Origin: Myxococcota bacterium
GTDB taxonomy: Bacteria > Myxococcota > B64-G9
Length of the DNA stretch: 64,000 bases
Direction of reading: 5' to 3'
NCBI GenBank assembly: GCA_022710975.1
Contig: JAKLGA010000008.1
Coordinates: 248,001-312,000 of the forward strand
Positions 1 through 64,000 of the stretch are shown here, piece after piece (within the stretch, counting starts at the first letter, position 1; the number at the start of each line of letters is the position of its first letter). Below the pieces are notes generated by a model. The model ran no database searches. It saw nothing but the letters and a program-made list of their open reading frames with translations, and was not told the DNA's origin. Both the position numbers and the translations under genes were made by a program.

Positions 1-383
1 TACACATGGGAGAGGTAACCGCACGTGCACCTGGAACCTGGCAGCCAGGGTATGCCCATGTTGATGGTGTGTCCCAGACCCAGCCCTACTTGACCCTGGC
101 TTACGCGCTCGCGGTGGTAGTCGACCAGATCGCCGAGGATCTGGGCCAGTCGACCTTCGCGCTTCGCCGAGACCACAAACATCTCCACCTTCTTCGCGTC
201 ATCTTCCTTCGACATGCAGCAGGTCAGGTGGAAGTACCGATGTGGGAATCTCTTCTCCCGGCCCACCGCGACACCGAATTCTGGGCGCATGTCCTTGAAG
301 CGCTCCCCTTCCGGCCGGACCACACCCTCGAGGCGTCCGAGCCACCGAGTGTAGTGCGCGAGCAGTGCGTCCCGGTAGGTCAT
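1..383 (-). CDS. SUFU-family (suppressor of fused-like) protein, C-terminus cut by window edge
   Basis: This reading frame starts at the ATG at 383 and is still open at base 1, so only the first 127 residues are visible. The start begins MTYRDALLAHYTRWLG and has GGGAG just upstream. The visible part matches both halves of the protein at 2283-3446: an N-terminal HY.RWLG segment, then Y.HLTC.MS.EDD, a hydrophobic ME.FVVS strand, and a late WLPGS.CTCGYLS motif. That family resembles the suppressor-of-fused (SUFU) domain. In bacteria this domain is known from the immunity proteins of polymorphic toxin systems. The immunity role here is inferred from the family and from the neighbouring array of small paralogues; no toxin is visible. 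Confidence 0.6.
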   Translation of the reverse strand, partial: MTYRDALLAHYTRWLGRLEGVVRPEGERFKDMRPEFGVAVGREKRFPHRYFHLTCCMSKEDDAKKVEMFVVSAKREGRLAQILGDLVDYHRERVSQGQVGLGLGHTINMGIPWLPGSRCTCGYLSHV

Positions 384-440
384 TTCATCTCCCACAGCTC
401 CAGGTACCACCCAATCTTCAGCGGGCCCGGGACATCCAGG

Positions 441-1172
441 TCATGACGAAGGCGAGGAGCGCTTGCTGCGCGACCTGGGCTCCTTCTCCTTCCTCGGCTT
501 CCGTTCGGCAGAGCCCTCGAGCAGCGCGCGCGGGACCTCCACGCAGCCCACCTCGGAGCCATTCTTGGCCAGGAGCGCGACCCGCCCGGGAGAGATCCAG
601 CGAATGTCGCCGAAGAACCTGGCGAATGCGAACTCATCGGGCCTCGTCTCCAGCACCTGCTTGCGCGCCACTTCTACGCCATCTCGTCCCTCGACAACCA
701 GCCAGGCGCGGAAGGCTTCGAATTCGTGGACGCAACGCAGCCGGCCCACGAGCCTCCTGCCTTTGCTCCAGCGCTGCTTCTTCCAGGTCCACTCGTTGCG
801 CAGCTCCAGATCGAGCGCCTTCCTTCGCGCCTCCTCGAAGGGCTCCCACGGCCATCCATACCTCGCGGCGACCTTCTCCAGCCCCGAGCACAGCAGCTCC
901 AGGAATCTTCTCTTCCGCTCCTCCCTCTCGAGAGCCAGCACCGCCGTCACGTCACAATCCACATCTACGAACTGCACGCCAAGTGCAGGGGCCCATTCGT
1001 GGTCCTCTGCCTTATCACGGCACTCTACCCGGACCTTCCACACGTCCTCCGTGCGAAGGCCAGGGAAAACACGCTCAAACAGTGCGGTGACACCTCGCGT
1101 TTCTTGAAGAAACCGATTCCCAATCGCCTTGGAGACGTCCGCTGCAGCCAGATCGAACTGAACGAGTTTCAC
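441..1172 (-). CDS. Hypothetical protein in the immunity-like array
   Basis: I do not recognise this 243-residue protein. An in-frame GTG at 1172 is the chosen start because GGAGG lies about seven bases upstream; a longer frame opens at 1202 without such a site. The N-terminal half is mixed alpha/beta. The middle is rich in Lys, Arg and Trp, and the last 25 residues form a strongly basic, Ser/Arg-rich tail. It has no signal peptide or membrane segment, so it should be cytosolic. It lies between the two small paralogues and the SUFU fragment on the same strand with short gaps. A role as an accessory or immunity protein is inferred only from that context. Confidence 0.55.
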   Translation of the reverse strand: MKLVQFDLAAADVSKAIGNRFLQETRGVTALFERVFPGLRTEDVWKVRVECRDKAEDHEWAPALGVQFVDVDCDVTAVLALEREERKRRFLELLCSGLEKVAARYGWPWEPFEEARRKALDLELRNEWTWKKQRWSKGRRLVGRLRCVHEFEAFRAWLVVEGRDGVEVARKQVLETRPDEFAFARFFGDIRWISPGRVALLAKNGSEVGCVEVPRALLEGSAERKPRKEKEPRSRSKRSSPSS

Positions 1173-1239
1173 CTGAGACCCTCCAACGCTTACTGCACAC
1201 ATGGCACCCTACCCAGCGAGGCGCCAGCCGATTTCCGCG

Positions 1240-1617
1240 TCAGCCTCCAAGAACGACGCAATCGGTGAACTCGACACTCTCGCAGGACACCTCGAACCGA
1301 CTCATACCCTCCGTGTTGAACCGAAACCTGATACCCTCGCGGTTGCTTCTGGATAGGACTTCGACAAACAACTCGTCGAGCATGAAGGTAGGAACCAGGT
1401 CCGGCAGAATCGCGTTCCGAATCGAACGAAAGACCACCGTGAGAAGGTACTTCGTGCCTTTTCGTTCGCAAATGACCTCGAGCTCCATCTTGCTGCTTGC
1501 TCGATCCTGCCCATCCCAGGTGACGTGCATCGCCTTGACTAGTCCCAACTCGAAGAGATCCAGATCTGGCAAGAGCCGCTCGACTGCCTGGCTCACTGTC
1601 GCTCCGAATTCGCGCAC
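1240..1617 (-). CDS. Small hypothetical protein, paralogue of the 1759-2184 product
   Basis: This is a 125-residue cytosolic protein of unknown function. It aligns over its whole length with the next gene upstream: both share the blocks RLLPDLDL, ELGLV, YLLTVVFRSIR, LP.L.PTFM, EGIRFR and CES.EFTDCV. The listed start is a GTG at 1617, which has no ribosome binding site at normal distance. A perfect GGGAGG lies six bases before an in-frame ATT at 1635, and starting there would make the N-terminus nearly as long as that of the paralogue (20 against 22 residues before RLL). An AUU start is therefore possible. Tandem divergent copies beside SUFU genes suggest an expanding immunity-type family. Confidence 0.6.
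   Translation of the reverse strand: MREFGATVSQAVERLLPDLDLFELGLVKAMHVTWDGQDRASSKMELEVICERKGTKYLLTVVFRSIRNAILPDLVPTFMLDELFVEVLSRSNREGIRFRFNTEGMSRFEVSCESVEFTDCVVLGG
1418..1449. repeat. 32-base block identical to 1967-1998
   Basis: These 32 bases, inside the gene at 1240-1617, are identical to 1967-1998 in the gene at 1759-2184 and encode the shared LLTVVFRSIR segment. Identity at DNA level, third codon positions included, points to a fairly recent duplication or to gene conversion between the two genes. Confidence 0.85.
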
Positions 1618-1758
1618 TTTGATGAAAGTAGTAATGCCAGACCTCCCTTCTGAAAGCCGCCGGGCACCTGGCTGGGGGCCTCTCCGTCCCCCACCTCATG
1701 CTATCAGAGAGGCGTCGCGCTCGAACTCTACCGTGCGGACCATCTTAGTACCATCCGG

Positions 1759-2184
1759 TCACCGACAGCCTACAGAACCAGATTCACTGCCATCAGCGAG
1801 CAAGACACAATCGGTGAACTCGATGCTCTCGCAGAACACCTCGAACCCAGTCTTCCCGAGATCCTCTGCGCGAAACCTGATGCCCTCGAGGCTGTCCTTG
1901 GAGACGTCCTCGATCTCCAGCTCCTCGAACATGAAGGTCGGATCCAGATTCGGCAGAACCGCCTTTCGAATCGAACGAAAGACCACCGTGAGAAGGTAGT
2001 CCTTTCCTTCCCGCCTGCAGGCTACCTTGAACTCCATTGTGCTGCTCCAGCGATCCCAAACATCCCCCTCGATGTAGATTTCTCGGACAAGTCCGAGTTC
2101 ATGCAGATCAAGATCTGGCAGCAGTCTGTCGACTGCCTGGCTCCTTGCGATCTCAAGATCGCGAGCCAAATGGTGACTGGACAT
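1759..2184 (-). CDS. Small hypothetical protein, tandem paralogue of the 1240-1617 product
   Basis: This 141-residue soluble protein is the upstream member of a tandem pair. The ATG at 2184 is chosen because AGGAG stands six bases before it; a longer frame reaches 2217 without a site. It shares most of its core with the downstream copy, including YLLTVVFRSIR and the C-terminal CESIEFTDCV block, so roughly half or more of the residues are identical. The N-terminus and the last dozen residues differ. I cannot assign a family. Duplication followed by divergence, next to SUFU-domain genes, fits immunity proteins but is not proof. Confidence 0.6.
   Translation of the reverse strand: MSSHHLARDLEIARSQAVDRLLPDLDLHELGLVREIYIEGDVWDRWSSTMEFKVACRREGKDYLLTVVFRSIRKAVLPNLDPTFMFEELEIEDVSKDSLEGIRFRAEDLGKTGFEVFCESIEFTDCVLLADGSESGSVGCR
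1967..1998. repeat. Second copy of the 32-base block at 1418-1449
   Basis: This is the matching copy inside the upstream paralogue. The surrounding coding sequence also aligns but carries many substitutions. Confidence 0.85.
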
Positions 2185-2282
2185 AGAGCTCCTCAGTATC
2201 AACCTCCAGCAAGCCATCGAACCAGGGGCCAGGCACCTTCATGGCGGCCCAACCCAGCCGCGAACCCCCCAAGGTCGAAGCG

Positions 2283-3446
2283 TCACACCACGGATCGCCG
2301 CAGCGGATCCAGCTGTTTGATCCCGCCCTCCTTCAGGAGCTTCTCGAGCGCCTCCGGACCGGATTCCCTCCCCACCCTCGCCTCCTCGGGCGTAATCGGC
2401 ACCACCTCGAGCACCCGCGTGGTCCCGTACTTCGACTCGAGCTCCCCGATGCCATCCTCGGGCACGAAGGCCCGGGACAGGAACCCGTGAGTGCACGTCG
2501 AGCCAGGCAGGTAGGGGCCGCCGAGATCCACGATCATCCCCGGCCCCAGCCGGCCTCCCTGGAGGTGGCCGAGCGCCAGGGCGCCGAGCAGGTCGACCAG
2601 CCCCACCTCGTGGTTTCCCGACACGAAGTACAGTTCGAGCTTCTCGGTCTCGTCCTCCCGCGACATGCCACAGGTGAGGTGGAAGAACCTGAACGCCAGC
2701 CGCGCTGGCTTGACGATCACCACCCCGAAGTCCTCGGGCAGCCCCAGCTGCCGCCCATCCTTCAGCCTCACGAGCTCACCGCGATTCCCCAGGTGAACCG
2801 AGTAGTGCCTGATGAGCGCATCCTGGTAGCTCCTGGCGATGCCTGCGAGCATGGGCCCGGTCTGGTCGAGCGGTCTGGCCAGATTCCCGAGCCCGGCCAG
2901 CGAGTCCCGTAGCGGATCCGCCAAGTCCACCTTGCCCTCGTCGAACAGCAGCTCGAGCGCCTCCGCGCCCGACTCGATCTTGACCCTACGTTCCTCTGGG
3001 GTGATGGGGATCAGGCAGAGCACGTATGTCGTGCCGTGCTCCGACTTCATCTTCGCAAAGGGACTGCCGCCGAGCAGGTAGGGCCAGGAGATGTAGCCGC
3101 AGGTGCACTTCGAGCCGGGCAGCCATGGCTCTCCGAAGTCCACCGTGTGCTCGAGCCCCAGCCTCTCTCCATGGATATGGAACGCGGCCACGGCGCTCAG
3201 CAGATCGACCAGCGACTGGTCGTAGGTGTTCGCGATGAGGAAGAGCTCCAGTTTCCTCTCGTCGTCCGGCCTCGACATCCCGCAGGTGAGATAGAAGTGC
3301 TTCCCTCCCCAGCCGCGAGGCCTGGCCACCAGCACCCGGTAGTCACCCGGCATCTCCCGCCTGCGCCGCTCCTTCGGGCTCTCGAGGGCCCCAGGGGTCC
3401 CGAGCCACCTGGCGTAGTGCTCGATCAAGGTGTCCAGGTAGGTCAT
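2283..3446 (-). CDS. Double SUFU-domain protein
   Basis: This 387-residue soluble protein consists of two copies of the SUFU-like domain. Copy one spans about residues 1-180 and copy two about 200-380. Each carries the series HY..HLG or HYARWLG, FHLTCGMSR or FYLTCGMSR, a KLELF.. strand, WLPGS.CTCGYIS or YLPGSTCTHGFLS, and YGTT.VL...PITPEE. The ATG at 3446 is preferred over the in-frame GTG at 3455 because it starts MTYLD like the fragment at the left edge and has GGTGGGG upstream. It is the first gene of the low-GC minus-strand array. SUFU domains in bacteria are known as immunity proteins; two fused copies might bind two toxins or act as an internal dimer. Confidence 0.7.
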   Translation of the reverse strand: MTYLDTLIEHYARWLGTPGALESPKERRRREMPGDYRVLVARPRGWGGKHFYLTCGMSRPDDERKLELFLIANTYDQSLVDLLSAVAAFHIHGERLGLEHTVDFGEPWLPGSKCTCGYISWPYLLGGSPFAKMKSEHGTTYVLCLIPITPEERRVKIESGAEALELLFDEGKVDLADPLRDSLAGLGNLARPLDQTGPMLAGIARSYQDALIRHYSVHLGNRGELVRLKDGRQLGLPEDFGVVIVKPARLAFRFFHLTCGMSREDETEKLELYFVSGNHEVGLVDLLGALALGHLQGGRLGPGMIVDLGGPYLPGSTCTHGFLSRAFVPEDGIGELESKYGTTRVLEVVPITPEEARVGRESGPEALEKLLKEGGIKQLDPLRRSVV

Positions 3447-3513
3447 CGACCCCACCCATCCCCGGCTGGCTCTATCGCGCTCCGCGGGGCCGGACAGGCC
3501 CCGGGCTCGCCGC

Positions 3514-6500
3514 CTACGGGTTGTTGCAGCCGACCGTAATGATGAAGTACTTCCGGCCGGACTGGATGGAGTCCACGATGATGTAATAGTCCACGTTGGC
3601 CTCGGCCTGGAAGTAGACGTGCTCGTTGACCGCGATGGGCTCCATGCCGGTGCGGTCGTCCTCGCAGTACTCGGTCGTCACCGACGGGGTGCAGGTGTCG
3701 GTCACCACGGCCACCGCCATGTCGCTGAAAAGCGAGGCCTCGATGCGCACGTCCACCACCTGCGTGGTCGCCCCGCGGTAGTGGTAGATCTTCTCGCCGC
3801 CGGGGTAGTCGGTGCCCGGGCACACGTCCATGTAGTCGTCGATGGCGCTCGAGGAGGTGGTCGAGCTCGCGTCTCCCCACATGTCACAGGTGAGCTCCTC
3901 GGTCGCCGTACAGGTGTCCACGCAGAACGGCGAGGTCATGCAGTCGCCCGGATCGAGGTCGGCGCAGTCCGTGGCGCCGTCGAGATCGTTGTCCGCCCCG
4001 TCGTTGCAGACCTCCTCGCCCATGCAGTCCGGGCGGAAGGTGAAGGCGCCGGCCTCGGCCATGCCGAGCGAGTCGATCACCGCGTAGTAGGTGTGGCCCG
4101 CCTCCACGATGAGCTCGATGCTGTCGCTGGTCCCGGCGGTGATGCCGGTGTAGCCCACGCAGGCGTCGAGCGAGGCGGGGATGCAGGCGTCCTTCAGGAT
4201 GAACAGGTAGGCGTCGAAGGCGTTCGAGCCGATGTAGAAGTAGATGGTGCCGCTCTCGGTGGGGGTGAAGCTGTAGACCCGCTCCGGCCCGGAGAAGGTG
4301 TAGTAGTCGTCGCAGGCGTAGGTCTCGAAGTTGTTGGCCTGGCCCCCGGTGTTGCCGTTGATCTGATCCCAGCAGCCGTCGGCCACGCCGCTGGCCGCGC
4401 AGGTGTCCGCGCAGGCCACGTCCACGGAGCAGTCCGGGTCGTCGCAGTCGATCAGCCCGTCCAGGTCGTCGTCCTGGGTGTTGGTGCACTCGGCCTCGGG
4501 GATGCAGACCGGGTTCGCCAGGCAGTCGTTGTCCTCGCAGTCCGGCCAGCCGTCCACGTCGTTGTCCTGGCCGTCGTTGCAGTTGTGCTCGGCCGAGCAG
4601 TCGTAGGTCTCGGCGCAGTCGTCGTCGTAGCAGTCGAGCAGCGAGTCCGCGTCGTTGTCCACCCCGTCGGTGCAGTCGTGCTCGGCCGCGCAGGCTGGGG
4701 CCGAGACGCAGTCCCAGTCCCAGCAGTCGGTGTCGCCGTCCTGGTCGTTGTCCAGGTTGTCGTTGCAGGGCTCCTCGGGCAGGCACACCGGGCTGGCCTC
4801 GCAGTCGGTGTCGAAGCAGTCGTACTCCTCGTCCCCGTCGTTGTCCTCGTTGTCGTTGCAGATGAACTCGTGCCCCTCGCAGGCCGGATCCGCCACGCAG
4901 TCCGCGTCGGCGCAGTCGATGGCCCCGTCCAGATCGTTGTCCGCGAGGTCGGTGCACAGCTCGGGCTCCCCGCAGATCACCTCGAGCGTGTACTGGCCCT
5001 GCTCGCCGAGGTCGTAGCCCTCCACCACGGCGAAGTAGCTCCGCCCCGCCACCACCGGGACGCTGACGCGCTCGGTGTCCACCCCGAACTGCTCGTCCAT
5101 GCCGGCGCAGGTGAGCTGCGGGGTGCAGGCCTCGCTCAGCACGAACAGCGCGCCGTAGAAGCCGTCCGTGTCCAGCGTCACCGTCAGCACGCCGTCCTCG
5201 GCCGCGGTGAACTGGTAGACGTGCTCCGCGCCGCCGTAGAAGTGGGTGGAGCAGCCCGGGTAGAAGCCGTACACCGAGGCGGCGCTGGTGAGCTGGGTGT
5301 TCACCACCTGACCGCAGGTGAGCAGCGAGCCCGCGTTGCAGGTCTGCAGGCAGTTGTCCGCCACGGCGCAGTCGTAGTCCAGGCAGTCGGCCTGGCCGTC
5401 GATGTCGTTGTCCTGGCCGTCCTCGCACAGGTCCTCGCCCGGCACGCAGCCGCCCTGGGCACCGCCCACGTTGGCGCACTGGTAGCCGGGCCGCGGGCAG
5501 GTGTCGCCGCCGGTGAGCGCGCAGGTCGCCACGCAGATGAAGTCGCCGTCGCGCTCCGCGCACACCGCGTCCCCCACGCAGGCCACCGCCCCCGGGGTGC
5601 AGTACTGGGAGCACATGCCCTCGGGGTAGCCCTCCTCCGGGGCCATGCACACCGCGCCCACGCAGCCCTGCCAGCTCTCGCAGGCCGAGCCGGTGGGGTT
5701 GCAGGCCGGATCGGGATCGTGCACGCAGCCGTCGTCGGTCGTGCAGCTGTCCAGGGTGCAGGCGTTCTCGTCGTCGCACGGGTCGGGCTCGCCCACGCAC
5801 TCGCCCGTGTAGCAGATGTCGTCGAGCGTGCAGGGGTCCTGGTCGTCGCAGGGCTCGAGATCGTTGGCCGGCTCGCCCACGCAGGCCTGGGCGTCCGCGT
5901 CGCACACGCCGGTCTGGCACGGCCCCAGCTCGCCCGCGCAGTCGCGCGGGGTGCCGCCCGTGCACTCGCTGTCCTGGCAGGTCTCGCCCACGGTGCAGTA
6001 GTCCTCGTCGTCGCAGGCCGCGCCGGGCGCCCGGGGCCGGGTCACGCAGCCGCCGTCCGCCTCGACGCACACGTTCTCGTCGCAGGGGTACTCGGCCGGG
6101 CCGCAGTCGCGCGGGACGCCGATGCACACCCCGGCCGCGCAGGTGTCCGGGTCGGTGCAGTACAGCCCGTCGTCGCAGGCGGCCCCGCTGTTGGCCGCGT
6201 GCCGGCAGACCTCCTGCACGCAGGTGTCGTTGCTGCAGGGGTCGTCGTCGTCGCAGTCCGAGTCCAGGCTGCAGGGCTGGGCCAGGATGCAGCCCTGGTC
6301 GCGGTCGCACACCTGGTCGGCCGCGCAGCGGGCGTCGTCGGGCTCGTTGACGCACTGGTTCATGTTCTCGTCGCAGGTGTCCGTGGTGCAGGCCACCCCG
6401 TCGTCGCAGGCCACGGTCCCGGCCTGGCAGGTCCCGCCGCCGCAGGTCTCGGCGCCGTTGCAGAACACGTAGTCGTCGCAGTCCGCGTCCACCTCGCAGG

Positions 6501-6720
6501 CCGGGGCCGCCTCGCAGCCGGTCTCGGCGTTGCAGCGCTCGCCCTGGGCGCACAGCTCGTCCGAGGGGGCGTGCGCGCACTCCACCAGCGCCTCGTCGCA
6601 GGTGTCCACCGTGCAGGCCACCCCGTCGTCGCAGCTCCCGCACGGGCCTCCGCCGGAGTCGCAGCCCGACAGCCAGCCGAACAACCCGAACACCCCGGCG
6701 AGCACGACCCAGCGCTTCAT
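3514..6720 (-). CDS. Large Cys/Asp-rich lipoprotein with MopE-like metal-binding repeats
   Basis: This 1068-residue surface or periplasmic lipoprotein begins MKRWVVLAGVFGLFGWLSGC, a lipoprotein signal with the acceptor Cys at residue 20. AGGAGG lies eight bases before the ATG. Residues about 25-340 carry CDDG.ACT.DTC-type Cys modules like those of slime-mould CTDC proteins. Eight copies of a DNDxDGxxDCxDxDC-type motif follow, one near residue 428, six in a row at about 588-763 with a 31-residue period, and one near 902. The motif resembles the putative metal-binding motif of MopE proteins. Three beta-sandwich stretches like pre-peptidase C-terminal domains (about 450-575, 770-890, 930-1068) alternate with them. 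Calcium or copper binding and a role at the cell surface are inferences. Confidence 0.8.
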   Translation of the reverse strand: MKRWVVLAGVFGLFGWLSGCDSGGGPCGSCDDGVACTVDTCDEALVECAHAPSDELCAQGERCNAETGCEAAPACEVDADCDDYVFCNGAETCGGGTCQAGTVACDDGVACTTDTCDENMNQCVNEPDDARCAADQVCDRDQGCILAQPCSLDSDCDDDDPCSNDTCVQEVCRHAANSGAACDDGLYCTDPDTCAAGVCIGVPRDCGPAEYPCDENVCVEADGGCVTRPRAPGAACDDEDYCTVGETCQDSECTGGTPRDCAGELGPCQTGVCDADAQACVGEPANDLEPCDDQDPCTLDDICYTGECVGEPDPCDDENACTLDSCTTDDGCVHDPDPACNPTGSACESWQGCVGAVCMAPEEGYPEGMCSQYCTPGAVACVGDAVCAERDGDFICVATCALTGGDTCPRPGYQCANVGGAQGGCVPGEDLCEDGQDNDIDGQADCLDYDCAVADNCLQTCNAGSLLTCGQVVNTQLTSAASVYGFYPGCSTHFYGGAEHVYQFTAAEDGVLTVTLDTDGFYGALFVLSEACTPQLTCAGMDEQFGVDTERVSVPVVAGRSYFAVVEGYDLGEQGQYTLEVICGEPELCTDLADNDLDGAIDCADADCVADPACEGHEFICNDNEDNDGDEEYDCFDTDCEASPVCLPEEPCNDNLDNDQDGDTDCWDWDCVSAPACAAEHDCTDGVDNDADSLLDCYDDDCAETYDCSAEHNCNDGQDNDVDGWPDCEDNDCLANPVCIPEAECTNTQDDDLDGLIDCDDPDCSVDVACADTCAASGVADGCWDQINGNTGGQANNFETYACDDYYTFSGPERVYSFTPTESGTIYFYIGSNAFDAYLFILKDACIPASLDACVGYTGITAGTSDSIELIVEAGHTYYAVIDSLGMAEAGAFTFRPDCMGEEVCNDGADNDLDGATDCADLDPGDCMTSPFCVDTCTATEELTCDMWGDASSTTSSSAIDDYMDVCPGTDYPGGEKIYHYRGATTQVVDVRIEASLFSDMAVAVVTDTCTPSVTTEYCEDDRTGMEPIAVNEHVYFQAEANVDYYIIVDSIQSGRKYFIITVGCNNP
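4430..4960 (-). repeat. Six tandem coding repeats of about 93 bases (MopE-like)
   Basis: Within the lipoprotein gene, six consecutive units of about 31 codons each encode C.D..DND.D...DC.D.DC. Cys and Asp positions are constant while the spacers vary, so this is an old protein repeat under selection rather than a fresh DNA duplication. Confidence 0.75.
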
Positions 6721-6764
6721 GGCGAGCCTCCTGTGCGAAGGGCGGAATTCCCCACGGTCGTCTG

Positions 6765-6794
6765 ATGCTAGCCGGACAGGTCCACCGCGGTCAA
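6765..6794 (-). promoter_or_regulatory. Sigma70-like promoter for the Cys-rich lipoprotein
   Basis: On the minus strand TTGACC (6794-6789) and TAGCAT (6770-6765) are separated by 18 bases. They lie about 45 bases upstream of the ATG at 6720, leaving room for a leader with its AGGAGG site. This is a match to consensus only, not tested. Confidence 0.5.
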
Positions 6795-6821
6795 TCGGCC
6801 CGTGGGACGGGCCGGCAAGCG

Positions 6822-6850
6822 TTGACAGCCCCGGGGGCGGGTGGTAGGCA
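6822..6850 (+). promoter_or_regulatory. Promoter for the SHMT-GcvT / ThyX genes
   Basis: A perfect -35 box TTGACA (6822-6827) is followed after 17 bases by TAGGCA (6845-6850), a weak -10. The leader to the GTG at 6899 is about 42 bases and contains AAGGAG just before the start. No riboswitch-like structure is evident in the leader. Confidence 0.5.
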
Positions 6851-6898
6851 AGGGGCAGACCGCAAGGCCGGAATCTGCCGACCAGGAAGGAGATTTCC

Positions 6899-9800
6899 GT
6901 GAGCGAGCTCATCCCCAGCCAGAACCTCAAGGACCTCGATCCCGTGGTGGCCGACATCATCCGGCGCGAGGCCGAGCGCCAGCGCCGCAAGATCATCCTG
7001 ATCGCCTCGGAGAGCATCTGCCCACCGGCCGTGCGCGAGGCGCTCTCCTGCGAGTTCGGCAACATCTACGCCGAGGGCTACCCCTCGCCGCGCACCTACT
7101 TCGAGCCGGCCCGCAAGCTCTCGAGCTTCCAGCACCAGCTCAGCCACTTCCGGCGCCTGTCGAACCGGCGCTACTACAAGGGCTGCGAGTACGTGGACAT
7201 CCTCGAGTCCACCTGCCGCCGGCGGGCCGCCGAGGCCTTCTCCTGCGAGCGGGTCAAGCCCGAGGAGATCTTCGTCAACGTCCAGCCGCTGTCGGGCGCC
7301 GCGGCCAACAACGCCGTGTACAACGCCTTCGTGAAGCCCGGCGACACGGTCATGGGCGCGGCCCTGAGCCACGGCGGCCACCTGACCCACGGCGCCAGCG
7401 TCAACCGCTCGGGCGCCAACCACAAGGTGGTGGCCTACCAGCTCTCCCACACCGGCAAGCTCGACTACGACGAGATCGAGGCGCTGGCCCTGGAGGCCAA
7501 GCCCAAGCTGCTCATCAGCGGCTTCTCGGCCTACCCCTGGGACGTGGACTGGGCGCGCCTGCGCGTCATCGCGGACAAGGTCAAGGCCATCCTGCTGGCC
7601 GACATCGCCCACCTGGCTGGCATGGTCGCGGCCGGGTTGCTGAACAACCCGCTGGGCCACGCCCACGTGGTGAGCTTCACCACCCACAAGACCCTGTGCG
7701 GCCCGCGCGGCGCGATGCTGATGTGCACCGATCCGTGGGTGGCCGGCAAGCTGGACTTCGGCGTGTTCCCCGGCGAGCAGGGCGGCCCGCACATCCACGC
7801 CCTGGCGGCCAAGGCGGTCGCCATGAAGCTCGCCCGCACCGAGGAGTTCCGCGCCCTGCAGCGCGGGGTGCTGGAGAACTCGAAGGCGCTCGCGGCCGGC
7901 TTCGAGGCCGAGGGCCTGCAGCTCGCCTACGGCGGCACGAACACGCACCTGTGCCTGCTGGATCTGCGCTCCTTCCAGACGCCCAACGGGCTGCCGCTGA
8001 CCGGGGAGATCGCCTCCCGGCTGCTGGATCTGGCGGGCATCACCTGCAACAAGAACACCATCGCCGGCGACGCGAACGCCATCCACCCCTCGGGCCTGCG
8101 CTTCGGCACCACCTGGGCCACCCAGCGCGGCTTCCGCCCGGAGCACATGCGCCGCCTGGCCGGCATCGTGGCCAGGCTGCTCCGCAGCGTGCACCCGTTC
8201 TCCTACATCGGCGGGCGGGTCGAGTGGGGCCGTGGCAAGCTGCCCCAGGCCTCGCTGGAGGAGGCCGCCCGCGAGGTGGACCGGCTGATCGAGGACGCCG
8301 ACCACACCTACTCGGCCGCCGAGCGGGTGAGCGCCTTCCCGCACTTCGTCGGGCCCGAGCGCGGCGCGCGGGCCACCGCCCTGGAGTCCCTGCACAAGAG
8401 CCAGGGCGTCAAGCTCGTCGAGCGCGACGGCTGGCGCGTGCCCGAGCGCTTCGGAGACCCGGCCGCCGAGGCCGAGGCGGTGCGCGGGGGCGCGGCGCTG
8501 GTCGACGCGGGCGGCGCCCTGCTGCTGGAGGTGGGTTCCGGGCACGCGGCCGCGCTCCTGGAGGGCGCCTGCAGCGCCGAGGTGGCCCAGCTCCTGCCGG
8601 GCCGGGTCGCGGCCGGCCTGGTGCTCGACGGCGCGGCCAAGCCGCTGGGCCGGGCGCTCGTCGTCCGGCTCCCGGACGACGAGGACGGCTACGATCGCTT
8701 CTGGGTCAAGATCTCGACCCCCGAGCCCGAGCGCTGCCTGCGCTGGCTGCGCGGCCTGTCCGACGGCTACCTGATGCAGGACGAGGACGTGTGGCTGAAG
8801 ACCGAGGGCCCCGCGGTGGTCGAGGATCTGGCCGACCGCTCGGACGGCGGCGAGCGCCTGGCCTGCCTGGGCCTGCGCGGGCCCAGGGCGGCCGAGGCGC
8901 TGGCCAAGGCCTTCGGCTGCCAGGCGCCCGCGCCCGGCCAGGCGATCCAGCAGGACGGGCTGTGGCTGGTGAGCCGCCCGGCGCCCGCCAGCCCCGGCTT
9001 CGAGGTGTTCGTCCCGGTCGGCCGCGCGGCGGCCACCTGGTCGCGGCTGCTGGAGGCCGGGGCGAAGCCGGTCGGCTGCGCCTCCATGGTCCAGGCGCTC
9101 CCGGGCCCGGCGCTCGAGTCCACGACCGACCTCGGCGCGGCTCCCTGGCGGGACTGGCTCAGGCTGTCCAAGCCCTTCTTCGTCGGTCAGAAGGCGGTGC
9201 GCCGCTCGGGCGCGCAGGCCGAGGCGCGCCCCGCCTTCGAGTGGAAGGCGCCCGAGCTCGCGGAGCCCAGGAAGACCTGCCTGTACCCCGAGCACGAGAA
9301 GCTGTGCAGCGCCAAGCACCTGGTGCCGTTCGCCGGCTACAAGATGCCGGTGATGTACGAGAGCATCCTGGCGGAGCACGAGACGGTGCGCAAGCGCTGT
9401 GGCCTCTTCGACGTGACCCACATGGGCGTGCTGGACGTGCGCGGCCCGTTCGCCGAGCGCTTCCTCGACCTGGTCACCACCAACTACGTGCCCAACCTGG
9501 CCGAGCACCAGGGCCACTACTCCTACCTGCTGGCCCCGGACGGGCGCTGCATCGACGACATCATCATCGGCCGCCTGGGCGGCGACCACTTCATGGTCGT
9601 GGTGAACGCCTCCAACGCCGAGGAGGACGAGGCCTGGCTGCGCGCGGTGTTGGCCGGCCGGGTCCGGCTGGACGACCAGCGTCCAGACGTGCACGCCATG
9701 GGCGAGTGCGTGATCCGCAACCTGCGCGACGTGGCCCAGGCGGGCGAGGACGCCCGGGTGGATCTCGCCCTGCAGGGCCCGAAGGCGCTGGACATCCTGC

Positions 9801-10534
9801 GCGCCCTGGTGGACGGGCCGGCCGGGAAGCTGGCGCTCGAGCGCCTGCGCAAGTTCTTCCTGGCCCGGGTGCGCCTGGCGGGCATGGACGTGATCGCCAC
9901 CCGCACCGGCTACACCGGCTCCGAGGGCTACGAGCTGTACGTGCACCCCGAGCGGGCGCCCAGGCTGTGGGCGGAGCTGCTGACCGCGGGCCAGCCGCAC
10001 GGCCTGGCCCCCTGCGGCCTGGGGGCGCGCGACTCGCTGCGCACCGAGGCCGGCTTCCCCCTGCACGGGCACGAGCTGGCGGGCCCGCACGCCATCCAGC
10101 CGGTCGAGGCGGGCTACGGCGCCTTCGTCAAGCTGCACAAGCCGTTCTTCGCCGGCCGCACGGCCGCGCTCGGCTGGCACCAGAACCGCGACCGGGTGAT
10201 CGTGCGCTACGAGGTGGACGAGAAGGGCGGCAAGGTGCTCCGGCCCGGCAACCCGGTGCTGGACGCCAAGAAGGGCGAGTACGCCGGCTACGTGACCAGC
10301 GCGGCCTCGACGCCCGAGCGGCAGGTGGGCCTGGCGCTGGTGTCCGCCAAGTTCGCCAAGCGCGCCAACAAGCTCCAGATCGTGCCGCTGACCGACCACG
10401 ACAAGACGCCGCCGGCCCGCAGCCCGCTCGAGCTGAAACCCGGCGACTGGGTGGCCGTGCCGCGGCAGGCCACCATCCGCGTCCGCTTCATGCGCCCGAA
10501 CGAGAAGCCGCTCAAGGGCAAGGACGCCCAGTAG
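6899..10534 (+). CDS. glyA: Serine hydroxymethyltransferase fused to glycine-cleavage T-protein domains
   Basis: This 1211-residue fusion joins two folate enzymes of serine/glycine metabolism. Residues 1 to about 480 are a PLP-dependent SHMT (serine plus THF to glycine plus 5,10-methylene-THF), with YKGCEYVD near 90-99 and the PLP lysine in TTHKT at Lys264. Compared with standard GlyA there is an extra segment of roughly 25 residues between AEGYP and RYYKGCEYVD. Residues about 790-1200 are a full T-protein (aminomethyltransferase) with FDVTHMG and the IDD motif. The stretch between (about 490-780) looks like a degenerate second T-protein domain. The start is a GTG with AAGGAG six bases upstream. 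No P- or H-protein gene is in view. It probably forms a transcription unit with thyX. Confidence 0.88.
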   Translation: MSELIPSQNLKDLDPVVADIIRREAERQRRKIILIASESICPPAVREALSCEFGNIYAEGYPSPRTYFEPARKLSSFQHQLSHFRRLSNRRYYKGCEYVDILESTCRRRAAEAFSCERVKPEEIFVNVQPLSGAAANNAVYNAFVKPGDTVMGAALSHGGHLTHGASVNRSGANHKVVAYQLSHTGKLDYDEIEALALEAKPKLLISGFSAYPWDVDWARLRVIADKVKAILLADIAHLAGMVAAGLLNNPLGHAHVVSFTTHKTLCGPRGAMLMCTDPWVAGKLDFGVFPGEQGGPHIHALAAKAVAMKLARTEEFRALQRGVLENSKALAAGFEAEGLQLAYGGTNTHLCLLDLRSFQTPNGLPLTGEIASRLLDLAGITCNKNTIAGDANAIHPSGLRFGTTWATQRGFRPEHMRRLAGIVARLLRSVHPFSYIGGRVEWGRGKLPQASLEEAAREVDRLIEDADHTYSAAERVSAFPHFVGPERGARATALESLHKSQGVKLVERDGWRVPERFGDPAAEAEAVRGGAALVDAGGALLLEVGSGHAAALLEGACSAEVAQLLPGRVAAGLVLDGAAKPLGRALVVRLPDDEDGYDRFWVKISTPEPERCLRWLRGLSDGYLMQDEDVWLKTEGPAVVEDLADRSDGGERLACLGLRGPRAAEALAKAFGCQAPAPGQAIQQDGLWLVSRPAPASPGFEVFVPVGRAAATWSRLLEAGAKPVGCASMVQALPGPALESTTDLGAAPWRDWLRLSKPFFVGQKAVRRSGAQAEARPAFEWKAPELAEPRKTCLYPEHEKLCSAKHLVPFAGYKMPVMYESILAEHETVRKRCGLFDVTHMGVLDVRGPFAERFLDLVTTNYVPNLAEHQGHYSYLLAPDGRCIDDIIIGRLGGDHFMVVVNASNAEEDEAWLRAVLAGRVRLDDQRPDVHAMGECVIRNLRDVAQAGEDARVDLALQGPKALDILRALVDGPAGKLALERLRKFFLARVRLAGMDVIATRTGYTGSEGYELYVHPERAPRLWAELLTAGQPHGLAPCGLGARDSLRTEAGFPLHGHELAGPHAIQPVEAGYGAFVKLHKPFFAGRTAALGWHQNRDRVIVRYEVDEKGGKVLRPGNPVLDAKKGEYAGYVTSAASTPERQVGLALVSAKFAKRANKLQIVPLTDHDKTPPARSPLELKPGDWVAVPRQATIRVRFMRPNEKPLKGKDAQ

Positions 10535-10565
10535 GCCGGGGGCCCGCCCGCGGGAGGGACACACC

Positions 10566-12050
10566 TTGGGCCTGAAGGTCATCCTGGCCGGCCACAACGT
10601 CGATCGCCAGGCGCTCGACCTGCGCCTGGCCGGCGAGCGCGAGGAGGAGGCCGGGGCGCTCTCGCCCGAGACCCTGTCCGCGGCCTACGCCCGCATCAGC
10701 CGCGATCCGCGCAGCGTGGACGTGTTGCGGGCCGAGTCCCGCCGGGAGGTGGACCGGGCCCGGCGCTCGAACCAGAGCATCATCTTCGACATGGGCCACG
10801 CCTCGGTGGCCGAGCACGCCACCTTCAACCTGGACGTGCTGGGCCTCTCCCGGCTGGCGGTCGAGGCGCTCGAGCGCCACCGCCTGGTGTCCTTCACCGA
10901 GAAGAGCCAGCGCTACACCCGCCTGGAGGGCGAGCACGTGGTGCCCCAGGAGCTCCAGGGCGGGCCGCTGGAGGCCGACTTTCGCGCCCGGGTGGAGGCC
11001 CTGGGCGGACTCTACCAGGAGCTCGCCCGGGCGCTCACCGCCGCGGCCGAGGCCCAGGACGGCGGCGGCGCCAGGGGCCGCGCGGCGCGCCGGGCGCTCG
11101 AGTCCCGGGCCAACGAGGACGCCCGCTACGCGCTGCCGCTGTGCGCCGAGGCCCAGCTCGGCATGACCGTCAACGCCCGCAGCCTGGAGCTCATCATCGC
11201 CCGCCTGGCCAGCCACGAGCTGGCCGAGGCCCGCCAGCTCGGCCTGGCGCTGCACGCGGCGGTCGCCCGGGTGGCGCCCTCCGTCATCCGCTACACCCAG
11301 GCCACGGCCTTCAGCCGGGACACCGGCCCGGCGCTGGCCGCCCAGGCGGAGCGGCTGCTGCCGGCCCGCGTGGCGGCCCAGAGCCCGGGCGAGCCGGCCG
11401 TGCGGCTCGCGGGCCACAGCCCCGAGCCCGATCGGGCGGTGGCCACCGCGCTGCTCTTCGCCCACGGCCGGGCCGGGCTCGAGGAGTGCCTCGCCGCCGC
11501 CCGGGCGCTGGACGCGGCCGGGCTGCGGGCGCTGTTCGCCGAGGTCTACGGGCGCATGCAGCCCTGGGACGCGCTGCCGCGGGCCTGGGAGGCGGTGACC
11601 TTCACCTACGAGCTCGTGCTCAGCGCCGCGGCCTATGGGCAGCTCAAGCGCCACCGCATGAGCACCCAGCTCGCGCAGCCCTACGAGCCCGGGCTCGGCC
11701 GCACCATCCCCGAGAGCGTGCGGCGGGCCGGCCTGACCGGGGCGCTCGAGCGCGAGCTCGGCCGCTGCGAGGAGCTGTGGGAGCGCGCCGCGCGCGTGAG
11801 CCCGGCCGCGGCGGCCTACTGCCTGACCAACGCCCACCGCCGACGGGTGCTGGTCGGGCTGAACGGCCGGGCGCTCGGGCACTTCGCCAGGCTGCGCTGC
11901 GACGCCGAGGCCCAGTGGGACATCCGCGCGCTGGCCGGCCAGATGGTGGCGGCGGCCCAGGCCGTCATGCCCTTCGCCGGCGCCTTCTACGGAGGCAAGG
12001 ACTGCGTGGATGCCTTGCGGGTGAATGCCGCGGGCGCCTCCGTCGTCTGA
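10566..12050 (+). CDS. thyX: FAD-dependent thymidylate synthase, double-domain form
   Basis: This protein belongs to the ThyX family, which makes dTMP from dUMP with methylene-THF, FAD and NADPH. The family signature is read in the first half as RHR at residues 104-106 followed by S..E.S.RY. The second half (from about residue 250) is a diverged repeat that keeps RHRMST...PY near residue 362 but lacks the complete motif. At 494 residues it is about twice the length of classical ThyX. The start is TTG at 10566 with GGGAGG about eight bases before it. It begins 31 bases after the SHMT-GcvT fusion, which makes the methylene-THF it consumes, so substrate coupling is likely. Which half is catalytic is inferred. 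Confidence 0.82.
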   Translation: MGLKVILAGHNVDRQALDLRLAGEREEEAGALSPETLSAAYARISRDPRSVDVLRAESRREVDRARRSNQSIIFDMGHASVAEHATFNLDVLGLSRLAVEALERHRLVSFTEKSQRYTRLEGEHVVPQELQGGPLEADFRARVEALGGLYQELARALTAAAEAQDGGGARGRAARRALESRANEDARYALPLCAEAQLGMTVNARSLELIIARLASHELAEARQLGLALHAAVARVAPSVIRYTQATAFSRDTGPALAAQAERLLPARVAAQSPGEPAVRLAGHSPEPDRAVATALLFAHGRAGLEECLAAARALDAAGLRALFAEVYGRMQPWDALPRAWEAVTFTYELVLSAAAYGQLKRHRMSTQLAQPYEPGLGRTIPESVRRAGLTGALERELGRCEELWERAARVSPAAAAYCLTNAHRRRVLVGLNGRALGHFARLRCDAEAQWDIRALAGQMVAAAQAVMPFAGAFYGGKDCVDALRVNAAGASVV

Positions 12051-12090
12051 GCCCAGGCCCGAGGCCCACCAACCACACAGGGAGGATGAG

Positions 12091-12681
12091 ATGCGAAACC
12101 ACCGAATCCCGCTCGCCATCGCGCTGGTCGCTCTGGCCGCGCTCTGCGCGGCGCCCGCCGCGGCCGAGTCGCTCGATCTCTCGGCCGGCACCATGCAGCT
12201 CGGCGGCTCGCTGACCTTCACCAGCATGGTGTTCGTGCCCGAGGAGGGCGACTCCGAGACCTTCTACCTGCTGTCGGTCCAGCCGACCTTCGCCGCCTTC
12301 GTGGCCCAGGGGTTGGAGATCGGCGGCGGGCTGGGTGCGACGGCCTGGTTTGGCGACGCCGAGGACATGTTCAACAGCCAGGTCAACCTGTTCTTCTCGG
12401 TGCGCTACGTGATCGACACCCGCACCATCGTCTCGCCCTACTTCGGCGGCAAGTTCGGCGCGTCCTTTCTCATCCCGTCCGACGACGAGACAGACGTGGA
12501 CACCTCCACCGCGATCTTCGTGGCCGTCCCCATGGGGGTGCTGCTGGCGCTCAACAAGAGCGTGGCCATCAGCCTCGGGCTGGAGGTCCAGGTGTACGCC
12601 TGGCTCGACGGCCCCTACATGAAGGACACCGTGCAGCTCCAGGTGCCCGTGGGCTACATCGGCGTCGAGGCATTTTTCTAG
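12091..12681 (+). CDS. Outer-membrane beta-barrel-like protein
   Basis: This 196-residue protein starts with a clear signal peptide ending APAAA-ES. It continues with alternating hydrophobic/polar strands, many Gly and aromatic residues, and a C-terminal Phe pair, as expected of a small outer-membrane beta-barrel. The start ATG at 12091 has GGAGG six bases upstream; an earlier in-frame ATG at 12025 would remove the signal peptide from the N-terminus. It follows thyX by 40 bases and may be read through from it, but no functional link to folate metabolism is apparent. Its stop shares the bases CTAG with the stop of the convergent gene. Confidence 0.7.
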   Translation: MRNHRIPLAIALVALAALCAAPAAAESLDLSAGTMQLGGSLTFTSMVFVPEEGDSETFYLLSVQPTFAAFVAQGLEIGGGLGATAWFGDAEDMFNSQVNLFFSVRYVIDTRTIVSPYFGGKFGASFLIPSDDETDVDTSTAIFVAVPMGVLLALNKSVAISLGLEVQVYAWLDGPYMKDTVQLQVPVGYIGVEAFF

Positions 12682-14456
12682 GGAACCGGCTCGGGCGGGG
12701 GCTCGGGGGGCGGGGCCAGCTCGGCCTCCAGCCGGGCCGCCTGGCGGAGTTCCTCCGCGGGCTCGGTCTGCAGCGCCGCCAGCGCCCGCCAGGCCGCGAG
12801 CGCCTCGGCCTTGTCTCCCAGCCGCTCGGTCAGCACGGCCAGCTTCCGCCAGGCGCCGCGCTCCTCGGGGTCCATGCGGGTCGCCTGCCGGTACAGCTCG
12901 CGGGCGCCCTGCGGATCGCCCCGCAGCTCGCGCACCAGCCCCAGGTTCACCCGGGCGGTGGCGCCGTGCTCGGGCCCGGCCACCTCGATGGCCCGCCGGA
13001 AGTGGCCCTCGGCGGCCTGGAGGTCGCCCTGGTCGCCCATGGCCTTGCCCATCAGCACGTAGGTCAGGTAGAAGGAGCGCGCGCGCGTCTCCTCCGGCAC
13101 CAGGCGCGGCGCGCACAGCAGCGCCGCCAGCGCGAGCGCCACCAGCGCCGGCGCCGAGCGCAACGCGCCGCGCGCGCGCACGGACTCATGCAGCGCCACC
13201 ACCCCCAGCCCCGCCAGCGGCAGGAGCATGGGCACCAGCAGCACCCGGTAGCGATCGGCCACGTAGAAGATCGCCAGCGTCAGGGTGTAGGCCGCCAGGC
13301 AGCCCAGGAGCAGCCCGACCCCGCGCCGCCGGCGACCCAGCCACAGCCCCAGCGCCGAAAGCGGGAAGATCACCCCGAAGGGCAGCAGCCAGCCCAGCAC
13401 CGGCACCTGCTCGCGCACCACGAAGTAGGGGTGGTGGATGGGCATCTCCTCGGCGTTGACCGCCAGCAGGAGCTTGCGGCCGAAGAGCGCCAGCGCGCGC
13501 CTCGGGGTCTCCGCCCAGAACGCGAGCCCGCGCCGGGTCCAGTGGGAGGAGGCCTCGGCCGGGCTGAGTGGGCGGCCCTCGGCCTCCTCGGCCAGGTGTT
13601 GCAGGCTGCGCTGGTAGGCGGCGTGGCTGGAGGCGTCGATCTTGAGCCCGCGCGGCACGTGGAAGCGGCCCGTGGCCGAGGGGTTGTTGCCCAGGAAGAA
13701 GGAGATGCCCGCCGAGGAGGAGATGGGGGTCGCGGCCTGCCCGCGGGCCAGGTTGAAGATCCAAGAGGGGCTCAGGCCCAGGAGCACGCCCGCCACGGCC
13801 AGGCCCGCGCCCGCGAGCCGCCGCCGCCAACCCCGGGCCACGAGCAGCCACCACAGCCCCGGAGCGGGCAAGGCCAGCAGCAGGTTGGGCCGGGCCATGC
13901 AGGTCAGCCCCGCCAGCAGCCCGGCCGGCAGGAGCAGCCAGACCCGCTCTCGGCGGCCCGCGCGCACCAGGCACCACAGGGCGCCGGTCAGCAGCGGCAC
14001 GGCCAGCGACTCGGCCAGCAGCTGCCCTTCCAGGAACACGAACGGGCCGTACAGCCCTGCCAGGAGCCCGCTCACCGCGGCCACCCGCCGGCCGCCCAGC
14101 TCGCGCCCCAGCCCGTAGGCCAGCCCCACGCCCACCAGCCCCAGGCCGAGCTGCAGGCTCCGCACCAGCACCGTGTCCACCCCGAACAGGCCGTACACCA
14201 GGGCCAGCCACAGGCTGTAGAAGGGCTGGTAGAAGAAGGCGTCCGCCTCTCCGCCCTGGCCCAGGATGGCCAGCGCGGTGCGGTGGAAGTTGCCCTCGTC
14301 GCCGTAGAGCAGGTGGAAGAGCGGGCTCTCGGCCCAGCTCGACAGGAACAGCGCCCGCGCGGTGAACGCCAGGCTGAGGATGCCCGCCAGGATCACCATC
14401 TCCCGGCGGCGGCTGTCGGGCGAGGGGGGCGATTCGGGCAACTCGGGGATCTGCAT
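12678..14456 (-). CDS. GT-C type membrane glycosyltransferase with C-terminal TPRs
   Basis: This 592-residue polytopic membrane protein resembles dolichyl-phosphate-mannose/ArnT-type (PMT_2 or GT-C) transferases. An N-terminal loop contains YGDEGNFHR, with the acidic pair typical of these enzymes. About ten or eleven membrane segments follow, and a GNNPSATG loop lies near residue 240. Residues about 460-570 form TPR-like helices (AEGHFRRAIEVAG, ARELYRQATRMDP) that would lie outside the membrane. The ATG at 14456 has GAGGGG upstream and starts eight bases after the PEGA gene stops, so the two are co-transcribed. The donor and acceptor are unknown; a lipid-linked sugar and a surface protein or glycan are guesses from the fold. 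Confidence 0.75.
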   Translation of the reverse strand: MQIPELPESPPSPDSRRREMVILAGILSLAFTARALFLSSWAESPLFHLLYGDEGNFHRTALAILGQGGEADAFFYQPFYSLWLALVYGLFGVDTVLVRSLQLGLGLVGVGLAYGLGRELGGRRVAAVSGLLAGLYGPFVFLEGQLLAESLAVPLLTGALWCLVRAGRRERVWLLLPAGLLAGLTCMARPNLLLALPAPGLWWLLVARGWRRRLAGAGLAVAGVLLGLSPSWIFNLARGQAATPISSSAGISFFLGNNPSATGRFHVPRGLKIDASSHAAYQRSLQHLAEEAEGRPLSPAEASSHWTRRGLAFWAETPRRALALFGRKLLLAVNAEEMPIHHPYFVVREQVPVLGWLLPFGVIFPLSALGLWLGRRRRGVGLLLGCLAAYTLTLAIFYVADRYRVLLVPMLLPLAGLGVVALHESVRARGALRSAPALVALALAALLCAPRLVPEETRARSFYLTYVLMGKAMGDQGDLQAAEGHFRRAIEVAGPEHGATARVNLGLVRELRGDPQGARELYRQATRMDPEERGAWRKLAVLTERLGDKAEALAAWRALAALQTEPAEELRQAARLEAELAPPPEPPPEPVP

Positions 14457-14464
14457 GCGACCCC

Positions 14465-15589
14465 TCAGAAGGACAGCTCGAGCGAAGCGCCCAGGCCGTC
14501 CGGGCCCGCCAGGGGCAGGAGCCGTAGGCCGGTCTGCTCCCCGCCGGCCGGGACGATCCCGTCGTAGCGACCGGGAGGATCGCCCGTCAGCCAGAAGACC
14601 AGCGCGCCGGCGAGCGCGGCCAGGCCCACCCCGCCCACCGCCCAGGTGAGCGAGTCCACCAGGTTGATGGAGTCGGCCTGCGCGTTGAGCTCGGCCGGAT
14701 CGCCGCTGCCCTCCTCCAGGAAGCGCCGCCGGTCCACCCGGTAGTCCTCCAGGCGGCCCTGGTTCCAGATCCCCAGCCCGGCCGAGGCGCCGGCCGCCGC
14801 CGCGCCGAGCGCGGTGAAGGTCCACGCCAGCGCCCGGTAGGTCCGGGCGCTCGCCTCGTAGCGCTCCACGAAGTCGGCCGAGGGCAGCAGGCGGGCCTGG
14901 ACGGTGACGGTCCGGCCGGGCTCCACCAGCACGTCCCGGGCGAAGACCACGAAGCTCTCCTTCTTCACCCTGAGGGCGTGGTGGCCGCCGGGCAGCTTGC
15001 GCAGCTCGAGGGGCGTGGTGCCGATCATCAGCTCGTCCACGTACACCTCGGCCCCCTCCTCCTCGCACTCGAGCCGGAGGGCGCCCTCGGCCTGGGCGAG
15101 CAGCGGCCGGAGGAGCGCCCTGGCGGCCGAGCGGGCCTCCACGAGCAAGGCGTCGGCCGCGCCGTGGGCGGTGCGCTCCTCGCGCGCGATCACCACCGCG
15201 CGGCGCACGTCGAGCAGCGTCAGGCTCACCACCCAGGTCTCGCCGACCTTGCCCACGGCGCCGGACAGCACCAGCTCGACCCCCAGGGCGCCGCCCAGCT
15301 CGGCCAGGCAGGCCTCGTCCGTGCAGCCCAGCGACTGCCGGTGCTCCAGGTGCTGGAGCATGGCCCGGATGTCGTCCGCAGACAGGGTGGTGAACAGCCC
15401 CGAGCGATCCACCTCGCGCGCCACCACGTCGGTCAGCGAGCGGGCCGTGTCCCCGGCCACCCCCCGGGCGGCAAGCTCGAGCACGGCGATCTTCTGCCTG
15501 GCCGCCGGAGCGGCCGGGGCCGGCTGGGCGGCCGACGCGGGCGCCGCGAGCAGGCACAGCAGGCAAGCGGTGGAGAGGAAACGCGGCAT
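14465..15589 (-). CDS. Secreted PEGA-domain protein with TolB/CsgG-like N-terminal module
   Basis: This 374-residue protein has a signal peptide (MPRFLSTACLLCLLAAPASA). Residues about 30-165 form an alpha/beta module (KIAVLEL, then GCTDEACLAELGGALGVE and a VSLTLLDVR strand), the same module as at the end of the 61971-63140 product. A PEGA domain at about 165-235 (EGAEVYVDELMIGTTPLELRKL) follows, as on many surface proteins. Two hydrophobic segments near 245-265 and 310-330 suggest membrane anchoring. GAGGGAG precedes the ATG. It sits in the middle of a three-gene minus-strand operon, eight bases from each neighbour. A structural or sensory role in the envelope is inferred. Confidence 0.75.
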   Translation of the reverse strand: MPRFLSTACLLCLLAAPASAAQPAPAAPAARQKIAVLELAARGVAGDTARSLTDVVAREVDRSGLFTTLSADDIRAMLQHLEHRQSLGCTDEACLAELGGALGVELVLSGAVGKVGETWVVSLTLLDVRRAVVIAREERTAHGAADALLVEARSAARALLRPLLAQAEGALRLECEEEGAEVYVDELMIGTTPLELRKLPGGHHALRVKKESFVVFARDVLVEPGRTVTVQARLLPSADFVERYEASARTYRALAWTFTALGAAAAGASAGLGIWNQGRLEDYRVDRRRFLEEGSGDPAELNAQADSINLVDSLTWAVGGVGLAALAGALVFWLTGDPPGRYDGIVPAGGEQTGLRLLPLAGPDGLGASLELSF

Positions 15590-15596
15590 GGCTCCC

Positions 15597-18557
15597 TCAG
15601 TCGGCGTCGCGCACGCAGCGCACGTGGGTGAGCGCGCTCTGGCTCTTGGTCATGGCGCCGATGTAGCCGTCGCCCATGCCCACCCGCCAGGCCCAGTCCT
15701 CGAAGGTGCCCACCTTGCTGGTCGAGCTCCAGGCGTAGGTCGCGGGGGTGCGCGGGAAGAGCGCCGGATCCACCGCCGGCCAGTCGAGGCTCAGCACCAG
15801 GAGGGAGGCCAGCTCCTTGACCTGCGGCAGGCGCCAGTCGTCGTGGCCGGCCCAGCTGAGCCCCTCGCAGTGGGCCAGCGCGCCGGCCCAGTCCAGGGCC
15901 AGGGGTGAGCCCGCGGAGCAGTCCGCGCCGCCGCGGCCCGCGGGGCAGCCCTGCCAGGTCAGGCCGCCCTGGAAGTCGTCGACCACCGGCTCGGCCGGCG
16001 TGGTGGCGGAGCGCAGCCAGCGCGCGCCGTCCGCAGGGAAGCCGGCCCGCACGCAGCGCGCGTAGGTGCCGGGCTCGGCCACGGGCGCGTAGTCCGCGCC
16101 GCCCCCGTCGAAGTCCACCCGGTGGGCCTGGGCCGCGTCCGGGGCGTAGGCCTCGCGGGTCCACAGGCATGCCTCGGGGGTGCCGGGGAAGGCGGCGGTG
16201 TCGGCGGCCGGGAACTGCGTGCCGAGGTCGAGCAGGCTCAGCAGCTCGACGAGGGTCGGCAGGCGCCAGTCGTCCGCGCCGTCCAGGGACAGGTCGGCGC
16301 AGTGGGCCAGCGCCTCGGCCTGGGTCGAGGGGCGGAGCTGGCCGCCCTCGCAGTCGGCCCCGCCCAGGCCCACCGGGCAGCGCGCCCAGACCAGCCCGGT
16401 GCTGCGGTCGAGCACCGAGCCGGGCTGCTCGAGCGCGTAGTCGGGCTGCTCGGCCGCCAGGTGGTGGTGGCCGTCCTGGCCGTAGAGCGCCGCGCCCAGG
16501 GCGATGGTGTCGCAGTGGACCCAGGACCAGGCGTCGCTGGGGCCGTCGTACAGGGTGCACTGATCCACGCCCTGGCCGCTGTCCGGGTTGGCGCGCCGCA
16601 GGCGGAAGGCGAGCGGCGCAGTCTCCCCCCCGGCCGCGGCCCGGACCAGGACCTGGAGCTCGCCCTCCAGGCCGGGCAGGAAGCGGTCCGCCCCGAGGGA
16701 GAACTGGATCTCGTCCGCCAGCAACTGGTCCGGGGTGATCAGCTCCTGCGCCTCGGCCGCGTCCCAGACGATCAGGTCGCCGGCCTCGAAACCCGCGCCG
16801 AGGAGGCGGAACGGCACCTGGGTGGCGGCCGGGTCGGGATCCGCCGGGTCGGGATAACCGGGCCACAGGCAGGCGGGCTCGAGCATGCGCGCCAGCAGCC
16901 CCAGCCCCTGGGCGTGGAAGGTGAGCTGGTGGCCGCTGGCCTCGGCGGTGAAGGTCTGCTCCGGGACGCCCGGGTCGCTGCCCAGGCGCGCCACGCCCTG
17001 GGCCACGCCCGCGCCGTCCGTGGGTGATGGGTTCGGGGTCACCGTCCCGCCCGTGGCGCTCGACCAGCTCACGCCCCAGCCCGGGACGGGGTTGCCGAAG
17101 CGATCCTGGACCCCGACCATGAGCGGCCCCGGCAGGGGCTGCCCGAAGGAGCCGCTCTGCCCGTCCCCGCCGAGCGCGGTGAGCAGAGCGGGCACGTCGG
17201 CCAGGCCGGTCACGTCCAGCCGCACCTCGTCGTCCGGGAAGGCAGGCACGAAGCAGCGCGCCCACTGGAGGCCCGCGCCGGCCTTCGGGCCGAGGATCAT
17301 GGTGAGCACGGCGAGGCCCGCCGCGTCCGTGAGCACCTGATCGACCGGGAAGTCGCCCGGCGTCTCGCCGAGCGCGGCGTCGGCCAGGCACATGACCGTC
17401 CACCCCTCCAGGGGCGCGCCGGCTTGATCCTCGACGCGCAGGGTCAGCTCGAGTGGCCCGCCCGCCACGGCCTGGGCCGGGCTCTGGGGCGAGACCAGCA
17501 CCAGGTGCGGCACCTCGTCGGAGCAGGTCTCCGAGAAGGTCGCGGGAGCGGCGCCCGGGTAGCTCGCCTCCACCCGGATGGCGCCGAGCGCCAGGGGCGT
17601 GAGCCAGCGGAACACCTGGCCGTCACCGTCGGTCGCCACCTCCTGATCGACCGATCTGGAGATCTCGGCCTGGCCTTCGACCACCGTCCAGGCGACCTCC
17701 GCGCCGTCGATGGGGTTGTCGAAGGCGTCGCTCAGCCGGACGGCCAGGGGCAGGGTGAAGTGGGCGCCGAGACCGCTGACCTGGTGGTCACCGGCCACGA
17801 TCTCGACCAGGACGGCCGGGCCGTGGTCTGCCTGGCAGGTGAACTCGAGCGGCTGGAGCTCCAGCGCGCTCGCCCTGAGCCACTGGAAGTCTGGCGCCAG
17901 CGCAGACTCCGGGCCGAGGGTCCAGGTGGAGGAGACCTGGCCGGCCGCGTCGCTCACGGCGCTGTCCGGATCGGCCCGGCCGCCGTCCGAGGCGCTGAAG
18001 AGCACCTCGATGCCCGCGATCCCGTTGCCGAACAGATCGACCACCTCGACCACCACGGGCTCGGCGAGAGGCTGACTGACGACGCCAGCCTCCGGGGTGA
18101 CGAAGTCCGAGCGCAGCGCGTGCGGGCTGCCGTGCAGCCCCGCCGGGTGGAACTCGACGGGCTGGTCCTCCAGCCCCCCGGCGTAGGCCCGCACGTGGTT
18201 CTCGCCCACGCGCTCGCCGAGCTGGTAGCGGCTGGCGGCCCGGCCGGCCGCGTCGCTGACGACGCTGCTTGCGTCCAGCAGCTTCCCGTTCACCTGGTCC
18301 GCGACGATCTCGAAGTGGATCGCCGCGCCCTGCACCGGGTTGCCGTGCTCGTCGCGCGCCTCGACGGTGAAGGCGACGGGCAGCTCGCTGCCCACCACGC
18401 CGGTCTGCTCGGGCTCACCCAGGCCGCCGCCGCCCGACACGTACACGAGCTCGGCGGCCGGCTGGAAGGGCACGACCGGCAGCGCACGCTCGCAGGCGGG
18501 CAGTCCGCAGGCCGCCAGCCACAGCGAGCTCAGGATCGGAAGCGGGCCGGACCTCAT
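15597..18557 (-). CDS. Lipoprotein with Ig-like (Big-1) domains and two DUF1566 modules
   Basis: This 986-residue exported protein has a lipobox LAAC (Cys17). From about residue 35 to 550 it consists of roughly five bacterial Ig-like (invasin/Big-1) domains, recognisable by repeats of V.V.D..GNP..G..V..., S.SDAAG.A and GPE. A transition region follows (about 560-660). Two C-terminal DUF1566 (Lcl_C type) modules lie at about 690-830 and 850-986, each with LVWARCP or LTWQGCP, a Cys, DDWRLP...ELLSL and RCVR near its end. Such proteins are surface adhesins or matrix proteins. It is the first gene of the operon with the PEGA and GT-C genes, and the Ig domains could be the transferase substrate. 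No cohesin or protease motif is seen. Confidence 0.78.
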   Translation of the reverse strand: MRSGPLPILSSLWLAACGLPACERALPVVPFQPAAELVYVSGGGGLGEPEQTGVVGSELPVAFTVEARDEHGNPVQGAAIHFEIVADQVNGKLLDASSVVSDAAGRAASRYQLGERVGENHVRAYAGGLEDQPVEFHPAGLHGSPHALRSDFVTPEAGVVSQPLAEPVVVEVVDLFGNGIAGIEVLFSASDGGRADPDSAVSDAAGQVSSTWTLGPESALAPDFQWLRASALELQPLEFTCQADHGPAVLVEIVAGDHQVSGLGAHFTLPLAVRLSDAFDNPIDGAEVAWTVVEGQAEISRSVDQEVATDGDGQVFRWLTPLALGAIRVEASYPGAAPATFSETCSDEVPHLVLVSPQSPAQAVAGGPLELTLRVEDQAGAPLEGWTVMCLADAALGETPGDFPVDQVLTDAAGLAVLTMILGPKAGAGLQWARCFVPAFPDDEVRLDVTGLADVPALLTALGGDGQSGSFGQPLPGPLMVGVQDRFGNPVPGWGVSWSSATGGTVTPNPSPTDGAGVAQGVARLGSDPGVPEQTFTAEASGHQLTFHAQGLGLLARMLEPACLWPGYPDPADPDPAATQVPFRLLGAGFEAGDLIVWDAAEAQELITPDQLLADEIQFSLGADRFLPGLEGELQVLVRAAAGGETAPLAFRLRRANPDSGQGVDQCTLYDGPSDAWSWVHCDTIALGAALYGQDGHHHLAAEQPDYALEQPGSVLDRSTGLVWARCPVGLGGADCEGGQLRPSTQAEALAHCADLSLDGADDWRLPTLVELLSLLDLGTQFPAADTAAFPGTPEACLWTREAYAPDAAQAHRVDFDGGGADYAPVAEPGTYARCVRAGFPADGARWLRSATTPAEPVVDDFQGGLTWQGCPAGRGGADCSAGSPLALDWAGALAHCEGLSWAGHDDWRLPQVKELASLLVLSLDWPAVDPALFPRTPATYAWSSTSKVGTFEDWAWRVGMGDGYIGAMTKSQSALTHVRCVRDAD

Positions 18558-18590
18558 GCACCACCCGTGACCCCAGCCCCCAGCGGTCGG

Positions 18591-18619
18591 AGTGTACTAC
18601 GGAACGCCCCGCGGGTGCA
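18591..18619 (-). promoter_or_regulatory. Possible promoter of the Big-1 lipoprotein operon
   Basis: On the minus strand TACACT (18596-18591) has four of six consensus -10 bases. A weak -35 TGCACC (18619-18614) stands 17 bases upstream, inside the end of panE. The leader to the ATG at 18557 would be about 27 bases. Confidence 0.35.
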
Positions 18620-19508
18620 GGGCGCGGACGAGCTCGGCCACCAGCGCGTGCCGCGGGGCCGGGCCCAGGCGGGCCAGCGCGCCGTTCAGCGCCTCCACCT
18701 CGGTCTCCCGGCCAGCCAGCACGTCGGACAGCATGCTGGAGCGGTTCGCGGCGCTCGCGCCCACCACGTCCCAGAGCCTGGCCAGGGCCTCCTCGCGCGC
18801 GAGCGCCAGCCCCTGCCGGGCGGCCACCTCGAGCGCCTCGTCGAGCAGCGCCTCGGCCGCGCGCCGGAGCTCCGCCCGCGCGGCCAGCTCCCCGTTCGTC
18901 ACCCGGAAGAGCGCCGTGAGCGGCAGCGCGCTCGCGGCCACCACCGCCTTGAGCCACAGCTCGCGGCGCACGTCCGCCACGGGCTCGACTGGCAGGCCCG
19001 CGCCCGTGAGCGTCCGGGCCAGCGCCAGCAGCCTGGCGTCCGGTGGGCCCGCGGCCGCGCCCAGCCGGGTCGGCCCCCGGCCGGCGTGCACCAGCGCGCC
19101 CCGGTTGTCCCAGTAGGCGCCCTGGCCGGTCGTGCCGCCCAGCGCCCGCCGCGGCCCCACGGCCGCCTCGACGACTTCGAGGTTCCCCAGCCCGTTCTGC
19201 ACCGTCCACACCAGGCACTCCGGGCCGAGGCGCGCAGCCAGCGGGCCCAGGGCCGCGGCCGTGTGCTGGGCCTTGGTGCACAGGATGACCAGCCCCACGC
19301 CGGCGATGTGCCGGGGGGCGGTGGTGCAGGCGAGCTTCACCCGGCGGGCCTTCCCGGCCGGGCCCTCCCGCAGCCGGAGCCCCTCGCGGCGCAGCCGCTC
19401 GGCGCGCTCCGGCCGGTGGTCGAGGAGGGTCACCGGCAGGCCGCCCTCCTGCAGGACGCTCGCGAACAGGCAGCCCAGGGCGCCCGGGCCTATCACCGCC
19501 ACGCGCAT
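18597..19508 (-). CDS. panE: 2-dehydropantoate 2-reductase (ketopantoate reductase)
   Basis: This enzyme reduces 2-dehydropantoate to pantoate with NADPH, the second step of pantothenate synthesis. The 303-residue product has an N-terminal Rossmann fold with GPGALGCLFA (residues 7-16), then CTKAQ and VQNGLGN. A C-terminal helical domain carries ELWLKAVVAASALPLTALF, with the catalytic Lys and the Asn/Ser region typical of the family. The ATG at 19508 has no ribosome binding site; a promoter lies immediately before it, so the mRNA is probably leaderless. The gene is divergent from panB-folD, 180 bases away, which groups the first two pantoate steps at one control region. Confidence 0.9.
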   Translation of the reverse strand: MRVAVIGPGALGCLFASVLQEGGLPVTLLDHRPERAERLRREGLRLREGPAGKARRVKLACTTAPRHIAGVGLVILCTKAQHTAAALGPLAARLGPECLVWTVQNGLGNLEVVEAAVGPRRALGGTTGQGAYWDNRGALVHAGRGPTRLGAAAGPPDARLLALARTLTGAGLPVEPVADVRRELWLKAVVAASALPLTALFRVTNGELAARAELRRAAEALLDEALEVAARQGLALAREEALARLWDVVGASAANRSSMLSDVLAGRETEVEALNGALARLGPAPRHALVAELVRALHPRGVP

Positions 19509-19514
19509 GAGGGA

Positions 19515-19544
19515 TCTGTACGCCCGCCCGTCGTCGTGGGTCAA
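19515..19544 (-). promoter_or_regulatory. panE promoter, leaderless
   Basis: TTGACC (19544-19539) and TACAGA (19520-19515) are 18 bases apart on the minus strand. Only six bases separate the -10 from the panE ATG, so transcription should begin at or next to the A of the start codon. This agrees with the missing Shine-Dalgarno sequence. Confidence 0.55.
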
Positions 19545-19595
19545 CCCGGGCGGCGGGCGCTGCGACCGCCCTGGTCCGCCGCCGCCCGCCCGGGG

Positions 19596-19624
19596 TTGAC
19601 ATCCGCGGGCCGGCTTGGAATGAC
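19596..19624 (+). promoter_or_regulatory. panB-folD promoter
   Basis: A perfect TTGACA (19596-19601) is followed after exactly 17 bases by AATGAC (19619-19624). The leader to the panB ATG at 19689 is about 58 bases. Confidence 0.55.
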
Positions 19625-19688
19625 TGGCGTTGGCGCCGACCCTGCTCCGCTCCGCTGCGCCGGGCGGCGACCAGAAAGCGAGCTGCCC

Positions 19689-20576
19689 ATGGACGCCAAG
19701 GACACGACCCGCGTCGAGCTGACGGACTTCCTGGACATGAAGCGGGCGGGCCGGCCGATCACCATGCTGACGGCCTACGACACCCCCTGCGCCCGCCTGG
19801 CCGATCGGGCCGGGGTGGACGCCATCCTGGTAGGCGACAGCCTGTCGAACGTGGTGCTGGGGCACCGGGACACGCTCCCGGTGACCATGGAGGAGATGCT
19901 GCACCACACCCGGGCGGTGAGCCGCGGCGCGAGCCGCGCCCTGGTCGTGGCCGACATGCCCTTCGGCTCCTACCAGATCTCGCGCGAGGAGGCCGTGCGC
20001 AACGGGGTGCGCTTCCTCAAGGAGGCCGGGGCCCAGGCGGTGAAGCTGGAGGGCGCCGGGCCCCACGTGGCCACGGTGCGGGCGCTCACCGAGGCCGGGG
20101 TGCCGGTGGTCGGCCACCTCGGGCTCACCCCGCAGACGGCCGGCATGCTGGGGGGTTACAAGCTGCAGGGCCGCACGGCCGAGGCCGCCAGGCGCATCTT
20201 CGACGGGGCGCTCGAGCTCGAGGCCGCCGGCGCGTTCCTGCTGGTGCTCGAGCTGGTGCCGGCGCGGCTGGGCGCCCTGGTGAGCCGGCGCCTGCGCATC
20301 CCCACCATCGGCATCGGGGCCGGCGCCGGCACCGACGGCCAGGTGCTGGTGTTCCACGATCTGCTGGGCTTCGAGCCTGACTTCCAGCCCAGGCACCTGA
20401 AGCGCTACGCCGAGCTCGGCCGGGAGATCGAGCGCGCGCTGGGGGCGTACTGCGCCGAGGTGCGCGCCCGGAGCTTCCCGGACGAGGCGCACTCCTTCCG
20501 CATGCCCGACGAGGAGTGGGCGGCGCTGGAGGCCGCGCTGGGCCCCGTCGGCGCGCGCCCGGGCGAGGAGGCCTGA
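19689..20576 (+). CDS. panB: 3-methyl-2-oxobutanoate hydroxymethyltransferase
   Basis: PanB transfers the one-carbon unit of 5,10-methylene-THF to 2-oxoisovalerate, giving 2-dehydropantoate. The 295-residue protein is of normal length and shows the family landmarks in order: MLTAYD, ILVGDSL, HTRAVSRG, ADMPFGSY, KLEGA, GHLGLTPQ, and TIGIGAG near the C-terminus. These include the Mg-binding Asp of VGDS and the Asp of ADMPF. It is followed one base later by folD, which interconverts the same folate cofactor, so the operon pairs cofactor and user. The ATG at 19689 has only a weak AAGCGAG site upstream. Confidence 0.93.
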   Translation: MDAKDTTRVELTDFLDMKRAGRPITMLTAYDTPCARLADRAGVDAILVGDSLSNVVLGHRDTLPVTMEEMLHHTRAVSRGASRALVVADMPFGSYQISREEAVRNGVRFLKEAGAQAVKLEGAGPHVATVRALTEAGVPVVGHLGLTPQTAGMLGGYKLQGRTAEAARRIFDGALELEAAGAFLLVLELVPARLGALVSRRLRIPTIGIGAGAGTDGQVLVFHDLLGFEPDFQPRHLKRYAELGREIERALGAYCAEVRARSFPDEAHSFRMPDEEWAALEAALGPVGARPGEEA

Positions 20577-20577
20577 C

Positions 20578-21456
20578 ATGGCGGCGACCCTCATCCGCGG
20601 CGCCGAGGTGGCCAGCGCGCTGCGCCTGGAGATCCGCGCGCGCGTGGTAGCGCTCGCCGCCCGCGGCGTCGTGCCCGGGCTGGCGGTGGTGCTGGTGGGA
20701 GCGGATCCGGCCTCGCAGTCCTACGTGCGCGGGAAGCGCAAGGCGGCCGCGGAGCTCGGCATCCGGGCGCTCGATCACGATCTGCCCGCGGACACGCCCC
20801 AGGCGGCGCTGCTCGAGCTGCTCGCCCGGCTCAACGCGGATCCGGCCGTGCACGGCGTCCTGGTGCAGCTCCCGCTGCCCGCCCAGGTGGACGAGGATCG
20901 GGTGATCGAGGCCATCGACCCGGACAAGGACGTGGACGGCTTCCACCCGGTCAACGCCGGCCGCCTGGCGCTCGGCCGGCCCGGGTTCGTGCCCTGCACC
21001 CCGGCCGGGGTGCGGGAGCTGCTGGTGCGCGCGGGCGTGCCGCTCGCGGGCCGCGAGGTGGTGGTGCTCGGCCGCAGCCGCATCGTGGGCCGGCCGCTCA
21101 GCATCCTCCTGTCGCAGAAGGGTCCGGGCGGGGACGCGACCGTGACCGTGTGCCACTCGCGCACGCGCGGGCTGGCCGAGCACTGCCGCCGGGCGGACGT
21201 GCTGGTGGCGGCCATGGGCCAACCGCGGGCGGTGACCGCGGACATGGTCAAGCCGGGCGCGGCGGTCATCGACGTGGGGGTGAACCGCGTGGGCCTGGAC
21301 GCGCGCGGCAAGGCCGTGCTGTGCGGGGACGTGGACTTCGGGCCGGTGGCCGAGAAGGCCGGTTTCCTCACCCCGGTGCCGGGCGGCGTCGGCCCCATGA
21401 CCATCAGCATGCTGATGCACAACACCGTGCTGGCCGCCGAGCGCCGCGCGGGTTAG
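20578..21456 (+). CDS. folD: Methylene-THF dehydrogenase / methenyl-THF cyclohydrolase
   Basis: FolD oxidises 5,10-methylene-THF to methenyl-THF with NADP and hydrolyses that to 10-formyl-THF, the donor used by PurN and PurH. The 292-residue product has SYVRGKRKAAAELGI with the catalytic Lys (residues about 43-57), VQLPLP, DKDVDGFHP, the nucleotide-binding GRSRIVGRPL and a C-terminal TPVPGGVGPMT. AGGAGG lies before the ATG, within the end of panB, and the two genes are one base apart. The protein has standard length and no unusual feature. Confidence 0.95.
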   Translation: MAATLIRGAEVASALRLEIRARVVALAARGVVPGLAVVLVGADPASQSYVRGKRKAAAELGIRALDHDLPADTPQAALLELLARLNADPAVHGVLVQLPLPAQVDEDRVIEAIDPDKDVDGFHPVNAGRLALGRPGFVPCTPAGVRELLVRAGVPLAGREVVVLGRSRIVGRPLSILLSQKGPGGDATVTVCHSRTRGLAEHCRRADVLVAAMGQPRAVTADMVKPGAAVIDVGVNRVGLDARGKAVLCGDVDFGPVAEKAGFLTPVPGGVGPMTISMLMHNTVLAAERRAG

Positions 21457-21496
21457 ACTACCTGCGTCCCTCGATGTCCGACCCGGGAGGTGAACG

Positions 21497-22507
21497 ATGA
21501 GCCGCACGCTGCGATCCGTGTCCGTCGTCCTGGGGCTCCTGGCGCTCGGGGCCGCCTCGCTCTCCTGCGACGAGAAGAGCCGCTCGGACCCCGCGGGCCT
21601 GCTGCACCGCTGCGCCATGGCCTCGACCTGCGCCGGCGGGGCCACCTCGCTGGGAGACATCTGCAACACGCTGCTGGTCTACCAGGAGGGCGATCTCGCC
21701 ACGCTGCTGGGCGACCCGATGGCCGCGGCGGTGGAGGACATGGTCGCGTGCATCTGGGCCGCGGCGGACTGCGACGCCATGCGCGCCTGCGTGCTGGCCA
21801 GCGCCTCCGAGGCCCAGGCCTGCGAGGGCGCCGGCCCCGGCCAGCGCTGCAGCGGGGACGTGCTGGTCGAGTGCGACGGCTACCCGGCGGAGACGCCCGA
21901 GGCCTGGGACTGCGCCGCGGCCGGCCAGGTGTGCGGCCAGACCGAGGCCGGCGCGGGCTGCGGCCTGGAGCCCTGCACCTTCGGGACCGACCCGGACGTG
22001 TGCGACGGGAGCGTGCTCCGGCGCTGCGACGAGGACAGCGGCGTGGTCCAGGCCACCGACTGCACCTTCTACCTCGGCTACGGCTGCACCACCTCGGGCG
22101 GCACCTGGATCTGCAAGACGCGGGCCGGCGGCACCTGCGGCACCGACCCCGAGGACGGCGGCCTGGCCTGCATCGGCACCGGGGCGGTCTGCGACGAGGC
22201 CACCTTCACCGGGCGCTGCGAGGGCTCCCGCATGGTGACCTGCAACCGCGGCAAGGAGTCGGGGCTGGACTGCAAGCTCATGCACCCGGACATGGAGTGC
22301 GCGCTCGACCAGCAGTCCGGCTCGGCCATCTGCCAGCCCGCCAGCCAGGAGTGCGTCATGTCGGGCAACGAGACCTGCCAGGGTGGCGTGGTGAGCTTCT
22401 GCCTGCTGGGCGAGCGCCGCCAGGTGGACTGCCGGGCCGAGGGCTTCTCGGGCTGCGCCACCGGCGTGGACGAGGACGAACGCACCGTCGCCTACTGCGT
22501 CGAGTGA
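21497..22507 (+). CDS. Cys-rich lipoprotein
   Basis: This 336-residue exported lipoprotein (signal MSRTLRSVSVVLGLLALGAASLSC, acceptor Cys24) contains about 35 Cys in the mature part. They are arranged as irregular pairs such as C.GDVLVEC, C.EGSRMVTC and CQGGVVSFC. These resemble the short C..g..v..C units common in myxobacterial surface proteins. No catalytic motif is visible. GGGAGG stands eight bases before the ATG, and a TAGACT -10-like hexamer overlaps the folD stop at 21454-21459. The function is unknown; disulfide-stabilised extracellular structure is an inference. Confidence 0.72.
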   Translation: MSRTLRSVSVVLGLLALGAASLSCDEKSRSDPAGLLHRCAMASTCAGGATSLGDICNTLLVYQEGDLATLLGDPMAAAVEDMVACIWAAADCDAMRACVLASASEAQACEGAGPGQRCSGDVLVECDGYPAETPEAWDCAAAGQVCGQTEAGAGCGLEPCTFGTDPDVCDGSVLRRCDEDSGVVQATDCTFYLGYGCTTSGGTWICKTRAGGTCGTDPEDGGLACIGTGAVCDEATFTGRCEGSRMVTCNRGKESGLDCKLMHPDMECALDQQSGSAICQPASQECVMSGNETCQGGVVSFCLLGERRQVDCRAEGFSGCATGVDEDERTVAYCVE

Positions 22508-22534
22508 GCCCGCCCGCGTCCGCGCCCCGCGCGC

Positions 22535-24592
22535 TCACAGGCTGAGCTCGAGCCGCGCGACCCCCTTCAGCACCTCCACGCGGCCCTCCGCCCGCCGGCC
22601 CTGCGCCTCGGCGCGCACCGTGTAGCGGCCCGGGGCGGGCAGGTAGCGGTGCAGCAGCCCGGTGCCGGGCTGGGTGGTCCAGCGCTCGCCCGCCCGCAGG
22701 CTGAGCTCGGCGATCTCCACCGTCGCCTCGAGCGGGGCGCCCTGGGCGTCGCGCACGGCCACCGTCAGCGAGGGCCCCGCCAGCCAGCGCTCCAGCAGGT
22801 ACTGCCAGGCGGGCCGGCTGTGGACGAGCTCCTCCTCGAGCTTCTTCGCCTCGGGCCGGTTCCAGGGCACCTCCAGCAGGTAGGCCAGGGTGCCGAAGGC
22901 GTGGAACAGGTGGTCCTGCTCCACGCCGTCCACCGGGTACAGGCCGCGCACCAGCGTGTAGCGCTGGGAGCCGAAGCGGTGCTCCAGCCCGCGCACCAGC
23001 TCCTCGCCCAGGATGAGCGCGGTGTGGGGCGCGGGATCGGGCACGCCGGGCACGGTGTAGGGCACCAGCAGCCGCGTGGCGGCCCCGTGGTAGGACAGGT
23101 TGGCCACGAAGCGCTCGGCCTCGGCCAGCCGCAGCATGGCCTGCACCTCGGGCTCCGAGGCCGGGGCCGGGCCGCGGTAGAAGTCGCTCTCGGCGAGCGA
23201 GGTGTTGAAGCGCGTCTCCAGGCTGCCCCAGCGGAACGGGTAGTTGCGGTTGAGATCCACACCGCTGTTCAGCCGCTGGCCCGAGGCGGCCACGCGCCGG
23301 CTCTTGCGGCCGAACTGGTCGCCCAGGTGCCAGAAGGCCTCCGCCCCGTCGGGGTTGACCAGCGGCACGGCCACCACGGCCAGGCCGGCCAGCCACGCCC
23401 GGGCGCGCGGATCGTCCCCCTGCAGCAGCTCCAGCGCCGCGTCCAGGACGAACTCGGGCGTGGCCAGCTCGCGGCCGTGGTGGGCCGCGGTCAGCAGCAC
23501 CGCCGGCCGCAGGCGGTCGTCGGGGTCGTCGGCCAGGCGCAGCCCCAGGATCGGCCGGCCCTCCCCGCTCGGCCCCAGCTCGAGCAGCCGGGTCCGCCGC
23601 GGGTGGGCCCGGGCGATGGCCCGGATGGCCGCCGCGACCTGCTCCGGATCCCGGAGCCCGCGGGGAAGCTCCACCCGCCCGCGCGCCACCCGCGGCGCGC
23701 CGCGCGCGGCCAGCGAGCCGGCCTCCAGCCGGTAGGGCACCCCGGGGGTGGCCGGCTGCGCGCCCAGGCCCAGCCCCCGCAGCACCTCGAGCCCGACCTC
23801 GTCGGTCACCAGCGCCACCTCGTCCGGCCCGGCCCGCGGGTCGGGCGCCCGGCGCAGGCGCACCCGCGCCTCGGGCGGCACGCGCGCCCAGTCCGCCTTC
23901 GGCAGCCGGGTCAGCCAGCGGCTGGCCAGCCAGGGGCGCTCCGCGGGCGCGCTCCCCTCCAGGGCCGGGGCCAGGGTGCGGACCTCCACCCGCGGCGCCG
24001 CCTCGCCCTCCCGCAGGCGCAGGTACAGGCCGAGCGCGCCCTGGCGGTAGCTGGGATCGCTCCAGGCCAGGCTGCCCAGCAGCTCCTTGGACACCCCGTC
24101 GTAGACCTGGGCCACGAAGCGCGGGCCCGCCAGCCACAGGCACACCTCGAGCTCGCCGCGGCCCACCAGGGCGGGGACCGCGAGGCGCACCCCGGGGTCG
24201 CGCACCCCGACCGGATCCCAGCGCAGGAAGTCGATGTAGCCCTTCTCCTGCTGCAGCGAGAAGCCGTAGCCCTGGACGCGGGCCAGCTCGGGGCGGACGA
24301 GCTGGGCGCGGAACAGGATGGCCAGGTCGGCGCGGCCGGCGCCGCGCACCCGCGCGCGCACGAACCCCTCCGCCGAGGCGGCCGACAGCCACAGGTGGCG
24401 CCCAGGGGTGGGCGGCTCGAGGCTGATCGCGCCGTCCACCTCGAGCCAGGGTCCGTGCAGCAGGCCGGCCGGCCCGAGCGGCACGCGCTCCTCCTCGCCC
24501 TGGGCGGCCGCCGGGAAGGCGCCCGCGCCCGCCGCGCCGAGCCCCACGGCGAGCCCGGCGAGCAACCCCAGGTGCAGCGAGCCGGGTCTCAT
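22535..24592 (-). CDS. Secreted M14-family zinc carboxypeptidase
   Basis: This 685-residue exported protein has a signal peptide (MRPGSLHLGLLAGLAVGLGAAGAGA). A beta-rich region up to about residue 220 is followed by an M14 metallocarboxypeptidase domain at about 310-590. The zinc site reads HGRE (His372, Glu375) and SYHG (His502), and the catalytic Glu is Glu574 in LLEVPW; DLNRNYPF and VNPDG are also family landmarks. A C-terminal beta domain (about 610-685) resembles the carboxypeptidase regulatory-like fold. It should cleave C-terminal residues of peptides outside the cytoplasm. Its ATG overlaps the stop of the FGE-like gene by four bases (ATGA), so translation is coupled to that gene. Confidence 0.87.
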   Translation of the reverse strand: MRPGSLHLGLLAGLAVGLGAAGAGAFPAAAQGEEERVPLGPAGLLHGPWLEVDGAISLEPPTPGRHLWLSAASAEGFVRARVRGAGRADLAILFRAQLVRPELARVQGYGFSLQQEKGYIDFLRWDPVGVRDPGVRLAVPALVGRGELEVCLWLAGPRFVAQVYDGVSKELLGSLAWSDPSYRQGALGLYLRLREGEAAPRVEVRTLAPALEGSAPAERPWLASRWLTRLPKADWARVPPEARVRLRRAPDPRAGPDEVALVTDEVGLEVLRGLGLGAQPATPGVPYRLEAGSLAARGAPRVARGRVELPRGLRDPEQVAAAIRAIARAHPRRTRLLELGPSGEGRPILGLRLADDPDDRLRPAVLLTAAHHGRELATPEFVLDAALELLQGDDPRARAWLAGLAVVAVPLVNPDGAEAFWHLGDQFGRKSRRVAASGQRLNSGVDLNRNYPFRWGSLETRFNTSLAESDFYRGPAPASEPEVQAMLRLAEAERFVANLSYHGAATRLLVPYTVPGVPDPAPHTALILGEELVRGLEHRFGSQRYTLVRGLYPVDGVEQDHLFHAFGTLAYLLEVPWNRPEAKKLEEELVHSRPAWQYLLERWLAGPSLTVAVRDAQGAPLEATVEIAELSLRAGERWTTQPGTGLLHRYLPAPGRYTVRAEAQGRRAEGRVEVLKGVARLELSL

Positions 24593-26424
24593 GGGCTCGC
24601 CCCGCCAGGCGTCTCCGCCCCGGGCAAGCGGATGACGCTCAGCCACGGCTCGGGGGTCGGCAGGCGCTCGTCGAGGAAGCCCTGCACCCAGGTCCCGCAG
24701 CGCGTGGCCAGCGCGCGCTGGTACGCCTGGCCGCCGTGCACCAGGTAGTGCCACAGCCCGTCGTGGGTCCCGGGGCGGTTGGCGGAGTAGGCCGTGCGCA
24801 GCACCACCGAGCGCAGGTCGAAGGGCAGGCCGCGCACGTTCTGGCAGTAGCGCGGGGCCAGCGCCCACATCTCCTCGGCGTTGGAGGGGTAGTACACCCG
24901 CACCGGGACGCCCAGGCGCTCGGCCGCGCGGGCGATGGCCGGCAGGGCCACGTCGGTCAGCATGTTGCCCTCGACCGCCAGGATGCGCCCCTGCTGGAAG
25001 AGCAGCCGCACGTAGCGGTAGTTCTCCTGGTTGCACAGCCAGCCGAAACCCGGATCCACGCAGCGCTCGGGGCTCCTGTACTTGTGGAGGTTGAAGTGCA
25101 GCAGCTTGTGCGCCCACTCCAGGATCTGCAGCGCCTTGCGGCGCTCCCTGGGCCGGTCCTTCATCGCCTCGGCCACCCGGGCGCGGGTGCGCTGCCAGGA
25201 CCGCAGGGAGAAGGCCTCCACGAAGGACTCCACGTCGGGCTCGAGCAGCGCCACCTCGCGCAGCAGCCAGTGCATGTGGATCACGAAGGGGTCGTAGTCG
25301 AACAGCCAGGCCCACTGGCTGCGGGCCGCGGAGATCAGGTGGTAGTTCTGCGCCGGGCCGAGCCCCACGTACCCGCCGCCCAGGTTGCGGATGTAGGGAG
25401 CCCACACGCGGTGGGCCTTCTCGTTGGTGGACAGGTAGGTCATCGGATCGCGGCAGGTCGAGGTGGCCTTGCCCACCCGATCGCACCTGGGGATCTTCAG
25501 CACGTCGGGGTCGGGCGGCACGGCGCGGAAGATGGCCAGCTCCTCGGCGCTCGGCGGCGCGGGATCGGGCGGCGGGGGCAGCGGATCGCGGAGCTGCAGC
25601 GGCGGCCAGGGCGTCAGCCGCGGGGAGTCCGACGCGCAGCGGACACCCACCCCGGCCAGCGTGGCGGTGGGGGGGAGCGGCATGCGCGCCGCGGCCCGCA
25701 GCGTCTCGCCCGGCTGGGCGAAGGAGCCGCCCTTGGCCAGGCGCCTGGTCCTGCCGGGGCACTTGGCCAGACCGCGGCAGGGCCCGAGCGGGTCGCGGCC
25801 CTGGCAGGCCGGGCCGCAGGCCCCGGCGCAGCCGGTCCGGCACGGGCTGGCCCAGTCCCGGACCCACTCGGCCGCGTTGCCGGCCAGGTCGTGGAGGTCG
25901 TAGGCCCCGGGCGGCAGCGAGCCCACCGGCCGGGTGATCCCGGGCTCGCAGCCGCGGAAGGCGGCCCGCTCGCAGCTCGGCGGCTCCTCCCCCCAGGGGT
26001 AGCTCCGCCCTTCGAGCCCCCCGCGCGCGGCCTTCTCCCACTCCGCCTCGCTGGGCAGGCGCTTGCCGGCCCACAGGCAGAAGCGCCGGGCGCCCTCCCA
26101 GGAGACCGCCACCGCGGGCTGGTCGTCCCCGGCCTGGCCCTGCCACATGGCCGGCAGGGGTGGACGGCGGGGGCAGGAGCCGGCCTGCTCGCAGGCGGCG
26201 TAGGCCCGGTTGGTCACCTCGCGCTGGTCCAGGTAGAAGGTGGACACCTCCGCCCGCACCCGGGGCCTGGCGCCCGGGCTGCGCTCGTCCCCCAGCACGG
26301 CCGGTCCGCCGGGGACGCACACCATCCCCGCGGGCGGCGGCGCGCAGGGCTCGTGCGCGGCCGCGGGCGCCGCGACGGCGGCGGCCGAGCACACGAGCCA
26401 CAGCGAGGTGAAGAGGCAGAGCAC
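24589..26424 (-). CDS. Secreted FGE-sulfatase/SUMF1-like protein fused to a LIC_10091-like domain
   Basis: This 611-residue exported protein has a signal peptide ending AAPAAA-HEP. Residues about 30-265 are a formylglycine-generating-enzyme/sulfatase-modifying (SUMF1) fold, with MV.VPGG, FYLDQREVTN, PAVAVSWEGARRFC.WAGKRLPSEAEWEKAARGG-type order and GNAAEWVRDW. A Pro-rich linker follows, then about 300 residues containing YLSTNEKAH, GGGYVGLGPAQNY and FDYDP. These resemble the uncharacterised LIC_10091 family, which has a methyltransferase-like fold. The start is GTG with GGAGAG upstream. No sulfatase gene is near, so formylglycine generation is uncertain and a binding role is possible. It is translationally coupled to the carboxypeptidase downstream. 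Confidence 0.7.
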   Translation of the reverse strand: MLCLFTSLWLVCSAAAVAAPAAAHEPCAPPPAGMVCVPGGPAVLGDERSPGARPRVRAEVSTFYLDQREVTNRAYAACEQAGSCPRRPPLPAMWQGQAGDDQPAVAVSWEGARRFCLWAGKRLPSEAEWEKAARGGLEGRSYPWGEEPPSCERAAFRGCEPGITRPVGSLPPGAYDLHDLAGNAAEWVRDWASPCRTGCAGACGPACQGRDPLGPCRGLAKCPGRTRRLAKGGSFAQPGETLRAAARMPLPPTATLAGVGVRCASDSPRLTPWPPLQLRDPLPPPPDPAPPSAEELAIFRAVPPDPDVLKIPRCDRVGKATSTCRDPMTYLSTNEKAHRVWAPYIRNLGGGYVGLGPAQNYHLISAARSQWAWLFDYDPFVIHMHWLLREVALLEPDVESFVEAFSLRSWQRTRARVAEAMKDRPRERRKALQILEWAHKLLHFNLHKYRSPERCVDPGFGWLCNQENYRYVRLLFQQGRILAVEGNMLTDVALPAIARAAERLGVPVRVYYPSNAEEMWALAPRYCQNVRGLPFDLRSVVLRTAYSANRPGTHDGLWHYLVHGGQAYQRALATRCGTWVQGFLDERLPTPEPWLSVIRLPGAETPGGASP

Positions 26425-26454
26425 GTGGATCGCTCTCCGCGGGCAGCGCCGGTC

Positions 26455-27246
26455 TCAGCCCTGCACGGCCCAGCGCTGGGCCAGACCCGCGCTCAGGGTG
26501 AGCCAGCACCCGAGCGCGCGGCAGCTCTCGCTGACCAGGTCGACCATGTCTCCGGGCAGGCCCAGGGCGGGGCCGTAGGCGACCACCCCGTCCCACACCA
26601 GCCAGGCCAGCCCGCTGGCCACCAGCAGCAGCCACACCCAGCCGATGCGCCCGCCGCGGAAGGCCAGGTAGGAGAGCAGCAGCGGGGCGAGCAGCGTCAG
26701 GCAGACCGCGTCGCCCAGGCTCGAGGCCGTGCCCACGGCGCTCTCCCAGTCGCCGGCCAGCAACCCGCGCCCCTCCACCACCAGCGCCGGCGCGGCCACC
26801 GCCAGCGCCAGCGCGCAGGCCACGGCGTAGGCGGCCGGGCGGGTCCAGCGCGGCCCGGGCAGCTCCAGCCCGGCCCGGGCCCAGGCGTTGGCGAGCATGT
26901 ACAGCCCGATGGCCTGGAAGGTGTTGGCCGCCAGCACCAGCCCGCCCCGCAGCGGGCCGACCAGGGCGATCGGGGCGCCCGCGGACGAGAGCAGCAGGGC
27001 CGCGTCGGCGACGAGCAGCAGCCCGCTGCAGGCCGCGGTCCACAGCCAGGCCCGGCGCAGGTACTCGCCGCGGCTGAAGGACCAGGCGGCCACCAGGCCT
27101 CCCGCCAGGCCGATCAGCTTGACCAGCTCGATCTCGACGCGCAGGAACAGCCCGTAGGACTCGCCGCCAGCCAGCCAGCGCTCCAGGGCCACGAACGGCA
27201 CCAGGTAGAGGAAGGGCAGCACGGCCAGGAGGCGGAAGCGCGTCAC
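26455..27246 (-). CDS. Polytopic membrane protein of unknown function
   Basis: This protein of about 263 residues has roughly eight hydrophobic segments and few loops, and I do not recognise a family. The GTG at 27246 is chosen because GAGG lies five bases upstream; another GTG at 27264 is possible but falls inside the stem of a strong hairpin. The N-terminal cytoplasmic tail is short and basic (VTRFR). It has its own promoter with a palindrome in the spacer, so expression is probably regulated. The gene starts about 110 bases after the kinase gene on the same strand and 31 bases before the FGE-like gene. Seven- or eight-TM sensor or transporter remain options. Confidence 0.6.
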   Translation of the reverse strand: MTRFRLLAVLPFLYLVPFVALERWLAGGESYGLFLRVEIELVKLIGLAGGLVAAWSFSRGEYLRRAWLWTAACSGLLLVADAALLLSSAGAPIALVGPLRGGLVLAANTFQAIGLYMLANAWARAGLELPGPRWTRPAAYAVACALALAVAAPALVVEGRGLLAGDWESAVGTASSLGDAVCLTLLAPLLLSYLAFRGGRIGWVWLLLVASGLAWLVWDGVVAYGPALGLPGDMVDLVSESCRALGCWLTLSAGLAQRWAVQG

Positions 27247-27260
27247 GGCGACCTCATGGT

Positions 27261-27286
27261 GCACCCGCCTCCCCCAAGGCGGGTGC
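27261..27286 (-). promoter_or_regulatory. Perfect 10-bp hairpin in the leader of the membrane-protein gene
   Basis: The arms GCACCCGCCT and AGGCGGGTGC are perfectly complementary with a six-base loop. The structure covers a GGGGGAGG ribosome-binding-like sequence and the GTG at 27264. There is no T-run after it on either strand, so it is not a standard intrinsic terminator. Translational control or a protein-binding site fits better. Confidence 0.55.
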
Positions 27287-27308
27287 GAGGTCAGGGTTCA
27301 CTCCGCTC

Positions 27309-27337
27309 ACGATGTCACGCAGGTGCGCACCTGTCAA
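27309..27337 (-). promoter_or_regulatory. Promoter of the membrane-protein gene
   Basis: On the minus strand a perfect TTGACA (27337-27332) is followed after 17 bases by CATCGT (27314-27309). The -35 is strong and preceded by a T-run; the -10 is weak, as expected of an activated or repressed promoter. Confidence 0.5.
27320..27333. promoter_or_regulatory. 14-bp perfect palindrome, candidate operator
   Basis: CAGGTGCGCACCTG reads the same on both strands and lies in the promoter spacer, overlapping the -35 by two bases. Its position suits a dimeric repressor. The regulator is not obvious in the window. Confidence 0.55.
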
Positions 27338-27353
27338 AAACCCAGCCGCCGTC

Positions 27354-30068
27354 TCAAGGCTGCGCCGAGGCCAGGAAGCGCTGCACCTCGGCGGCCTGGT
27401 CGGCCTCGCCCTCCGCGGCGAAGTCGGCCCGGGCGGCCTCGGCCAGGCTCCGCGCCCTGGCTCGCTCTCCGGGCCGGGCCCGCAGCAACGCCCTGGCCAA
27501 CGCGAAACGCGCCTCGGCCAGGCCGCGCGGCTCGCCCGCCGCGCGTTCCCGCAGCTCGAGCGCCCGCTCCAGCGGGGCCACCGCGGCGTCGGCCTGCCCC
27601 TGGACCAGGTGCACCCGTCCCAGCCCCAGCAGCGGCGCGGCCAGCGCCGGGTGCGCCGCCCCCAGGGCGCGCTCCAGGCAGGCCAGCGCGCCCTGGTACT
27701 CCTGGAAGGCCTCGGGCAGCTCCCCGCGCAGCCGGCGCGCGTCGCCGAGCAGCACGCGCAGGCGGCCCGTGTCCGGCGAGTCCTCGCCCTGGACGGCGCG
27801 CCGGGACGCGAGCGCGAGCTCCAGCGCGGCCAGGGCGGCCTCCAGGTCCCCGGCCTCCAGGCCGAAGCACCCCAGGGCTTCCAGGGCCTCGGGCTCGCCC
27901 TCGAGCCCGACCGTGGTCGGGTTCGCCAGCGCCCCGAGGGCGCGCTCCAGGATCGGGCGGGCCTCGGTCACCAGGCCGAGCCGCTGGAGCGCCCGGCCCC
28001 GCTCCACGGCGGCCCGCAGCGCGCGCGGATCGGCCGGCCCCAGGGCCGCCTCGGCCAGCGCCGCCGCCCGGGTGGCCACCTCCAGCGACTCCTGGAGGCG
28101 GCCCGCCGCCCGCAACCCCGAGGCCCAGGGCAGGAAGAAGTCGAGCAGCGCCAGGTGCTCTGGGCCCAGGTTGGCCTCGGCCGCCTCCAGCGCCCGGCGC
28201 CGGTGCGCCAGCGCCTCCGCCCCCCGCCCGAGCTCGTCCAGCACGTCGGCCAGCGCCCGGGCCGCCTCCGCCACGGGCCAGGCCTGCGGCCCGTGCAGCT
28301 GCTCCCGCAGCCCCAGGGCCCGGGTGTACGCCTCCGCGGCCGGCCCGAGTCGCCCCAGACGCGCCTCGGCGCGGCCGAGGCCCTCGGCCAGGTCCGCTTC
28401 GAGCCGGCGAGCCTCCCGCGGTGACGCGCCCGCGAGGCCGCGCAGCAGGGCCTCGGCGGAGCGCTGGCGCGTGCCGAGGGCCCCCGCGTCGGCGGCCAGC
28501 TCGACCCGCGCCACCGCGGCCGCGGCGGCGCCCGCCAGATCGCGCCCGGCCAGCGCCTCCCACTGCGCGTCCTCGAGGTCCGCGTCCTGGCCCTGGACGG
28601 TCGCGGGCCCCGCGGCCCGGCGCGTGAGGGCGCGCTCGAGCAGGGCCGCCGACACGAGCTCCGGCCGGGCGAGCTGCCGGGCCTCCCCCAGGGCACGCTC
28701 GGCCAGCTCCCAGGCCGCCACCCCCCGCCCGATGGCGCACAGGGCCCGCACCCTGCCCAGCTCGGCCCGCACGCCGTCCTCCCGGGGCTCCGCCGGGGGC
28801 TCGCCGCCGGGGGCCCCGGCGGCGAGGCAGGCGCCCGGGTCGCCCAGCGCATCCACCGCCTGCGCCGCGCGATCCACCACCGGCCCGTCGGCGGACTCCA
28901 GCGCCCCGGTCAGGGCCTCGAACTCCGCCCGGCGCACCGCCAGGCAGCGGGCGCCTGGCCCGGCCGCCAGGCAGGTCTGCCGGCGGGCCTCGCCCCAGCG
29001 CCCGGCCCAGGCCGCGAGCACCGCCCGGACGCGCTCCCAGGTGGCCGGCGCGTGGGCGCGGCCGGAGGCGGCGAAGGCGGTCCGGCCGGCCGCCTGGCGG
29101 GCGGGGTCCCACAGCCCGGCGGCCTCCACGGCCGCGTCCGGGCAGTCCGGCCGCGCGCCCAGGCCGAGCGACAGGGCGAGCAGCGCGCCCAGGCAGCCGA
29201 GCGCCACCAGGCCGGTCGCCAGCAACCAGCGCCGGCGCCGGCGCGGGGCCGGAGTCAGGCCGTCGAGCAGCGCATCCAGGCTGGCGAAGCGGCGGCGCGG
29301 CTCGGCCTGCAGGCCGCGCAGCACGGCCTCCCGCAACCAGGCCGGCACGATGGCCGAGCGCAGCGGCGTCTGCAGGCGACCCGCCGCGATGGCGGCCCGC
29401 AGCTCGCCCGGCCCCGCGCCTGCGAACGGACGCACCCCGTACAGCGCCTCGTAGAGCGTGGCGCACAGCGCGAACTGGTCGGACAGGGCATCCGCCCGTT
29501 CGCCCGCGAGCTGCTCCGGGGCCAGGTACCCGAGCACCGCCGGGTCGGCCGCGCCGGCGCGCGCCTCGGGCTCCAGCGTGCGGGTCAGCCCGATGTCGGT
29601 CACCCGCACCCGGCCGTCCTCACCGACCAGGATGTTCTGCGGCTTCAACCCGCGGTGCACCAGCCCGGCCCGGTGGGCGGCGGCCAGCCCGCGCCCGGCC
29701 TGGCGAACGACCTCCAGCAGGGGCCGCCAGTGGGCCCCCGCCCGGGCCAGCCAGGCGTCCAGGCTCAGGCCGCGCACGAACTCCATCACCACGAAGCAGT
29801 CGGCCCCGTGCCGGCCCACGTCCAGCACGCGCACCACGTTGGGGTGAGCCAGCCGGGCCACGTTGCGGGCCTCGGTGGCCAGGGCCTCGGCCCGGGCCGC
29901 CCCCTCCCCCGCGGGCCGCAGCAGCTTGAGGGCGACCTTGCGATCCGCCTCCGGATCGTAGGCCGCGTAGACCACCCCGGAGGGGCCGTCGCCCAGCGTG
30001 GACAGGATCAGGTAGCGCCCCAGGCGCTGACCCTGCTCGAGGCGCTGCTCGTCCCCTGTGGACCGCAT
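27354..30068 (-). CDS. Ser/Thr kinase-like protein with TPRs, catalytic Asp missing
   Basis: This 904-residue membrane protein has an N-terminal Hanks-type kinase domain (about 18-265) with a glycine loop GDGPSGVV (26-33), VALK with Lys48, Glu67, and D.G as Asp158. The catalytic loop reads HRGLKPQN instead of HRDLKPxN, so the catalytic Asp is Gly140. One membrane segment lies near 280-300. The outer part (about 330-904) is a long array of TPR-like helices with repeats of A...L..AL.LRE..G..HP and the like. Kinases of this layout are common in myxobacteria; this one is probably a pseudokinase or weakly active. It starts 13 bases after the second purH gene, so it may be the last gene of the purine operon. 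Confidence 0.85.
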   Translation of the reverse strand: MRSTGDEQRLEQGQRLGRYLILSTLGDGPSGVVYAAYDPEADRKVALKLLRPAGEGAARAEALATEARNVARLAHPNVVRVLDVGRHGADCFVVMEFVRGLSLDAWLARAGAHWRPLLEVVRQAGRGLAAAHRAGLVHRGLKPQNILVGEDGRVRVTDIGLTRTLEPEARAGAADPAVLGYLAPEQLAGERADALSDQFALCATLYEALYGVRPFAGAGPGELRAAIAAGRLQTPLRSAIVPAWLREAVLRGLQAEPRRRFASLDALLDGLTPAPRRRRRWLLATGLVALGCLGALLALSLGLGARPDCPDAAVEAAGLWDPARQAAGRTAFAASGRAHAPATWERVRAVLAAWAGRWGEARRQTCLAAGPGARCLAVRRAEFEALTGALESADGPVVDRAAQAVDALGDPGACLAAGAPGGEPPAEPREDGVRAELGRVRALCAIGRGVAAWELAERALGEARQLARPELVSAALLERALTRRAAGPATVQGQDADLEDAQWEALAGRDLAGAAAAAVARVELAADAGALGTRQRSAEALLRGLAGASPREARRLEADLAEGLGRAEARLGRLGPAAEAYTRALGLREQLHGPQAWPVAEAARALADVLDELGRGAEALAHRRRALEAAEANLGPEHLALLDFFLPWASGLRAAGRLQESLEVATRAAALAEAALGPADPRALRAAVERGRALQRLGLVTEARPILERALGALANPTTVGLEGEPEALEALGCFGLEAGDLEAALAALELALASRRAVQGEDSPDTGRLRVLLGDARRLRGELPEAFQEYQGALACLERALGAAHPALAAPLLGLGRVHLVQGQADAAVAPLERALELRERAAGEPRGLAEARFALARALLRARPGERARARSLAEAARADFAAEGEADQAAEVQRFLASAQP

Positions 30069-30081
30069 GCCCCGCGCCCGC

Positions 30082-31332
30082 TCAGTGCCTGAAGGATCGT
30101 TGCCCGGTGAAGGCCATGGCCGCGCCGAACTGGTTGCAGGCCTGGATCACCTCGTGGTCGTTCAGCGAGCCGCCCGGCTGGACCACGGCGCGCACGCCCT
30201 CGCGCAGGCCCACCTCCAGCCCGTCGCGGAAGGGGAAGAACCCGTCCGAGATCATCACCGCGCCCTCGAGCCCGCCGTGCGCCGCGCGCACCTCGGCGTC
30301 CACGGCCGCGCGCGCCTCGAGGTCGGCCATCTCGTGGTAGGGCTTCTGGTGGCGCTCGAAGCACAGGTGGTCGGCCAGCTTGCGGTAGGCCTTGTCCCGG
30401 GCGATCTCGGCCACCCCCACCCGGTCCTGCTCGCCCGTGCCGATGCCCACGGTCACCCCGTCCTTGACGTACAGGACCGAGTTGGAGCTGACCCCGGCCT
30501 CGACCACCCAGCCGAAGGCCATGTCGACCCGCTCACGCGGGCTGGGCTCGCGCGCCACCCGGTAGGTCTGGCCCTTGTGCACCACCTCGGCCGTCCTGAA
30601 GTCCTCGGGCCGCCTGGCCTCGGGCACGTAGCTGAGCTGCAGCACCAGCCCCCCGTCCAGCAAGCTCTTCACGTCCACGAAGCGCTGCGGGGCCAGCTCG
30701 GCCAGGCGGGCCATGCGGCGGATCTCCATGATGCGCAGGTTCTTGCGGCGGGCCAGCGCCTCGACCGCGCCCGCCTCGAAGCCCGGGGCCACCACCACCT
30801 CGGCGTAGCGCGCCGAGATGGCCTCGGCCGTCTCGCGATCCACCGGCCGGTTGAGGGCGATGCAGCCGCCGAAGGCCGCCACCCGATCGGCCGCCTCCGC
30901 CCGGAGGTAGGCGTCCACCAGCCGCTCCGCCAGCGCCACGCCCGAGGGGTTGTTGTGCTTCATGATGGCGCAGGCCGGCCGGTCGGTCAGGTAGCGCAGG
31001 ATGTTCAGCGCGTTGTCCGCGTCGGTCAGGTTGATCTTGCCGGGGTGCTTGCCGAACTGGTGCAGCGTGGCGTCGGTCACCAGGCCCTGGCCCGGTCCCA
31101 CCACGCGCACGTCGCCCACCACCAGGTTGCCGTTCACCAGGCGGTAGAGCGCCGCCGGCTGCCCGGGGTTCTCCCCGTAGCGCAGCCCCCGCCGCTCGCC
31201 CTCCACGTCCCAGCGCACCTTCTCGTAGACCAGCAGCTCCCGGCGCTCCTCCCAGACGTAGGCGATCTCGAGCCGCTCGGGGAAGTGCTCGTCGACGATG
31301 GTGCGGTAGGCCGCCTTGAGGTCCTGCGCCAT
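30082..31332 (-). CDS. purH: AICAR transformylase (C-terminal half of PurH as a separate gene)
   Basis: This 416-residue protein corresponds to the formyltransferase domain of bifunctional PurH, which turns AICAR into FAICAR with 10-formyl-THF. Family motifs include RYGENPGQ.AA near residue 52, MKHNNPSG with the catalytic Lys-His pair, AFGG.IA, and near the C-terminus SDGFFPFRD and QPGGS.ND. It has its own start at 31332, one base after the stop of the cyclohydrolase gene, with GGAGGGC upstream. In most bacteria the two activities sit on one chain; here they are two adjacent genes. The product should be full and active. Confidence 0.88.
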   Translation of the reverse strand: MAQDLKAAYRTIVDEHFPERLEIAYVWEERRELLVYEKVRWDVEGERRGLRYGENPGQPAALYRLVNGNLVVGDVRVVGPGQGLVTDATLHQFGKHPGKINLTDADNALNILRYLTDRPACAIMKHNNPSGVALAERLVDAYLRAEAADRVAAFGGCIALNRPVDRETAEAISARYAEVVVAPGFEAGAVEALARRKNLRIMEIRRMARLAELAPQRFVDVKSLLDGGLVLQLSYVPEARRPEDFRTAEVVHKGQTYRVAREPSPRERVDMAFGWVVEAGVSSNSVLYVKDGVTVGIGTGEQDRVGVAEIARDKAYRKLADHLCFERHQKPYHEMADLEARAAVDAEVRAAHGGLEGAVMISDGFFPFRDGLEVGLREGVRAVVQPGGSLNDHEVIQACNQFGAAMAFTGQRSFRH

Positions 31333-31333
31333 G

Positions 31334-32026
31334 TCACTGCCCTCCGCGGAGCTGGTAGCAGGCCTCCACCTCGGCCGGCGGCCGGGCCGCCAGGTAGGCG
31401 GCGATGGCCTGATCGTACTCGGCCGTGTGGCGGAAGGCCTTCTGCGCCAGCTCGAAGCGCGCGGCCAGATCGAGGCGGCCGCCGTTCGCGCGCATCCTGC
31501 GCACCAGCGGCTCGTAGTCGGACGGATCGGTCACCGCGGCCACCCGCAGGTAGTTCTTGGCAGCGGCGCGGATCATGCAGGGGCCGCCGATGTCGATGTT
31601 GGCCCGGGCCTCCTCCGGCGTGGCCCCGGGCCGCGCCACGGTCTGGGCGAAGGGGTACAGGTTCACCACCACCATGTCGATCGGCACGGCCGCCGTGCGG
31701 GCCAGATCCGCCTGGTGGTCCGGGTTGTAGGTCTCGGTCAGCAGCCCCAGGTAGATCTTGAAGTCGAGCGTCTTGACCAGGCCGCCCTGGGTCTCGGGCT
31801 GGCCGGTGTAGTCGGACACCTGCACCAGGTGGCGCGCGGCGCGCTCGGGTCCCAGCAGCTCGCGCAGGGCGGCGTAGGTGCCGCCGGTAGAGAAGATGCG
31901 GCAGTCCGGCTCCATGTTCAACAGGCCGGACGCCAGGATCTGCAGCCCGCGCTTGTCGGTCACGCTGACGAGCGCGTGCCGCACGCGCACCCACTTGTCC
32001 GCCTCCCGGACCACGTTCACGCTCAT
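31334..32026 (-). CDS. purH: IMP cyclohydrolase (N-terminal half of PurH as a separate gene)
   Basis: This 230-residue protein is the cyclohydrolase part of PurH, which closes FAICAR to IMP. It has the MGS-like fold signature ALVSVTDKRGL at the N-terminus, STGGTY, VSDYTGQPE, GGLVKTLDFKI (a variant of the usual GGRVKTLHP), NLYPF and NIDIGGP.MIRAAAKN. GGAGGAGAGG stands before the ATG at 32026, which overlaps the purN stop by four bases (ATGA). It ends one base before the AICAR transformylase gene starts. The transcription order purN, purH-N, purH-C follows the late steps that use formyl-THF. Confidence 0.88.
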   Translation of the reverse strand: MSVNVVREADKWVRVRHALVSVTDKRGLQILASGLLNMEPDCRIFSTGGTYAALRELLGPERAARHLVQVSDYTGQPETQGGLVKTLDFKIYLGLLTETYNPDHQADLARTAAVPIDMVVVNLYPFAQTVARPGATPEEARANIDIGGPCMIRAAAKNYLRVAAVTDPSDYEPLVRRMRANGGRLDLAARFELAQKAFRHTAEYDQAIAAYLAARPPAEVEACYQLRGGQ

Positions 32027-32709
32027 GCCCTCTCCTCCCGGCGGGCGCCGTCCACCCGCACCTCGCCGCCCTCGAGCCGCACCCGGCCCTCGGCCAGCCA
32101 GCGGATCACCTCGGGGTACAGGTCGTGCTCCACGGCCAGCCCGCGCGCGCGGAGCTCGTCCAGCCCGTCCTCTGGGCGCACCTCCACCGGCCGCTGGGCG
32201 ATGATCGGGCCGGTGTCCACGCCCTCGTCCACGAAGTGCACGGTGATGTGCGTCCCGGGCAAGCGCGCCGGGTGCCCGGGCAGCAGCCCCAGGGCGAACT
32301 CGTAGCCGTGGGCGCCCTGGTAGGCGTGCGTGTCGGCCGGGTGGATGTTGACGACCCCCGGCAGCCCGTCCGGCCGGCGGAACGCGCGGATGAGCAGCGG
32401 GGACAGCACGCGCATGTAGCCGGCCAGCACCAGGAAGTCGAGCGGCTGGTGGGGCGCCAGGACCCGCAGCACCGCCTGCTCGTGGGCCTCGCGATCGGGC
32501 TGCCCGCGGTGCGGCACCAGCCGGGCCGGCACGCCGGCCAGGGAGGCCCGCTCGAGGGCCCTGGCCCCGGACACGTTGGAGAGCACCACGGCCACCTCGG
32601 CCGGGAAGGCCGGATCCTGGCAGGCGTCCAGGATGGCCTGGAGGTTCGTGCCCGAGCCCGAGGCCAGCACGGCCAGGCGCGTGCGCGCGTGCACCATGGT
32701 CCGGACCAT
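32023..32709 (-). CDS. purN: Phosphoribosylglycinamide formyltransferase
   Basis: PurN formylates GAR with 10-formyl-THF. The protein of about 228 residues has LASGSGTNLQAI, VLSNVSGA.AL, LAGYMRVLSP, NIHPAD with the active-site Asn and His, and HFVDEGVDTGPII with the catalytic Asp. The segment after the His (HPADTHAYQGAHGY) differs from the HPSLLP...G..A of E. coli PurN, so it belongs to a diverged branch. The ATG at 32709 is chosen for length; it has no good ribosome binding site, and a second ATG lies four codons later. It is the first gene of the split-purH operon. Confidence 0.87.
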   Translation of the reverse strand: MVRTMVHARTRLAVLASGSGTNLQAILDACQDPAFPAEVAVVLSNVSGARALERASLAGVPARLVPHRGQPDREAHEQAVLRVLAPHQPLDFLVLAGYMRVLSPLLIRAFRRPDGLPGVVNIHPADTHAYQGAHGYEFALGLLPGHPARLPGTHITVHFVDEGVDTGPIIAQRPVEVRPEDGLDELRARGLAVEHDLYPEVIRWLAEGRVRLEGGEVRVDGARREERA

Positions 32710-32776
32710 GCCACAGCCCCGCCTGGGTGCCAACCGAATTCAGGCTGGGGCCAGGCCACGCCCGCGCGCGGTCCCC

Positions 32777-32805
32777 TTGACGATCGCCCCGGGCTCGTCG
32801 AGGAT
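32777..32805 (+). promoter_or_regulatory. Response-regulator promoter, probably leaderless
   Basis: TTGACG (32777-32782) is followed after 17 bases by GAGGAT (32800-32805). Seven bases later comes the ATG at 32813, which lacks a ribosome binding site at good distance. The geometry fits a leaderless transcript. Confidence 0.4.
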
Positions 32806-32812
32806 GGCAGGC

Positions 32813-33562
32813 ATGCAGCCAGCCGATCCGCCGGACAGGTCCGAGGACGTCCCCGAGGCGGCCGCGACCGCCAAGGCCTGGGAGATCGAGGAGCCCCCCA
32901 AGGACTTCTACGAGATCCTGGTGGTGGACGACGACGAGACCACCCGCAAGCTCCTGCGCTCGATCCTCAAGGCCCACGGCTACCTGTCGGTGGACGAGGC
33001 CGGGGACGGGAGCGAGGCCCTCGCGGCGTTGAAGGCCAAGGAGTACGACCTGGTCCTGCTGGACAAGAACATGCCCGGGCTCGACGGGCTGGAGGTCCTG
33101 CGCCAGGGCAAGGCGCTGTGGCCCCTGACCGAGTTCATCGTCATCACCGCCTACGGCTCGATGGAGTCGGCCATCCAGGCCATGGATCTGGGGGCCTTCA
33201 GCTACGTCACCAAGCCCTTCACCGAGATCGCCGCCATCGTCAAGCGCATCGAGGCGGCCATCGAGCGCGGCTGGGTGCGGAACCAGAACAAGGTGCTCGC
33301 CGACCACCTGCGCATGCTGTCCGAGGATCTGCACGCGGCGGAGCTCAGGCTCGCGGCGCTGAAGGCGGGACCGGCGCCGGCGCAGGAGCCCGACTCGGCC
33401 GCCCGGGTGGCGGAGGCCGTCGCGCGGCTGCAGCAGCTCGTGGCCGAGCTCGAAAAGCTGCGCGCCTCCGGCAAGGCCGCCGAGGTCTTCCGCATGATCT
33501 CCCGCGAGCTGGGGAACGTGGTCGACCTTCTCCTGGATCAGGAGAGCGTGGGGCCGCTCTGA
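32813..33562 (+). CDS. Response regulator with receiver domain and coiled-coil tail
   Basis: This 249-residue cytosolic protein has a CheY-like receiver domain at about 33-155. It shows the acidic cluster VVDDDE, the phospho-acceptor Asp in VLLDKNMPG, the Thr of VITAYGS and the Lys of VTKPF. The first 30 residues are acidic and Pro-rich. The C-terminal 90 residues are helical (AELRLAALKAG, AVARLQQLVAELEKLRAS) and contain no DNA-binding or enzymatic domain, so the output is probably through protein contacts. No histidine kinase is adjacent. The ATG at 32813 is preferred to that at 32804 because the former fits the leaderless promoter; this is not certain. Confidence 0.8.
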   Translation: MQPADPPDRSEDVPEAAATAKAWEIEEPPKDFYEILVVDDDETTRKLLRSILKAHGYLSVDEAGDGSEALAALKAKEYDLVLLDKNMPGLDGLEVLRQGKALWPLTEFIVITAYGSMESAIQAMDLGAFSYVTKPFTEIAAIVKRIEAAIERGWVRNQNKVLADHLRMLSEDLHAAELRLAALKAGPAPAQEPDSAARVAEAVARLQQLVAELEKLRASGKAAEVFRMISRELGNVVDLLLDQESVGPL

Positions 33563-33613
33563 CCCGCGCTCCGGCCTGCCTGCTCAGGACGGGCGTCGGC
33601 CCAAGGAGGGGAC

Positions 33614-35539
33614 ATGGGCACCAGGGATCTCGCGCTCACCTGCATCCTCACCTGCCTCGCGGTCCAGGCGCAGGCTGCGCCACCCTCGGTCGGGGTGGCC
33701 TCCGGGCTGGTCAAGCTGCGGCCGGGCGACTCCCCTCCCCCGGTGGCCAGCGCCTCCCTCGACGCCGCCCGGAACGAGTTCGAGCCGTTCCAGGTCTGGA
33801 TCCAGGGCGGGGACACGGGGGTGACGGAGGTGAGCGTCGCGAGCTCGGATCTGGTCGGCCCCGCCGGCGCGTCCATCGGCGCGGACCACGTCCTGCTCTA
33901 CCGCGAGGGGCTCTACCAGGTGGTGGTCCCCTCCAACGCGGAGGGGGCGACCGGCCCCTGGCCGGATCCGCTCATCCCCGCCCGCGACGCCTACTTCGGG
34001 GAGCCGCGCGACGCCTTCCCCTTCGACGTGCCCGCCGGCGAGCTGCGGGCCGTGTGGGCCGAGGTGTTCGTCCCCCCCGGCGCCCCGGCCGGCCGGTACG
34101 CGGGCGCCCTGACCGTCACCGGCGTCGGCCTGCCCGCGACCTCCGTGCCCGTGGAGCTGCGCGTGCGCGGCTTCGCGCTGCCCTCGACCGCGACCCTCAA
34201 GTCCGCCTTCGGGGTGCGCTGGAACGTCTGCGCCGCCCACCTCGGCTCGTACGAGGCCTGCGGCGATCCGGGCACCGAGCGCTTCCTGGTCCTGTACGGC
34301 CGCGCCGCCCTGGAGCACCGCGTCTCCCTCGACAGCGTGGTGTACTACGGACCCGACGGCGAGGACTGGAGCCGGTTCGACGCCGCCTACGCGCCGCTGC
34401 TGGACGGCACGGCGACCACCCGGCTGGCCGGCGCCAGGCAGACGACGCTGCGCCTGCAGACGGGCGACCCGGCGGAGATGATCCTGTGGCGCGATCACTT
34501 CCAGGCGCGCGGCTGGCTCGACCGGCTCTTCGACTACACCTGCGACGAGCCGCCGCAGGGCTGTGGCTTCGACGAGATCCCCGCGCTGGCCGCCGGACCG
34601 CACGCCGCCGGCCTGCGCACCCTGGTGACCACGGACATCGACGAGATCGAGGCGCAGGCCCTGGCCGGCTCCATCGACATCGCGGTGCCGATCGTGAACT
34701 ACATGCAGGACCGCGGCGGGAGCAACCGGCGGCCGGACTACGACGCCTTCCTGGCCCTCGGGCCGGAGAAGGAGCTGTGGATGTACCAGTCCTGCATGTC
34801 GCACGGCTGCGGAGACGGGTGCGCACCCACCGACGACGCCTACTTCACCGGCTGGCCCTCGCTGATGATCGACGCGTCGGCCGTGCAGAACCGGGCCATG
34901 GAGTGGCTCTCCTTCCGCTTCGAGGTGACGGGCGAGCTGTACTTCGAGAGCACCTACGCGCTGCCCACCGCCTGGGACGACCAGTGCGACTTCTCGGGCA
35001 ACGGGGACGGCACCCTGTTCTACCCCGGCACGCCCGACCGGATCGGCGGCAGCGAGCACATCCCGATCGAGTCGATCCGCCTGAAGCTGGTGCGCGAGGG
35101 CCTGGAGGACTACGAGCTGCTCCACCTGCTGTGTGAGCTGGGGGACTGCGCGTACGCCCACCAGGCGGCCGACGCCCTCTTCCCCGCGCCCTACGAGGCC
35201 GCCTCCGTCACGCCGCAGCAGCTCCTCGCCGCCCGGGCCGGTCTGGCCGACAGGATCGAGGAGCTGCTCGGCCAGACCCCCGACGACGGAGGGGATGGGG
35301 GCGCGGACGCCGAGGACGGTGGACGAGACGACGGGCAGGACGCCGGCGAGGAGGCCGACGCCGGCCCCGAGGACGGCGACGCCGACGGCGCCGGCGCTGA
35401 CTCCGCGGGCGACGCGGACGCCTCGCTCGGAGGCGGGTGCGGCTGCGGCGCTGGCGGCCCCGGTCCGGGCGGGCTGCTCCTGGCTCTGGGATGGCTCCTC
35501 TCCCGCGGCCGCTCCAGACGGGCTGGTCAGTCGCCGTAG
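33614..35539 (+). CDS. Secreted GH123/DUF4091-like protein with MYXO-CTERM-type sorting tail
   Basis: This 641-residue exported protein has a signal peptide ending VQAQA-APP. A beta-rich N-terminal domain (about 25-190) has NEFEPFQVWI and a VEL-type strand pair. A TIM-barrel-like part (about 195-540) has FDYTCDEPPQGC, with an Asp-Glu pair like the active site of GH123 glycoside hydrolases, and matches DUF4091 in layout (IRLKLVREGLEDYELL near 485). An Asp/Gly/Ala/Glu-rich linker follows, then LGGGCGCGAGG, a hydrophobic stretch and RGRSRR, the pattern of MYXO-CTERM tails processed at the outer membrane. AAGGAGG precedes the ATG. It is likely a surface glycosidase; its substrate is unknown. Confidence 0.8.
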   Translation: MGTRDLALTCILTCLAVQAQAAPPSVGVASGLVKLRPGDSPPPVASASLDAARNEFEPFQVWIQGGDTGVTEVSVASSDLVGPAGASIGADHVLLYREGLYQVVVPSNAEGATGPWPDPLIPARDAYFGEPRDAFPFDVPAGELRAVWAEVFVPPGAPAGRYAGALTVTGVGLPATSVPVELRVRGFALPSTATLKSAFGVRWNVCAAHLGSYEACGDPGTERFLVLYGRAALEHRVSLDSVVYYGPDGEDWSRFDAAYAPLLDGTATTRLAGARQTTLRLQTGDPAEMILWRDHFQARGWLDRLFDYTCDEPPQGCGFDEIPALAAGPHAAGLRTLVTTDIDEIEAQALAGSIDIAVPIVNYMQDRGGSNRRPDYDAFLALGPEKELWMYQSCMSHGCGDGCAPTDDAYFTGWPSLMIDASAVQNRAMEWLSFRFEVTGELYFESTYALPTAWDDQCDFSGNGDGTLFYPGTPDRIGGSEHIPIESIRLKLVREGLEDYELLHLLCELGDCAYAHQAADALFPAPYEAASVTPQQLLAARAGLADRIEELLGQTPDDGGDGGADAEDGGRDDGQDAGEEADAGPEDGDADGAGADSAGDADASLGGGCGCGAGGPGPGGLLLALGWLLSRGRSRRAGQSP

Positions 35540-35895
35540 TCGTCCTCGCCGGCCAGCAGGCCGGCGCCCACCCCGACCGCCGCGGCCAGGATGCCGAGCG
35601 CCACCAGGGCCACGGCGATGCGGGTCTGGCTCCAGTCGGTGGCGTAGATCGAGGAGATCGACTCGACCGGCAGCACCAGCGGCTTGCCGTCCGGACCGAG
35701 GCCCACCAGGGCCTTGCCCTCCACGCGCGCCTGGTCGAGCTCGAGCTCGCCCTTGTCCGCCGTGGTCACCCGGATGGAGTCGGCCGAGGCGATGCGCTCC
35801 GGCTCGTGGATCGAGACGTACTTGCCGGAGGTGCACCCGGCCAGCCACAGGGCCGCGAGCCCGAGGGCCACGACGCGCTTCAGGCAGGGTCTCAT
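35527..35895 (-). CDS. Small lipoprotein with C-terminal membrane segment
   Basis: This 122-residue lipoprotein has a signal of the form LWLAGC (Cys22). Its soluble part contains a Val/Asp-rich strand set (YVSIHEPERIASADSIRV, then GELELDQARVEG). Near the C-terminus is a hydrophobic Ala/Gly-rich stretch (IAVALVALGILAAAVGVGAGLLAG) followed by an acidic EDDYGD tail. The ATG at 35895 overlaps the stop of the upstream YwqK-like lipoprotein by four bases, so the two are coupled. GGAGGGAGG lies before it. The gene overlaps the 3' end of the convergent GH123-like gene by 13 bases. The fold and function are unknown. Confidence 0.7.
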   Translation of the reverse strand: MRPCLKRVVALGLAALWLAGCTSGKYVSIHEPERIASADSIRVTTADKGELELDQARVEGKALVGLGPDGKPLVLPVESISSIYATDWSQTRIAVALVALGILAAAVGVGAGLLAGEDDYGD

Positions 35896-37034
35896 GGCGA
35901 CCTCCCTCCGGCACACGGGGCGAACTCCACCACGCGCTGCTCCTCGCCCGCCGGGTCGTATTCGGTCCAGATACCGCAGCGCCGGCCATGATCGTACAGG
36001 GCGTGCATGCGCAGCCCGCCGCCGGGGTGCCAGGCGGTCCACGGCCCGTGCATGGCGCCGTCCAGGTACTCGCCCTCGGCCGCCTTTCCCCCGTTCGCGA
36101 ACCACTCCACGCTGGGCCCATGCGGGATGGGGATCCCGCGCTCCCCGATCCGGACGCAGAGCTGCGTCCGCCCCCCGCCCCGGGCGATCTCCGCGGCCCG
36201 GGTGCCCTGAGGGCACTGCGGTACGGCCGGGATGAGCGCGGGTTCCTCCGCGGGAGCGGGCGCGGGTTCCTCCGCGGGAGCGGGCGCGGGCTCCTCCGCG
36301 GGAGCGGGCGCGGGCTCCTCCGCGGGAGCGGGCGCGGGTTCCTCCGCGGGAGCGGGCTCCGCCGCGGGTGCGGGAGCGGGCTCCTCCGCCGGGACCGAAG
36401 CAGGCGCCGGCCCGGGATCCTCCTCCGCGGACCTGCAGCGCGAGCCCACCTCCGGTCCGGGCAGGCCGGTGATCTCCTCCAGGAGCGCGATGCGCTCGCC
36501 GCGGGTCAGCGTTTCGAGCTCGGCCGTGCCTTGCTGGACCTGGTCCACCACCACCCCGGTCACCAGCCCGATCAGGGCCGAGCCTGCCCCGGCGGCGAGC
36601 GCGATCAGGGCCGAATCGCCCAGGACCTCACCGTACTCGTAGCTGTCCGCGCCGGCCAGCCCGATCGCCCCGGACACCAGGAAGGCCAGACCGCCGCCTG
36701 CCAGCGCGCCCCAGCCTGCCAGCGGTCCGGACCAGGTGCCCTCCTCGCGCATCAGCTCCAGATCGCGGATGTCGAGGGGGTCGAGGAGCACCTCGGGGTT
36801 GCCGAAGTAGGGGAAGGGCAGGAACACCACGCAGCCGTCGCGCGAGCCGATCACCTCGCCGATCAGCTCCCGGCCGTCCTCGGTGCGGAGCGTGAGCCTG
36901 GGCAGCTCGCGGGGGTGGGTGCCGGCTTCCCTGTCCTCCAGTGTCTGCGAGGCGCGGAACTGCTGCCAGGTGCAGGCGCCCACGAGCGGGGCGGCCAGGG
37001 CGAAGACCAGACCCATGCACAGCCATCTGGGCAT
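35892..37034 (-). CDS. Lipoprotein with Pro/Ala repeats and MORN/YwqK-like C-terminus
   Basis: This 380-residue lipoprotein has the lipobox LVGAC near residue 20. Residues about 30-75 hold a beta-rich segment like the partner gene downstream (TEDGRELIGEVIGS, then a PLDIRDLEL strand), and two hydrophobic helices lie at about 95-115 and 130-150. A repeat EEPAPAPA extends over about 40 residues near 225-265. The last 100 residues have YwqK/MORN-like units (GPSVEWFANGGKAAEGEY, then HGPWTAWHPGGGLRMHA). AAGGGG precedes the ATG at 37034. It is translationally coupled to the next lipoprotein. The repeat probably spans the cell wall as a stiff spacer, which is an inference. Confidence 0.72.
   Translation of the reverse strand: MPRWLCMGLVFALAAPLVGACTWQQFRASQTLEDREAGTHPRELPRLTLRTEDGRELIGEVIGSRDGCVVFLPFPYFGNPEVLLDPLDIRDLELMREEGTWSGPLAGWGALAGGGLAFLVSGAIGLAGADSYEYGEVLGDSALIALAAGAGSALIGLVTGVVVDQVQQGTAELETLTRGERIALLEEITGLPGPEVGSRCRSAEEDPGPAPASVPAEEPAPAPAAEPAPAEEPAPAPAEEPAPAPAEEPAPAPAEEPAPAPAEEPALIPAVPQCPQGTRAAEIARGGGRTQLCVRIGERGIPIPHGPSVEWFANGGKAAEGEYLDGAMHGPWTAWHPGGGLRMHALYDHGRRCGIWTEYDPAGEEQRVVEFAPCAGGRSP
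36236..36355 (-). repeat. Five tandem 24-base repeats encoding (EEPAPAPA)n
   Basis: Five back-to-back 24-base copies (36236-36259, then every 24 bases) differ only by a C/T transition at one position. They encode eight residues per unit in the YwqK-like lipoprotein. Because the unit is a multiple of three, copy-number change keeps the frame, so length may vary between strains. Confidence 0.9.
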
Positions 37035-37223
37035 GCGAATCCCCTTGGCGCTTGCGGACCAGTTCGTTCCTGCCGGGCGGTGACCGAGCAAGGAGCATGC
37101 CCGCGGCCGGGCAGGCCGGGAACTGCGCGAGAGCACAGGGGAGCCCTGCCCGGATCCCGGCAGCCACCCCCCCGGAGGCCGGCCCGGCCGGCCTGCACAG
37201 CGTGAAGGGCGGCCACACCCGCG

Positions 37224-37967
37224 TCAGGGGATCAGGTCCAGCAGCTTGCGGGCGGTGGTCTCCAGCGGCTGGCCCAGGTGGTCGGTCTCCCCCTGGTGCT
37301 TGGCGATGATCTCCTGGAGCACCCGGCGGGCCTCGGCCGGATCGGTGTAGCGCAGCACCTGGTTCGCCAGCGCCAGCTTGGCCAGGCCCGCGGCCGGGGC
37401 GTTGTACTCGCACAGCGCGTCCGCGTGCCGTTCGCCCACCAGCCGCCAGGCGTCCGCGGCCAGCCGGCGGCGCTCGTCGAGGCTCAGGCCGCGGTCGCGC
37501 AGCCTGTGGTGTCCCAGCTCCAGCGCCGCGCAGCCCGCCCGGTTGGTGTCGGGGAATTCAGCCAGCAACCGCTCGAGCTTCTCGCGGGCCCCGGCGTCGC
37601 CGCGCGGCCGGCGCCCCTCGTACCACAGCCGCTCGAGCTCCCCGTGCCGCGCGCGACCCAGCCGCTCGCGATCGGCGTACCAGCGGCGCTCGAACTCTTG
37701 GCCGAAGCGTTGCACGTTCTGCTCGGTCACCTCGCCCTCGTCCTCGGCCTCGGCCGGCGCCGGCGGCTGGCCGGCGTCGAGGCCGACCGGCCTGGCCGGT
37801 GGGCGCGGACCACGCTCCCGCGGCGGAGGGGCTGGGGCAGCGGCGTCTCCGTCCGGGCCAGGCTCCGGCAGCCCGCCGGGGCCGGAGGAGGAGTCGAACA
37901 GCATGAAGGCGACCAGCCCGCCCACGAGGAGCACGGCGGCCGCGCCCGCGAGGAGGAGCGCGCGCAT
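37224..37967 (-). CDS. Membrane-anchored protein with TPR-like helices
   Basis: This 247-residue protein starts MRALLLAGAAAVLLVGGLVAFML, a membrane anchor or uncleaved signal. A Pro-rich linker (to about residue 85) follows, then helical segments such as YADRERLGRARHGELERLWYEG, KLERLLAEFPDTNRAGC and EARRVLQEIIAKHQGETDHLG, which resemble TPR/tol-pal YbgF-type helices. The ATG at 37967 is chosen over a longer frame to 38024 because it gives the anchor at the N-terminus. It has no ribosome binding site, and a -10-like TAGCTT lies seven bases before it. It follows gtrA closely on the same strand. The function is unknown. Confidence 0.65.
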   Translation of the reverse strand: MRALLLAGAAAVLLVGGLVAFMLFDSSSGPGGLPEPGPDGDAAAPAPPPRERGPRPPARPVGLDAGQPPAPAEAEDEGEVTEQNVQRFGQEFERRWYADRERLGRARHGELERLWYEGRRPRGDAGAREKLERLLAEFPDTNRAGCAALELGHHRLRDRGLSLDERRRLAADAWRLVGERHADALCEYNAPAAGLAKLALANQVLRYTDPAEARRVLQEIIAKHQGETDHLGQPLETTARKLLDLIP

Positions 37968-37974
37968 GCCGGCC

Positions 37975-37980
37975 AAGCTA
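37975..37980 (-). promoter_or_regulatory. -10-like hexamer seven bases before the 37967 ATG
   Basis: TAGCTT on the minus strand ends seven bases before the start codon. A TTCCCC at 38003-37998, inside the end of gtrA, could serve as a weak -35. The spacing fits a leaderless mRNA. Confidence 0.35.
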
Positions 37981-38397
37981 TCACACCCGACCGGCGCGGG
38001 GAACGGCGCGGAACACCCAGACACGCATGGCGGGGAAGGTGAACAGCAGCCAGATCGCGGCCAGGCTCATGGGGTGCAGCAGCCGGGGATCCCAGCCGGT
38101 CCAGCGCCACAGCGCCCACCACAGCAGGGTGGCCAGACTGACCGCCACCGCCGCGGTCACGGCGAAGCGCCCCGCCTGGCGGGCCCAGGGCTCGGCCGAG
38201 GCGCGGAAGGCGAAGCGCCGGTTCGCCAGGAAGTTGGCCGCGGCGCCGAGCGCCCCGCACACCCAGCGCGCCAGCACCAGGCCGCGCGCGCCCACCAGCA
38301 CCAGGCTAAGCAGGGCGAACAGGCCCAGGTCGAGCGCGGTCGAGGCCAGGCTCACCCCCAGGCTGCGCAGGCGGAGCGCCAGGGAGGGCGGTCGCAT
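37981..38397 (-). CDS. GtrA-family membrane protein
   Basis: GtrA proteins are small four-helix membrane proteins thought to help move lipid-linked sugars across the membrane. This 138-residue product has the four hydrophobic segments expected. The family landmark A.NF..NR.F.F appears as AANFLANRRFAFR near residue 55. GGGGAGG precedes the ATG at 38397. It lies in an operon with a GT2 glycosyltransferase and a DUF2334 deacetylase, which supports a role in making a surface glycan or glycolipid. The length and motif positions are typical. Confidence 0.82.
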   Translation of the reverse strand: MRPPSLALRLRSLGVSLASTALDLGLFALLSLVLVGARGLVLARWVCGALGAAANFLANRRFAFRASAEPWARQAGRFAVTAAVAVSLATLLWWALWRWTGWDPRLLHPMSLAAIWLLFTFPAMRVWVFRAVPRAGRV

Positions 38398-38418
38398 GGT
38401 GTCCTCCCCGGACGGCCC

Positions 38419-39198
38419 TCAGGCCGCCTCCGCCAGCAGCTCGGCGTAGGTGGTCGGCCGGCGGACGCCGAGCAGGGCCTCGAGCCGGTCGAGGATGTGC
38501 CCCAGGGGGCGGCCGTGGTGCAGGTCGGCCGGGTGCAGGGCCACCCGCACGAGCGGCGCCTCCCGGGCCAGGGCCTCCAGCCCCCGCATGACCGCGCGCT
38601 TGCCCAGGTCGACCAGGGCGTTGGGGGCGTCGAAGGTCAGCGCGGGCGTGGGCCAGGTGCGCGGGAGGCCACCCAGGGTGACCACCTTGTTCAGGAAGGC
38701 GGTGAAGCGGAAGCCGAGCGCGGCGACCGCCTCCAGCGCTCCCTGGCTCTGCAGCCAGGCCGGGGCGATGAAGCCCTGGGGCCGCAGCCCGCACTCCTCC
38801 AGGATGCGCTGGCCCGTCTCGAGCCGCAGGCGGGCCTCCCCCGCCCGGAGGTGGGCGAACTCGGCCGTGCCGCGCGCGAAGCAGCGATCGCCGAGCCAGG
38901 CCAGCCAGCCCGCCGGCGGAGGCTGGGGGGCGCGGTGGGTCAGGCCGTGCAGCACGATGTCGCTGCCCTGGGCGGCCTCGGAGCGCAACCAGCCGGCCAG
39001 CGCGGGCGCCGCGCGCAGATCGTGGGCCAGGCCGGTCGGGTCCAGGTGGGCCGGGATGACCAGCAGGCTGACCCGCGGCACGCCCACCCGCACCACCGCC
39101 TGGCGCAGCGTGCGCACCTCGCTCCAGGTGCACGGGCTCACGTCGTGGATCTCGACCGTGAGCACGCGCTCGGCCGGGCTCAGGCGAGCGGCTGGCAT
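38419..39198 (-). CDS. DUF2334/polysaccharide deacetylase-like protein
   Basis: This 259-residue protein matches the DUF2334 branch of the polysaccharide deacetylase (NodB) superfamily. It begins with VEIHDVSP, where the Asp-His pair is part of the metal site. It continues with SLLVIPAH, DIVLHGLTHR (metal His residues), GFIAPAWLQS and a C-terminal VALHPADL. It probably removes acetyl groups from a sugar. The ATG at 39198 lies 19 bases inside the end of the GT2 gene, with GGGAGG upstream, so translation is linked. It lacks a signal peptide, so the reaction would be cytosolic, on a lipid-linked precursor. Confidence 0.82.
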   Translation of the reverse strand: MPAARLSPAERVLTVEIHDVSPCTWSEVRTLRQAVVRVGVPRVSLLVIPAHLDPTGLAHDLRAAPALAGWLRSEAAQGSDIVLHGLTHRAPQPPPAGWLAWLGDRCFARGTAEFAHLRAGEARLRLETGQRILEECGLRPQGFIAPAWLQSQGALEAVAALGFRFTAFLNKVVTLGGLPRTWPTPALTFDAPNALVDLGKRAVMRGLEALAREAPLVRVALHPADLHHGRPLGHILDRLEALLGVRRPTTYAELLAEAA

Positions 39199-39998
39199 GG
39201 CCGCACCTCCCGCCGGGTGAGCGCCTCGCCCGCGCGCCGCAGGCGCAGCGCCTGGCGAACCGACTCGGCCCCGAGCTGCACGACGTGCCAGGGGCGGATC
39301 CCGCTCCGCGAGCCCCGGTAGCGGCAGGCGATCGGGGCCGCCACGAGCGACAGCGCCTGGCCGCGCTCGGCGGCCCAGCCTGCCAGCACGGCCAGGGACT
39401 CGTGCTCCAGGGCGTAGCCGCCGGCGCCGGGCAGCCTGGCGGCCAGCGCGTCGGCCAGCGGTTTCCGCATCAGCCGCAGCCCGGACTGCACATCCCCCAG
39501 CTCCACGCCGGCCAGCCAGGCGAAGGCTCGATCGACCAGCCAGTTCGACAGCCGCCGGGAGAGCGGCATCTCGGTGCGCGCGCGCACGCCGAGCACCAGG
39601 TCGTGCCCACGCAGCAGCGCGGCCAGCCCGGGCAGCTCACCCGGGTCGTGCTGGCCATCGCCGTCGATGAGCGCCACGCCGTCGAGCGCCAGGGGCTCGA
39701 GCGCCCGCAGCGCGCGCCGAACCGCGCCCTGCTTGCCGAGCCTGGCCTCGTTCCGCAGGAAGGCGAGGGACGCGCCGGCCCCGCGGGAGGCCGCCTCCAG
39801 GACCTCCGCGGTGGCGTCCTCGGAGGCGTCATCGACCACCAGGATCACCGCCGGTTCCACCTGCCGGCAGGCGGCCAGCAACGCCGGCAGGTGGCGGGCC
39901 TCGTTCCGGGCCGGGATGACGATGGCCACCCGCTGCTCGAACACCCCCTGGCGGGCGGGCGGCGCGGTCAGGATCTGGCAGCGCAGGGACGAGGTCAT
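39180..39998 (-). CDS. Family 2 glycosyltransferase
   Basis: This enzyme of about 272 residues has a GT-A fold. It shows AIVIPARNEARHLP, VVDDASEDAT (the nucleotide-binding Asp), ALIDGDGQHDP, which is the DxD-like motif, and later DVQSGLRLMRK. It resembles dolichol-phosphate-mannose synthase-like GT2 enzymes without the C-terminal membrane domain; GtrA downstream may supply it. The ATG at 39998 is chosen because CGAGGAGG lies before it; a longer frame starts at 40037. It heads the operon GT2, deacetylase, GtrA. The sugar and acceptor are unknown. Confidence 0.85.
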   Translation of the reverse strand: MTSSLRCQILTAPPARQGVFEQRVAIVIPARNEARHLPALLAACRQVEPAVILVVDDASEDATAEVLEAASRGAGASLAFLRNEARLGKQGAVRRALRALEPLALDGVALIDGDGQHDPGELPGLAALLRGHDLVLGVRARTEMPLSRRLSNWLVDRAFAWLAGVELGDVQSGLRLMRKPLADALAARLPGAGGYALEHESLAVLAGWAAERGQALSLVAAPIACRYRGSRSGIRPWHVVQLGAESVRQALRLRRAGEALTRREVRPCQPLA

Positions 39999-40096
39999 GC
40001 TCCACCTCCTCGCTCGAGCGGTCAGGCCACGTCCCACGTGGACTCAAGACCTGTGCCAGCGCGGGGGCGCACCCCGGCCCACCGAGAAAGCCTTTT

Positions 40097-40111
40097 GAAC
40101 AAGACCTGTTC
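40097..40111. promoter_or_regulatory. 15-bp inverted repeat upstream of the glycan operon
   Basis: GAACA and TGTTC flank AGACC as a perfect inverted repeat about 100 bases before the GT2 start, in a 227-base gap that otherwise holds no gene. It may be an operator. It is not a known LexA box of this group. Confidence 0.4.
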
Positions 40112-40135
40112 GGCGAGGTGGGACATCCACCCAGA

Positions 40136-40147
40136 CACCCGCGGGTG
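40136..40147. promoter_or_regulatory. 12-bp perfect palindrome
   Basis: CACCCGCGGGTG is self-complementary and lies in the same intergenic region between the GT2 gene and the 40226 lipoprotein gene. It could be an operator or part of a terminator, but no T-run follows. Confidence 0.35.
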
Positions 40148-40225
40148 AGAAGCGGGCTACGCGAGGAAGGGGGTGGGGTGTGAACGCGGCGCGTCAGGGC
40201 AGGGCGCGGGCCGGGCCCGCCGGTC

Positions 40226-40627
40226 TCAGGCCCCGGAGGAAGGCGGGATGCACAGCTTGGCCTCCCCGCCCGAGATGGGATCCACGCTGGAGGAGCAGTT
40301 GGCCTCGTCGGCCACGTCCCGGTTCTGGTTGCAGTCCGCCTTGTCGGTGCACACCAGGAAACAGTAGTTGGCCCCCTCCAGCACGGCGCACAGCGAATCC
40401 TCGGGGCAGTCGGCGTCCGCGCTGCAGCCCGCCCGGCCGCAGTATCCGCCGCCGAACTGGGTCAGGCACTCGAGGGGCGGGGTGTCGTCGTCGTCGTCGT
40501 CGCAATCGGCAACCGTGGCGCACTCGGCGCCGATGAGCTGCTCGTTGGCGCTCTCCTCCCCGCAGGCGGCGAGGACCAGCGCAGTCGGCAGCAGGACCAG
40601 GATCGACAGGGTGCTCAGGGTCTTCAT
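40226..40627 (-). CDS. Small Cys/Asp-rich lipoprotein
   Basis: This 133-residue lipoprotein has the signal MKTLSTLSILVLLPTALVLAAC (Cys22). The mature part contains an uninterrupted run of six Asp (DCDDDDDDT) and about 14 Cys in C.TVADCD, CSADADCPEDSLC and CTDKADC units, similar to the Cys modules in the large lipoprotein at 3514. Metal binding at the acidic run is possible. GAGGAGG precedes the ATG at 40627; a longer frame to 40753 lacks support. No partner is adjacent on the same strand except the 40830 lipoprotein. Confidence 0.72.
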   Translation of the reverse strand: MKTLSTLSILVLLPTALVLAACGEESANEQLIGAECATVADCDDDDDDTPPLECLTQFGGGYCGRAGCSADADCPEDSLCAVLEGANYCFLVCTDKADCNQNRDVADEANCSSSVDPISGGEAKLCIPPSSGA

Positions 40628-40661
40628 CACGGCCTCCTCGGGTTGAAGGAACCTGCCAGGC

Positions 40662-40667
40662 AAGGTA
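40662..40667 (-). promoter_or_regulatory. -10-like TACCTT for the 40627 gene
   Basis: TACCTT followed by GCC on the minus strand lies about 35 bases before the ATG. The same hexamer and flank occur before the 54801 and 59143 starts. The -35 is poor (TTCCGG, 17 bases upstream). Confidence 0.35.
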
Positions 40668-40829
40668 GCAAAGCCTGGACCAGCCCGGAAGGATCTCGCA
40701 GGTGGTCGGAAACGATGCACGTCGCCCTGGCGGGCAGTGTGCAGCGCAGGCACACGTCTGACGTGCCCGTCCGGCTCGGGGCGCGTCTGCCCCTGGTCCG
40801 GGCGGAGGCTGGCGGCCGGGATCCAGGGC

Positions 40830-41216
40830 TCAGTTCGCGCTGGCGCTGCCCACCACGCCGCCCTCGACGAAGCGCAGCGCGGTCTGCGGGATGGCCTCGC
40901 AGGCCCACTTGACCTCGAGGCCGGTCACCCGCGCCGGCTTCTGGCCCCGCACCTTCTGCGCGGGCTCGGGCGGCAGGTTGGTCGCGGCGCAGGCCACCAC
41001 CTCCTGGCGCCCGCAGCCGCTCACCCGCAGGAAACGCCGGGCGTCGGCGGGCTCGCGCACCACCTGGCTGGTCAGGTTCTCCACCTTGAGCTGCTCGTCG
41101 CCGCAGGCGAGCTGCGGCTCGGCCGCGCGGGTGGCCTGGCACAGGATCGAGCTGCAGCAGCCGCCGGCCAGCAGGCCCGCGACCAGGACGGACAGGACGA
41201 ACGCGGTGGCCTTCAT
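40830..41216 (-). CDS. Small lipoprotein
   Basis: This 128-residue lipoprotein has the signal MKATAFVLSVLVAGLLAGGC (Cys20), directly followed by another Cys. The mature part has about eight Cys and a strand-rich middle (EVVACAATNLPPEP). A similar layout (a Cys-Gly-Arg-Q-E-V-V-A-C segment, then a C-terminal ALRFV strand) occurs in many small myxobacterial lipoproteins of unknown role. GAAGGAGGAGG precedes the ATG at 41216. It ends 202 bases before the next lipoprotein gene on the same strand. Confidence 0.68.
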   Translation of the reverse strand: MKATAFVLSVLVAGLLAGGCCSSILCQATRAAEPQLACGDEQLKVENLTSQVVREPADARRFLRVSGCGRQEVVACAATNLPPEPAQKVRGQKPARVTGLEVKWACEAIPQTALRFVEGGVVGSASAN

Positions 41217-41348
41217 GCTCCTCCTCCTTCGGCAGGGTTCAGTGCCAGGGTAGGCGGGCGGGGTCATGCCGCCATCATCGGCGCGTCACGGATCGGTCAC
41301 CGCGCGCGCGGGCGGCGTGGTACAGTCGGCCTCCGAGGAGGCTCGCCG

Positions 41349-43148
41349 ATGGCGGAGAGACGCATGGGCGCCGTGCTGGCCGGGCTGGTGCTGGCCGTGA
41401 TCCCCCTGGTGATCCTGTACCTGGTGGTGCCGACGGCCCCGCCCGGATCGTCCCGCCCCGCGGAGGCCGACGACGAGGGGGGCTGGCCCGAGGAGCCCGC
41501 GCCCCCGGCCCACCCGGACTTCCCCACGCCCGAGGCGGCCGGCACCCAGGCCGTGTTCCTGCTGGAGGAGCCGCCCCGCAGCCCGCGCGTCGAGGCGGTC
41601 GAGGTGCCCGACCGCCGCGGGCTCACCGCCACGGCGCACGCCTACTGCGAGCTGGAGGGCAACCAGGTGATCTGCTCGCCGGCCCTCTCAGAGCCTCCGC
41701 CCGGCGCGAGCCACCACCGGGTCGAGCGCCAGGGCAGCCAGGCCGTGCTGGTCGAGCACCGCCGGCCCGACGGCCGGGTGGCGGAGACCCTCGTGCTGAC
41801 CCGCCTGCCCGACGGGACCGCGCTCAGGATCGCCCGGCTGGACGAGTTCGGCGCGCTCGACTGGGTGCGGGAGTTCAGCGACCAGGGCCGGCGCTACGGG
41901 GAGCGGCTGCGCAACGGCGCCAACCGGCTGTCCGGCTGCGGGTCGGTGCGGCTCGAGCCCGACGACCGGGGCAGGATCGCGGCCCTCACCTGCCTGGAGT
42001 GGAGCGGACGGCCCATGCTGGACGCGACCGGCGTGGCCACCCGGCGCATGGAGCGGGACGAGGGCGGCTTCCTCCGATCCATCTCCAACCTGGGCCTGGC
42101 CGGCGAGCCCCTGGCCGACCACTTCGGGGTCCAGCGCGCCGAGCTCGAGCGCGACGGGAACGGCCGCGTGGTCCTGGAAGCCTTCCGCGGGCTGGACCAC
42201 GAGCCGGTGCTCTCCGCGGAGCAGGGCTGCGCGGCCAGGCGCACCCGCTACTCGGCCCGCGGCCTGCCCGAGGAGCTCACCTGCCTGGACGCGGCCGGGC
42301 GCCCCACCCCCGGCGCCCAGGGCATCACCGTCGAGCGGCGCGAGCACGACGCGCGCGGCTGCCTGACGCTGCGCCAGTTCCAGGACCCGGCAGGCGCGCC
42401 CCAGGCCGATGTCCACGGGGTGGCCGGCCACCGCTTCCTGGTGGACGAGAGCTGCCTGGAGCTGTCCGACACGTGCCTGGACGCGGCCGGCCAGCCGTGC
42501 GCCTGCGGCCCCGGCCGGCCCGCCCGCCTCGAGCAGCGCTACGACGCGCGCGGCCAGCTCGTGTCCGTGCGCGCCTACGCGGCCGACGGGACACCAGGGC
42601 AGGACGCCGGCTACGGCGTGTTCGAGGTGCGCCTGGGCTACGACGGCTGGGGCAACCAGGTACGCGAGGCCTGCTACGACGCCGCCGGGGAGCCCGTCGA
42701 CTGCGGCTCCACCGGCTTTCACGAGATCGTGCGAGAGCCGGACGAGGCCGGGCGCAGCGTGCGCGAGACCTTCCTCGACAGCCAGGGACGGCGCGCGCGG
42801 AACCTGAGCACCTGGGAGCGGCGTCTGCGCTACGACAACTACGACCACCTGAGCGAGACCCGCTCGCTCGACCAGCGCGGGGAGCTGGTCGAGTCGCTCG
42901 GCCTGGCCATCCGCCGCCAGCTCTACGACCGTGGCCACCGCCTGTTCGGCGTGCTGCTGTTCGACGCCCAGGACCGCCCCGCCCGCTACGGCGGCTGCTT
43001 CACCGGGGTGGAGTGCCCGGACACCGCCTGGCACGCGGTGCGCGTGGTGCGCGCCACGAACGGGCGGCTGGTGAAGAACCAGTACTTCGACGCCCGTCGC
43101 CAGCTCGTCCTGGAGCTCGACTGCGCGCGCTCGAAGTGCTTCCAGTGA
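41349..43148 (+). CDS. Membrane-anchored RHS/YD-repeat-like protein
   Basis: This 599-residue protein has an N-terminal anchor (GAVLAGLVLAVIPLVILYLV, residues 7-26), a Pro-rich linker and a repetitive body from about residue 120. The repeats read like YD/RHS units: GLPEELTCLDAAGRPTPG, YDARGQLVSVRAYAADG, YDGWGNQVREACYDAAGEP and RYDNYDHLSETRSLDQRG. They number about a dozen and lack the RHS core and a toxin tip. Cys residues within the DAAG.P units may pair. GAGGAGG stands before the ATG, with TACAGT as a possible -10 at 41319-41324. It is probably a periplasmic or surface scaffold; toxin delivery is not supported. Confidence 0.7.
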   Translation: MAERRMGAVLAGLVLAVIPLVILYLVVPTAPPGSSRPAEADDEGGWPEEPAPPAHPDFPTPEAAGTQAVFLLEEPPRSPRVEAVEVPDRRGLTATAHAYCELEGNQVICSPALSEPPPGASHHRVERQGSQAVLVEHRRPDGRVAETLVLTRLPDGTALRIARLDEFGALDWVREFSDQGRRYGERLRNGANRLSGCGSVRLEPDDRGRIAALTCLEWSGRPMLDATGVATRRMERDEGGFLRSISNLGLAGEPLADHFGVQRAELERDGNGRVVLEAFRGLDHEPVLSAEQGCAARRTRYSARGLPEELTCLDAAGRPTPGAQGITVERREHDARGCLTLRQFQDPAGAPQADVHGVAGHRFLVDESCLELSDTCLDAAGQPCACGPGRPARLEQRYDARGQLVSVRAYAADGTPGQDAGYGVFEVRLGYDGWGNQVREACYDAAGEPVDCGSTGFHEIVREPDEAGRSVRETFLDSQGRRARNLSTWERRLRYDNYDHLSETRSLDQRGELVESLGLAIRRQLYDRGHRLFGVLLFDAQDRPARYGGCFTGVECPDTAWHAVRVVRATNGRLVKNQYFDARRQLVLELDCARSKCFQ

Positions 43149-43165
43149 TCTGCGGGGGGGTGGGC

Positions 43166-44665
43166 ATGCTGGAGGCCATCGATCTGCGCAAGCGGCTGGG
43201 GAAGAGGGAGGCCAGGGCGGCCATGGCCCGGCTGGAGCTGCGCCTGGCCGACCTGCAGCGCCGCGCGCGCGACCAGCACCTGCCGGTGCTGGTGGTCTTC
43301 GAGGGCTGGAGCGCAGCGGGCAAGGGCACGCTGATCAACAAGCTCATCCTGCCGCTCGACCCGCGCGGTTTCGAGGTGCACTCGATCGGCGAGCCCAACG
43401 CGGGCGAGCGCCGTAGGCCCCTGCTGTGGCGCTTCTGGCGCCGCACTCCGGCCCGCGGGCGCATGGCCATCTTCGATCGCTCCTGGTACCGGCGGGTGCT
43501 GGCCGAGCGCATCAACGACGGGCTGGAGCCGGACGAGCTGCGCCAGGCCTTCGCCGAGATCCGCGACTTCGAGCGCTACCTGGCCGACGATGGGGCTGTG
43601 CTGATCAAGTTCTTCCTGCACATCGATCGCAAGGAGCAGCACAAGCGCCTCGAGCGGCTGGCCCAGAACCCGGCCGTCGCCTGGCGGGTGACGGAGGCCG
43701 ACTGGCGCCAGCAGCGCCGCTACCCGCGCTGGGTCCGGGCCATCGACCAGATGCTGGAGAGCACCGACACGGACTACGCGCCCTGGACGGTGGTGGAGGC
43801 GCACGACGAGCGCTTCGCGGCCGTCAAGGTGCTGCAGACCTGCGTACGCGCGCTCGAGGCCGCCACCCGCCCGCGCCGCGCCGCCCCCGCCTGCAGGCCC
43901 GTCGCGGAGGCGCCGGACCCCGGCCCGCCCGGCCTGGACGCCTCGGTGCTGGCCAGCGTGGACCTCACCCGGACGATCGGCCCGCGCCCATACAAACGCC
44001 GGCTGGAGCTGCTCCAGGCGCGCATGCGCGAGCTGGAGCACACGCTGTACGCGCGGCGGGTGCCGCTGGTGATCGTGTTCGAGGGCTGGGACGCGGCCGG
44101 CAAGGGCGGCGCCATCCGCCGCCTGACGAGCAACCTCGATCCGCGCGGCTACCGGGTGGTGCCGGTGGCGGCGCCCAACGATCTGGAGAAGGATCATCAC
44201 TGGCTGTGGCGCTTCTGGATTCACGTGCCCAAGACGGGCCACATCACCATGTTCGATCGCTCCTGGTACGGGCGGGTGCTGGTGGAGCGGGTGGAGGGCT
44301 TCTGCAGCCAGGCGGAGTGGCGCCGGGCCTACCGGGAGATCAACTCCATGGAGCAGCACCTGACCCGCTTCGGGGTGGTACTGGTCAAGTTCTGGCTGCA
44401 CATCGACGCGGCCGAGCAGCTCCGGCGTTTCCGCGAGCGCCAGCGCACCGCCTCCAAGCGCTGGAAGATCTCCAGCGAGGACTGGCGCAACCGCGAGAAG
44501 TGGGACGCCTACCGGGACGCCGTGGACGAGATGTTGGTGCGCACCTCCACCACCTTCGCCCCCTGGACCATCGTCGAGTCCAACCAGAAGGAGTTCGCCC
44601 GCATCAAGGTGCTGGAGACGGTGGTCGCGGCCGCGGAGGCCGGCACCGAGCGCAAGGGGCGCTGA
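43166..44665 (+). CDS. pap: Polyphosphate:AMP phosphotransferase (tandem PPK2)
   Basis: This 499-residue protein has two PPK2 domains (about 20-225 and 265-495), the arrangement of class II PPK2 enzymes that phosphorylate AMP to ADP with polyphosphate. Domain one has GWSAAGKGT (Walker A), FDRSWYRRVL and a lid-like HK..L. Domain two has GWDAAGKGG, FDRSWYGRVL and W.I. Both Walker motifs look intact, though in known members one domain dominates. The ATG at 43166 lies 18 bases after the RHS-like gene, with a G-rich site upstream. It is convergent with ppk1, six bases apart, within a polyphosphate gene cluster. Confidence 0.9.
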   Translation: MLEAIDLRKRLGKREARAAMARLELRLADLQRRARDQHLPVLVVFEGWSAAGKGTLINKLILPLDPRGFEVHSIGEPNAGERRRPLLWRFWRRTPARGRMAIFDRSWYRRVLAERINDGLEPDELRQAFAEIRDFERYLADDGAVLIKFFLHIDRKEQHKRLERLAQNPAVAWRVTEADWRQQRRYPRWVRAIDQMLESTDTDYAPWTVVEAHDERFAAVKVLQTCVRALEAATRPRRAAPACRPVAEAPDPGPPGLDASVLASVDLTRTIGPRPYKRRLELLQARMRELEHTLYARRVPLVIVFEGWDAAGKGGAIRRLTSNLDPRGYRVVPVAAPNDLEKDHHWLWRFWIHVPKTGHITMFDRSWYGRVLVERVEGFCSQAEWRRAYREINSMEQHLTRFGVVLVKFWLHIDAAEQLRRFRERQRTASKRWKISSEDWRNREKWDAYRDAVDEMLVRTSTTFAPWTIVESNQKEFARIKVLETVVAAAEAGTERKGR

Positions 44666-44671
44666 GCGGCC

Positions 44672-46852
44672 TCACTCGGGCAGCAGGGCCCGGCGGGCGC
44701 GCTCCATCAGCGCGGCGTGCGTGCCGATCGCCCCGGGCCCGCCGCCCTCGGCGGGTTTGCGCTGCTGGTAGCTGCCGTCCGGGCGCATGTCCCAGGCCGA
44801 GCGATGGTCCTGCAGCATGACCTCCAGGAGCTCCCACAGGCGCGCCCGGGCCTGGGTGTCCTCCACCGGGGTCACCAGCTCCACACGGTTCTGCAAGTTG
44901 CGGTACATCCAGTCGGCCGAGCCGAGGTAGAACTCGCCCTCGGCTGGCTTGTCCTGACCGGCGGCGAAGTGGAACACGCGCGCGTGCTCCAGGAAACGCC
45001 CGATCACCGAGCTGACCCGGATGGTCTCGCTGAGATCCTTGACCCCGGGCCGCAGGCAGCAGAACCCGCGCACGACCAGCTCGATGGGCACCCCGGCCCG
45101 CGAGGCCTGGTAGAGCGCGGCGATGATCTTGCGATCCTCGAGCTGGTTCATCTTGGCCACGATGCGGGCCGGCTTGCCGGCCTTGCGGTTCTCGGCCTCG
45201 CGCCGGATGAGCCCCAGCAGGCGTTCGCGCATGGTCACCGGGGCCACCAGCAGCTTGCGGTACTCCCTCTTCAGCGAGCGGCCGGTGAGGAAGTGGAACA
45301 GGTCCACCAGATCGCCGGTCAGCTCGGGCCGGCAGGTCAGCAGGCTCACGTCGGTGTACAGCCGGGCGGTGGCCACGTGGTAGTTGCCGGTGCCGATGTG
45401 GGCGTAGCAGCGCAGGCCCTCGGGCTCGTTGCGCACCACCAGGGTCGTCTTGGTGTGGGTCTTCAGCCCCACGATGCCGTACACCACGTGCACCCCGGCC
45501 TCCTCCAGCATCTGGGCCAGGTGGATGTTGCGCTGCTCGTCGAAGCGCGCCTTGAGCTCGACGATGGCCACGACCTGCTTGCCGGCCTCGGCGGCCCGGA
45601 CCAGGGCCGGGATGAACGGGCTGTCGTCCCCGGTGCGGTAGAGCGTGATCTTGATGGCCTCCACCTGGGGATCCTCGGCCGCGGCGGTGACGAACCGCTC
45701 CACGCTGTGCTCGAAGCTCTCGTAGGGGTGGTGCACCACCAGATCGCGCCGCCGGATGGCGGCAAAGATGTCCACGCGCTCGTCGGACAGGGCCTTGGGC
45801 GGAAGCGGTGACCAGCGCGGGTAGCGCAGCTCCGGCAGCGGCAGATCGGCGATCAGCTTCAGCGCGCCGTAGTCCAGGAGCGCCGGCATGACGTACACGT
45901 CCTCCTCGGCGAGCTCGAGCTCCTCCATCAGGAAGCGCTGCATCCAGCCCACCGGGTCGGGGCCGTGCTCCAGGCGCACGGCGCGCTCGAACCGGCGCTG
46001 CCTGAGCTCCTGCTCGATCAGCTCCAGCAGATCGTCGGCGTCGGCCTCGTCCCGCTCCACGTCGGCGTTGCGCGTGATGCGGAAGGGCATCTGGTTGCGA
46101 ATCTCCATGCCGGGGAAGAGGTCCTGGACGAACTGCTGGACCAGCGCCAGGATGCTGAGGAAACGGTGCCCGGTGCCCGCCGCGTCCAGGCGCACGAAGG
46201 GCGGCAGGTTGGGCGGGATCTTGATGCGGGCGAACAGTTTCTCCTTGTGGCCCGGGTGGCGCAGGCTGACCCCGAGCGAGGTGGACAGGTTGGACAGGAA
46301 GGGGAAGGGGTGGCCCGGGTCCACCGACAGCGGGGTGAGCACCGGGAAGACGCGCTGGCGGAAGATGGCCGCGGCCTCGCCCCGCTCCTCCTTGCTGAGC
46401 TGGTCCCAGCCCAGCAGGTGGACCTGCTGCCGCGCGAGCTCCGGCACGAGCTGCTCCTGGTAGACGCGGGCCTGCTCGGCCAGCATGGGCAGGATGGCCT
46501 TGCGGATGGCCTGCAGCTGCTCCTGCGGGTCCATGCCGTGCGGGCCGCGCCGGAGCACGCCCGCCTGCACCTGGCGCTTGAGGAGGTTCAAGCGCTTCAT
46601 CACGAACTCGTCCAGGTTCGAGGTGAAGATGGCCAGGAAGCGCGCCCGCTCCAGCAGCGGCGTGCGCTCGTCGGCCGCCTCGTGCAGCACCCGGCGGTTG
46701 AACTCCAGCCAGCTCAGCTCCCGGTTGAGGTACTCGCGCGCCGTCAACCCGTGGCTGGGATCGGACTCCAGCCCCTTCAGCGGTCCCAGCTTCACCTTGC
46801 GCACCTTGCGCTTGCGCCCCGGGCGCTGCGCGTCATGCTCCTTGGCGGCCAT
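44672..46852 (-). CDS. ppk1: Polyphosphate kinase 1
   Basis: PPK1 makes polyphosphate from ATP by an autophosphorylated His. The 726-residue protein has the N-terminal NRELSWLEFNRRVL, the middle DPQVEAIKITLYRTGDDSP, KARFDEQRNI, and YAHIGTGNYH.ATARLYTD, whose first His is the phosphorylated residue. Further on come RGFCCLRPGV and FLEHARVFHF, matching the second essential His. The ATG at 46852 lies 20 bases inside the end of the fusion gene upstream, with GAGGAGG before it. The length and motifs are standard. It is the last gene of the operon ankyrin, CHAD, MPE-HD, ppk1. Confidence 0.94.
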   Translation of the reverse strand: MAAKEHDAQRPGRKRKVRKVKLGPLKGLESDPSHGLTAREYLNRELSWLEFNRRVLHEAADERTPLLERARFLAIFTSNLDEFVMKRLNLLKRQVQAGVLRRGPHGMDPQEQLQAIRKAILPMLAEQARVYQEQLVPELARQQVHLLGWDQLSKEERGEAAAIFRQRVFPVLTPLSVDPGHPFPFLSNLSTSLGVSLRHPGHKEKLFARIKIPPNLPPFVRLDAAGTGHRFLSILALVQQFVQDLFPGMEIRNQMPFRITRNADVERDEADADDLLELIEQELRQRRFERAVRLEHGPDPVGWMQRFLMEELELAEEDVYVMPALLDYGALKLIADLPLPELRYPRWSPLPPKALSDERVDIFAAIRRRDLVVHHPYESFEHSVERFVTAAAEDPQVEAIKITLYRTGDDSPFIPALVRAAEAGKQVVAIVELKARFDEQRNIHLAQMLEEAGVHVVYGIVGLKTHTKTTLVVRNEPEGLRCYAHIGTGNYHVATARLYTDVSLLTCRPELTGDLVDLFHFLTGRSLKREYRKLLVAPVTMRERLLGLIRREAENRKAGKPARIVAKMNQLEDRKIIAALYQASRAGVPIELVVRGFCCLRPGVKDLSETIRVSSVIGRFLEHARVFHFAAGQDKPAEGEFYLGSADWMYRNLQNRVELVTPVEDTQARARLWELLEVMLQDHRSAWDMRPDGSYQQRKPAEGGGPGAIGTHAALMERARRALLPE

Positions 46853-48197
46853 GCAGCCCTCCTCGCTCGAGCGCCTCGAAGGACAGGACGACCTCCCGGC
46901 CCAGGGCCACGCGCAGCAGGTCGGCCTTGTCCCGGGCCGCGGCCCGCTCGCCCGCGCCCAGCCCGGCCACCTGGCAACTCACCCGCACCCGGCCGGGGCC
47001 GATCCGGCAGCGCAGCCCGTGCACCGCTCCCGCGTGACCCCGATCGAGCCCGTCGGCCAGGCGCAGCATGCCCCCCAGCAGCCGCACCCAGCGGCGCCGC
47101 TCGCGCCCCAGGGCCGCGTACTCCGCGTGCCGGCGGCTGGGCATGGCCTTGCGGTGGTAGCGGGCCACGCAGGCCACCAGCGCGCGCTCCGCCCCGCCCA
47201 GGGGCAGGCTGCGATCGGCCAGGATCAGCCGCTGGGACGCCTTGTGATGTCCGCTCGCGCCCTCCACCCAGCCCAGATCGTGCAGCCAGGCGGCGCACGC
47301 CAGCCAGGCGCGGGTCTGCGCGGGCAGCCGGTGCAGCCCGCCGAGCTCGTCGAACAGCGCCAGCGCCAGCCGGGCCACCTGCCGGGCGTGCCCGAGCTCG
47401 GCGGGCACCAGGCGCCGCGCCAGGGCCTGGCTGGCCTCGGCCAGCGCACCCTGCGCGGCCACCGGCGCCGGCTCGAGCGCGTCCAGGGGAGCGCCGCAGC
47501 GCAGCATGTCGGCGAAGGCCGGCGGCAGCCCGGCGTCGAGGATGGCCCGGGCGGCCGCCTCCACCGGGTAGGGCACGCGCACGTGCTCCACCCTCACCCG
47601 CCCGCGCGAGCCCAGCTCGAGCAGCGCGTAGCACGCCCGCGGGTCGCCGCCCTCGGGGCGCCCCACGGCCCCGGGGTTGACCACCCAGCGCCCTCCCACC
47701 TCGGCCGCGAAGGGCCGGTGGGTGTGCCCCAGCAGCAGCAGGTCCGCCCCGGCCCAATCGAGCAGCAGCCCGAGCTCGCGCGCGTCCAGGGCCGGTCCGA
47801 CGAATTCGAAGGGCTCGGGCCCCCGGTGCGCCAGGGCGATCCGCAGCCCGGCCTGTTCGAGCGCGAGGCGCTCGGGCAGCCGCTCCAGGAAGGCGCGCGC
47901 GGCCCGCGACAGCTGCGCGTGCGCCCAGCGGAAGGCCAGCAGCTTCTCGGGCCGCTTCTTCCCGGCCCAGGCCGCGGCCCGGGCCGGGTAGTCGAGCACC
48001 TTGCGGTCGTAGTTGCCGAGCACGGCGGGGTCGCCGCGGGCGCGCAGCCGCTCGACCACCTGCCCGGGGAAGGCGCCGTAGCCCACCAGATCCCCGAGCC
48101 ACCAGACGCCCTGCACCCTCCGGCGTCCGATGTCCGCCAGCACGGCGTCGAGCGCGTGCAGGTTGCCGTGGACGTCGCCCAGGGCTGCCACCCTCAC
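46833..48197 (-). CDS. Metallophosphoesterase fused to a Ppx/GppA-type HD domain
   Basis: This 454-residue cytosolic fusion begins with a calcineurin-like phosphoesterase (about 1-235) that has all metal-ligand motifs: GDVHGN (7-12), WLGDLVG, GNYD, ALAHRG, LGHTHRP and VNPGAVG. The C-terminal part (about 260-440) matches the HD domain that normally follows the ASKHA domain of exopolyphosphatase Ppx/GppA. It reads HARQVARLALALFDEL, WLHDLGW (His306-Asp307), GHHK, ARYHRKAMP and LRLADGLDRGH. The usual Ppx catalytic domain is absent and the phosphoesterase takes its place. The GTG start overlaps the CHAD stop by four bases, and the 3' end overlaps ppk1. A role as a polyphosphate or (p)ppGpp-type phosphatase is an inference from context. 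Confidence 0.85.
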   Translation of the reverse strand: MRVAALGDVHGNLHALDAVLADIGRRRVQGVWWLGDLVGYGAFPGQVVERLRARGDPAVLGNYDRKVLDYPARAAAWAGKKRPEKLLAFRWAHAQLSRAARAFLERLPERLALEQAGLRIALAHRGPEPFEFVGPALDARELGLLLDWAGADLLLLGHTHRPFAAEVGGRWVVNPGAVGRPEGGDPRACYALLELGSRGRVRVEHVRVPYPVEAAARAILDAGLPPAFADMLRCGAPLDALEPAPVAAQGALAEASQALARRLVPAELGHARQVARLALALFDELGGLHRLPAQTRAWLACAAWLHDLGWVEGASGHHKASQRLILADRSLPLGGAERALVACVARYHRKAMPSRRHAEYAALGRERRRWVRLLGGMLRLADGLDRGHAGAVHGLRCRIGPGRVRVSCQVAGLGAGERAAARDKADLLRVALGREVVLSFEALERGGLHGRQGA

Positions 48198-49189
48198 GAC
48201 GCGGCCCCTCCCTCGGCGCGCTGGCCGAGCAGGCCGAGCAGCTCGGGCCACAGGCGCGCCTCCCGGTGTCCGTCCCACAGGGCGACGAAACGGGCGTAGG
48301 TGGCCTCCCGGCGGGCGCGCCGGTCGTTCTCGACGAGCTCCAGGCCGGGTAGCAGCGCCCCGAAGGAGCGCGTGTGGCCCAGGAACTCGAGCGTGCGCTG
48401 GCGCTCGGCCTCGCGCAGCCCGGGCACGTAGGCCAGCCACACGTCGCAGTCGTGCAGCTCCCCCAGGAGGGTCTGCACCTTCTTGACCGCGGCCACGTAG
48501 GGCTCGAGCGCTCCCGGCAGCGCGGGCACGAACACCTCGAGCGTGTAGCGCAGGCGCTTGGCCGCGATGCGCATGCGATGCAGCGGCTCGATCGCGGTCG
48601 GATCGCGCACGAAGGGGTCGTAGGCCAGCAGGTCCTCGACCAGCACCCCGCTGGCCTGACGGGCCCGCAGCAGGGTGTAGGCCCCGGGCGCCCGGGCGCC
48701 GGCGCCCTGCAGCTCGGCCCGCACCCGGAGCTGCTGCAGGCTGTGGGCCACCTCGTCGAGCAGGTGCGAGGCCTCCAGTCCGTCCAGGGCCTCGCGCACG
48801 TCGGCCTGGGCCCTCCCGCGCGCCTGCCGGAGCCGCAGGGCCAGCCGCTCCAGCCCGGCCCTGGCCCGGTCCGCGCGGTGGGCGGCGCGGAGCTCCTCGA
48901 CCAGCGCGAGCTGCACGTCGAGGTCGCGCGCCTCGCCCAGCGCGCGCGTCACGGCCCGGGTGGCCCGCCGCCAGGAGCGCGCGGGCTTGCCCAGCAGGTC
49001 TTCGAACAGGCCGAGCGCCGTGCGTAAGCGGCGGCTGCCCACCCGCATGCGGTGGACGCACTCCGGGTCCTCGGACAGGCGCACGCCGGGGATCTCCAGG
49101 CGCACCGCCTCCAGGTGCGCGAGCAGGGTCTCGGCGCACAGCAGGGCATGACCTGCGTCCGCGGTCGGGGCTGGGGTGGTGGGCTCCAT
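48194..49189 (-). CDS. CHAD-domain protein
   Basis: CHAD proteins are all-helical, bind polyphosphate through basic and His-rich faces, and are often encoded with polyphosphate enzymes. This 331-residue protein has the two pseudo-repeats of the fold: VHRMRVGSRRLRTALGLF near residue 47 and LHRMRIAAKRLRYTLEVF near 200. The conserved His, Arg and Lys are in place. It is followed by the MPE-HD gene with a four-base overlap and then ppk1. The ATG at 49189 is chosen because it gives a typical CHAD N-terminus; a longer frame to 49255 overlaps the ankyrin gene. The start has a poor ribosome binding site. Confidence 0.88.
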   Translation of the reverse strand: MEPTTPAPTADAGHALLCAETLLAHLEAVRLEIPGVRLSEDPECVHRMRVGSRRLRTALGLFEDLLGKPARSWRRATRAVTRALGEARDLDVQLALVEELRAAHRADRARAGLERLALRLRQARGRAQADVREALDGLEASHLLDEVAHSLQQLRVRAELQGAGARAPGAYTLLRARQASGVLVEDLLAYDPFVRDPTAIEPLHRMRIAAKRLRYTLEVFVPALPGALEPYVAAVKKVQTLLGELHDCDVWLAYVPGLREAERQRTLEFLGHTRSFGALLPGLELVENDRRARREATYARFVALWDGHREARLWPELLGLLGQRAEGGAAS

Positions 49190-49202
49190 CGCGCCGCCGG
49201 GC

Positions 49203-50471
49203 CTAGCCGCGCTGCAGCTTGTGCACGAACTCCAGGACCGCCTTGATGCGGGCACCCGCGGACGAGCCGGGCAGCTTCTGCCGCTCGCGGGTCGCCGCCA
49301 CGCCGTCCAGCTCCTCGCGGGTGGTGGCGCTCAGGCTCTGCAGCGCGTCGTTGGCCGCGGCCTGGGTCAGCTCGCCGGACACGGCCGAGTTGGCCAGGGC
49401 GCCCATCAGCGCGCCGGCGAAGTTGACGATGCCGTCGTAGGCCTTGGCCTCGTCCTCGTCCGCCCCGCCGGCCCCGCCGCTCCGCAGCAGCTTGGCCTGC
49501 GTGTGGATGTAGCCGGCCAGCGCCATGATGCGCTCGAGGGTGGCCAGCACCCTGGCCGGCGGCTCGGCCACGGTGGCCTTGTCGTAGGCCGCCTTCAGGC
49601 TGCCCTTCTCGGGGAGCTGATCGGCCATGTGCTTGATCATCCTGGCGGCGATGGCCTCGCTCTTCTCCAGGGCGGTGTCCAGCGGCAGCAGCCCCTGGTC
49701 GTTGACGGCGTAGGTGTCCGCGCCGTGCTTGACCATGAGGTCCACCAGCCCGTCGGCGCCGTAGGTCCGCAGGATCACCAGCCGGTGCAGGGCCGTGTCG
49801 CCGGTGCCGTCGCCCTTCTGGCGCACGCCCAGGTCGGCGCCGGCCTTGACCAGCAGGCTGACCACCTCGGTGGAGTCCTTCTGCGGGGTGTTGAGCGCGT
49901 CGAACATGGCGGCCGTCTCGTGGATGTCGGGGTCGACCCCGGACTTCAGCAGCAACCCGACCACGTCCGCGCGGGCGGACAGGGCGGCGCGGCTGAGGGG
50001 CTCGTCGGCCTTGTCGTAGGTGCGCGCCAGCTTGCCCCCGCGCTGGAGGATCTCGCGGGCCACGTCCCAGCTGTACTGCGCCGCGGCGTAGTGCAGGGGC
50101 GCCTCCCCGTTGCAGGCCAGGTTGGGATCGGCCTTGTTCGACAGCAGCGCGGCCGCGACGGCGCCGCCGTTCCTGGGCTCCTTCTGCCGGGCCACCAGGC
50201 ACAGCGGGGTGTCCCCACCCTCGTCCAGGGTGTCGGGCCTGGCGCCGCGCGAGAGCAGCAAGGCGATCGCCTCGGGCTGGCCGGCCAGCGCCGCCGCGTG
50301 CACCACGGTGCCCCCGCGGGGACCGACCGCCGCCTCGAGCTCCGGGCCCGAGTCGAGCCAGGCCTTGAGGCCCTCGAGATCCCCCTGCCGGGCGGCCTCC
50401 AGCCCGGCGTGGCCGCAGCCCGCGGCGAGCAGCCCGAGCGCCGCGAGGCAGCCAAGCGCGTGCGTTCTCAT
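49203..50471 (-). CDS. Ankyrin-repeat lipoprotein
   Basis: This 422-residue lipoprotein has the signal MRTHALGCLAALGLLAAGC (Cys19). Residues about 20-290 carry seven or eight ankyrin repeats, for example GGTVVHAAALAGQPEAIALLLSRG, DTALHRLVILRTYGADGLVDL and PLHYAAAQ. The rest is helical without a recognised domain. Ankyrin repeats bind proteins, and the lipid anchor places it in the periplasm. It starts the operon with CHAD, MPE-HD and ppk1, 13 bases before CHAD, so a polyphosphate-linked role is possible although its location differs from the cytosolic partners. GGAGGG precedes the ATG at 50471. Confidence 0.82.
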   Translation of the reverse strand: MRTHALGCLAALGLLAAGCGHAGLEAARQGDLEGLKAWLDSGPELEAAVGPRGGTVVHAAALAGQPEAIALLLSRGARPDTLDEGGDTPLCLVARQKEPRNGGAVAAALLSNKADPNLACNGEAPLHYAAAQYSWDVAREILQRGGKLARTYDKADEPLSRAALSARADVVGLLLKSGVDPDIHETAAMFDALNTPQKDSTEVVSLLVKAGADLGVRQKGDGTGDTALHRLVILRTYGADGLVDLMVKHGADTYAVNDQGLLPLDTALEKSEAIAARMIKHMADQLPEKGSLKAAYDKATVAEPPARVLATLERIMALAGYIHTQAKLLRSGGAGGADEDEAKAYDGIVNFAGALMGALANSAVSGELTQAAANDALQSLSATTREELDGVAATRERQKLPGSSAGARIKAVLEFVHKLQRG

Positions 50472-50569
50472 GACATCCCTCCAGGCGGCGAACCGGGCCG
50501 CCGGCCGGAGGCCATCTCAGCATGAATCCACCCCCGCCGCAACGCTCCCGCAAGGGGTCCGCGGGGTGC

Positions 50570-50575
50570 TAGACT
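50570..50575 (+). promoter_or_regulatory. -10-like TAGACT seven bases before the SpoIID gene
   Basis: TAGACT matches four of six consensus bases and ends seven bases before the ATG at 50583, which has no ribosome binding site. No -35 is evident at 17 bases. It fits the leaderless pattern of the window. Confidence 0.35.
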
Positions 50576-50582
50576 CCATGGC

Positions 50583-52031
50583 ATGCGGACCACGCGCGCC
50601 TCGCTCGGCCTCCTCTGCCTGCTCGCGCTGGCCGCCTGCGGCCCCGCGGGGCCCTCGCCCTTCGCCGAGCTGCGGCAGCCCGTCACGGCCTGGTGCACCG
50701 CCCAGGTGGTGGGCGTGGGCGCCGTGGACACCGAGACGGACTACCTGCCCCACGTGATCGCCTGCGAGAACGGCTCGGCCGACTACGAGGCCCTCAAGGC
50801 CCAGGCGGTGGCCGCCCGCAGCGTGCTGTACAACAAGATGGAGTCGGCCGGGCAGATCCAGGACGGCCAGTCGGACCAGGTGTACACCTGCGCCCGCCAA
50901 CCCGGCCCCGAGCACGTGGCGGCGGTGGCCGACACCTCCGGCGAGGTGCTCTGGTACCTGGACGTGGTGGTGTTCGCCTTCTACGTGTCCGGGGCCATCC
51001 CCAGCACGGCCGACTGCGTGCCGGCGGCGGGCGACGAGGATCCGCACGGCACCGAGCACTACGTGACCTACAACTGGGGGCTGTCGGGCGCCGCGGTGGA
51101 GCAATCCAGCCTGGGCTGGGTCGACCCCGGCAACCACCGCAACCGGGGCTGCCAGTCGCAGAACGGCGCCCACTGCCTGGCCGAGGCCGGCTGGCTGCAC
51201 CACGACATCCTGGCCTTCTACTACGGCATGGACGCCGAGCCCGTGCAGGCCGAGGGCGCCTGCGTGACCCCCAGCGCCTGCAGCCCGGAGGTGGCCGGGG
51301 CCGAGGCGCTGGTGGACGACGGCGACTCGTGCTTCGTGCGCGCCTCCTGCGACTCCTGGCACGAGGAGGCCCTCGGGCACGGCGGCCACCTCTTCTGGAC
51401 CTACGCCTGGGACGGCGCCCCGGACTGCACCGCCCGCTGGCGGCTCACCTTCGCCGAGGCCGGCGACTACCGGCTCGAGGCCTGGGTGGAGGAGTTCGGC
51501 AACCGCTCCCTGGGCGTGCCCTACCTGGTGCGCCACGCGGGCCAGGAGGCCGCCCTGGTGCTCTCCCAGGCCCAGAGCGGCTGGCTGCAGCTCGGCACCT
51601 TCGCCTTCGCGGCCGGCGCGGATCAGTGGGTGGAGCTCTCCGACGCGACCGGCGAGCCCTACGCCGAGCGCCGCCAGATCCTGGTGGACGCCCTGCGCAT
51701 CACCCGGGCGGAGCCCCCGGCCGACGGCGGTCCGGACGAGGAGCCGGACGGAGGCGCGGACGGCGCCGAGGAGAGCCAGGACGCGGCGGTCGAGGACGAA
51801 CCTCCGGCGGAGGAGCCAGACGGCGACGCGGACGACGCGGAGGAGGCTGGCGAGGACGGCGCCGCGGACGGCGGCGCGGAGGAGGCCGCGGACCAGGCCG
51901 ACCCGCGCCCGCCCGACGAGGGTTTCTGGGGCGGCTGCGCCAGCCCCGGCCCGGGCTCCGCCGCCTGGCCCGCGCTCTGCCTGCTGGGCCTGGTCGGGCT
52001 GCGCGCCGCGCGGAGGCGCGGGCGCGACTGA
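50583..52031 (+). CDS. Secreted SpoIID-like / golvesin-like protein with MYXO-CTERM-type tail
   Basis: This 482-residue exported protein has the signal MRTTRASLGLLCLLALAAC with a lipobox-like LAAC. Residues about 45-240 contain a SpoIID-like region: YLPHVIACENGS, EALKAQAVAARSVLYNKM and later TYNWGLSG. In known relatives this fold binds or cleaves peptidoglycan glycan strands, though the catalytic Glu pattern is only partly clear here. Residues about 255-385 are a beta-sandwich (FWTYAWDGAP...ARWRLTFAEAGDYRLEAWV) resembling the C-terminal golvesin/xanthan-lyase domain. An acidic Asp/Glu/Ala/Gly linker, GGCASPGPG, a hydrophobic stretch and RAARRRGR end it like a MYXO-CTERM tail. Confidence 0.72.
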   Translation: MRTTRASLGLLCLLALAACGPAGPSPFAELRQPVTAWCTAQVVGVGAVDTETDYLPHVIACENGSADYEALKAQAVAARSVLYNKMESAGQIQDGQSDQVYTCARQPGPEHVAAVADTSGEVLWYLDVVVFAFYVSGAIPSTADCVPAAGDEDPHGTEHYVTYNWGLSGAAVEQSSLGWVDPGNHRNRGCQSQNGAHCLAEAGWLHHDILAFYYGMDAEPVQAEGACVTPSACSPEVAGAEALVDDGDSCFVRASCDSWHEEALGHGGHLFWTYAWDGAPDCTARWRLTFAEAGDYRLEAWVEEFGNRSLGVPYLVRHAGQEAALVLSQAQSGWLQLGTFAFAAGADQWVELSDATGEPYAERRQILVDALRITRAEPPADGGPDEEPDGGADGAEESQDAAVEDEPPAEEPDGDADDAEEAGEDGAADGGAEEAADQADPRPPDEGFWGGCASPGPGSAAWPALCLLGLVGLRAARRRGRD

Positions 52032-52035
52032 GGCA

Positions 52036-52064
52036 TTGCCAAGCGCGCGCGCGGACCGTATCTT
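52036..52064 (+). promoter_or_regulatory. Thioesterase promoter, leaderless
   Basis: TTGCCA (52036-52041) and TATCTT (52059-52064) are 17 bases apart and each matches consensus well. The ATG at 52072 comes seven bases after the -10, and no ribosome binding site exists. This is the clearest leaderless case in the window. Confidence 0.55.
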
Positions 52065-52071
52065 CGGCCGC

Positions 52072-52611
52072 ATGACCTTCGCCAGGCTGCCGGTCCAGCC
52101 GGATCACCCCTGCATCGCCTGCGGGCACGCCAACCCGCACGGGTTGCGCATGGAGTTCGAGACCGACGGCCAGGTGCTGCGCTCGCGCACCCAGGTGCCC
52201 GGGCACCTGTGCGGCTGGCGCGGCGTGGCCCACGGCGGGGTGGTGTCCATCCTGCTCGACGAGGTGATGGCCAACGCGGCCATCGCGCTGCTCGAGCGCC
52301 TGGCGGTGACCCGCGAGCTCCAGGTGACCTTCGTCCGGCCGGTGCGCACCGGGGCGCCGCTCGAGGCCCGCGCCCGCATCCTGAGCAGGCCGCGGCCCGA
52401 CCGGGCCGAGCTGGACGCGGAGCTCCGGGACGCCGAGGGTCGGCTGTGCGCCAAGGCGCGCGGCAGCTTCGCGCTGCTCGGCCCGGCGGACTTCCGCCGG
52501 CTGGGCTTCGAGCAGGAGGTCATCGCGGACACCGAGCGCCACCTGGTGGCCTGCCGGGCGGCCCGCCTGCGGGCCGGCCAGGAACTGGCCCCGGAGCCGG
52601 ACCCGGAGTAG
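52072..52611 (+). CDS. Hotdog-fold thioesterase (PaaI-like)
   Basis: This 179-residue protein has the single-hotdog acyl-CoA thioesterase fold. It reads CIACGHANPHGL (a CxxCG.aNp.GL motif), WRGVAHGGVVSILLDEVM with the conserved HGG and Asp/Glu, VTFVRPVRTG, and a C-terminal acidic tail. The HGG.....DE combination is the usual active-site and CoA-binding region of PaaI-like enzymes. The substrate cannot be told. It is followed by the PATAN gene nine bases later and has a strong leaderless promoter, so the two form an operon. Confidence 0.82.
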   Translation: MTFARLPVQPDHPCIACGHANPHGLRMEFETDGQVLRSRTQVPGHLCGWRGVAHGGVVSILLDEVMANAAIALLERLAVTRELQVTFVRPVRTGAPLEARARILSRPRPDRAELDAELRDAEGRLCAKARGSFALLGPADFRRLGFEQEVIADTERHLVACRAARLRAGQELAPEPDPE

Positions 52612-52620
52612 GTTGGGGAC

Positions 52621-53754
52621 ATGCCGATCACCGGGACCCTCGACATGATGCCGCTGTGCGATCTGATGCAGTGGATCCACTCGGCCCAGAAGACCGGCAC
52701 CCTGACCGTCACGGTGGACACCCAGGAGACCTACCTTACGTTCCAGCACGGGCAGCTCGAGGCCTTCGGCACCGACGACCCGCTGCGCACCGACCTCGGC
52801 CAGATGCTGCTCGGCCGGGGCCTGCTGGGCGAGGCCGAGCTGCAGGCCGCGCTGCGGCTGGTGCGGGTCGAGCGCGGCCTGGCGGACGTGCTCGCCCAGA
52901 CCGGGCTGCTCGGCGCGGAGCAGATCGCCGCGGTGCAGATCGATCACGCCCTGGAGACGGTGCTGGATCTCTTCTTCCAGAACGAGGGCAGCTTCCACTT
53001 CACCAACAGATCCTCGCCCAGCATCCTGTCGCTGCCGGAGACGCCCCTGGTCAACCGCCTCGGGCGGCCCATCCCGACTGGCGAGCTGCTCATGGAGGGC
53101 ATGCGCCGGGTGGACGAGTGGGCCCGCATCCGCGAGGTGTTCCCCAGCCTGCTGGTGCTGGTCGCGGCGCGCCTGCCGCTGGACGCGGCGGCCGCCAGGA
53201 ACCGGGTGATCCAGGAGCTGCTGCAGATCGGCCACCCGATCTCGGTGGGCGAGCTGTGCCTGCGCCTGGGCGGCAGCCGCTTCCGCATCCACCAGGAGCT
53301 GTTCGCCGCCCAGCAGGCCGGGTCGCTGGCGGTCGAGAAGCCGCCCAGCGGGCCCTCCACCGCCACCCCGACCAACCCGGTCGAGCTGCTGCTCCAGACC
53401 GCCGAGGCCCTGCTCCAGGAGGAGCAGTTCGACGAGGCCAAGGAGGTGCTGGGCACCGCGGCCAACCTCGACCCGGACCACCCCCGCCCGCACCAGCTCC
53501 TGCAGCAGGCCCGCGAGGCCCAGCTGCAGCACCTCTACCAGCAGGTCCCGCCGCACCGGGTGCCGGTGCTGGCCGTGCCTCACGAGAAGCTCAGCGAGTA
53601 CGCCCTCGGTCCCCGCGAGACCTACTTGGCCTCGCGGCTGAACGGGCACCTGGACGTGGCCACCCTGGTGGTGGCCACCCCGGTGGGAGAGCTGGAGACC
53701 CTGCGCGTGCTGGCCAAGCTGCTGCACGCGGGGCTGGTCAAGTTCCTGGGCTAG
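52621..53754 (+). CDS. PATAN (DUF4388) domain protein with TPR-like segment
   Basis: This 377-residue soluble protein begins with a PATAN/DUF4388 domain (about 1-140): GTLDMMPLCDLMQWIHSAQKTG followed by L.V and a FF.EGSFHF strand. PATAN domains occur in response-regulator outputs of motility and gliding systems, notably beside MglA-type GTPases. The middle (about 170-250) is helical, and residues about 255-320 hold a TPR-like pair (ALLQEEQFDEAKEVLGTAANLDPD). It begins nine bases after the thioesterase gene and ends six bases before the convergent MglA-like gene. A signalling-adapter role is inferred. Confidence 0.78.
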   Translation: MPITGTLDMMPLCDLMQWIHSAQKTGTLTVTVDTQETYLTFQHGQLEAFGTDDPLRTDLGQMLLGRGLLGEAELQAALRLVRVERGLADVLAQTGLLGAEQIAAVQIDHALETVLDLFFQNEGSFHFTNRSSPSILSLPETPLVNRLGRPIPTGELLMEGMRRVDEWARIREVFPSLLVLVAARLPLDAAAARNRVIQELLQIGHPISVGELCLRLGGSRFRIHQELFAAQQAGSLAVEKPPSGPSTATPTNPVELLLQTAEALLQEEQFDEAKEVLGTAANLDPDHPRPHQLLQQAREAQLQHLYQQVPPHRVPVLAVPHEKLSEYALGPRETYLASRLNGHLDVATLVVATPVGELETLRVLAKLLHAGLVKFLG

Positions 53755-53760
53755 GCCGGC

Positions 53761-54801
<1,041 letters not shown>

Positions 54802-54831
54802 GCTCTGCCTGGGCCTCCCTCGCCGTCAGCC

Positions 54832-54837
54832 AAGGTA
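54832..54837 (-). promoter_or_regulatory. -10-like TACCTT upstream of the MglA-like gene
   Basis: TACCTTGG on the minus strand lies about 30 bases before the ATG at 54801. No clear -35 is seen. The hexamer with its G-rich flank recurs before 40627 and 59143. Confidence 0.3.
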
Positions 54838-54864
54838 CCACGCCCCGGGCCCGCCTGGCCAGCC

Positions 54865-57800
54865 TCAGCGGCCCGCGCCGACCACCAGGAAGGGGGCCCA
54901 GAAGAAGGGGTGCGACAGGTCCGCGTCCCCCAGCAGCTCGCGCTGCGTGAGGGTCAGCGCCCTGGGCGCGGGCTCGCCCGCCAGCAGGTGGCCGTAGAAG
55001 CGCAGCATGAAGGCGCGGGTGCCCTGATCGGAGACCTGCCACAGGCTGGAGAGCACCGCCTGGGCGCCGGCCTCCAGGAAGGCGCGCCGCAGGCCCTGGA
55101 CACCCTCGCCCTGGCGCACGTCGCCCAGCCCGGTCTCGCAGGCGGACAGCACGACCAGCCGGCAGCCCTGCAGCTCGAGGTCGAGGGCCTCCAGCGCCAG
55201 CAGCAACCCGTCGTTGCCGTCGGCCTGGTGTCCGCCCCGGACGCCCTCGTTGGCCGCGGCCAGCGCCAGCCCCGAGCGCACCAGCGGATCGCGCCGCGGC
55301 CCGGCGGGGGGGGCCGACGCCGCTGCGGCGCCCGGCGCGGCCGGCCGGGGGGCGAGCGTGAGCCCCCGGAGCCCGGCCACCAGCTCGCCTCCGGCGGAGG
55401 TCGAGGGCCTGGCGGGGCCCGAGGAGTCCAGGTAGAAGCCGTGGGTGGCCAGGTGCACCAGCTCGGGCTGGCGGGCGCGGCGCAGCGCGCCCTCGCTGGC
55501 CTCCGCCCCGCGCAGCAGGCTCACGCTCCGGCCGCCAGACTCCAGCAGCGCGGCCACCTGCTCGCCCTCGTCCGCGGCCCCGGACAGGGCGCTGAACTGC
55601 AGGCCGGCCAGCTCGCTGGCCCCGGCGGCCTCCACGGGGCCGGCCGGGCCGTAGTCGGGCCCGGCCAGCACCAGGGCCTTGCCCGCGGCCGGCGCGGGCG
55701 CGGAGGGCGGCCGCGGCAGGAGCTCCCGGCTGCTGCCCAGCAGGCCGAGCTCCACGTCCTGGACCAGGAAGCGACCGCCGGGCCCGCGCAGGGCGGCGAA
55801 GGGCAGCAGGTTCAGCGGGCCCTCGGGCACCAGCCACACGCGGGTGCGGCCGCGCAGCCAGGGCGCGAGCGGCTCCCACAGCAGGGCGTGCAGGCGCCGG
55901 GCCTGATCCTCCAGGTGGGTCGCGGGCGCGCCGAGATCGGGCAGGCCGAGCAGGCCTCGCAGCACCTGGGTGCGCTCGGACACCTCGGCCAGCGGGCCGA
56001 GATCCACCAGGCCGGTCTCCGGCGAGGCGCCCGGCGCCAGCACGGCTGCCGCCAGCCGCTCGGGTCCGAAGCGCGCGCCCGCCTCCAGCGGCCGGAACAC
56101 GAGGTACTCCACCAGGGCCTCGTCCTTGCCCAGGCGGGCGGCCACGGCGTCGAAGGACGGGCGCTCGGCGGCCTGGCGCAGGCCGACCACCGAGGCCGCC
56201 AGGCGCACCTCGCGCTCGCGCACCCCACCGCGCAACGCCTCCAGGCGCGCCTCGAAGTCCGCGAGGGGCTCGCCGCGCGGCCCGGCCGCGAGCCGCTCGC
56301 CCAGCTCCCGGCGCAGCTCCGCCAGCTCGCGGGCCTGGCCCGCCAGGGCGGGATCGGCCTGGGCCCGCGACAGCGCCGCCACCTCGGCCGCGGCCCGCAG
56401 CGCCAGCCCCTTGTTCGCGAAGGCCACCTCCAGCGCCAGGCGGGCCGCCTCGGGCGAGCCGAGCGCGACCAGGCCGCTGAGCATGATCCGCAGCGGATCG
56501 CCCTCCGCCTCGAGCAGGACGCCCCGGGTGCGATCATCGGCCGCCCACAGCTGGGCCTCCAGCCGCCTGGCCCGCGAGCGGACGATGTCGCGCCAGTCCT
56601 GCCAGCAGCCCGTGTCTCCGGCGAGCCCCCGCAGCTGCGCCAGGACCTGCCGGGCGGAGAGCGCGTCGCGGCCGTCCGGCCCCTCGGTGGCGAGCAGCCA
56701 GGGCAGCGCCTCCTCCATGAGGGCGCGCGCCTCGGCATGCTTGCCGAGCTGGAACTCCACCAGGCCCAGGATCACGCTGGCCTGCGAGCGGAAGGGATGG
56801 CCCGGATCGTACGCCTGCCCGATCCCGGCGTGGATCGCGACCAGGGCCGGCTCCACGGCCCGCGCGTCCTCGCGCCCCAGCCTCCATATCACCTCCCAGA
56901 ATCGCCAGACGAGCACGGTCGGGCTGGCTTCGCCGAGTACACCCGAGAGCCTCGCCAGCGCCGCCCGCAGGGGCGCCGGGTCATGGGCCGGATCCGCCTC
57001 GACCTGGAAGAAGGCGAGCTGGCCCTGGAGCTCGAGGCTACGAGGGTGGTCCGGGCCCAGCACCTCGGCCGTGAGCGCGCTGGCCTGCCGCAGCGAGCGC
57101 ACGGCCCCCTCGGGATCGCCACCCGCCGCCGCGGCCTGGGCCAGGACCGCCAGGCTGTTGAGGGTCTCGGGGTGCCGCTCGCCCAGCGTCTCGCGCCTGA
57201 GCTTCAGGGCCTCCTCCAGGCTCAGCCGCGCCTCGGCCAGGTGGCCGCGCTCCAGCAGCACCAGGCCCAGGCCGTGCAGGGAGTAGAGCGTGGCCGGGTG
57301 GGCGCGGCCCAGCCGCCGGGTGCGGCCCTCCAGGGACGCGCGCTCGTGGACCTCGGCCGCGGACAGCAGGCCCAGCTCGCGCAGGGTCTGGGCCAGGTTG
57401 TGCCGGGCGCGCAGCCCGCCCTCCTCCTCGCCCTTGCCCAGCCGGCGCAGGGCCTCCCACGCCTCGGCGTACAGCAGGCGCGCGCGCTCGCTCTGGCCCA
57501 GGGCGTTCAGCACCAACCCCAGGTTGTTGAGCAACAACAGGCTCGCCTCGTGATCCGCGCCGAGTCGCTCGCGGGCCAGGGTGAGCCCGCGCTCCAGCAC
57601 GCTCCGCGCCCGGTCGAGCTGGCCCGCCTGGAAGGCCGCGTAGCCCAGGCTGCCGGCGGCCGACAGGGTGTCCGCGTCCGCCTCGCCCTCTCGCGCCAGG
57701 AGCGCGGCGTGGGCATGCTCGAGCAGCGGCACGGCCTCGAAGGGCTGCCCGAGCTGGAGCAGCACCTCGGCCAGCTCACTCTCGGCCCGCGGCACCAGAG

Positions 57801-59094
57801 CATGCTCCTGGCCGAGGCAGCGCCGCAGGTCCGCGAGCACCTCCCGCCGCAGCGGCAGGGCCTCCTCGAGGCGGCCCTGGCTGTGGTAGGCGCCGGCCAG
57901 CTTCCAGGTCGCGTCGAGCAAGCCGCAGCCCGACCTGTGCCGCCTGCGCGCCCGCTTCAGGTCCGCCGCGTACGCCTCCACCTGGATGTCGAGGTCCTCG
58001 CTGCGCGCCGAGAGCCCGGCCCGCAGCTTCTCCACCTCGATGGCGAGCGGGTGCCCCTCGGGCAGGCTGGCGCGGCCATCCTCGAGCAGCCGGTCGGCCT
58101 GCTCGCGCGCCAGCTCGTACAGGCCGAACCGCTGGGCCACGGTGACCAGCTTGGCCCGCATGGCGAGGCAGTGCGGGTTGCTCCCGTCGAGCGCGCCGGC
58201 ACAGCCATCGATCGCCTCCGCCAGCAGGTGAAGCCCACGGAGCGACTGCCCGGCCGAGCTCAGCTGGAGGCCCAGCTCGCCCTGGTAGATCAGGCTCAGC
58301 AGGTGCTTCCCCCCCAGGTCCTTCGCGCTGGCCCGGTAGACCGCCTCCATGATCTCCAGGGCCGGCCGGAGCCGCCCGAGCTCGCGCAGGCAGGTGGCCT
58401 GGTTGTTGCGGTAGGTCAGGCAATCGGGGAAGTCCTGCCCCCCGAACCGCCTGGCGCAGCCCTTGACGGCCTCCCCGTAGAGCGGCAGGGCTCGCCTGGC
58501 GTCGCCCTGCACCCGCCGGACATCGGCCAGGGAGTTCAGCGCCCAGAGGGTGCTCGGGTGGTCCCGGCCGAAGCCCCGGCGGGCCACCGCCAGGGCCCGC
58601 TCGACGAGCGGCCGGGCCTCCGCGAGCTGGCCCATGGCCATCAGGTTCGCGACCTGCTGCGAGAGCGGCCCGAACTCGGCCAGGGCCTGCTGGACCGGGG
58701 GCGTGTCCGGCAGGGCCGAGGCCGCCGCGCGGGCAGCCTGCAGCTCCTGGGGATACTGCGACGCCAGCATCACCAGGCTCTGGTGGTGGATGCTCAGCCG
58801 ATCGCGAGCCCCGTGCCCCGCCGCCAGGCGGGCCGCCCGGCGGTACACGTCGCGGGCCTCGTCGAGCTGCCCGAGGTTGACGAGCGTCTGGGCCAGCGCG
58901 GCCAGCACCCCGTCGTCCTCGGGCAGCAGGGCGGACACGCGCCTGAAGATGCCCAGGGCGCTCGGGTTGTCCCCGTCCGCGAGCGCCTGCTGGCCCTGGC
59001 GGAACAGCTCGACCGGATCCACGCTCTGCGGGGCCTCCTCGGCCACGGCCGGGAGCGCCAGGAGGGTGACGAGCCACAGGATCGAGGTGCGCAT
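54865..59094 (-). CDS. Secreted TPR-CHAT protease
   Basis: This 1409-residue protein has a signal peptide (MRTSILWLVTLLALPAVA-EEA), so it acts outside the cytoplasm. Residues about 30-900 are a long TPR array (for example LFRQGQQALADGDNPSALG, HPSTLWALNSLADVRR, HPATLYSLHGLGLVLLERG). A coiled helical part is followed by a CHAT (caspase HetF-associated) domain at about 1090-1409. It carries VHLATHGF (His1218) and VVLSACETG (Cys1319), the His-Cys dyad of this caspase-like family, then a GL..AFL...A..VL.SLW segment. Target proteins are unknown. It is divergent from the DUF4384/CHASE2-cyclase genes, whose products lie in the same compartment. Confidence 0.88.
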   Translation of the reverse strand: MRTSILWLVTLLALPAVAEEAPQSVDPVELFRQGQQALADGDNPSALGIFRRVSALLPEDDGVLAALAQTLVNLGQLDEARDVYRRAARLAAGHGARDRLSIHHQSLVMLASQYPQELQAARAAASALPDTPPVQQALAEFGPLSQQVANLMAMGQLAEARPLVERALAVARRGFGRDHPSTLWALNSLADVRRVQGDARRALPLYGEAVKGCARRFGGQDFPDCLTYRNNQATCLRELGRLRPALEIMEAVYRASAKDLGGKHLLSLIYQGELGLQLSSAGQSLRGLHLLAEAIDGCAGALDGSNPHCLAMRAKLVTVAQRFGLYELAREQADRLLEDGRASLPEGHPLAIEVEKLRAGLSARSEDLDIQVEAYAADLKRARRRHRSGCGLLDATWKLAGAYHSQGRLEEALPLRREVLADLRRCLGQEHALVPRAESELAEVLLQLGQPFEAVPLLEHAHAALLAREGEADADTLSAAGSLGYAAFQAGQLDRARSVLERGLTLARERLGADHEASLLLLNNLGLVLNALGQSERARLLYAEAWEALRRLGKGEEEGGLRARHNLAQTLRELGLLSAAEVHERASLEGRTRRLGRAHPATLYSLHGLGLVLLERGHLAEARLSLEEALKLRRETLGERHPETLNSLAVLAQAAAAGGDPEGAVRSLRQASALTAEVLGPDHPRSLELQGQLAFFQVEADPAHDPAPLRAALARLSGVLGEASPTVLVWRFWEVIWRLGREDARAVEPALVAIHAGIGQAYDPGHPFRSQASVILGLVEFQLGKHAEARALMEEALPWLLATEGPDGRDALSARQVLAQLRGLAGDTGCWQDWRDIVRSRARRLEAQLWAADDRTRGVLLEAEGDPLRIMLSGLVALGSPEAARLALEVAFANKGLALRAAAEVAALSRAQADPALAGQARELAELRRELGERLAAGPRGEPLADFEARLEALRGGVREREVRLAASVVGLRQAAERPSFDAVAARLGKDEALVEYLVFRPLEAGARFGPERLAAAVLAPGASPETGLVDLGPLAEVSERTQVLRGLLGLPDLGAPATHLEDQARRLHALLWEPLAPWLRGRTRVWLVPEGPLNLLPFAALRGPGGRFLVQDVELGLLGSSRELLPRPPSAPAPAAGKALVLAGPDYGPAGPVEAAGASELAGLQFSALSGAADEGEQVAALLESGGRSVSLLRGAEASEGALRRARQPELVHLATHGFYLDSSGPARPSTSAGGELVAGLRGLTLAPRPAAPGAAAASAPPAGPRRDPLVRSGLALAAANEGVRGGHQADGNDGLLLALEALDLELQGCRLVVLSACETGLGDVRQGEGVQGLRRAFLEAGAQAVLSSLWQVSDQGTRAFMLRFYGHLLAGEPAPRALTLTQRELLGDADLSHPFFWAPFLVVGAGR

Positions 59095-59129
59095 GCTGCC
59101 GAGGGTGGCACAGAAGGGGGTTTCAGTGC

Positions 59130-59135
59130 TACCTT
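59130..59135 (+). promoter_or_regulatory. -10-like TACCTT seven bases before the DUF4384 gene
   Basis: TACCTT ends seven bases before the ATG at 59143, which has no ribosome binding site. The -35 region (GGCACA 17 bases upstream) is weak. It fits the leaderless pattern. Confidence 0.4.
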
Positions 59136-59142
59136 GCCCGGC

Positions 59143-59958
59143 ATGAGGACCCCCTCCCGTGCCTCCCTCGCGCTCGCGGCCCTGTCCCTGCTGGCCGGCT
59201 GCGCCGGGGCGCAGCGCACCGAGGCCGAGCGGCCGCGGGCCGCCGCGCCGGACCTGGCCGCGGCGCGGGTCGGGTTGCAGGCCGCCGTGCTGGTGGAGCG
59301 CCGCCTCCCGGGCGGCGCGCGCATCGACGTGCTCGCGGACGGCGAGGCGCTCGAGAACGGGGACGGCCTGCGCCTGGCCCTGGAGCTCGCGCGGCCGGCC
59401 CACGTGCTGGCCATCTACCTGGACAGCCGCGCCCGGGCCAGCCTGCTGTTCCCCAGCCCGGACCTCCCGCTGCAGAACCCTCTGCCGGCGGGCAAGTCAC
59501 TGGACATCCCGCTGGCCGGGAGCTGGTTCACCCTGGAGGGTGAGCCCGGCCAGGAGAGCATCTACCTGCTGGCCAGCCCCGAGCCCCTGGCGGACGTGCC
59601 TGGCCTGCTGGCGCGGCTGAGCGCCCTGGGCCCGGGCTGGGCCACGGCGCGGGCGGATCAGACCGTGGCCGAGCACCTGACCCGCGGCGGCGTGCTCCGA
59701 CCGCACGAGGTGCCCGATCCAGCCCGCGCCTCCGGGCAGGGCGGCCAGGGCCTGGCCCGCCCGGACGAGCGCCACGGGGGCGGACCGGCGGAGCCGCCCC
59801 GGAGCCCGCCGGCAGACGATCCCGACCGGCAGGCGCCGTTCCGGCGGCCCATGCTGCTGGCCGGGGTGGTGCGCGGCGACGACTCCGGCAGCGAGCTGCG
59901 CCGGCTGCTCGAGAACGACGGTGTCGAGGTGCGCACCGTGAGCTTCCAGCACCGCTGA
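59143..59958 (+). CDS. DUF4384-domain lipoprotein
   Basis: This 271-residue lipoprotein has the signal MRTPSRASLALAALSLLAGC (Cys20). Residues about 45-175 are a beta-rich DUF4384 domain (RIDVLADGEALENGDGLRLALEL, then HVLAIYLDSRARASLLFPSP and PLAGSWFTLEGEPGQESIYLLAS). DUF4384 genes are frequently found beside caspase-like genes. The C-terminus is a Pro/Arg-rich low-complexity linker and a short strand (MLLAGVVRGD). It is the first gene of a plus-strand unit with the CHASE2 cyclase, three bases apart, and divergent from the CHAT gene. It may present a substrate or ligand to the protease; that is an inference. Confidence 0.8.
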   Translation: MRTPSRASLALAALSLLAGCAGAQRTEAERPRAAAPDLAAARVGLQAAVLVERRLPGGARIDVLADGEALENGDGLRLALELARPAHVLAIYLDSRARASLLFPSPDLPLQNPLPAGKSLDIPLAGSWFTLEGEPGQESIYLLASPEPLADVPGLLARLSALGPGWATARADQTVAEHLTRGGVLRPHEVPDPARASGQGGQGLARPDERHGGGPAEPPRSPPADDPDRQAPFRRPMLLAGVVRGDDSGSELRRLLENDGVEVRTVSFQHR

Positions 59959-59961
59959 GGC

Positions 59962-61914
59962 ATGCCGCCCGCCGAGAAACCAACCGCCGTGCCCGGCCGC
60001 CTGGGCCTGCCCGTGTCGCTGGCGCTCGGCCTGGGTGCCGGCCTGCTGGCCGCGCTGCTGTCGCTCCTGGCGCCCTCCCTGGAGCTGGCCACCCTGGACG
60101 CACGCTTCCACCTGCGCGGCCCCCGGCCCGCGAGCGGCCAGGTGGCTCTGGTGCTGCTGGACGACACCAGCCTCGCCACCGTCTCGACCTGGGGCGCGCA
60201 CGCCCGCCTGCTGTGGACCCTCCGGGCCCTCGGGGTCGAGCTGGTCGTCTCGGACGTCCTCTTCCGCCACGCGGGCCAGGACGCCGCCGCCCTGGTGGAC
60301 GCCCAGCGGGCGCTGCCGGTGGTGCACCCGCTGGGGGTGGACTTCTTCCCGCCCGGCGACTGGCCGCTCCAGGGCGCCATCGACGAGCAGGACGCGCCCC
60401 TGCCGCCCGCGCTGCTCGCGCGTTTCGACCCGGTCGTGCTCCCCCGGGGGGAGGCCCTGGCCGTGGATCGGGCGCTGGCGCCCTACCCGCCCCTGGCGGC
60501 GGCGGCCGCGGGACTGGGGCACATCGGGGCGCGCCTGGACCCGGACGGGGTGCTCCGGCGCCTCCCCCTGGTGGCCGATCTGGACGGACGCGTGCTGCCG
60601 TGCACGCCGCTCGCGGCGTTGCGCCTCCGGCTGGGCGCGGGCGGCGCGCTCGCCTGGACCGGGCACGAGGTGGTGGTGCCGCTCCCGGACGGCCGCGGTG
60701 AGCTGCGCGTGCCCACGGATCCCCGCGGCCAGGCGCTGATCGACTTCCTGGGTCCCTTCGACGGACAGCCGCTCCCCATCGTGCGCGCCGAGCGGGTGCT
60801 GGGCGTGAGCCAGGAGCCGGAGCTGGGCGCCGAGCTGCAGCGCCAGCTCGCCGGGCGGGTGGTCTACCTGGGGATGGCCGGCTCGGGCAGCACCGACCTG
60901 TCCCCCACGCCCTTCGACGTCTCCCCGCCGGCCCCGCGCGTGCTGGCGCTGGCCAGCCTGCTCGACCAGCTCCTGGCCGGGCGCAGCCTGCGAGAGGCCC
61001 CGGCCTGGCTGGGCTGGCTGCTGGCGCTCGGCAGCGGCCTGGGGCTGGCCTGGCTGGCCCGCGGGCGGCGCGCCTGGCCGCTGCACGCGTGCGCCGCGGG
61101 GGCGCTGGCCGCCTGGGCACTCGCTGCCCAGGGGGCCTTCGCCTGGGGCGGCTGGGTGCTGCCCGTGGCCGCGCCGGGCCTGGCGGTCGTGCTCGCCTGG
61201 GTGGGCGGCCTGGGCGCCCGCTTGTGGCGGGCGGAGCGCGCCCGGCGTCAGGTGGTGCAGACCTTCGGCCGCTACCTGTCCCAGGCCGTGCTGGACAAGG
61301 TCCTGGCCCAGCCCGACAGCCTGGGGGCGCACGCCGAGCGCAAGGTGGTCAGCGTGCTGTTCTCGGACATCGTGCGCTTCTCCGATACCTGCGAGCGCCT
61401 CGAGCCCGAGCAGGTGCACGATCTGCTCGGCGAGTACCTGGAGCGCATGGTGGCCTGCGTGTTCGCCGAGGAGGGCACGGTGGACAAGTTCATCGGCGAT
61501 GGGCTGCTGGCCTTCTTCGGCGATCCCGTGCCCCAGGCCGATCACGCCGCGCGCGCGGTGCGCGTGGCCCGGGCCATGCTGATCGCGGTGGAGGAGCTGA
61601 ACCGCGCCTGGTCCGCCCGGGGCCGCCCGACCCTCCAGATCCGCATCGGGGTGAACACCGGGCCCGTGGTGGTGGGCAACGTGGGCGCGCCCCGGCGCAT
61701 GGAGTACACCGTGCTGGGGCACGAGGTGAACCGCGCCCAGCGCCTGGAGGCCGCGGCCCGGCCTGGCACGCTGCTCATGGGCCAGGCCACCCAGCAGGCG
61801 GTGGCCGCGGAGTTCCCCGAGGCCCGGCCGGTGGGCGAGGTCCACGGCAAGCGCGAGGAGCGCATCCCGGCCTGGGAGCTGGCCGGCCCAGGCGCCGCCC
61901 CGCGGGCCGGTTGA
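59962..61914 (+). CDS. CHASE2-domain class III adenylate cyclase
   Basis: This 650-residue membrane enzyme has an N-terminal transmembrane segment (about 13-35) and a CHASE2 sensor domain in the periplasm (about 40-330). Three further membrane segments follow (about 345-425), then a class III cyclase domain (about 455-640). The catalytic domain has VLFSDIVRFSD and KFIGDG (the two metal Asp and the adenine-selecting Lys), NTGPVVVGN, and YTVLGHEVNRAQRLE with the transition-state Asn and Arg. The usual GDxVN is GHEVN here. It should make cAMP in response to an external cue. It starts three bases after the DUF4384 gene and shares its stop region with a promoter for the next gene. Confidence 0.9.
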   Translation: MPPAEKPTAVPGRLGLPVSLALGLGAGLLAALLSLLAPSLELATLDARFHLRGPRPASGQVALVLLDDTSLATVSTWGAHARLLWTLRALGVELVVSDVLFRHAGQDAAALVDAQRALPVVHPLGVDFFPPGDWPLQGAIDEQDAPLPPALLARFDPVVLPRGEALAVDRALAPYPPLAAAAAGLGHIGARLDPDGVLRRLPLVADLDGRVLPCTPLAALRLRLGAGGALAWTGHEVVVPLPDGRGELRVPTDPRGQALIDFLGPFDGQPLPIVRAERVLGVSQEPELGAELQRQLAGRVVYLGMAGSGSTDLSPTPFDVSPPAPRVLALASLLDQLLAGRSLREAPAWLGWLLALGSGLGLAWLARGRRAWPLHACAAGALAAWALAAQGAFAWGGWVLPVAAPGLAVVLAWVGGLGARLWRAERARRQVVQTFGRYLSQAVLDKVLAQPDSLGAHAERKVVSVLFSDIVRFSDTCERLEPEQVHDLLGEYLERMVACVFAEEGTVDKFIGDGLLAFFGDPVPQADHAARAVRVARAMLIAVEELNRAWSARGRPTLQIRIGVNTGPVVVGNVGAPRRMEYTVLGHEVNRAQRLEAAARPGTLLMGQATQQAVAAEFPEARPVGEVHGKREERIPAWELAGPGAAPRAG

Positions 61915-61939
61915 TCCGCGCGCCCGGCTGGGCTAGCCT
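61911..61939 (+). promoter_or_regulatory. Promoter of the TolB/CsgG-like gene
   Basis: TTGATC (61911-61916), overlapping the cyclase stop, and TAGCCT (61934-61939) are 17 bases apart. The leader to the ATG at 61971 is about 24 bases and contains a GAGG site. Confidence 0.45.
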
Positions 61940-61970
61940 GGATCCGCCCCGGGGGGGCCGAGGTGCGCAC

Positions 61971-63140
61971 ATGCGAATCCGCTCCCTCCCTGCCGCCCTG
62001 CTGCTCGCCGGCCTGCTCGTGTCCGCACGCGCCCCCGCCCAAGAGCCCATCGAAGAGCCTGCGCGGGCCCCCGTGCGCGTGGTCCCCATCCCCGCCGGCT
62101 CCCCCGACGCGGCCCTCGGGCTGGCGAGGTACGGCCTGGTGAGCCCCCAGGACGACGACTGCACCGACAGCGACTACTACGAGCTCGTGCGCGCCATCGA
62201 GGACCAGGCCCAGGGCATGCTGGCCAGGCACCTGGCGGCCAAGGGCGTGGCGTTCCGCGCGCTCGGCCACAGCGAGGACTCCACCCTGAAGCTGCGGCCC
62301 AGGCTCGACCTCAACTACTGCAAGTCATACGGCAGCCGCAAGGTCGAGGGCGTGGCGACCCTCGAGCTGACCGACGGCAACACCTCGACCCGCGTGGGTC
62401 CGTGGGCGCTGGCCTGGGACCAGGACAACCCCTACCCGGCCCGGGCCACCGACCGGCCGACCTGGTCGGCGGACCAGGACGTGCAGGGCTTCTGCTACGA
62501 GGTGGACAACGCCCTGGCCTTCCTGGTGGACAAGCTGCTCGAGGCCGCGTCCGCCCGGCTCCAGGCCGGCCGCCCGCCCCCCGACCCCGCTCCCGCGCCG
62601 GCCCGGGTCGAACCGGCCCCGGCCGTGGCCCAGCCGGCGGCGCCGGCGCGCGCGGAGCCGCCGGCTCCGGTCGTGGCGCAGCCCGTGGCCCCGCCGCCGA
62701 GGGGGGACAGGCCGGAGCCCAGGGGGCCCGCGCCCATCGTGGCGGTGTTCGACATCCAGGACGACAGCAAGCGCTACAAGCCCGCCCAGCTCCAGCAGCT
62801 CAGCGAGTACCTGGCCGGTAAGCTGGCCGAGCAGGGCGCCTTCCGGGTGGTGCCGCGCGATCAGCTCCGCACGCGCCTGCAGCGCGAGAAGACCCAGACC
62901 TACCAGGAGTGCTACGACATGAGCTGCCAGATCGAGCTCGGCAAGGCCATGGCGGCCGAGAAGTCGCTGGCCACGAAGCTGCTGCGCTTCGGCAACGCCT
63001 GCTCGGTCTCCCTCACCCTCTACGATCTGCGCAGCGAGGCCAGCGAGGGCTCGGCCACCGAGGATCAGCGAGACTGCTCCGAGCGGGAGCTGCTGGAGGC
63101 GCTCCGCCGGGCCGTCAGCCGCCTGACCGCAGGCCGCTGA
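61971..63140 (+). CDS. Secreted protein with Pro-rich linker and TolB/CsgG-like C-terminal module
   Basis: This 389-residue protein has a signal peptide (MRIRSLPAALLLAGLLVSARA-PAQ). It has an N-terminal domain (about 30-190) of unknown type, with several Asp/Cys positions (DDDCTDSDYY), and a Pro/Ala-rich linker (about 195-255). The C-terminal alpha/beta module (about 258-385) has PIVAVFDIQD, QECYDMSCQIELGKAMAAEK and a SLTLYDLR strand. The same module, with CxD..C..E.G.A.....V, forms the start of the PEGA protein at 14465. Such modules resemble CsgG/TolB N-terminal regions of outer-membrane assembly proteins. It follows the cyclase on the same strand with its own promoter. Confidence 0.7.
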   Translation: MRIRSLPAALLLAGLLVSARAPAQEPIEEPARAPVRVVPIPAGSPDAALGLARYGLVSPQDDDCTDSDYYELVRAIEDQAQGMLARHLAAKGVAFRALGHSEDSTLKLRPRLDLNYCKSYGSRKVEGVATLELTDGNTSTRVGPWALAWDQDNPYPARATDRPTWSADQDVQGFCYEVDNALAFLVDKLLEAASARLQAGRPPPDPAPAPARVEPAPAVAQPAAPARAEPPAPVVAQPVAPPPRGDRPEPRGPAPIVAVFDIQDDSKRYKPAQLQQLSEYLAGKLAEQGAFRVVPRDQLRTRLQREKTQTYQECYDMSCQIELGKAMAAEKSLATKLLRFGNACSVSLTLYDLRSEASEGSATEDQRDCSERELLEALRRAVSRLTAGR

Positions 63141-63149
63141 CGCCCGCGC

Positions 63150-64000
63150 TCACTTGCCGGCTTCGGCCTTGGCGATCCTGGCCCAGGAGTCCTTGAGCGA
63201 CACGATGCGGTTGAACACCGGTTTGCCGGGCCGGCTGTCCGCGTCCATGGCGAAGAAGCCCACCCGCTCGAACTGGAAGCGCTCGCCCGCCGCGGCCTCG
63301 GAGAGGCTCCGCTCCACGCGCGCGGCCGGCAGCACCTCCATGGAGGCGGGGTTCAGATCCTGCAGGAAGTCGCGCTCCTCGCCAGGCCGCTCCACCTTGA
63401 ACAGGCGGTCGACCAGGCGCACCTCGGCCTCGAGCGCGTGGGCGGCGGACACCCAGTGGATGGTGCCCTTGACCTTGCGGCCGTCGGCCGGGTTCTGGTT
63501 CAGCGTGTGCGGATCGATGCTGCAGCGCAGCTCCACGATCTCGCCCGTGGCCGGGTCCTTGACCACCCGCTCGCACTTGAGCAGGTAGGCCCAGCGCAGG
63601 CGCACCTCCCGGCCCGGCGCCAGGCGGAAGAACTTCTTGGGCGGCTCCTCCATGAAGTCGTCGCGCTCGATGTACAGCTCGCGGGAGAAGGGCACCTTGC
63701 GGTAGCCCATCTTCGGTGGGTCGTCAGGGAAGTAGGCCGCGTCCAGCTCCTCGACCTGGCCCTCGGGGTAGTTCTCGATGACCACCTTGAGCGGCCGCAG
63801 CACGGCCATCACCCGCCGGGCGCGGGTGTTGAGATCCTCGCGCAGGCAGTGCTCGAACAGCTCGACCTCGACCTGGCTGTCGCGCTTGGCCACCCCGATG
63901 CGCTCGCAGAAGAGCCGCAGGGCCTCGGCCGTCACCCCGCGCCGCCGCAGGCCCGCCAGGGTGGGCATGCGCGGGTCGTCCCAGCCGCGCACCAGCCCGT
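63150..64000 (-). CDS. glnS: Glutaminyl-tRNA synthetase, N-terminus cut by window edge
   Basis: The C-terminal 283 residues are visible and the frame is open at 64000. The end of the catalytic domain shows GWDDPRMPTLAGLRRRG, a hallmark of GlnRS/GluRS class I enzymes, and the rest is the bacterial GlnRS beta-barrel anticodon-binding part: FCERIGVAK, VEL..H..RE.LN..A.R, PP.MGYRKVPFS, DFMEEPPKKFFRL and QFERVGFFA. The KMSKS-type and HIGH motifs lie outside the window. The gene is convergent with the TolB/CsgG-like gene, nine bases apart. It attaches Gln to tRNA-Gln. Confidence 0.95.
   Translation of the reverse strand, partial: GLVRGWDDPRMPTLAGLRRRGVTAEALRLFCERIGVAKRDSQVEVELFEHCLREDLNTRARRVMAVLRPLKVVIENYPEGQVEELDAAYFPDDPPKMGYRKVPFSRELYIERDDFMEEPPKKFFRLAPGREVRLRWAYLLKCERVVKDPATGEIVELRCSIDPHTLNQNPADGRKVKGTIHWVSAAHALEAEVRLVDRLFKVERPGEERDFLQDLNPASMEVLPAARVERSLSEAAAGERFQFERVGFFAMDADSRPGKPVFNRIVSLKDSWARIAKAEAGK

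Follow-up and report, generated by a model that had tools for sequence, protein, structure and literature searches.

The gene at positions 6899-10534 of the window (the whole 64,000-nucleotide stretch of DNA that was analysed) encodes a chain that is probably a bifunctional glycine-serine enzyme, in which a glycine cleavage T-protein and an SHMT draw on a local THF pool, with a middle domain, termed M, serving as scaffold. The architecture, the catalytic residues of the SHMT and T-protein domains, the sole-copy status of the fusion, its association with gcv genes and its single origin are read from sequence; we infer that both activities reside on the one chain, that handover is local and that M has a scaffold role. 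Of these, a bifunctional T/SHMT is likely, and direct local transfer between the T and SHMT sites is plausible.

The fusion gene is one open frame on the plus strand, with a GTG start, 1211 codons and no internal stops, and its product carries, in order, an SHMT domain (amino acids 1-477), M, which is a degenerate T-protein fold (478-770), and a complete T-protein (788-1203). The features discussed below are as follows.

6899 to 8329, plus strand: SHMT domain, amino acids 1-477, matched by Pfam SHMT and by NF000586 over its cut-off.
7073 to 7174, plus strand: stretch with the SHMT insert, amino acids 59-92, where the PF00464 match is split.
8330 to 9208, plus strand: middle domain M, amino acids 478-770, from Pfam GCV_T (73.8 bits), AF2 and Foldseek.
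8744 to 8827, plus strand: near-constant motif of M, amino acids 616-644, with residues invariant in 25 fusions.
9260 to 10507, plus strand: complete T-protein domain, amino acids 788-1203, matched by GCV_T, NF001567 and TIGR00528.
10566 to 12050, plus strand: ThyX, 494 amino acids, a tandem of two Thy1 (PF02511) domains.

Against Pfam, the whole chain matched SHMT with E=6e-121 and GCV_T with E=2e-93, the latter in two stretches. AF2 modelled it with a pLDDT of 86.6 and a pTM of 0.81, and when the full chain was put to a structure search, the top list consisted of SHMTs alone. The claim of the sequence-only reading that SHMT, a degenerate T-like domain and a normal T-protein lie on one chain was borne out by Pfam, NCBIfam and the fold search. 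Upstream of the fusion, and divergent from it, is a gene for a Cys-rich repeat lipoprotein-like product (3514 to about 6750, minus strand).

When the middle domain was used as query, the fusion was found in 9/9 sampled genomes of the window's family, in frames of 1211-1285 amino acids, and in two further Myxococcota families. Patterns from the same domain, scanned against 84,980 species genomes, gave 226 relatives, 80 of which were kept, and all kept loci long enough to tell were SHMT-M-T chains. Full-length orthologues throughout the family sample and in many phyla rule out a chance join or an assembly artefact. A survey of other phyla had been proposed with the initial reading, and the fusion is indeed present in several bacterial groups (Myxococcota/Deltaproteobacteria, Chloroflexota, Aerophobota (Aerophobetes), Planctomycetota, Spirochaetota and Bipolaricaulota (Acetothermia)) and in one archaeal genome, from the Thermoplasmatota. 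Chloroflexota carriers include many Anaerolineae, such as Ornatilinea apprima and Anaerolinea; the loci come mostly from MAGs, and the O. apprima record is from a named strain. Judged by its spread over phyla, the fusion is ancient. Literal phrase matching in open-access text did not find a fusion with a pseudo-T domain described; the component families are well known, and such proteins are surely in sequence databases under existing names.

The SHMT domain scored 418 bits against NF000586 (cut-off 335), and its PLP lysine is Lys264, within SFTTHKT. K264, D235, H238, R401, E59 and Y93 did not vary among 12 fusions, which represent three families. By profile and PLP lysine, this domain is a member of the SHMT family, and serine/glycine interconversion is predicted for it. 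The family, the fold and the catalytic residues Lys264, Asp235, His238 and Arg401 are common to the fusion and GlyA (bsSHMT, 1kkj), but the fusion adds a C-terminal extension into the T-domains and an insert of ~26 amino acids between Glu59 (the E of YAEGYP) and Tyr92 (RRYYKG). This insert, at the position of the substrate/folate loop, is of constant length among the fused SHMTs (67 fusions have a 29-30-residue spacer) and was not seen in stand-alone SHMTs of the same genomes. Accordingly, the PF00464 match is broken in two at the insert in every fused SHMT and is continuous in every full-length stand-alone SHMT.

The C-terminal T-domain scored 315 bits against NF001567 (cut-off 300) and 275 bits against TIGR00528 (cut-off 235.85), with its best stretch at residues 791-1153/1160. 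The functional residues of the T. maritima T-protein (TmT) we take to be Asp96, Asn, Tyr188, Glu195 and Arg227. Catalytic/folate residues are present in the window's T-domain as Asp887, Asn903, Asn906, Tyr1005, Glu1012 and Arg1044, and the catalytic Asp (of the IDD motif) and the Asn, Tyr, Glu and Arg folate residues were kept in all 22 of the fused T-domains compared (22/22). By profile and residues, the domain is a GcvT, and an aminomethyl-H-protein dependent activity is predicted. Set against GcvT/AMT (1woo, 3a8k), it lies over curated cut-offs and keeps all the named residues, and M has the same fold; in the fusion, however, the T-protein sits behind SHMT and a degenerate copy of itself.

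Gene content indicates which pathway the chain serves. The window's genome has no SHMT and no T-protein other than the fusion, and its gcvH-gcvPA-gcvPB cluster (names by similarity) on contig C1 is missing gcvT. The fusion was the only SHMT in 20/34 genomes checked (among them 6/9 of the window's family and 14/22 of other groups), and 17 of those 22 genomes of other groups had no second GCV_T match over the cut-off; the remaining GCV_T hits comprised frames of 807-884 amino acids (a dimethylglycine-dehydrogenase-type size), a fragment and GcvT-like matches of lower score. P-protein was present in 21/22 genomes of other groups and in 11/12 fusion genomes of Myxococcota, and was not detected in fusion genomes G020 (94% complete) and G200. 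The fusion without P-protein at these two loci (L042 and L079, respectively) may reflect missing sequence, or a T-domain that is otherwise used. Of 77 loci, 18 had gcvH, gcvPA or gcvPB within flanks of ~8 kb of the fusion, for example a gcvPB 18 nt upstream (L127) and gcvH genes 54 nt (L076) and 16 nt (L090) downstream. These 18 loci represent six phyla: Aerophobetes, Planctomycetota, Chloroflexota, a proteobacterial MAG, Spirochaetota and the archaeon. No gcv genes were seen next to the fusion in Myxococcota. Since the fusion is usually the only T-protein and often the only SHMT, its partner would be the glycine cleavage system and not ThyX; as sole copy, both of its activities are presumably needed, and from this gene content we infer that T-protein and SHMT activity must both come from the fusion. 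Clustering of neighbours also placed a SerA-like dehydrogenase, an aminotransferase and DUF1015 at some loci, not uniformly, which is compatible with serine metabolism. Downstream of the fusion in the Spirochaetota loci L111, L116 and L118, DUF1015 (identified in L116) and a SerA-like 2-hydroxyacid dehydrogenase (identified in L118) stand between the fusion and gcv genes. Directly upstream of the fusion, loci L081, L084 and L091, from more than one phylum, encode a conserved protein of ~392-395 amino acids, which had no Pfam or NCBIfam match in the two cases tested (L081, L091).

The product of the T-protein, 5,10-methylene-THF, is the co-substrate of SHMT in the serine direction, so that the two domains form a sequential pair; the earlier description of SHMT and T as two producers is not supported, because a serine-forming SHMT consumes the methylene-THF from T. 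Their pairing would give a closed step with GcvP/H/L, turning 2 glycine into serine + CO2 + NH3, or the reverse. In the mechanism that we propose, the T-domain would take the aminomethyl group from GcvH to form 5,10-methylene-THF, the SHMT domain would combine this with a second glycine to give serine and return THF, and both steps may run backwards in the biosynthetic direction. The fusion would set the stoichiometry and keep the shared THF/methylene-THF pool local, M would be a decayed internal T copy linking both enzymes, its SDGY...D.D...K.EGP loop probably packing on a neighbouring domain, and ThyX would be a local neighbour and one possible user of spare methylene-THF. In plant mitochondria, glycine decarboxylase and SHMT form such a couple, T-protein making and SHMT consuming methylene-THF while THF is recycled. 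The T-to-SHMT chemistry is the same, but the plant partners are separate proteins, whereas in the fusion they form a single chain. The fusion would tie the glycine cleavage system covalently to SHMT in nature, and in several phyla whose members are poorly cultivated it takes the place of a stand-alone gcvT and, in many cases, of glyA as well. Whether T-protein and SHMT pass folate directly to each other, a long-standing question, becomes testable here within one protein, and the fusion could serve designs for glycine/serine C1 assimilation.

The sequence-only reading had instead explained the fusion by ThyX, with SHMT and T both producing methylene-THF that is channelled to ThyX for dTMP, an explanation that we now consider very improbable. 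The gap between fusion and ThyX in the window is exactly 31 nt, as that reading had it, and the ThyX frame begins with TTG, with GGGAGGGA just before it; the grounds for treating the two genes as one unit are their common strand and this spacing. The adjacency recurs in three other genera, all of the window's family. Elsewhere in the family and in families f6 and f12, however, ThyX is on another contig (G004, G013, G026) or is absent, with a ThyA-family gene instead and the fusion still in place (G001, G002, G003, G005, G020); the two thymidylate genes were mutually exclusive among the fusion genomes compared (G000-G008, G013, G020, G026). No ThyX was found nearby among loci outside the window's family, where gcv genes are the recurrent neighbour. 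Because ThyX lies apart from the fusion or is swapped for ThyA in relatives, its proximity is a local arrangement. It does not lie apart in every relative, given the four genera, but adjacency is clearly secondary; the linkage across relatives that a channelling unit would call for was not found, the neighbourhood survey rules out ThyX as a general partner, and ThyX as the reason for the fusion is not supported, nor is production by both enzymes for ThyX outside this small clade.

The ThyX frame itself scored 126 bits against TIGR02170 (cut-off 87.9) and proved to contain two Thy1 domains in tandem (117.6 and 77 bits), a feature absent from the earlier account. The first copy has the RHR...S...RY signature, as RHRLVSFTEKSQRY, and the second lacks it, with an altered RHRMSTQLAQPYEP. 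Tandem frames of 480-560 amino acids with a diverged second copy were also found in the other ThyX-bearing genomes of family f1 and in f6, in contrast to the solved ThyX chains that were matched, which are single-domain proteins of 216-258 amino acids.

The role of M bears on how the two enzymes are joined. Positions 8327-9244 alone matched GCV_T in Pfam with E=1.7e-20 and 73.8 bits (cut-off 25.6). AF2 modelled M alone with a pLDDT of 90.9 and a pTM of 0.88, and Foldseek with this model returned E. coli, B. subtilis and T. maritima T-protein as the best matches (E=2e-19), followed by dimethylglycine oxidase and sarcosine oxidase (including 1vrq_C and 2gag_C). M is thus a degenerate folate-binding fold of T-protein, without the C-terminal barrel. 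With GCV_T the sole Pfam match and the fold search in agreement, an origin of M in another family is ruled out. The initial description of a T-protein-like domain without clear motifs stands for the Myxococcota lineage, in which catalytic/folate residues are lost: the position of TmT Asp96 (the Asp of IDD) is Arg585 in the window's M, and the Asn, Tyr188 and Arg227 positions are also altered, so that any function of this M would be that of a T-like domain without catalysis. Among 25 aligned M copies, the Asp96 equivalent is kept in 13, making a folate role possible in those lineages, and the Arg227 equivalent in 8. Some copies from Aerophobota, where M is near complete (GCV_T 171.7 bits), keep equivalents of Asp-Asp, Tyr188, Glu195 and Arg227, and in most Anaerolineae the M region is cut to ~150-190 amino acids, with most of the fold deleted and the motif still there. 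Taken together, these copies show a pseudo-enzyme domain at successive stages of decay, with one non-catalytic motif retained.

This motif, WLRxxSDGYxxxDxDxxxKxEGP, is near-constant in M of all lineages (WLRGLSDGY..D.D...K.EGPAVVEDL in the window), with W616, R618, D622, G623, D630, K634, G637 and P638 invariant in 25 fusions. Since the two scan patterns were taken from the motif, its invariance is partly selected, and each half was therefore cross-checked in loci found through the other. The first half was kept in 11/11 loci found through the second pattern only, and the GP of the second half in nearly all of 54 loci found through the first pattern only; the motif is also present in the family genomes retrieved by whole-domain search. 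These checks argue against conservation as a mere scan artefact. The motif loop had a pLDDT of ~63 in M alone vs ~88-90 in the full chain, and the models suggest that it contacts a neighbouring domain.

The possibility that the fusion serves merely for co-expression or a fixed ratio, without local transfer, M being a decaying spacer, is unlikely: M does evolve fast (its mean column identity is 50%, whereas SHMT has 72% and T 69%), and Chloroflexota have a shortened version, but its near-constant motif and well-predicted fold indicate that parts of it are under strong selection. That M binds (polyglutamyl-)THF and passes THF between the T and SHMT sites would suit its T-protein fold and the residues partly kept in Aerophobota, but is quite improbable in view of their loss in Myxococcota, the deletion of most of the fold in Anaerolineae and the non-catalytic nature of what is kept. 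A more elaborate version, in which the fusion is a one-chain glycine-to-serine synthase and the catalytically dead duplicated T-domain a dedicated module for folate handover or gating between the T and SHMT sites, with the SHMT insert and the motif loop as transfer interface, is likewise doubtful. M is probably a structural scaffold, with folate handover possible, and we judge the scaffold role more likely than that of a folate shuttle.

An active and a reduced T-fold are also paired in heterotetrameric sarcosine oxidase, whose SoxA has the active T-fold domain and SoxG is the second, reduced T-fold unit. The pairing is alike, and the C chains noted above are of this enzyme, but there the second T unit forms a subunit of its own within a flavoenzyme, whereas in the fusion it shares a single chain with SHMT and with a GCS T-protein. 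In an unrooted tree, M (100/100), the fused T (96/90) and the free T (100/99) each formed a single clade, which argues for a single origin and joint inheritance. An insert before LALQGP is common to M and the fused T and is missing from the free T-proteins compared; M is therefore most likely a duplicate of the T-domain made inside the fusion lineage, an order of events proposed with the tree unrooted. Two fusion genes lie ~9 kb apart on one contig in G205 (L092).

Follow-up and report, generated by a model that had tools for sequence, protein, structure and literature searches.

What is known of CHAT proteases comes mainly from systems of the cytoplasm, namely Craspase and the relatives of separase. 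A locus in the window, a stretch of 64,000 nucleotides from a Myxococcota bacterium (contig JAKLGA010000008.1), raises the question of what such a protein might do in the cell envelope and with which partners. There, the gene of a TPR-CHAT protein lies divergent from, and 48 bp apart from, the genes of a DUF4384 lipoprotein and a CHASE2 class III adenylyl cyclase (Table 1). All three products score far above the Pfam cut-offs in the domain scan, in agreement with the divergent neighbours named in the first-pass annotation, and the DUF4384 protein carries the lipobox LAGC. That they form one envelope module, in which the cyclase would report the state of the protease pair as cAMP, is judged from sequence to be a little short of evenly probable.

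Table 1. Features of the locus and their positions in the window.
Feature	Position	Strand	Remarks
TPR-CHAT protein, exported (predicted)	54865..59094	-	1409 aa; ATG start at 59094
Signal peptide MRTSILWLVTLLALPAVA, predicted cut before EEA	59041..59094	-	Read from the sequence, without SignalP
TPR array, residues ~29-675	57070..59010	-	Pfam TPR_12, TPR_10 and others
CHAT domain, residues 1063-1406	54877..55908	-	PF12770, E 8e-69
His1218 codon (catalytic, predicted)	55441..55443	-	Invariant in 34/34 aligned relatives
Cys1319 codon (catalytic, predicted)	55138..55140	-	Invariant in 34/34 aligned relatives
Divergent gap, 48 bp	59095..59142	.	Holds an imperfect inverted repeat, 10/12 paired
DUF4384 lipoprotein, 271 aa	59143..59958	+	Lipobox LAGC
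DUF4384 domain, residues 71-148	59353..59586	+	PF14326, E 1.3e-10
C-terminal tail of the DUF4384 protein, RPMLLAGVVRG...SFQH	59845..59952	+	Alignments of window, L037/L017 and L018
CHASE2 class III adenylyl cyclase, 650 aa	59962..61914	+	Starts 3 bp past the DUF4384 stop
CHASE2 sensor, residues 30-356	60049..61029	+	PF05226, E 1.8e-30
Cyclase catalytic domain, residues 461-627	61342..61842	+	PF00211 (Guanylate_cyc), E 3.2e-24; alignment to CyaB 3r5g
Exported CsgG/LpoB-like protein, possible fourth gene	61971..63140	+	LpoB and DUF3280 matches below cut-off; start by reading the sequence

The open frame of the CHAT gene extends upstream to a GTG at 59403, but the start is most likely the ATG at 59094, on which the numbering of His1218 and Cys1319 depends; the orthologue in genome G005 has a similar N-terminal start. 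His1218 is the second His of the motif HLATHG, and the dyad columns (H370 and C471 of the alignment) show no variation in 34/34 relatives. The signal peptide noted in the first-pass annotation is clear by inspection, but it is not the distinctive trait it was taken for. A rule written for this analysis, and lenient (249/567 other ORFs also pass), recognizes signal peptides in 65/73 complete CHAT relatives and, in further counts, in 16/21 and 18/20. All three CHAT proteins of this genome look exported.

The CHAT domain reaches 232.7 bits against a curated cut-off of 24 (PF12770, clan CD), and its predicted model (pLDDT 84.9, pTM 0.88) has a caspase-type fold, so that domain, dyad and modelled fold all place the protein, by prediction, in this family. 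Peptidase_C14 (PF00656) gave no match in it at E 0.01, and it is thus not an orthocaspase. Its best structural match is Csx29 (Z 28.2, rmsd 3.7, 409 residues), followed by separase (Z ~20), gingipain R (17) and MALT1 (12). Csx29, the TPR-CHAT protein of type III-E CRISPR (Craspase), likewise combines TPR repeats with a CHAT domain bearing a Cys/His dyad. It is cytoplasmic and tied to Cas7-11 and RNA in published descriptions, whereas the window's protein appears exported, and no Cas family was found in the nine neighbouring proteins scanned, which argues against a Craspase. Export, a Csx29/separase-like fold and the intact dyad together indicate that the CHAT protein is most likely a periplasmic endopeptidase, a prediction from sequence and model, whose TPR arm would select the target.

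DdvA (PDB 8rot, 8rw5), which the excerpted source assigns to the Myxococcus DdvS system (PMC4374960), also places a CHAT domain in transmembrane signalling and matches the model with Z 20.6 and 19% identity over 331 residues. It is a single protein, transmembrane by its entry title, and feeds a sigma factor, whereas the window encodes a soluble exported CHAT protein and a separate cyclase; a DdvA-type anti-sigma factor is ruled out by the signal peptide and by the absence of any TM helix in the CHAT protein by hydropathy. It could still be supposed that the CHAT domain serves as a scaffold or binds a ligand, which may also be true of DdvA, and that the module senses by binding and not by cleavage. 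Although the anti-sigma factor DdvA is the sole CHAT chain that a sequence profile found among solved structures, this is very unlikely, with both catalytic residues invariant among the relatives and a protease as the nearest fold.

For the DUF4384 domain, a model built from 3 sequences (pLDDT 60.6) showed just a common beta-sandwich arrangement in the fold search, with best Z values of 7.6 (GbpA) and 7.1 (the Ig-like domain of EcPycC). Hemagglutinin matches in a profile search of solved structures were taken as chance coiled-coil hits. The lipoprotein, with its Ig-like beta sandwich, would be an anchored partner of the CHAT protein, acting as adaptor, inhibitor or substrate, a role that DUF4384 proteins probably also have for the C14 caspases beside which they usually lie. 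A C14 caspase lies within 5 kb in 19/26 DUF4384 loci (CHAT in 2/26) and in 3/114 other loci (Fisher p ~1e-14, computed as 18/24 vs 3/113), a comparison in which the C14, CHAT, CHASE2 and DUF4384 profiles were made from the fetched loci and the background may be under-detected. Fusions of orthocaspases to DUF4384 account for 23/316 accessory-domain entries in the available part of one survey (PMC8283722).

DUF4384 genes near CHAT were also found in 5/78 further GTDB loci (L080, L067, L081, L074 and, at 6 kb, L054) and in 2/24 plasmid regions, the latter being those viewed among 180 CHAT-bearing plasmid records and including the syntenic L184 and L194. The two genes adjoin each other in Acidobacteria, Verrucomicrobia and Cyanobacteria. 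tblastn, too insensitive a method here, found no DUF4384 in the plasmids. On two cyanobacterial plasmids, both the DUF4384 and the CHAT proteins lack a signal peptide, and the pairing is therefore not tied to the periplasm.

By hydropathy, the CHASE2 cyclase has a TM segment at residues 18-36, followed by the sensor, TM segments between 348 and 417 and then the cyclase domain; together with the signal peptide and the lipobox, this topology supports the earlier suggestion that the three products face one compartment. We take Asp to bind the metal and Lys and Thr the adenine, with Asn and Arg as the remaining key residues. The motifs FSDI, TVDKFIGD and EYTVLGHEVNRAQRLE align with CyaB (3r5g), and the metal, substrate and transition-state residues of CyaB are retained in that alignment. 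With CHASE2 between TM segments, a cyclase domain and its key residues, the protein is a predicted CHASE2 class III adenylyl cyclase. PycC models also match its cyclase domain (E 1.4e-28); Pycsar was ruled out, the scanned neighbours containing neither a cNMP-binding nor a TIR domain.

In the proposed mechanism, the CHASE2 cyclase would sense the CHAT/DUF4384 state in the periplasm and convert it into cytoplasmic cAMP, for which the 21 cNMP_binding matches in the genome may be receivers; the order from protease through DUF4384 and CHASE2 to cAMP is a guess. In Sinorhizobium meliloti, the CHASE2 cyclases CyaD1, CyaD2 and CyaK, together with outer-membrane NsrA, answer a protein signal via an envelope partner, according to the excerpted source (PMC13001267). 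NsrA is a beta-barrel, whereas the partners in the window would be a protease and a DUF4384 lipoprotein.

Among nine genomes of the class, the whole divergent set is found in two, including the window's, and a third has DUF4384-CHASE2. Identities to the set in the second genus range from 36% to 55%, the latter for the CHASE2 cyclase, and the CHAT orthologue at L017:3246-7463 is 36% identical over its full length. In the third genus, the DUF4384-CHASE2 pair stands at a contig edge; in G004, where the pair is present, the divergent neighbour is not CHAT and a C14 caspase lies 4.2 kb off. The CsgG/LpoB-like gene has homologues at L020 11560-11979 and L117 9938-10186, and both it and an MglA-like GTPase were ruled out as core members, as neither adjoins the set in L017.

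Beyond the class, CHASE2 lies near CHAT in 1/78 GTDB loci and in 6/24 plasmid regions, among them a Sphingobium region where CHAT, CHASE2 and a cyclase form an operon; the annotation of 4 x 50 kb taken from four of those plasmids shows no CHASE2. The CHASE2 neighbours of CHAT from Cyanobacteria, Deinococcus and a single Bacteroidales locus lack a cyclase, and CHASE2 is also fused to CHAT in other phyla. With the CHASE2 and cyclase sequences of the window as queries, tblastn matched 0/78 non-self CHAT loci and no plasmid, which partly reflects poor sensitivity, since annotation and profile later detected CHASE2. L091 and L110, with cyclase domains lacking a CHASE2 match ~9 kb from CHAT, were left out of the linkage count. 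Orthocaspases, in the available parts of their sources (PMC3501461, PMC7475262, PMC8283722), include a Trichodesmium caspase-fold peptidase fused to CHASE2; they use a C14 peptidase, mostly in one polypeptide and without a cyclase, whereas the window has CHAT and separate genes.

Such counts bear on whether a common function is limited to DUF4384 and the protease, with the CHASE2 cyclase as an independent sensor that has no part in it. DUF4384 accompanies a clan-CD peptidase in 21/26 loci, far more often than CHASE2 (3/26), and CHASE2 cyclases have many partners, as indicated by 12 other CHASE2 loci (L116-L122, L124-L128) with differing neighbours and, by tblastn, CHAT in none. Independence is nevertheless regarded as unlikely, given that the DUF4384 and CHASE2 genes are 3 bp apart or overlapping in three genera, that the window's DUF4384 protein and two others adjoining CHASE2 have the tail RPMLLAGVVRG...SFQH in common, and that CHASE2 stands beside or fused to CHAT in other phyla. 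The linkage of CHAT, DUF4384 and CHASE2 is real but patchy. The conserved linkage expected at first holds for the pairings, found in several phyla, and for the set in a second genus, but is weak for CHASE2 cyclases as such (2/9 genomes plus Sphingobium, with CHASE2 lacking a cyclase elsewhere). The original model of a CHAT protease acting through CHASE2 on cAMP is thus partly supported: the link between the parts is well supported, and their joint action is what we infer.

The direction of signalling could also be reversed, the CHASE2 cyclase sensing an envelope signal and cAMP acting via a CRP-type regulator on the 48-bp region, with CHAT and DUF4384 as the output. This order fits the data about as well as the forward one; the short divergent gaps (48 bp, and 82 bp for the equivalent in L017) hint at common control, and the cNMP_binding matches would supply regulators. 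The scan found no sigma-70-like site in the 48-bp gap, and the inverted repeat was dropped as an operator, being equalled or beaten in 104 of 2206 48-bp stretches and not seen in the L017 gap. The CHAT-CHASE2 pairing, moreover, holds where CHASE2 has no cyclase. Control of the protease by the cyclase is accordingly rated somewhat unlikely.

Recurrence of the grouping in distant bacteria is suggestive of cooperation between a protease of the envelope and a second-messenger sensor. A general bacterial envelope design, with a logic like that of protease-activated receptors, is a speculative and rather improbable extension: an exported cysteine hydrolase, an Ig-like DUF4384 protein and a CHASE2 receptor with interchangeable output would turn periplasmic proteolysis into a cytoplasmic second messenger. 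The hydrolase there would be CHAT, a C14 caspase or, at further loci, an enzyme resembling transglutaminases, and CHASE2 outputs include the adenylyl cyclase of the window and Sphingobium and a CHAT-like domain in Cyanobacteria. Unlike the best-known cytoplasmic CHAT proteins, most relatives of the window's protein appear exported, and the linkage to DUF4384 and CHASE2 supplies concrete candidate partners for them. DUF4384 thereby gains a likely job, to partner caspase-fold peptidases whichever side of the membrane they are on, and the linkage could account for what some CHASE2 receptors sense.

The locus lies in a genome of 7.13 Mb and consists of a TPR-CHAT gene and a divergent operon in which a DUF4384 lipoprotein gene is followed after 3 bp by a CHASE2 adenylyl cyclase gene, with all domains of the three products backed by Pfam. 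The CHAT gene is read as starting at ATG 59094 rather than at a GTG further upstream. By sequence and Pfam, its product begins with a signal peptide, continues with TPRs and ends in a CHAT domain bearing His1218 and Cys1319; the signal peptide and catalytic dyad reported in the first-pass annotation are both present. An MglA/Ras-like GTPase gene (window 52621-54801) lies on the same strand, 63 bp 3' of the CHAT gene and convergent with a DUF4388 protein gene; it does not adjoin CHAT in the corresponding locus of G005, a relative in the class.

A fold model of the C-terminal 561 residues, built from an alignment of 34 sequences (pLDDT 84.9, pTM 0.88), matches Csx29/TPR-CHAT best (Z 28.2, rmsd 3.7, 409 residues), followed in order by separase, the anti-sigma factor DdvA, gingipain R, SAVED-CHAT and MALT1. 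The catalytic His and Cys are both invariant among the aligned relatives. DdvA is also the sole solved-structure chain matched by the CHAT sequence profile at E 0.001, and because its structure entry titles name it a transmembrane anti-sigma factor, it offers a precedent for CHAT in transmembrane signaling. A literature search for anti-sigma factors with CHAT domains matched only work on Craspase.

Although the first-pass annotation treated a signal peptide as unusual for CHAT, this is not borne out by the relatives. Among 79 GTDB loci, six of which were left out for a cut 5' end, 65 of the 73 complete CHAT relatives carry a signal peptide under a home-made rule, compared with 249 of 567 other ORFs (Fisher p 3e-14). 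The same rule is passed by 16 of 21 CHATs from near genomes and 18 of 20 sampled from the phylum (three with cut 5' ends omitted). Export is thus predicted to be the usual state in this branch of CHAT; the rate holds for this branch only, since the relatives were chosen by similarity to an exported protein. The source genome encodes two further CHATs that also appear to be exported, one on contig C16 with a signal peptide and one on contig C5 with a lipoprotein-like start; most class genomes have CHAT ORFs about as long as the latter. In a phylum family with large genomes (G060-G138), TPR-CHAT paralogs are numerous, often exceeding the 11 scored per genome; 18 of the 20 sampled, as given above, carry export signals. 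Searching the literature for CHAT domain, signal peptide and periplasm gave a single match, concerning hypermutated sensors.

Features with coordinates in the source genome and in fetched CHASE2 loci
Feature	Sequence	Coordinates	Description
CsgG/LpoB-like protein	the window	61971-63140	exported; 3' of cyclase gene
Third CHAT of source genome	G000:C5	221987-230041	2684 aa; lipoprotein-like start; CHAT at end
~1000-aa protein	L116	2051-7048 (both genes)	exported; CHASE2 cyclase gene directly downstream
~1000-aa protein	L117	4482-9427 (both genes)	exported; CHASE2 cyclase gene directly downstream
~1000-aa protein	L118	356-5692 (both genes)	exported; CHASE2 cyclase gene directly downstream

DUF4384 is associated with clan-CD peptidases well beyond this locus. 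A survey of the phylum at E 1e-7 recovered 26 domains in 20 of 195 genomes, and inspection of all 26 loci placed a Peptidase_C14 (C14) gene within 5 kb in 19 (two loci sharing one gene) and CHAT close by in two, the window and the G005 locus. C14 lies 9 kb away in L024, and neither peptidase is near DUF4384 in L019, L028, L030 or L155, a short contig. C14 was present in three of 114 comparison loci, which had been fetched for other reasons. By the home-made rule, all 16 C14 proteins tested and 18 of 24 DUF4384 ORFs are exported, although several of these DUF4384 ORFs resemble membrane anchors. The source genome has a second, weakly matching DUF4384 that adjoins a C14 gene, and the CsgG/LpoB-like protein has a homolog (42% identity) close to a DUF4384-C14 pair in L020 and a further one close to a CHASE2 cyclase in L117. 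Beyond the phylum, DUF4384 is near CHAT in 5 of 78 GTDB loci (L067 among them): immediately upstream in L080 (Acidobacteria), adjacent and convergent in L081 and L074 (Verrucomicrobia), and 6 kb away in L054, by profile only. Orthocaspase-DUF4384 fusions have been published (PMC8283722, PMC7475262), and DUF4384-C14 fusions occur on plasmids in L184 (Pfam) and L194 (profile). In two of 24 plasmid CHAT regions inspected (+-8 kb each), L185 and L186 from cyanobacteria, DUF4384 lies just upstream of TPR-CHAT and neither protein has a signal peptide; this may be a cytoplasmic, defense-like version. One L186 protein has a weak HTH match, and cas1 stands beside the pair in one of the two.

The complete divergent set is rarer. 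Within the class sample of nine genomes, the same order recurs in one further genome, G005 (gap 82 bp), with 36% identity for full-length CHAT, 55% for the cyclase and 37% for DUF4384. Across the phylum sample of 195 genomes, G005 scores 403 bits for CHAT and 691 for the cyclase, the next best being 206 and 278. In G004, another class member, DUF4384 is followed by the first ~66 codons of a CHASE2 cyclase, cut by the contig edge. Alignments reveal a C-terminal tail beyond the Pfam domain common to the three CHASE2-adjacent DUF4384 proteins. The proposed CHAT-CHASE2 cyclase linkage holds in one further class genome of nine, G005, and, as a CHAT-cyclase pair, in Sphingobium; CHAT was not found in the 12 other CHASE2 loci fetched.

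Neighbors in those loci include, by eye, exported SH3- or FecR-like proteins and the ~1000-aa proteins of L116, L117 and L118. The latter have a transglutaminase-like core in which Cys, His and an acidic residue align, with TPRs in L116 and L117; the DUF553 Pfam cut-off is passed in L117 only. Short CHASE2 cyclases thus repeatedly adjoin a putative exported cysteine hydrolase, of the CHAT type at some loci and of an unrelated, transglutaminase-like type at others.

CHASE2 also accompanies CHAT more widely than it does cyclase. It occurs in six of the 24 plasmid CHAT regions (L176, L178, L184, L193, L194 and L200), whereas four of these plasmids, each represented by a 50-kb stretch, show no annotated CHASE2 there. 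The CHASE2 protein of L178 (Deinococcus) lacks a cyclase, and its gene is divergent from CHAT. L184 and L182, the latter an extended view of L176, each encode a degenerate CHAT with CHASE2 fused behind it, near a TPR-CHAT with export signal and dyad; the degenerate CHAT of L182 scores just under the cut-off. In the Sphingobium region L200, the gene that begins 5 bp after CHAT encodes a CHASE2 cyclase, although its annotation is hypothetical protein; the N-terminus of this CHAT is signal-peptide-like if the start is at 5232, and a two-partner secretion transporter gene follows. In L179 (Caballeronia), as in L200, CHAT adjoins two-partner secretion genes (ShlB/FhaC, large exoprotein). Of the 78 GTDB loci, one combines the two, with CHASE2 and CHAT 3.4 kb apart (L102, Bacteroidales). 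A Trichodesmium metacaspase-CHASE2 fusion has been published (PMC3501461).

Pairings that recur in this way are unlikely to reflect chance and suggest a shared envelope function. No paper on CHAT together with CHASE2 was found in a literature search outside most subscription journals, nor, in the portions of that literature searched, a description of the set with DUF4384. Coupling could run from protease to cyclase or from cyclase to protease. Most simply, DUF4384 is a partner of the peptidase. CHASE2 is most simply taken as a reader of the peptidase-DUF4384 pair, because the pairing persists when the CHASE2 output changes. Readers of such a kind exist: CHASE2 cyclases of S. meliloti respond to a protein via an outer-membrane partner (PMC13001267).
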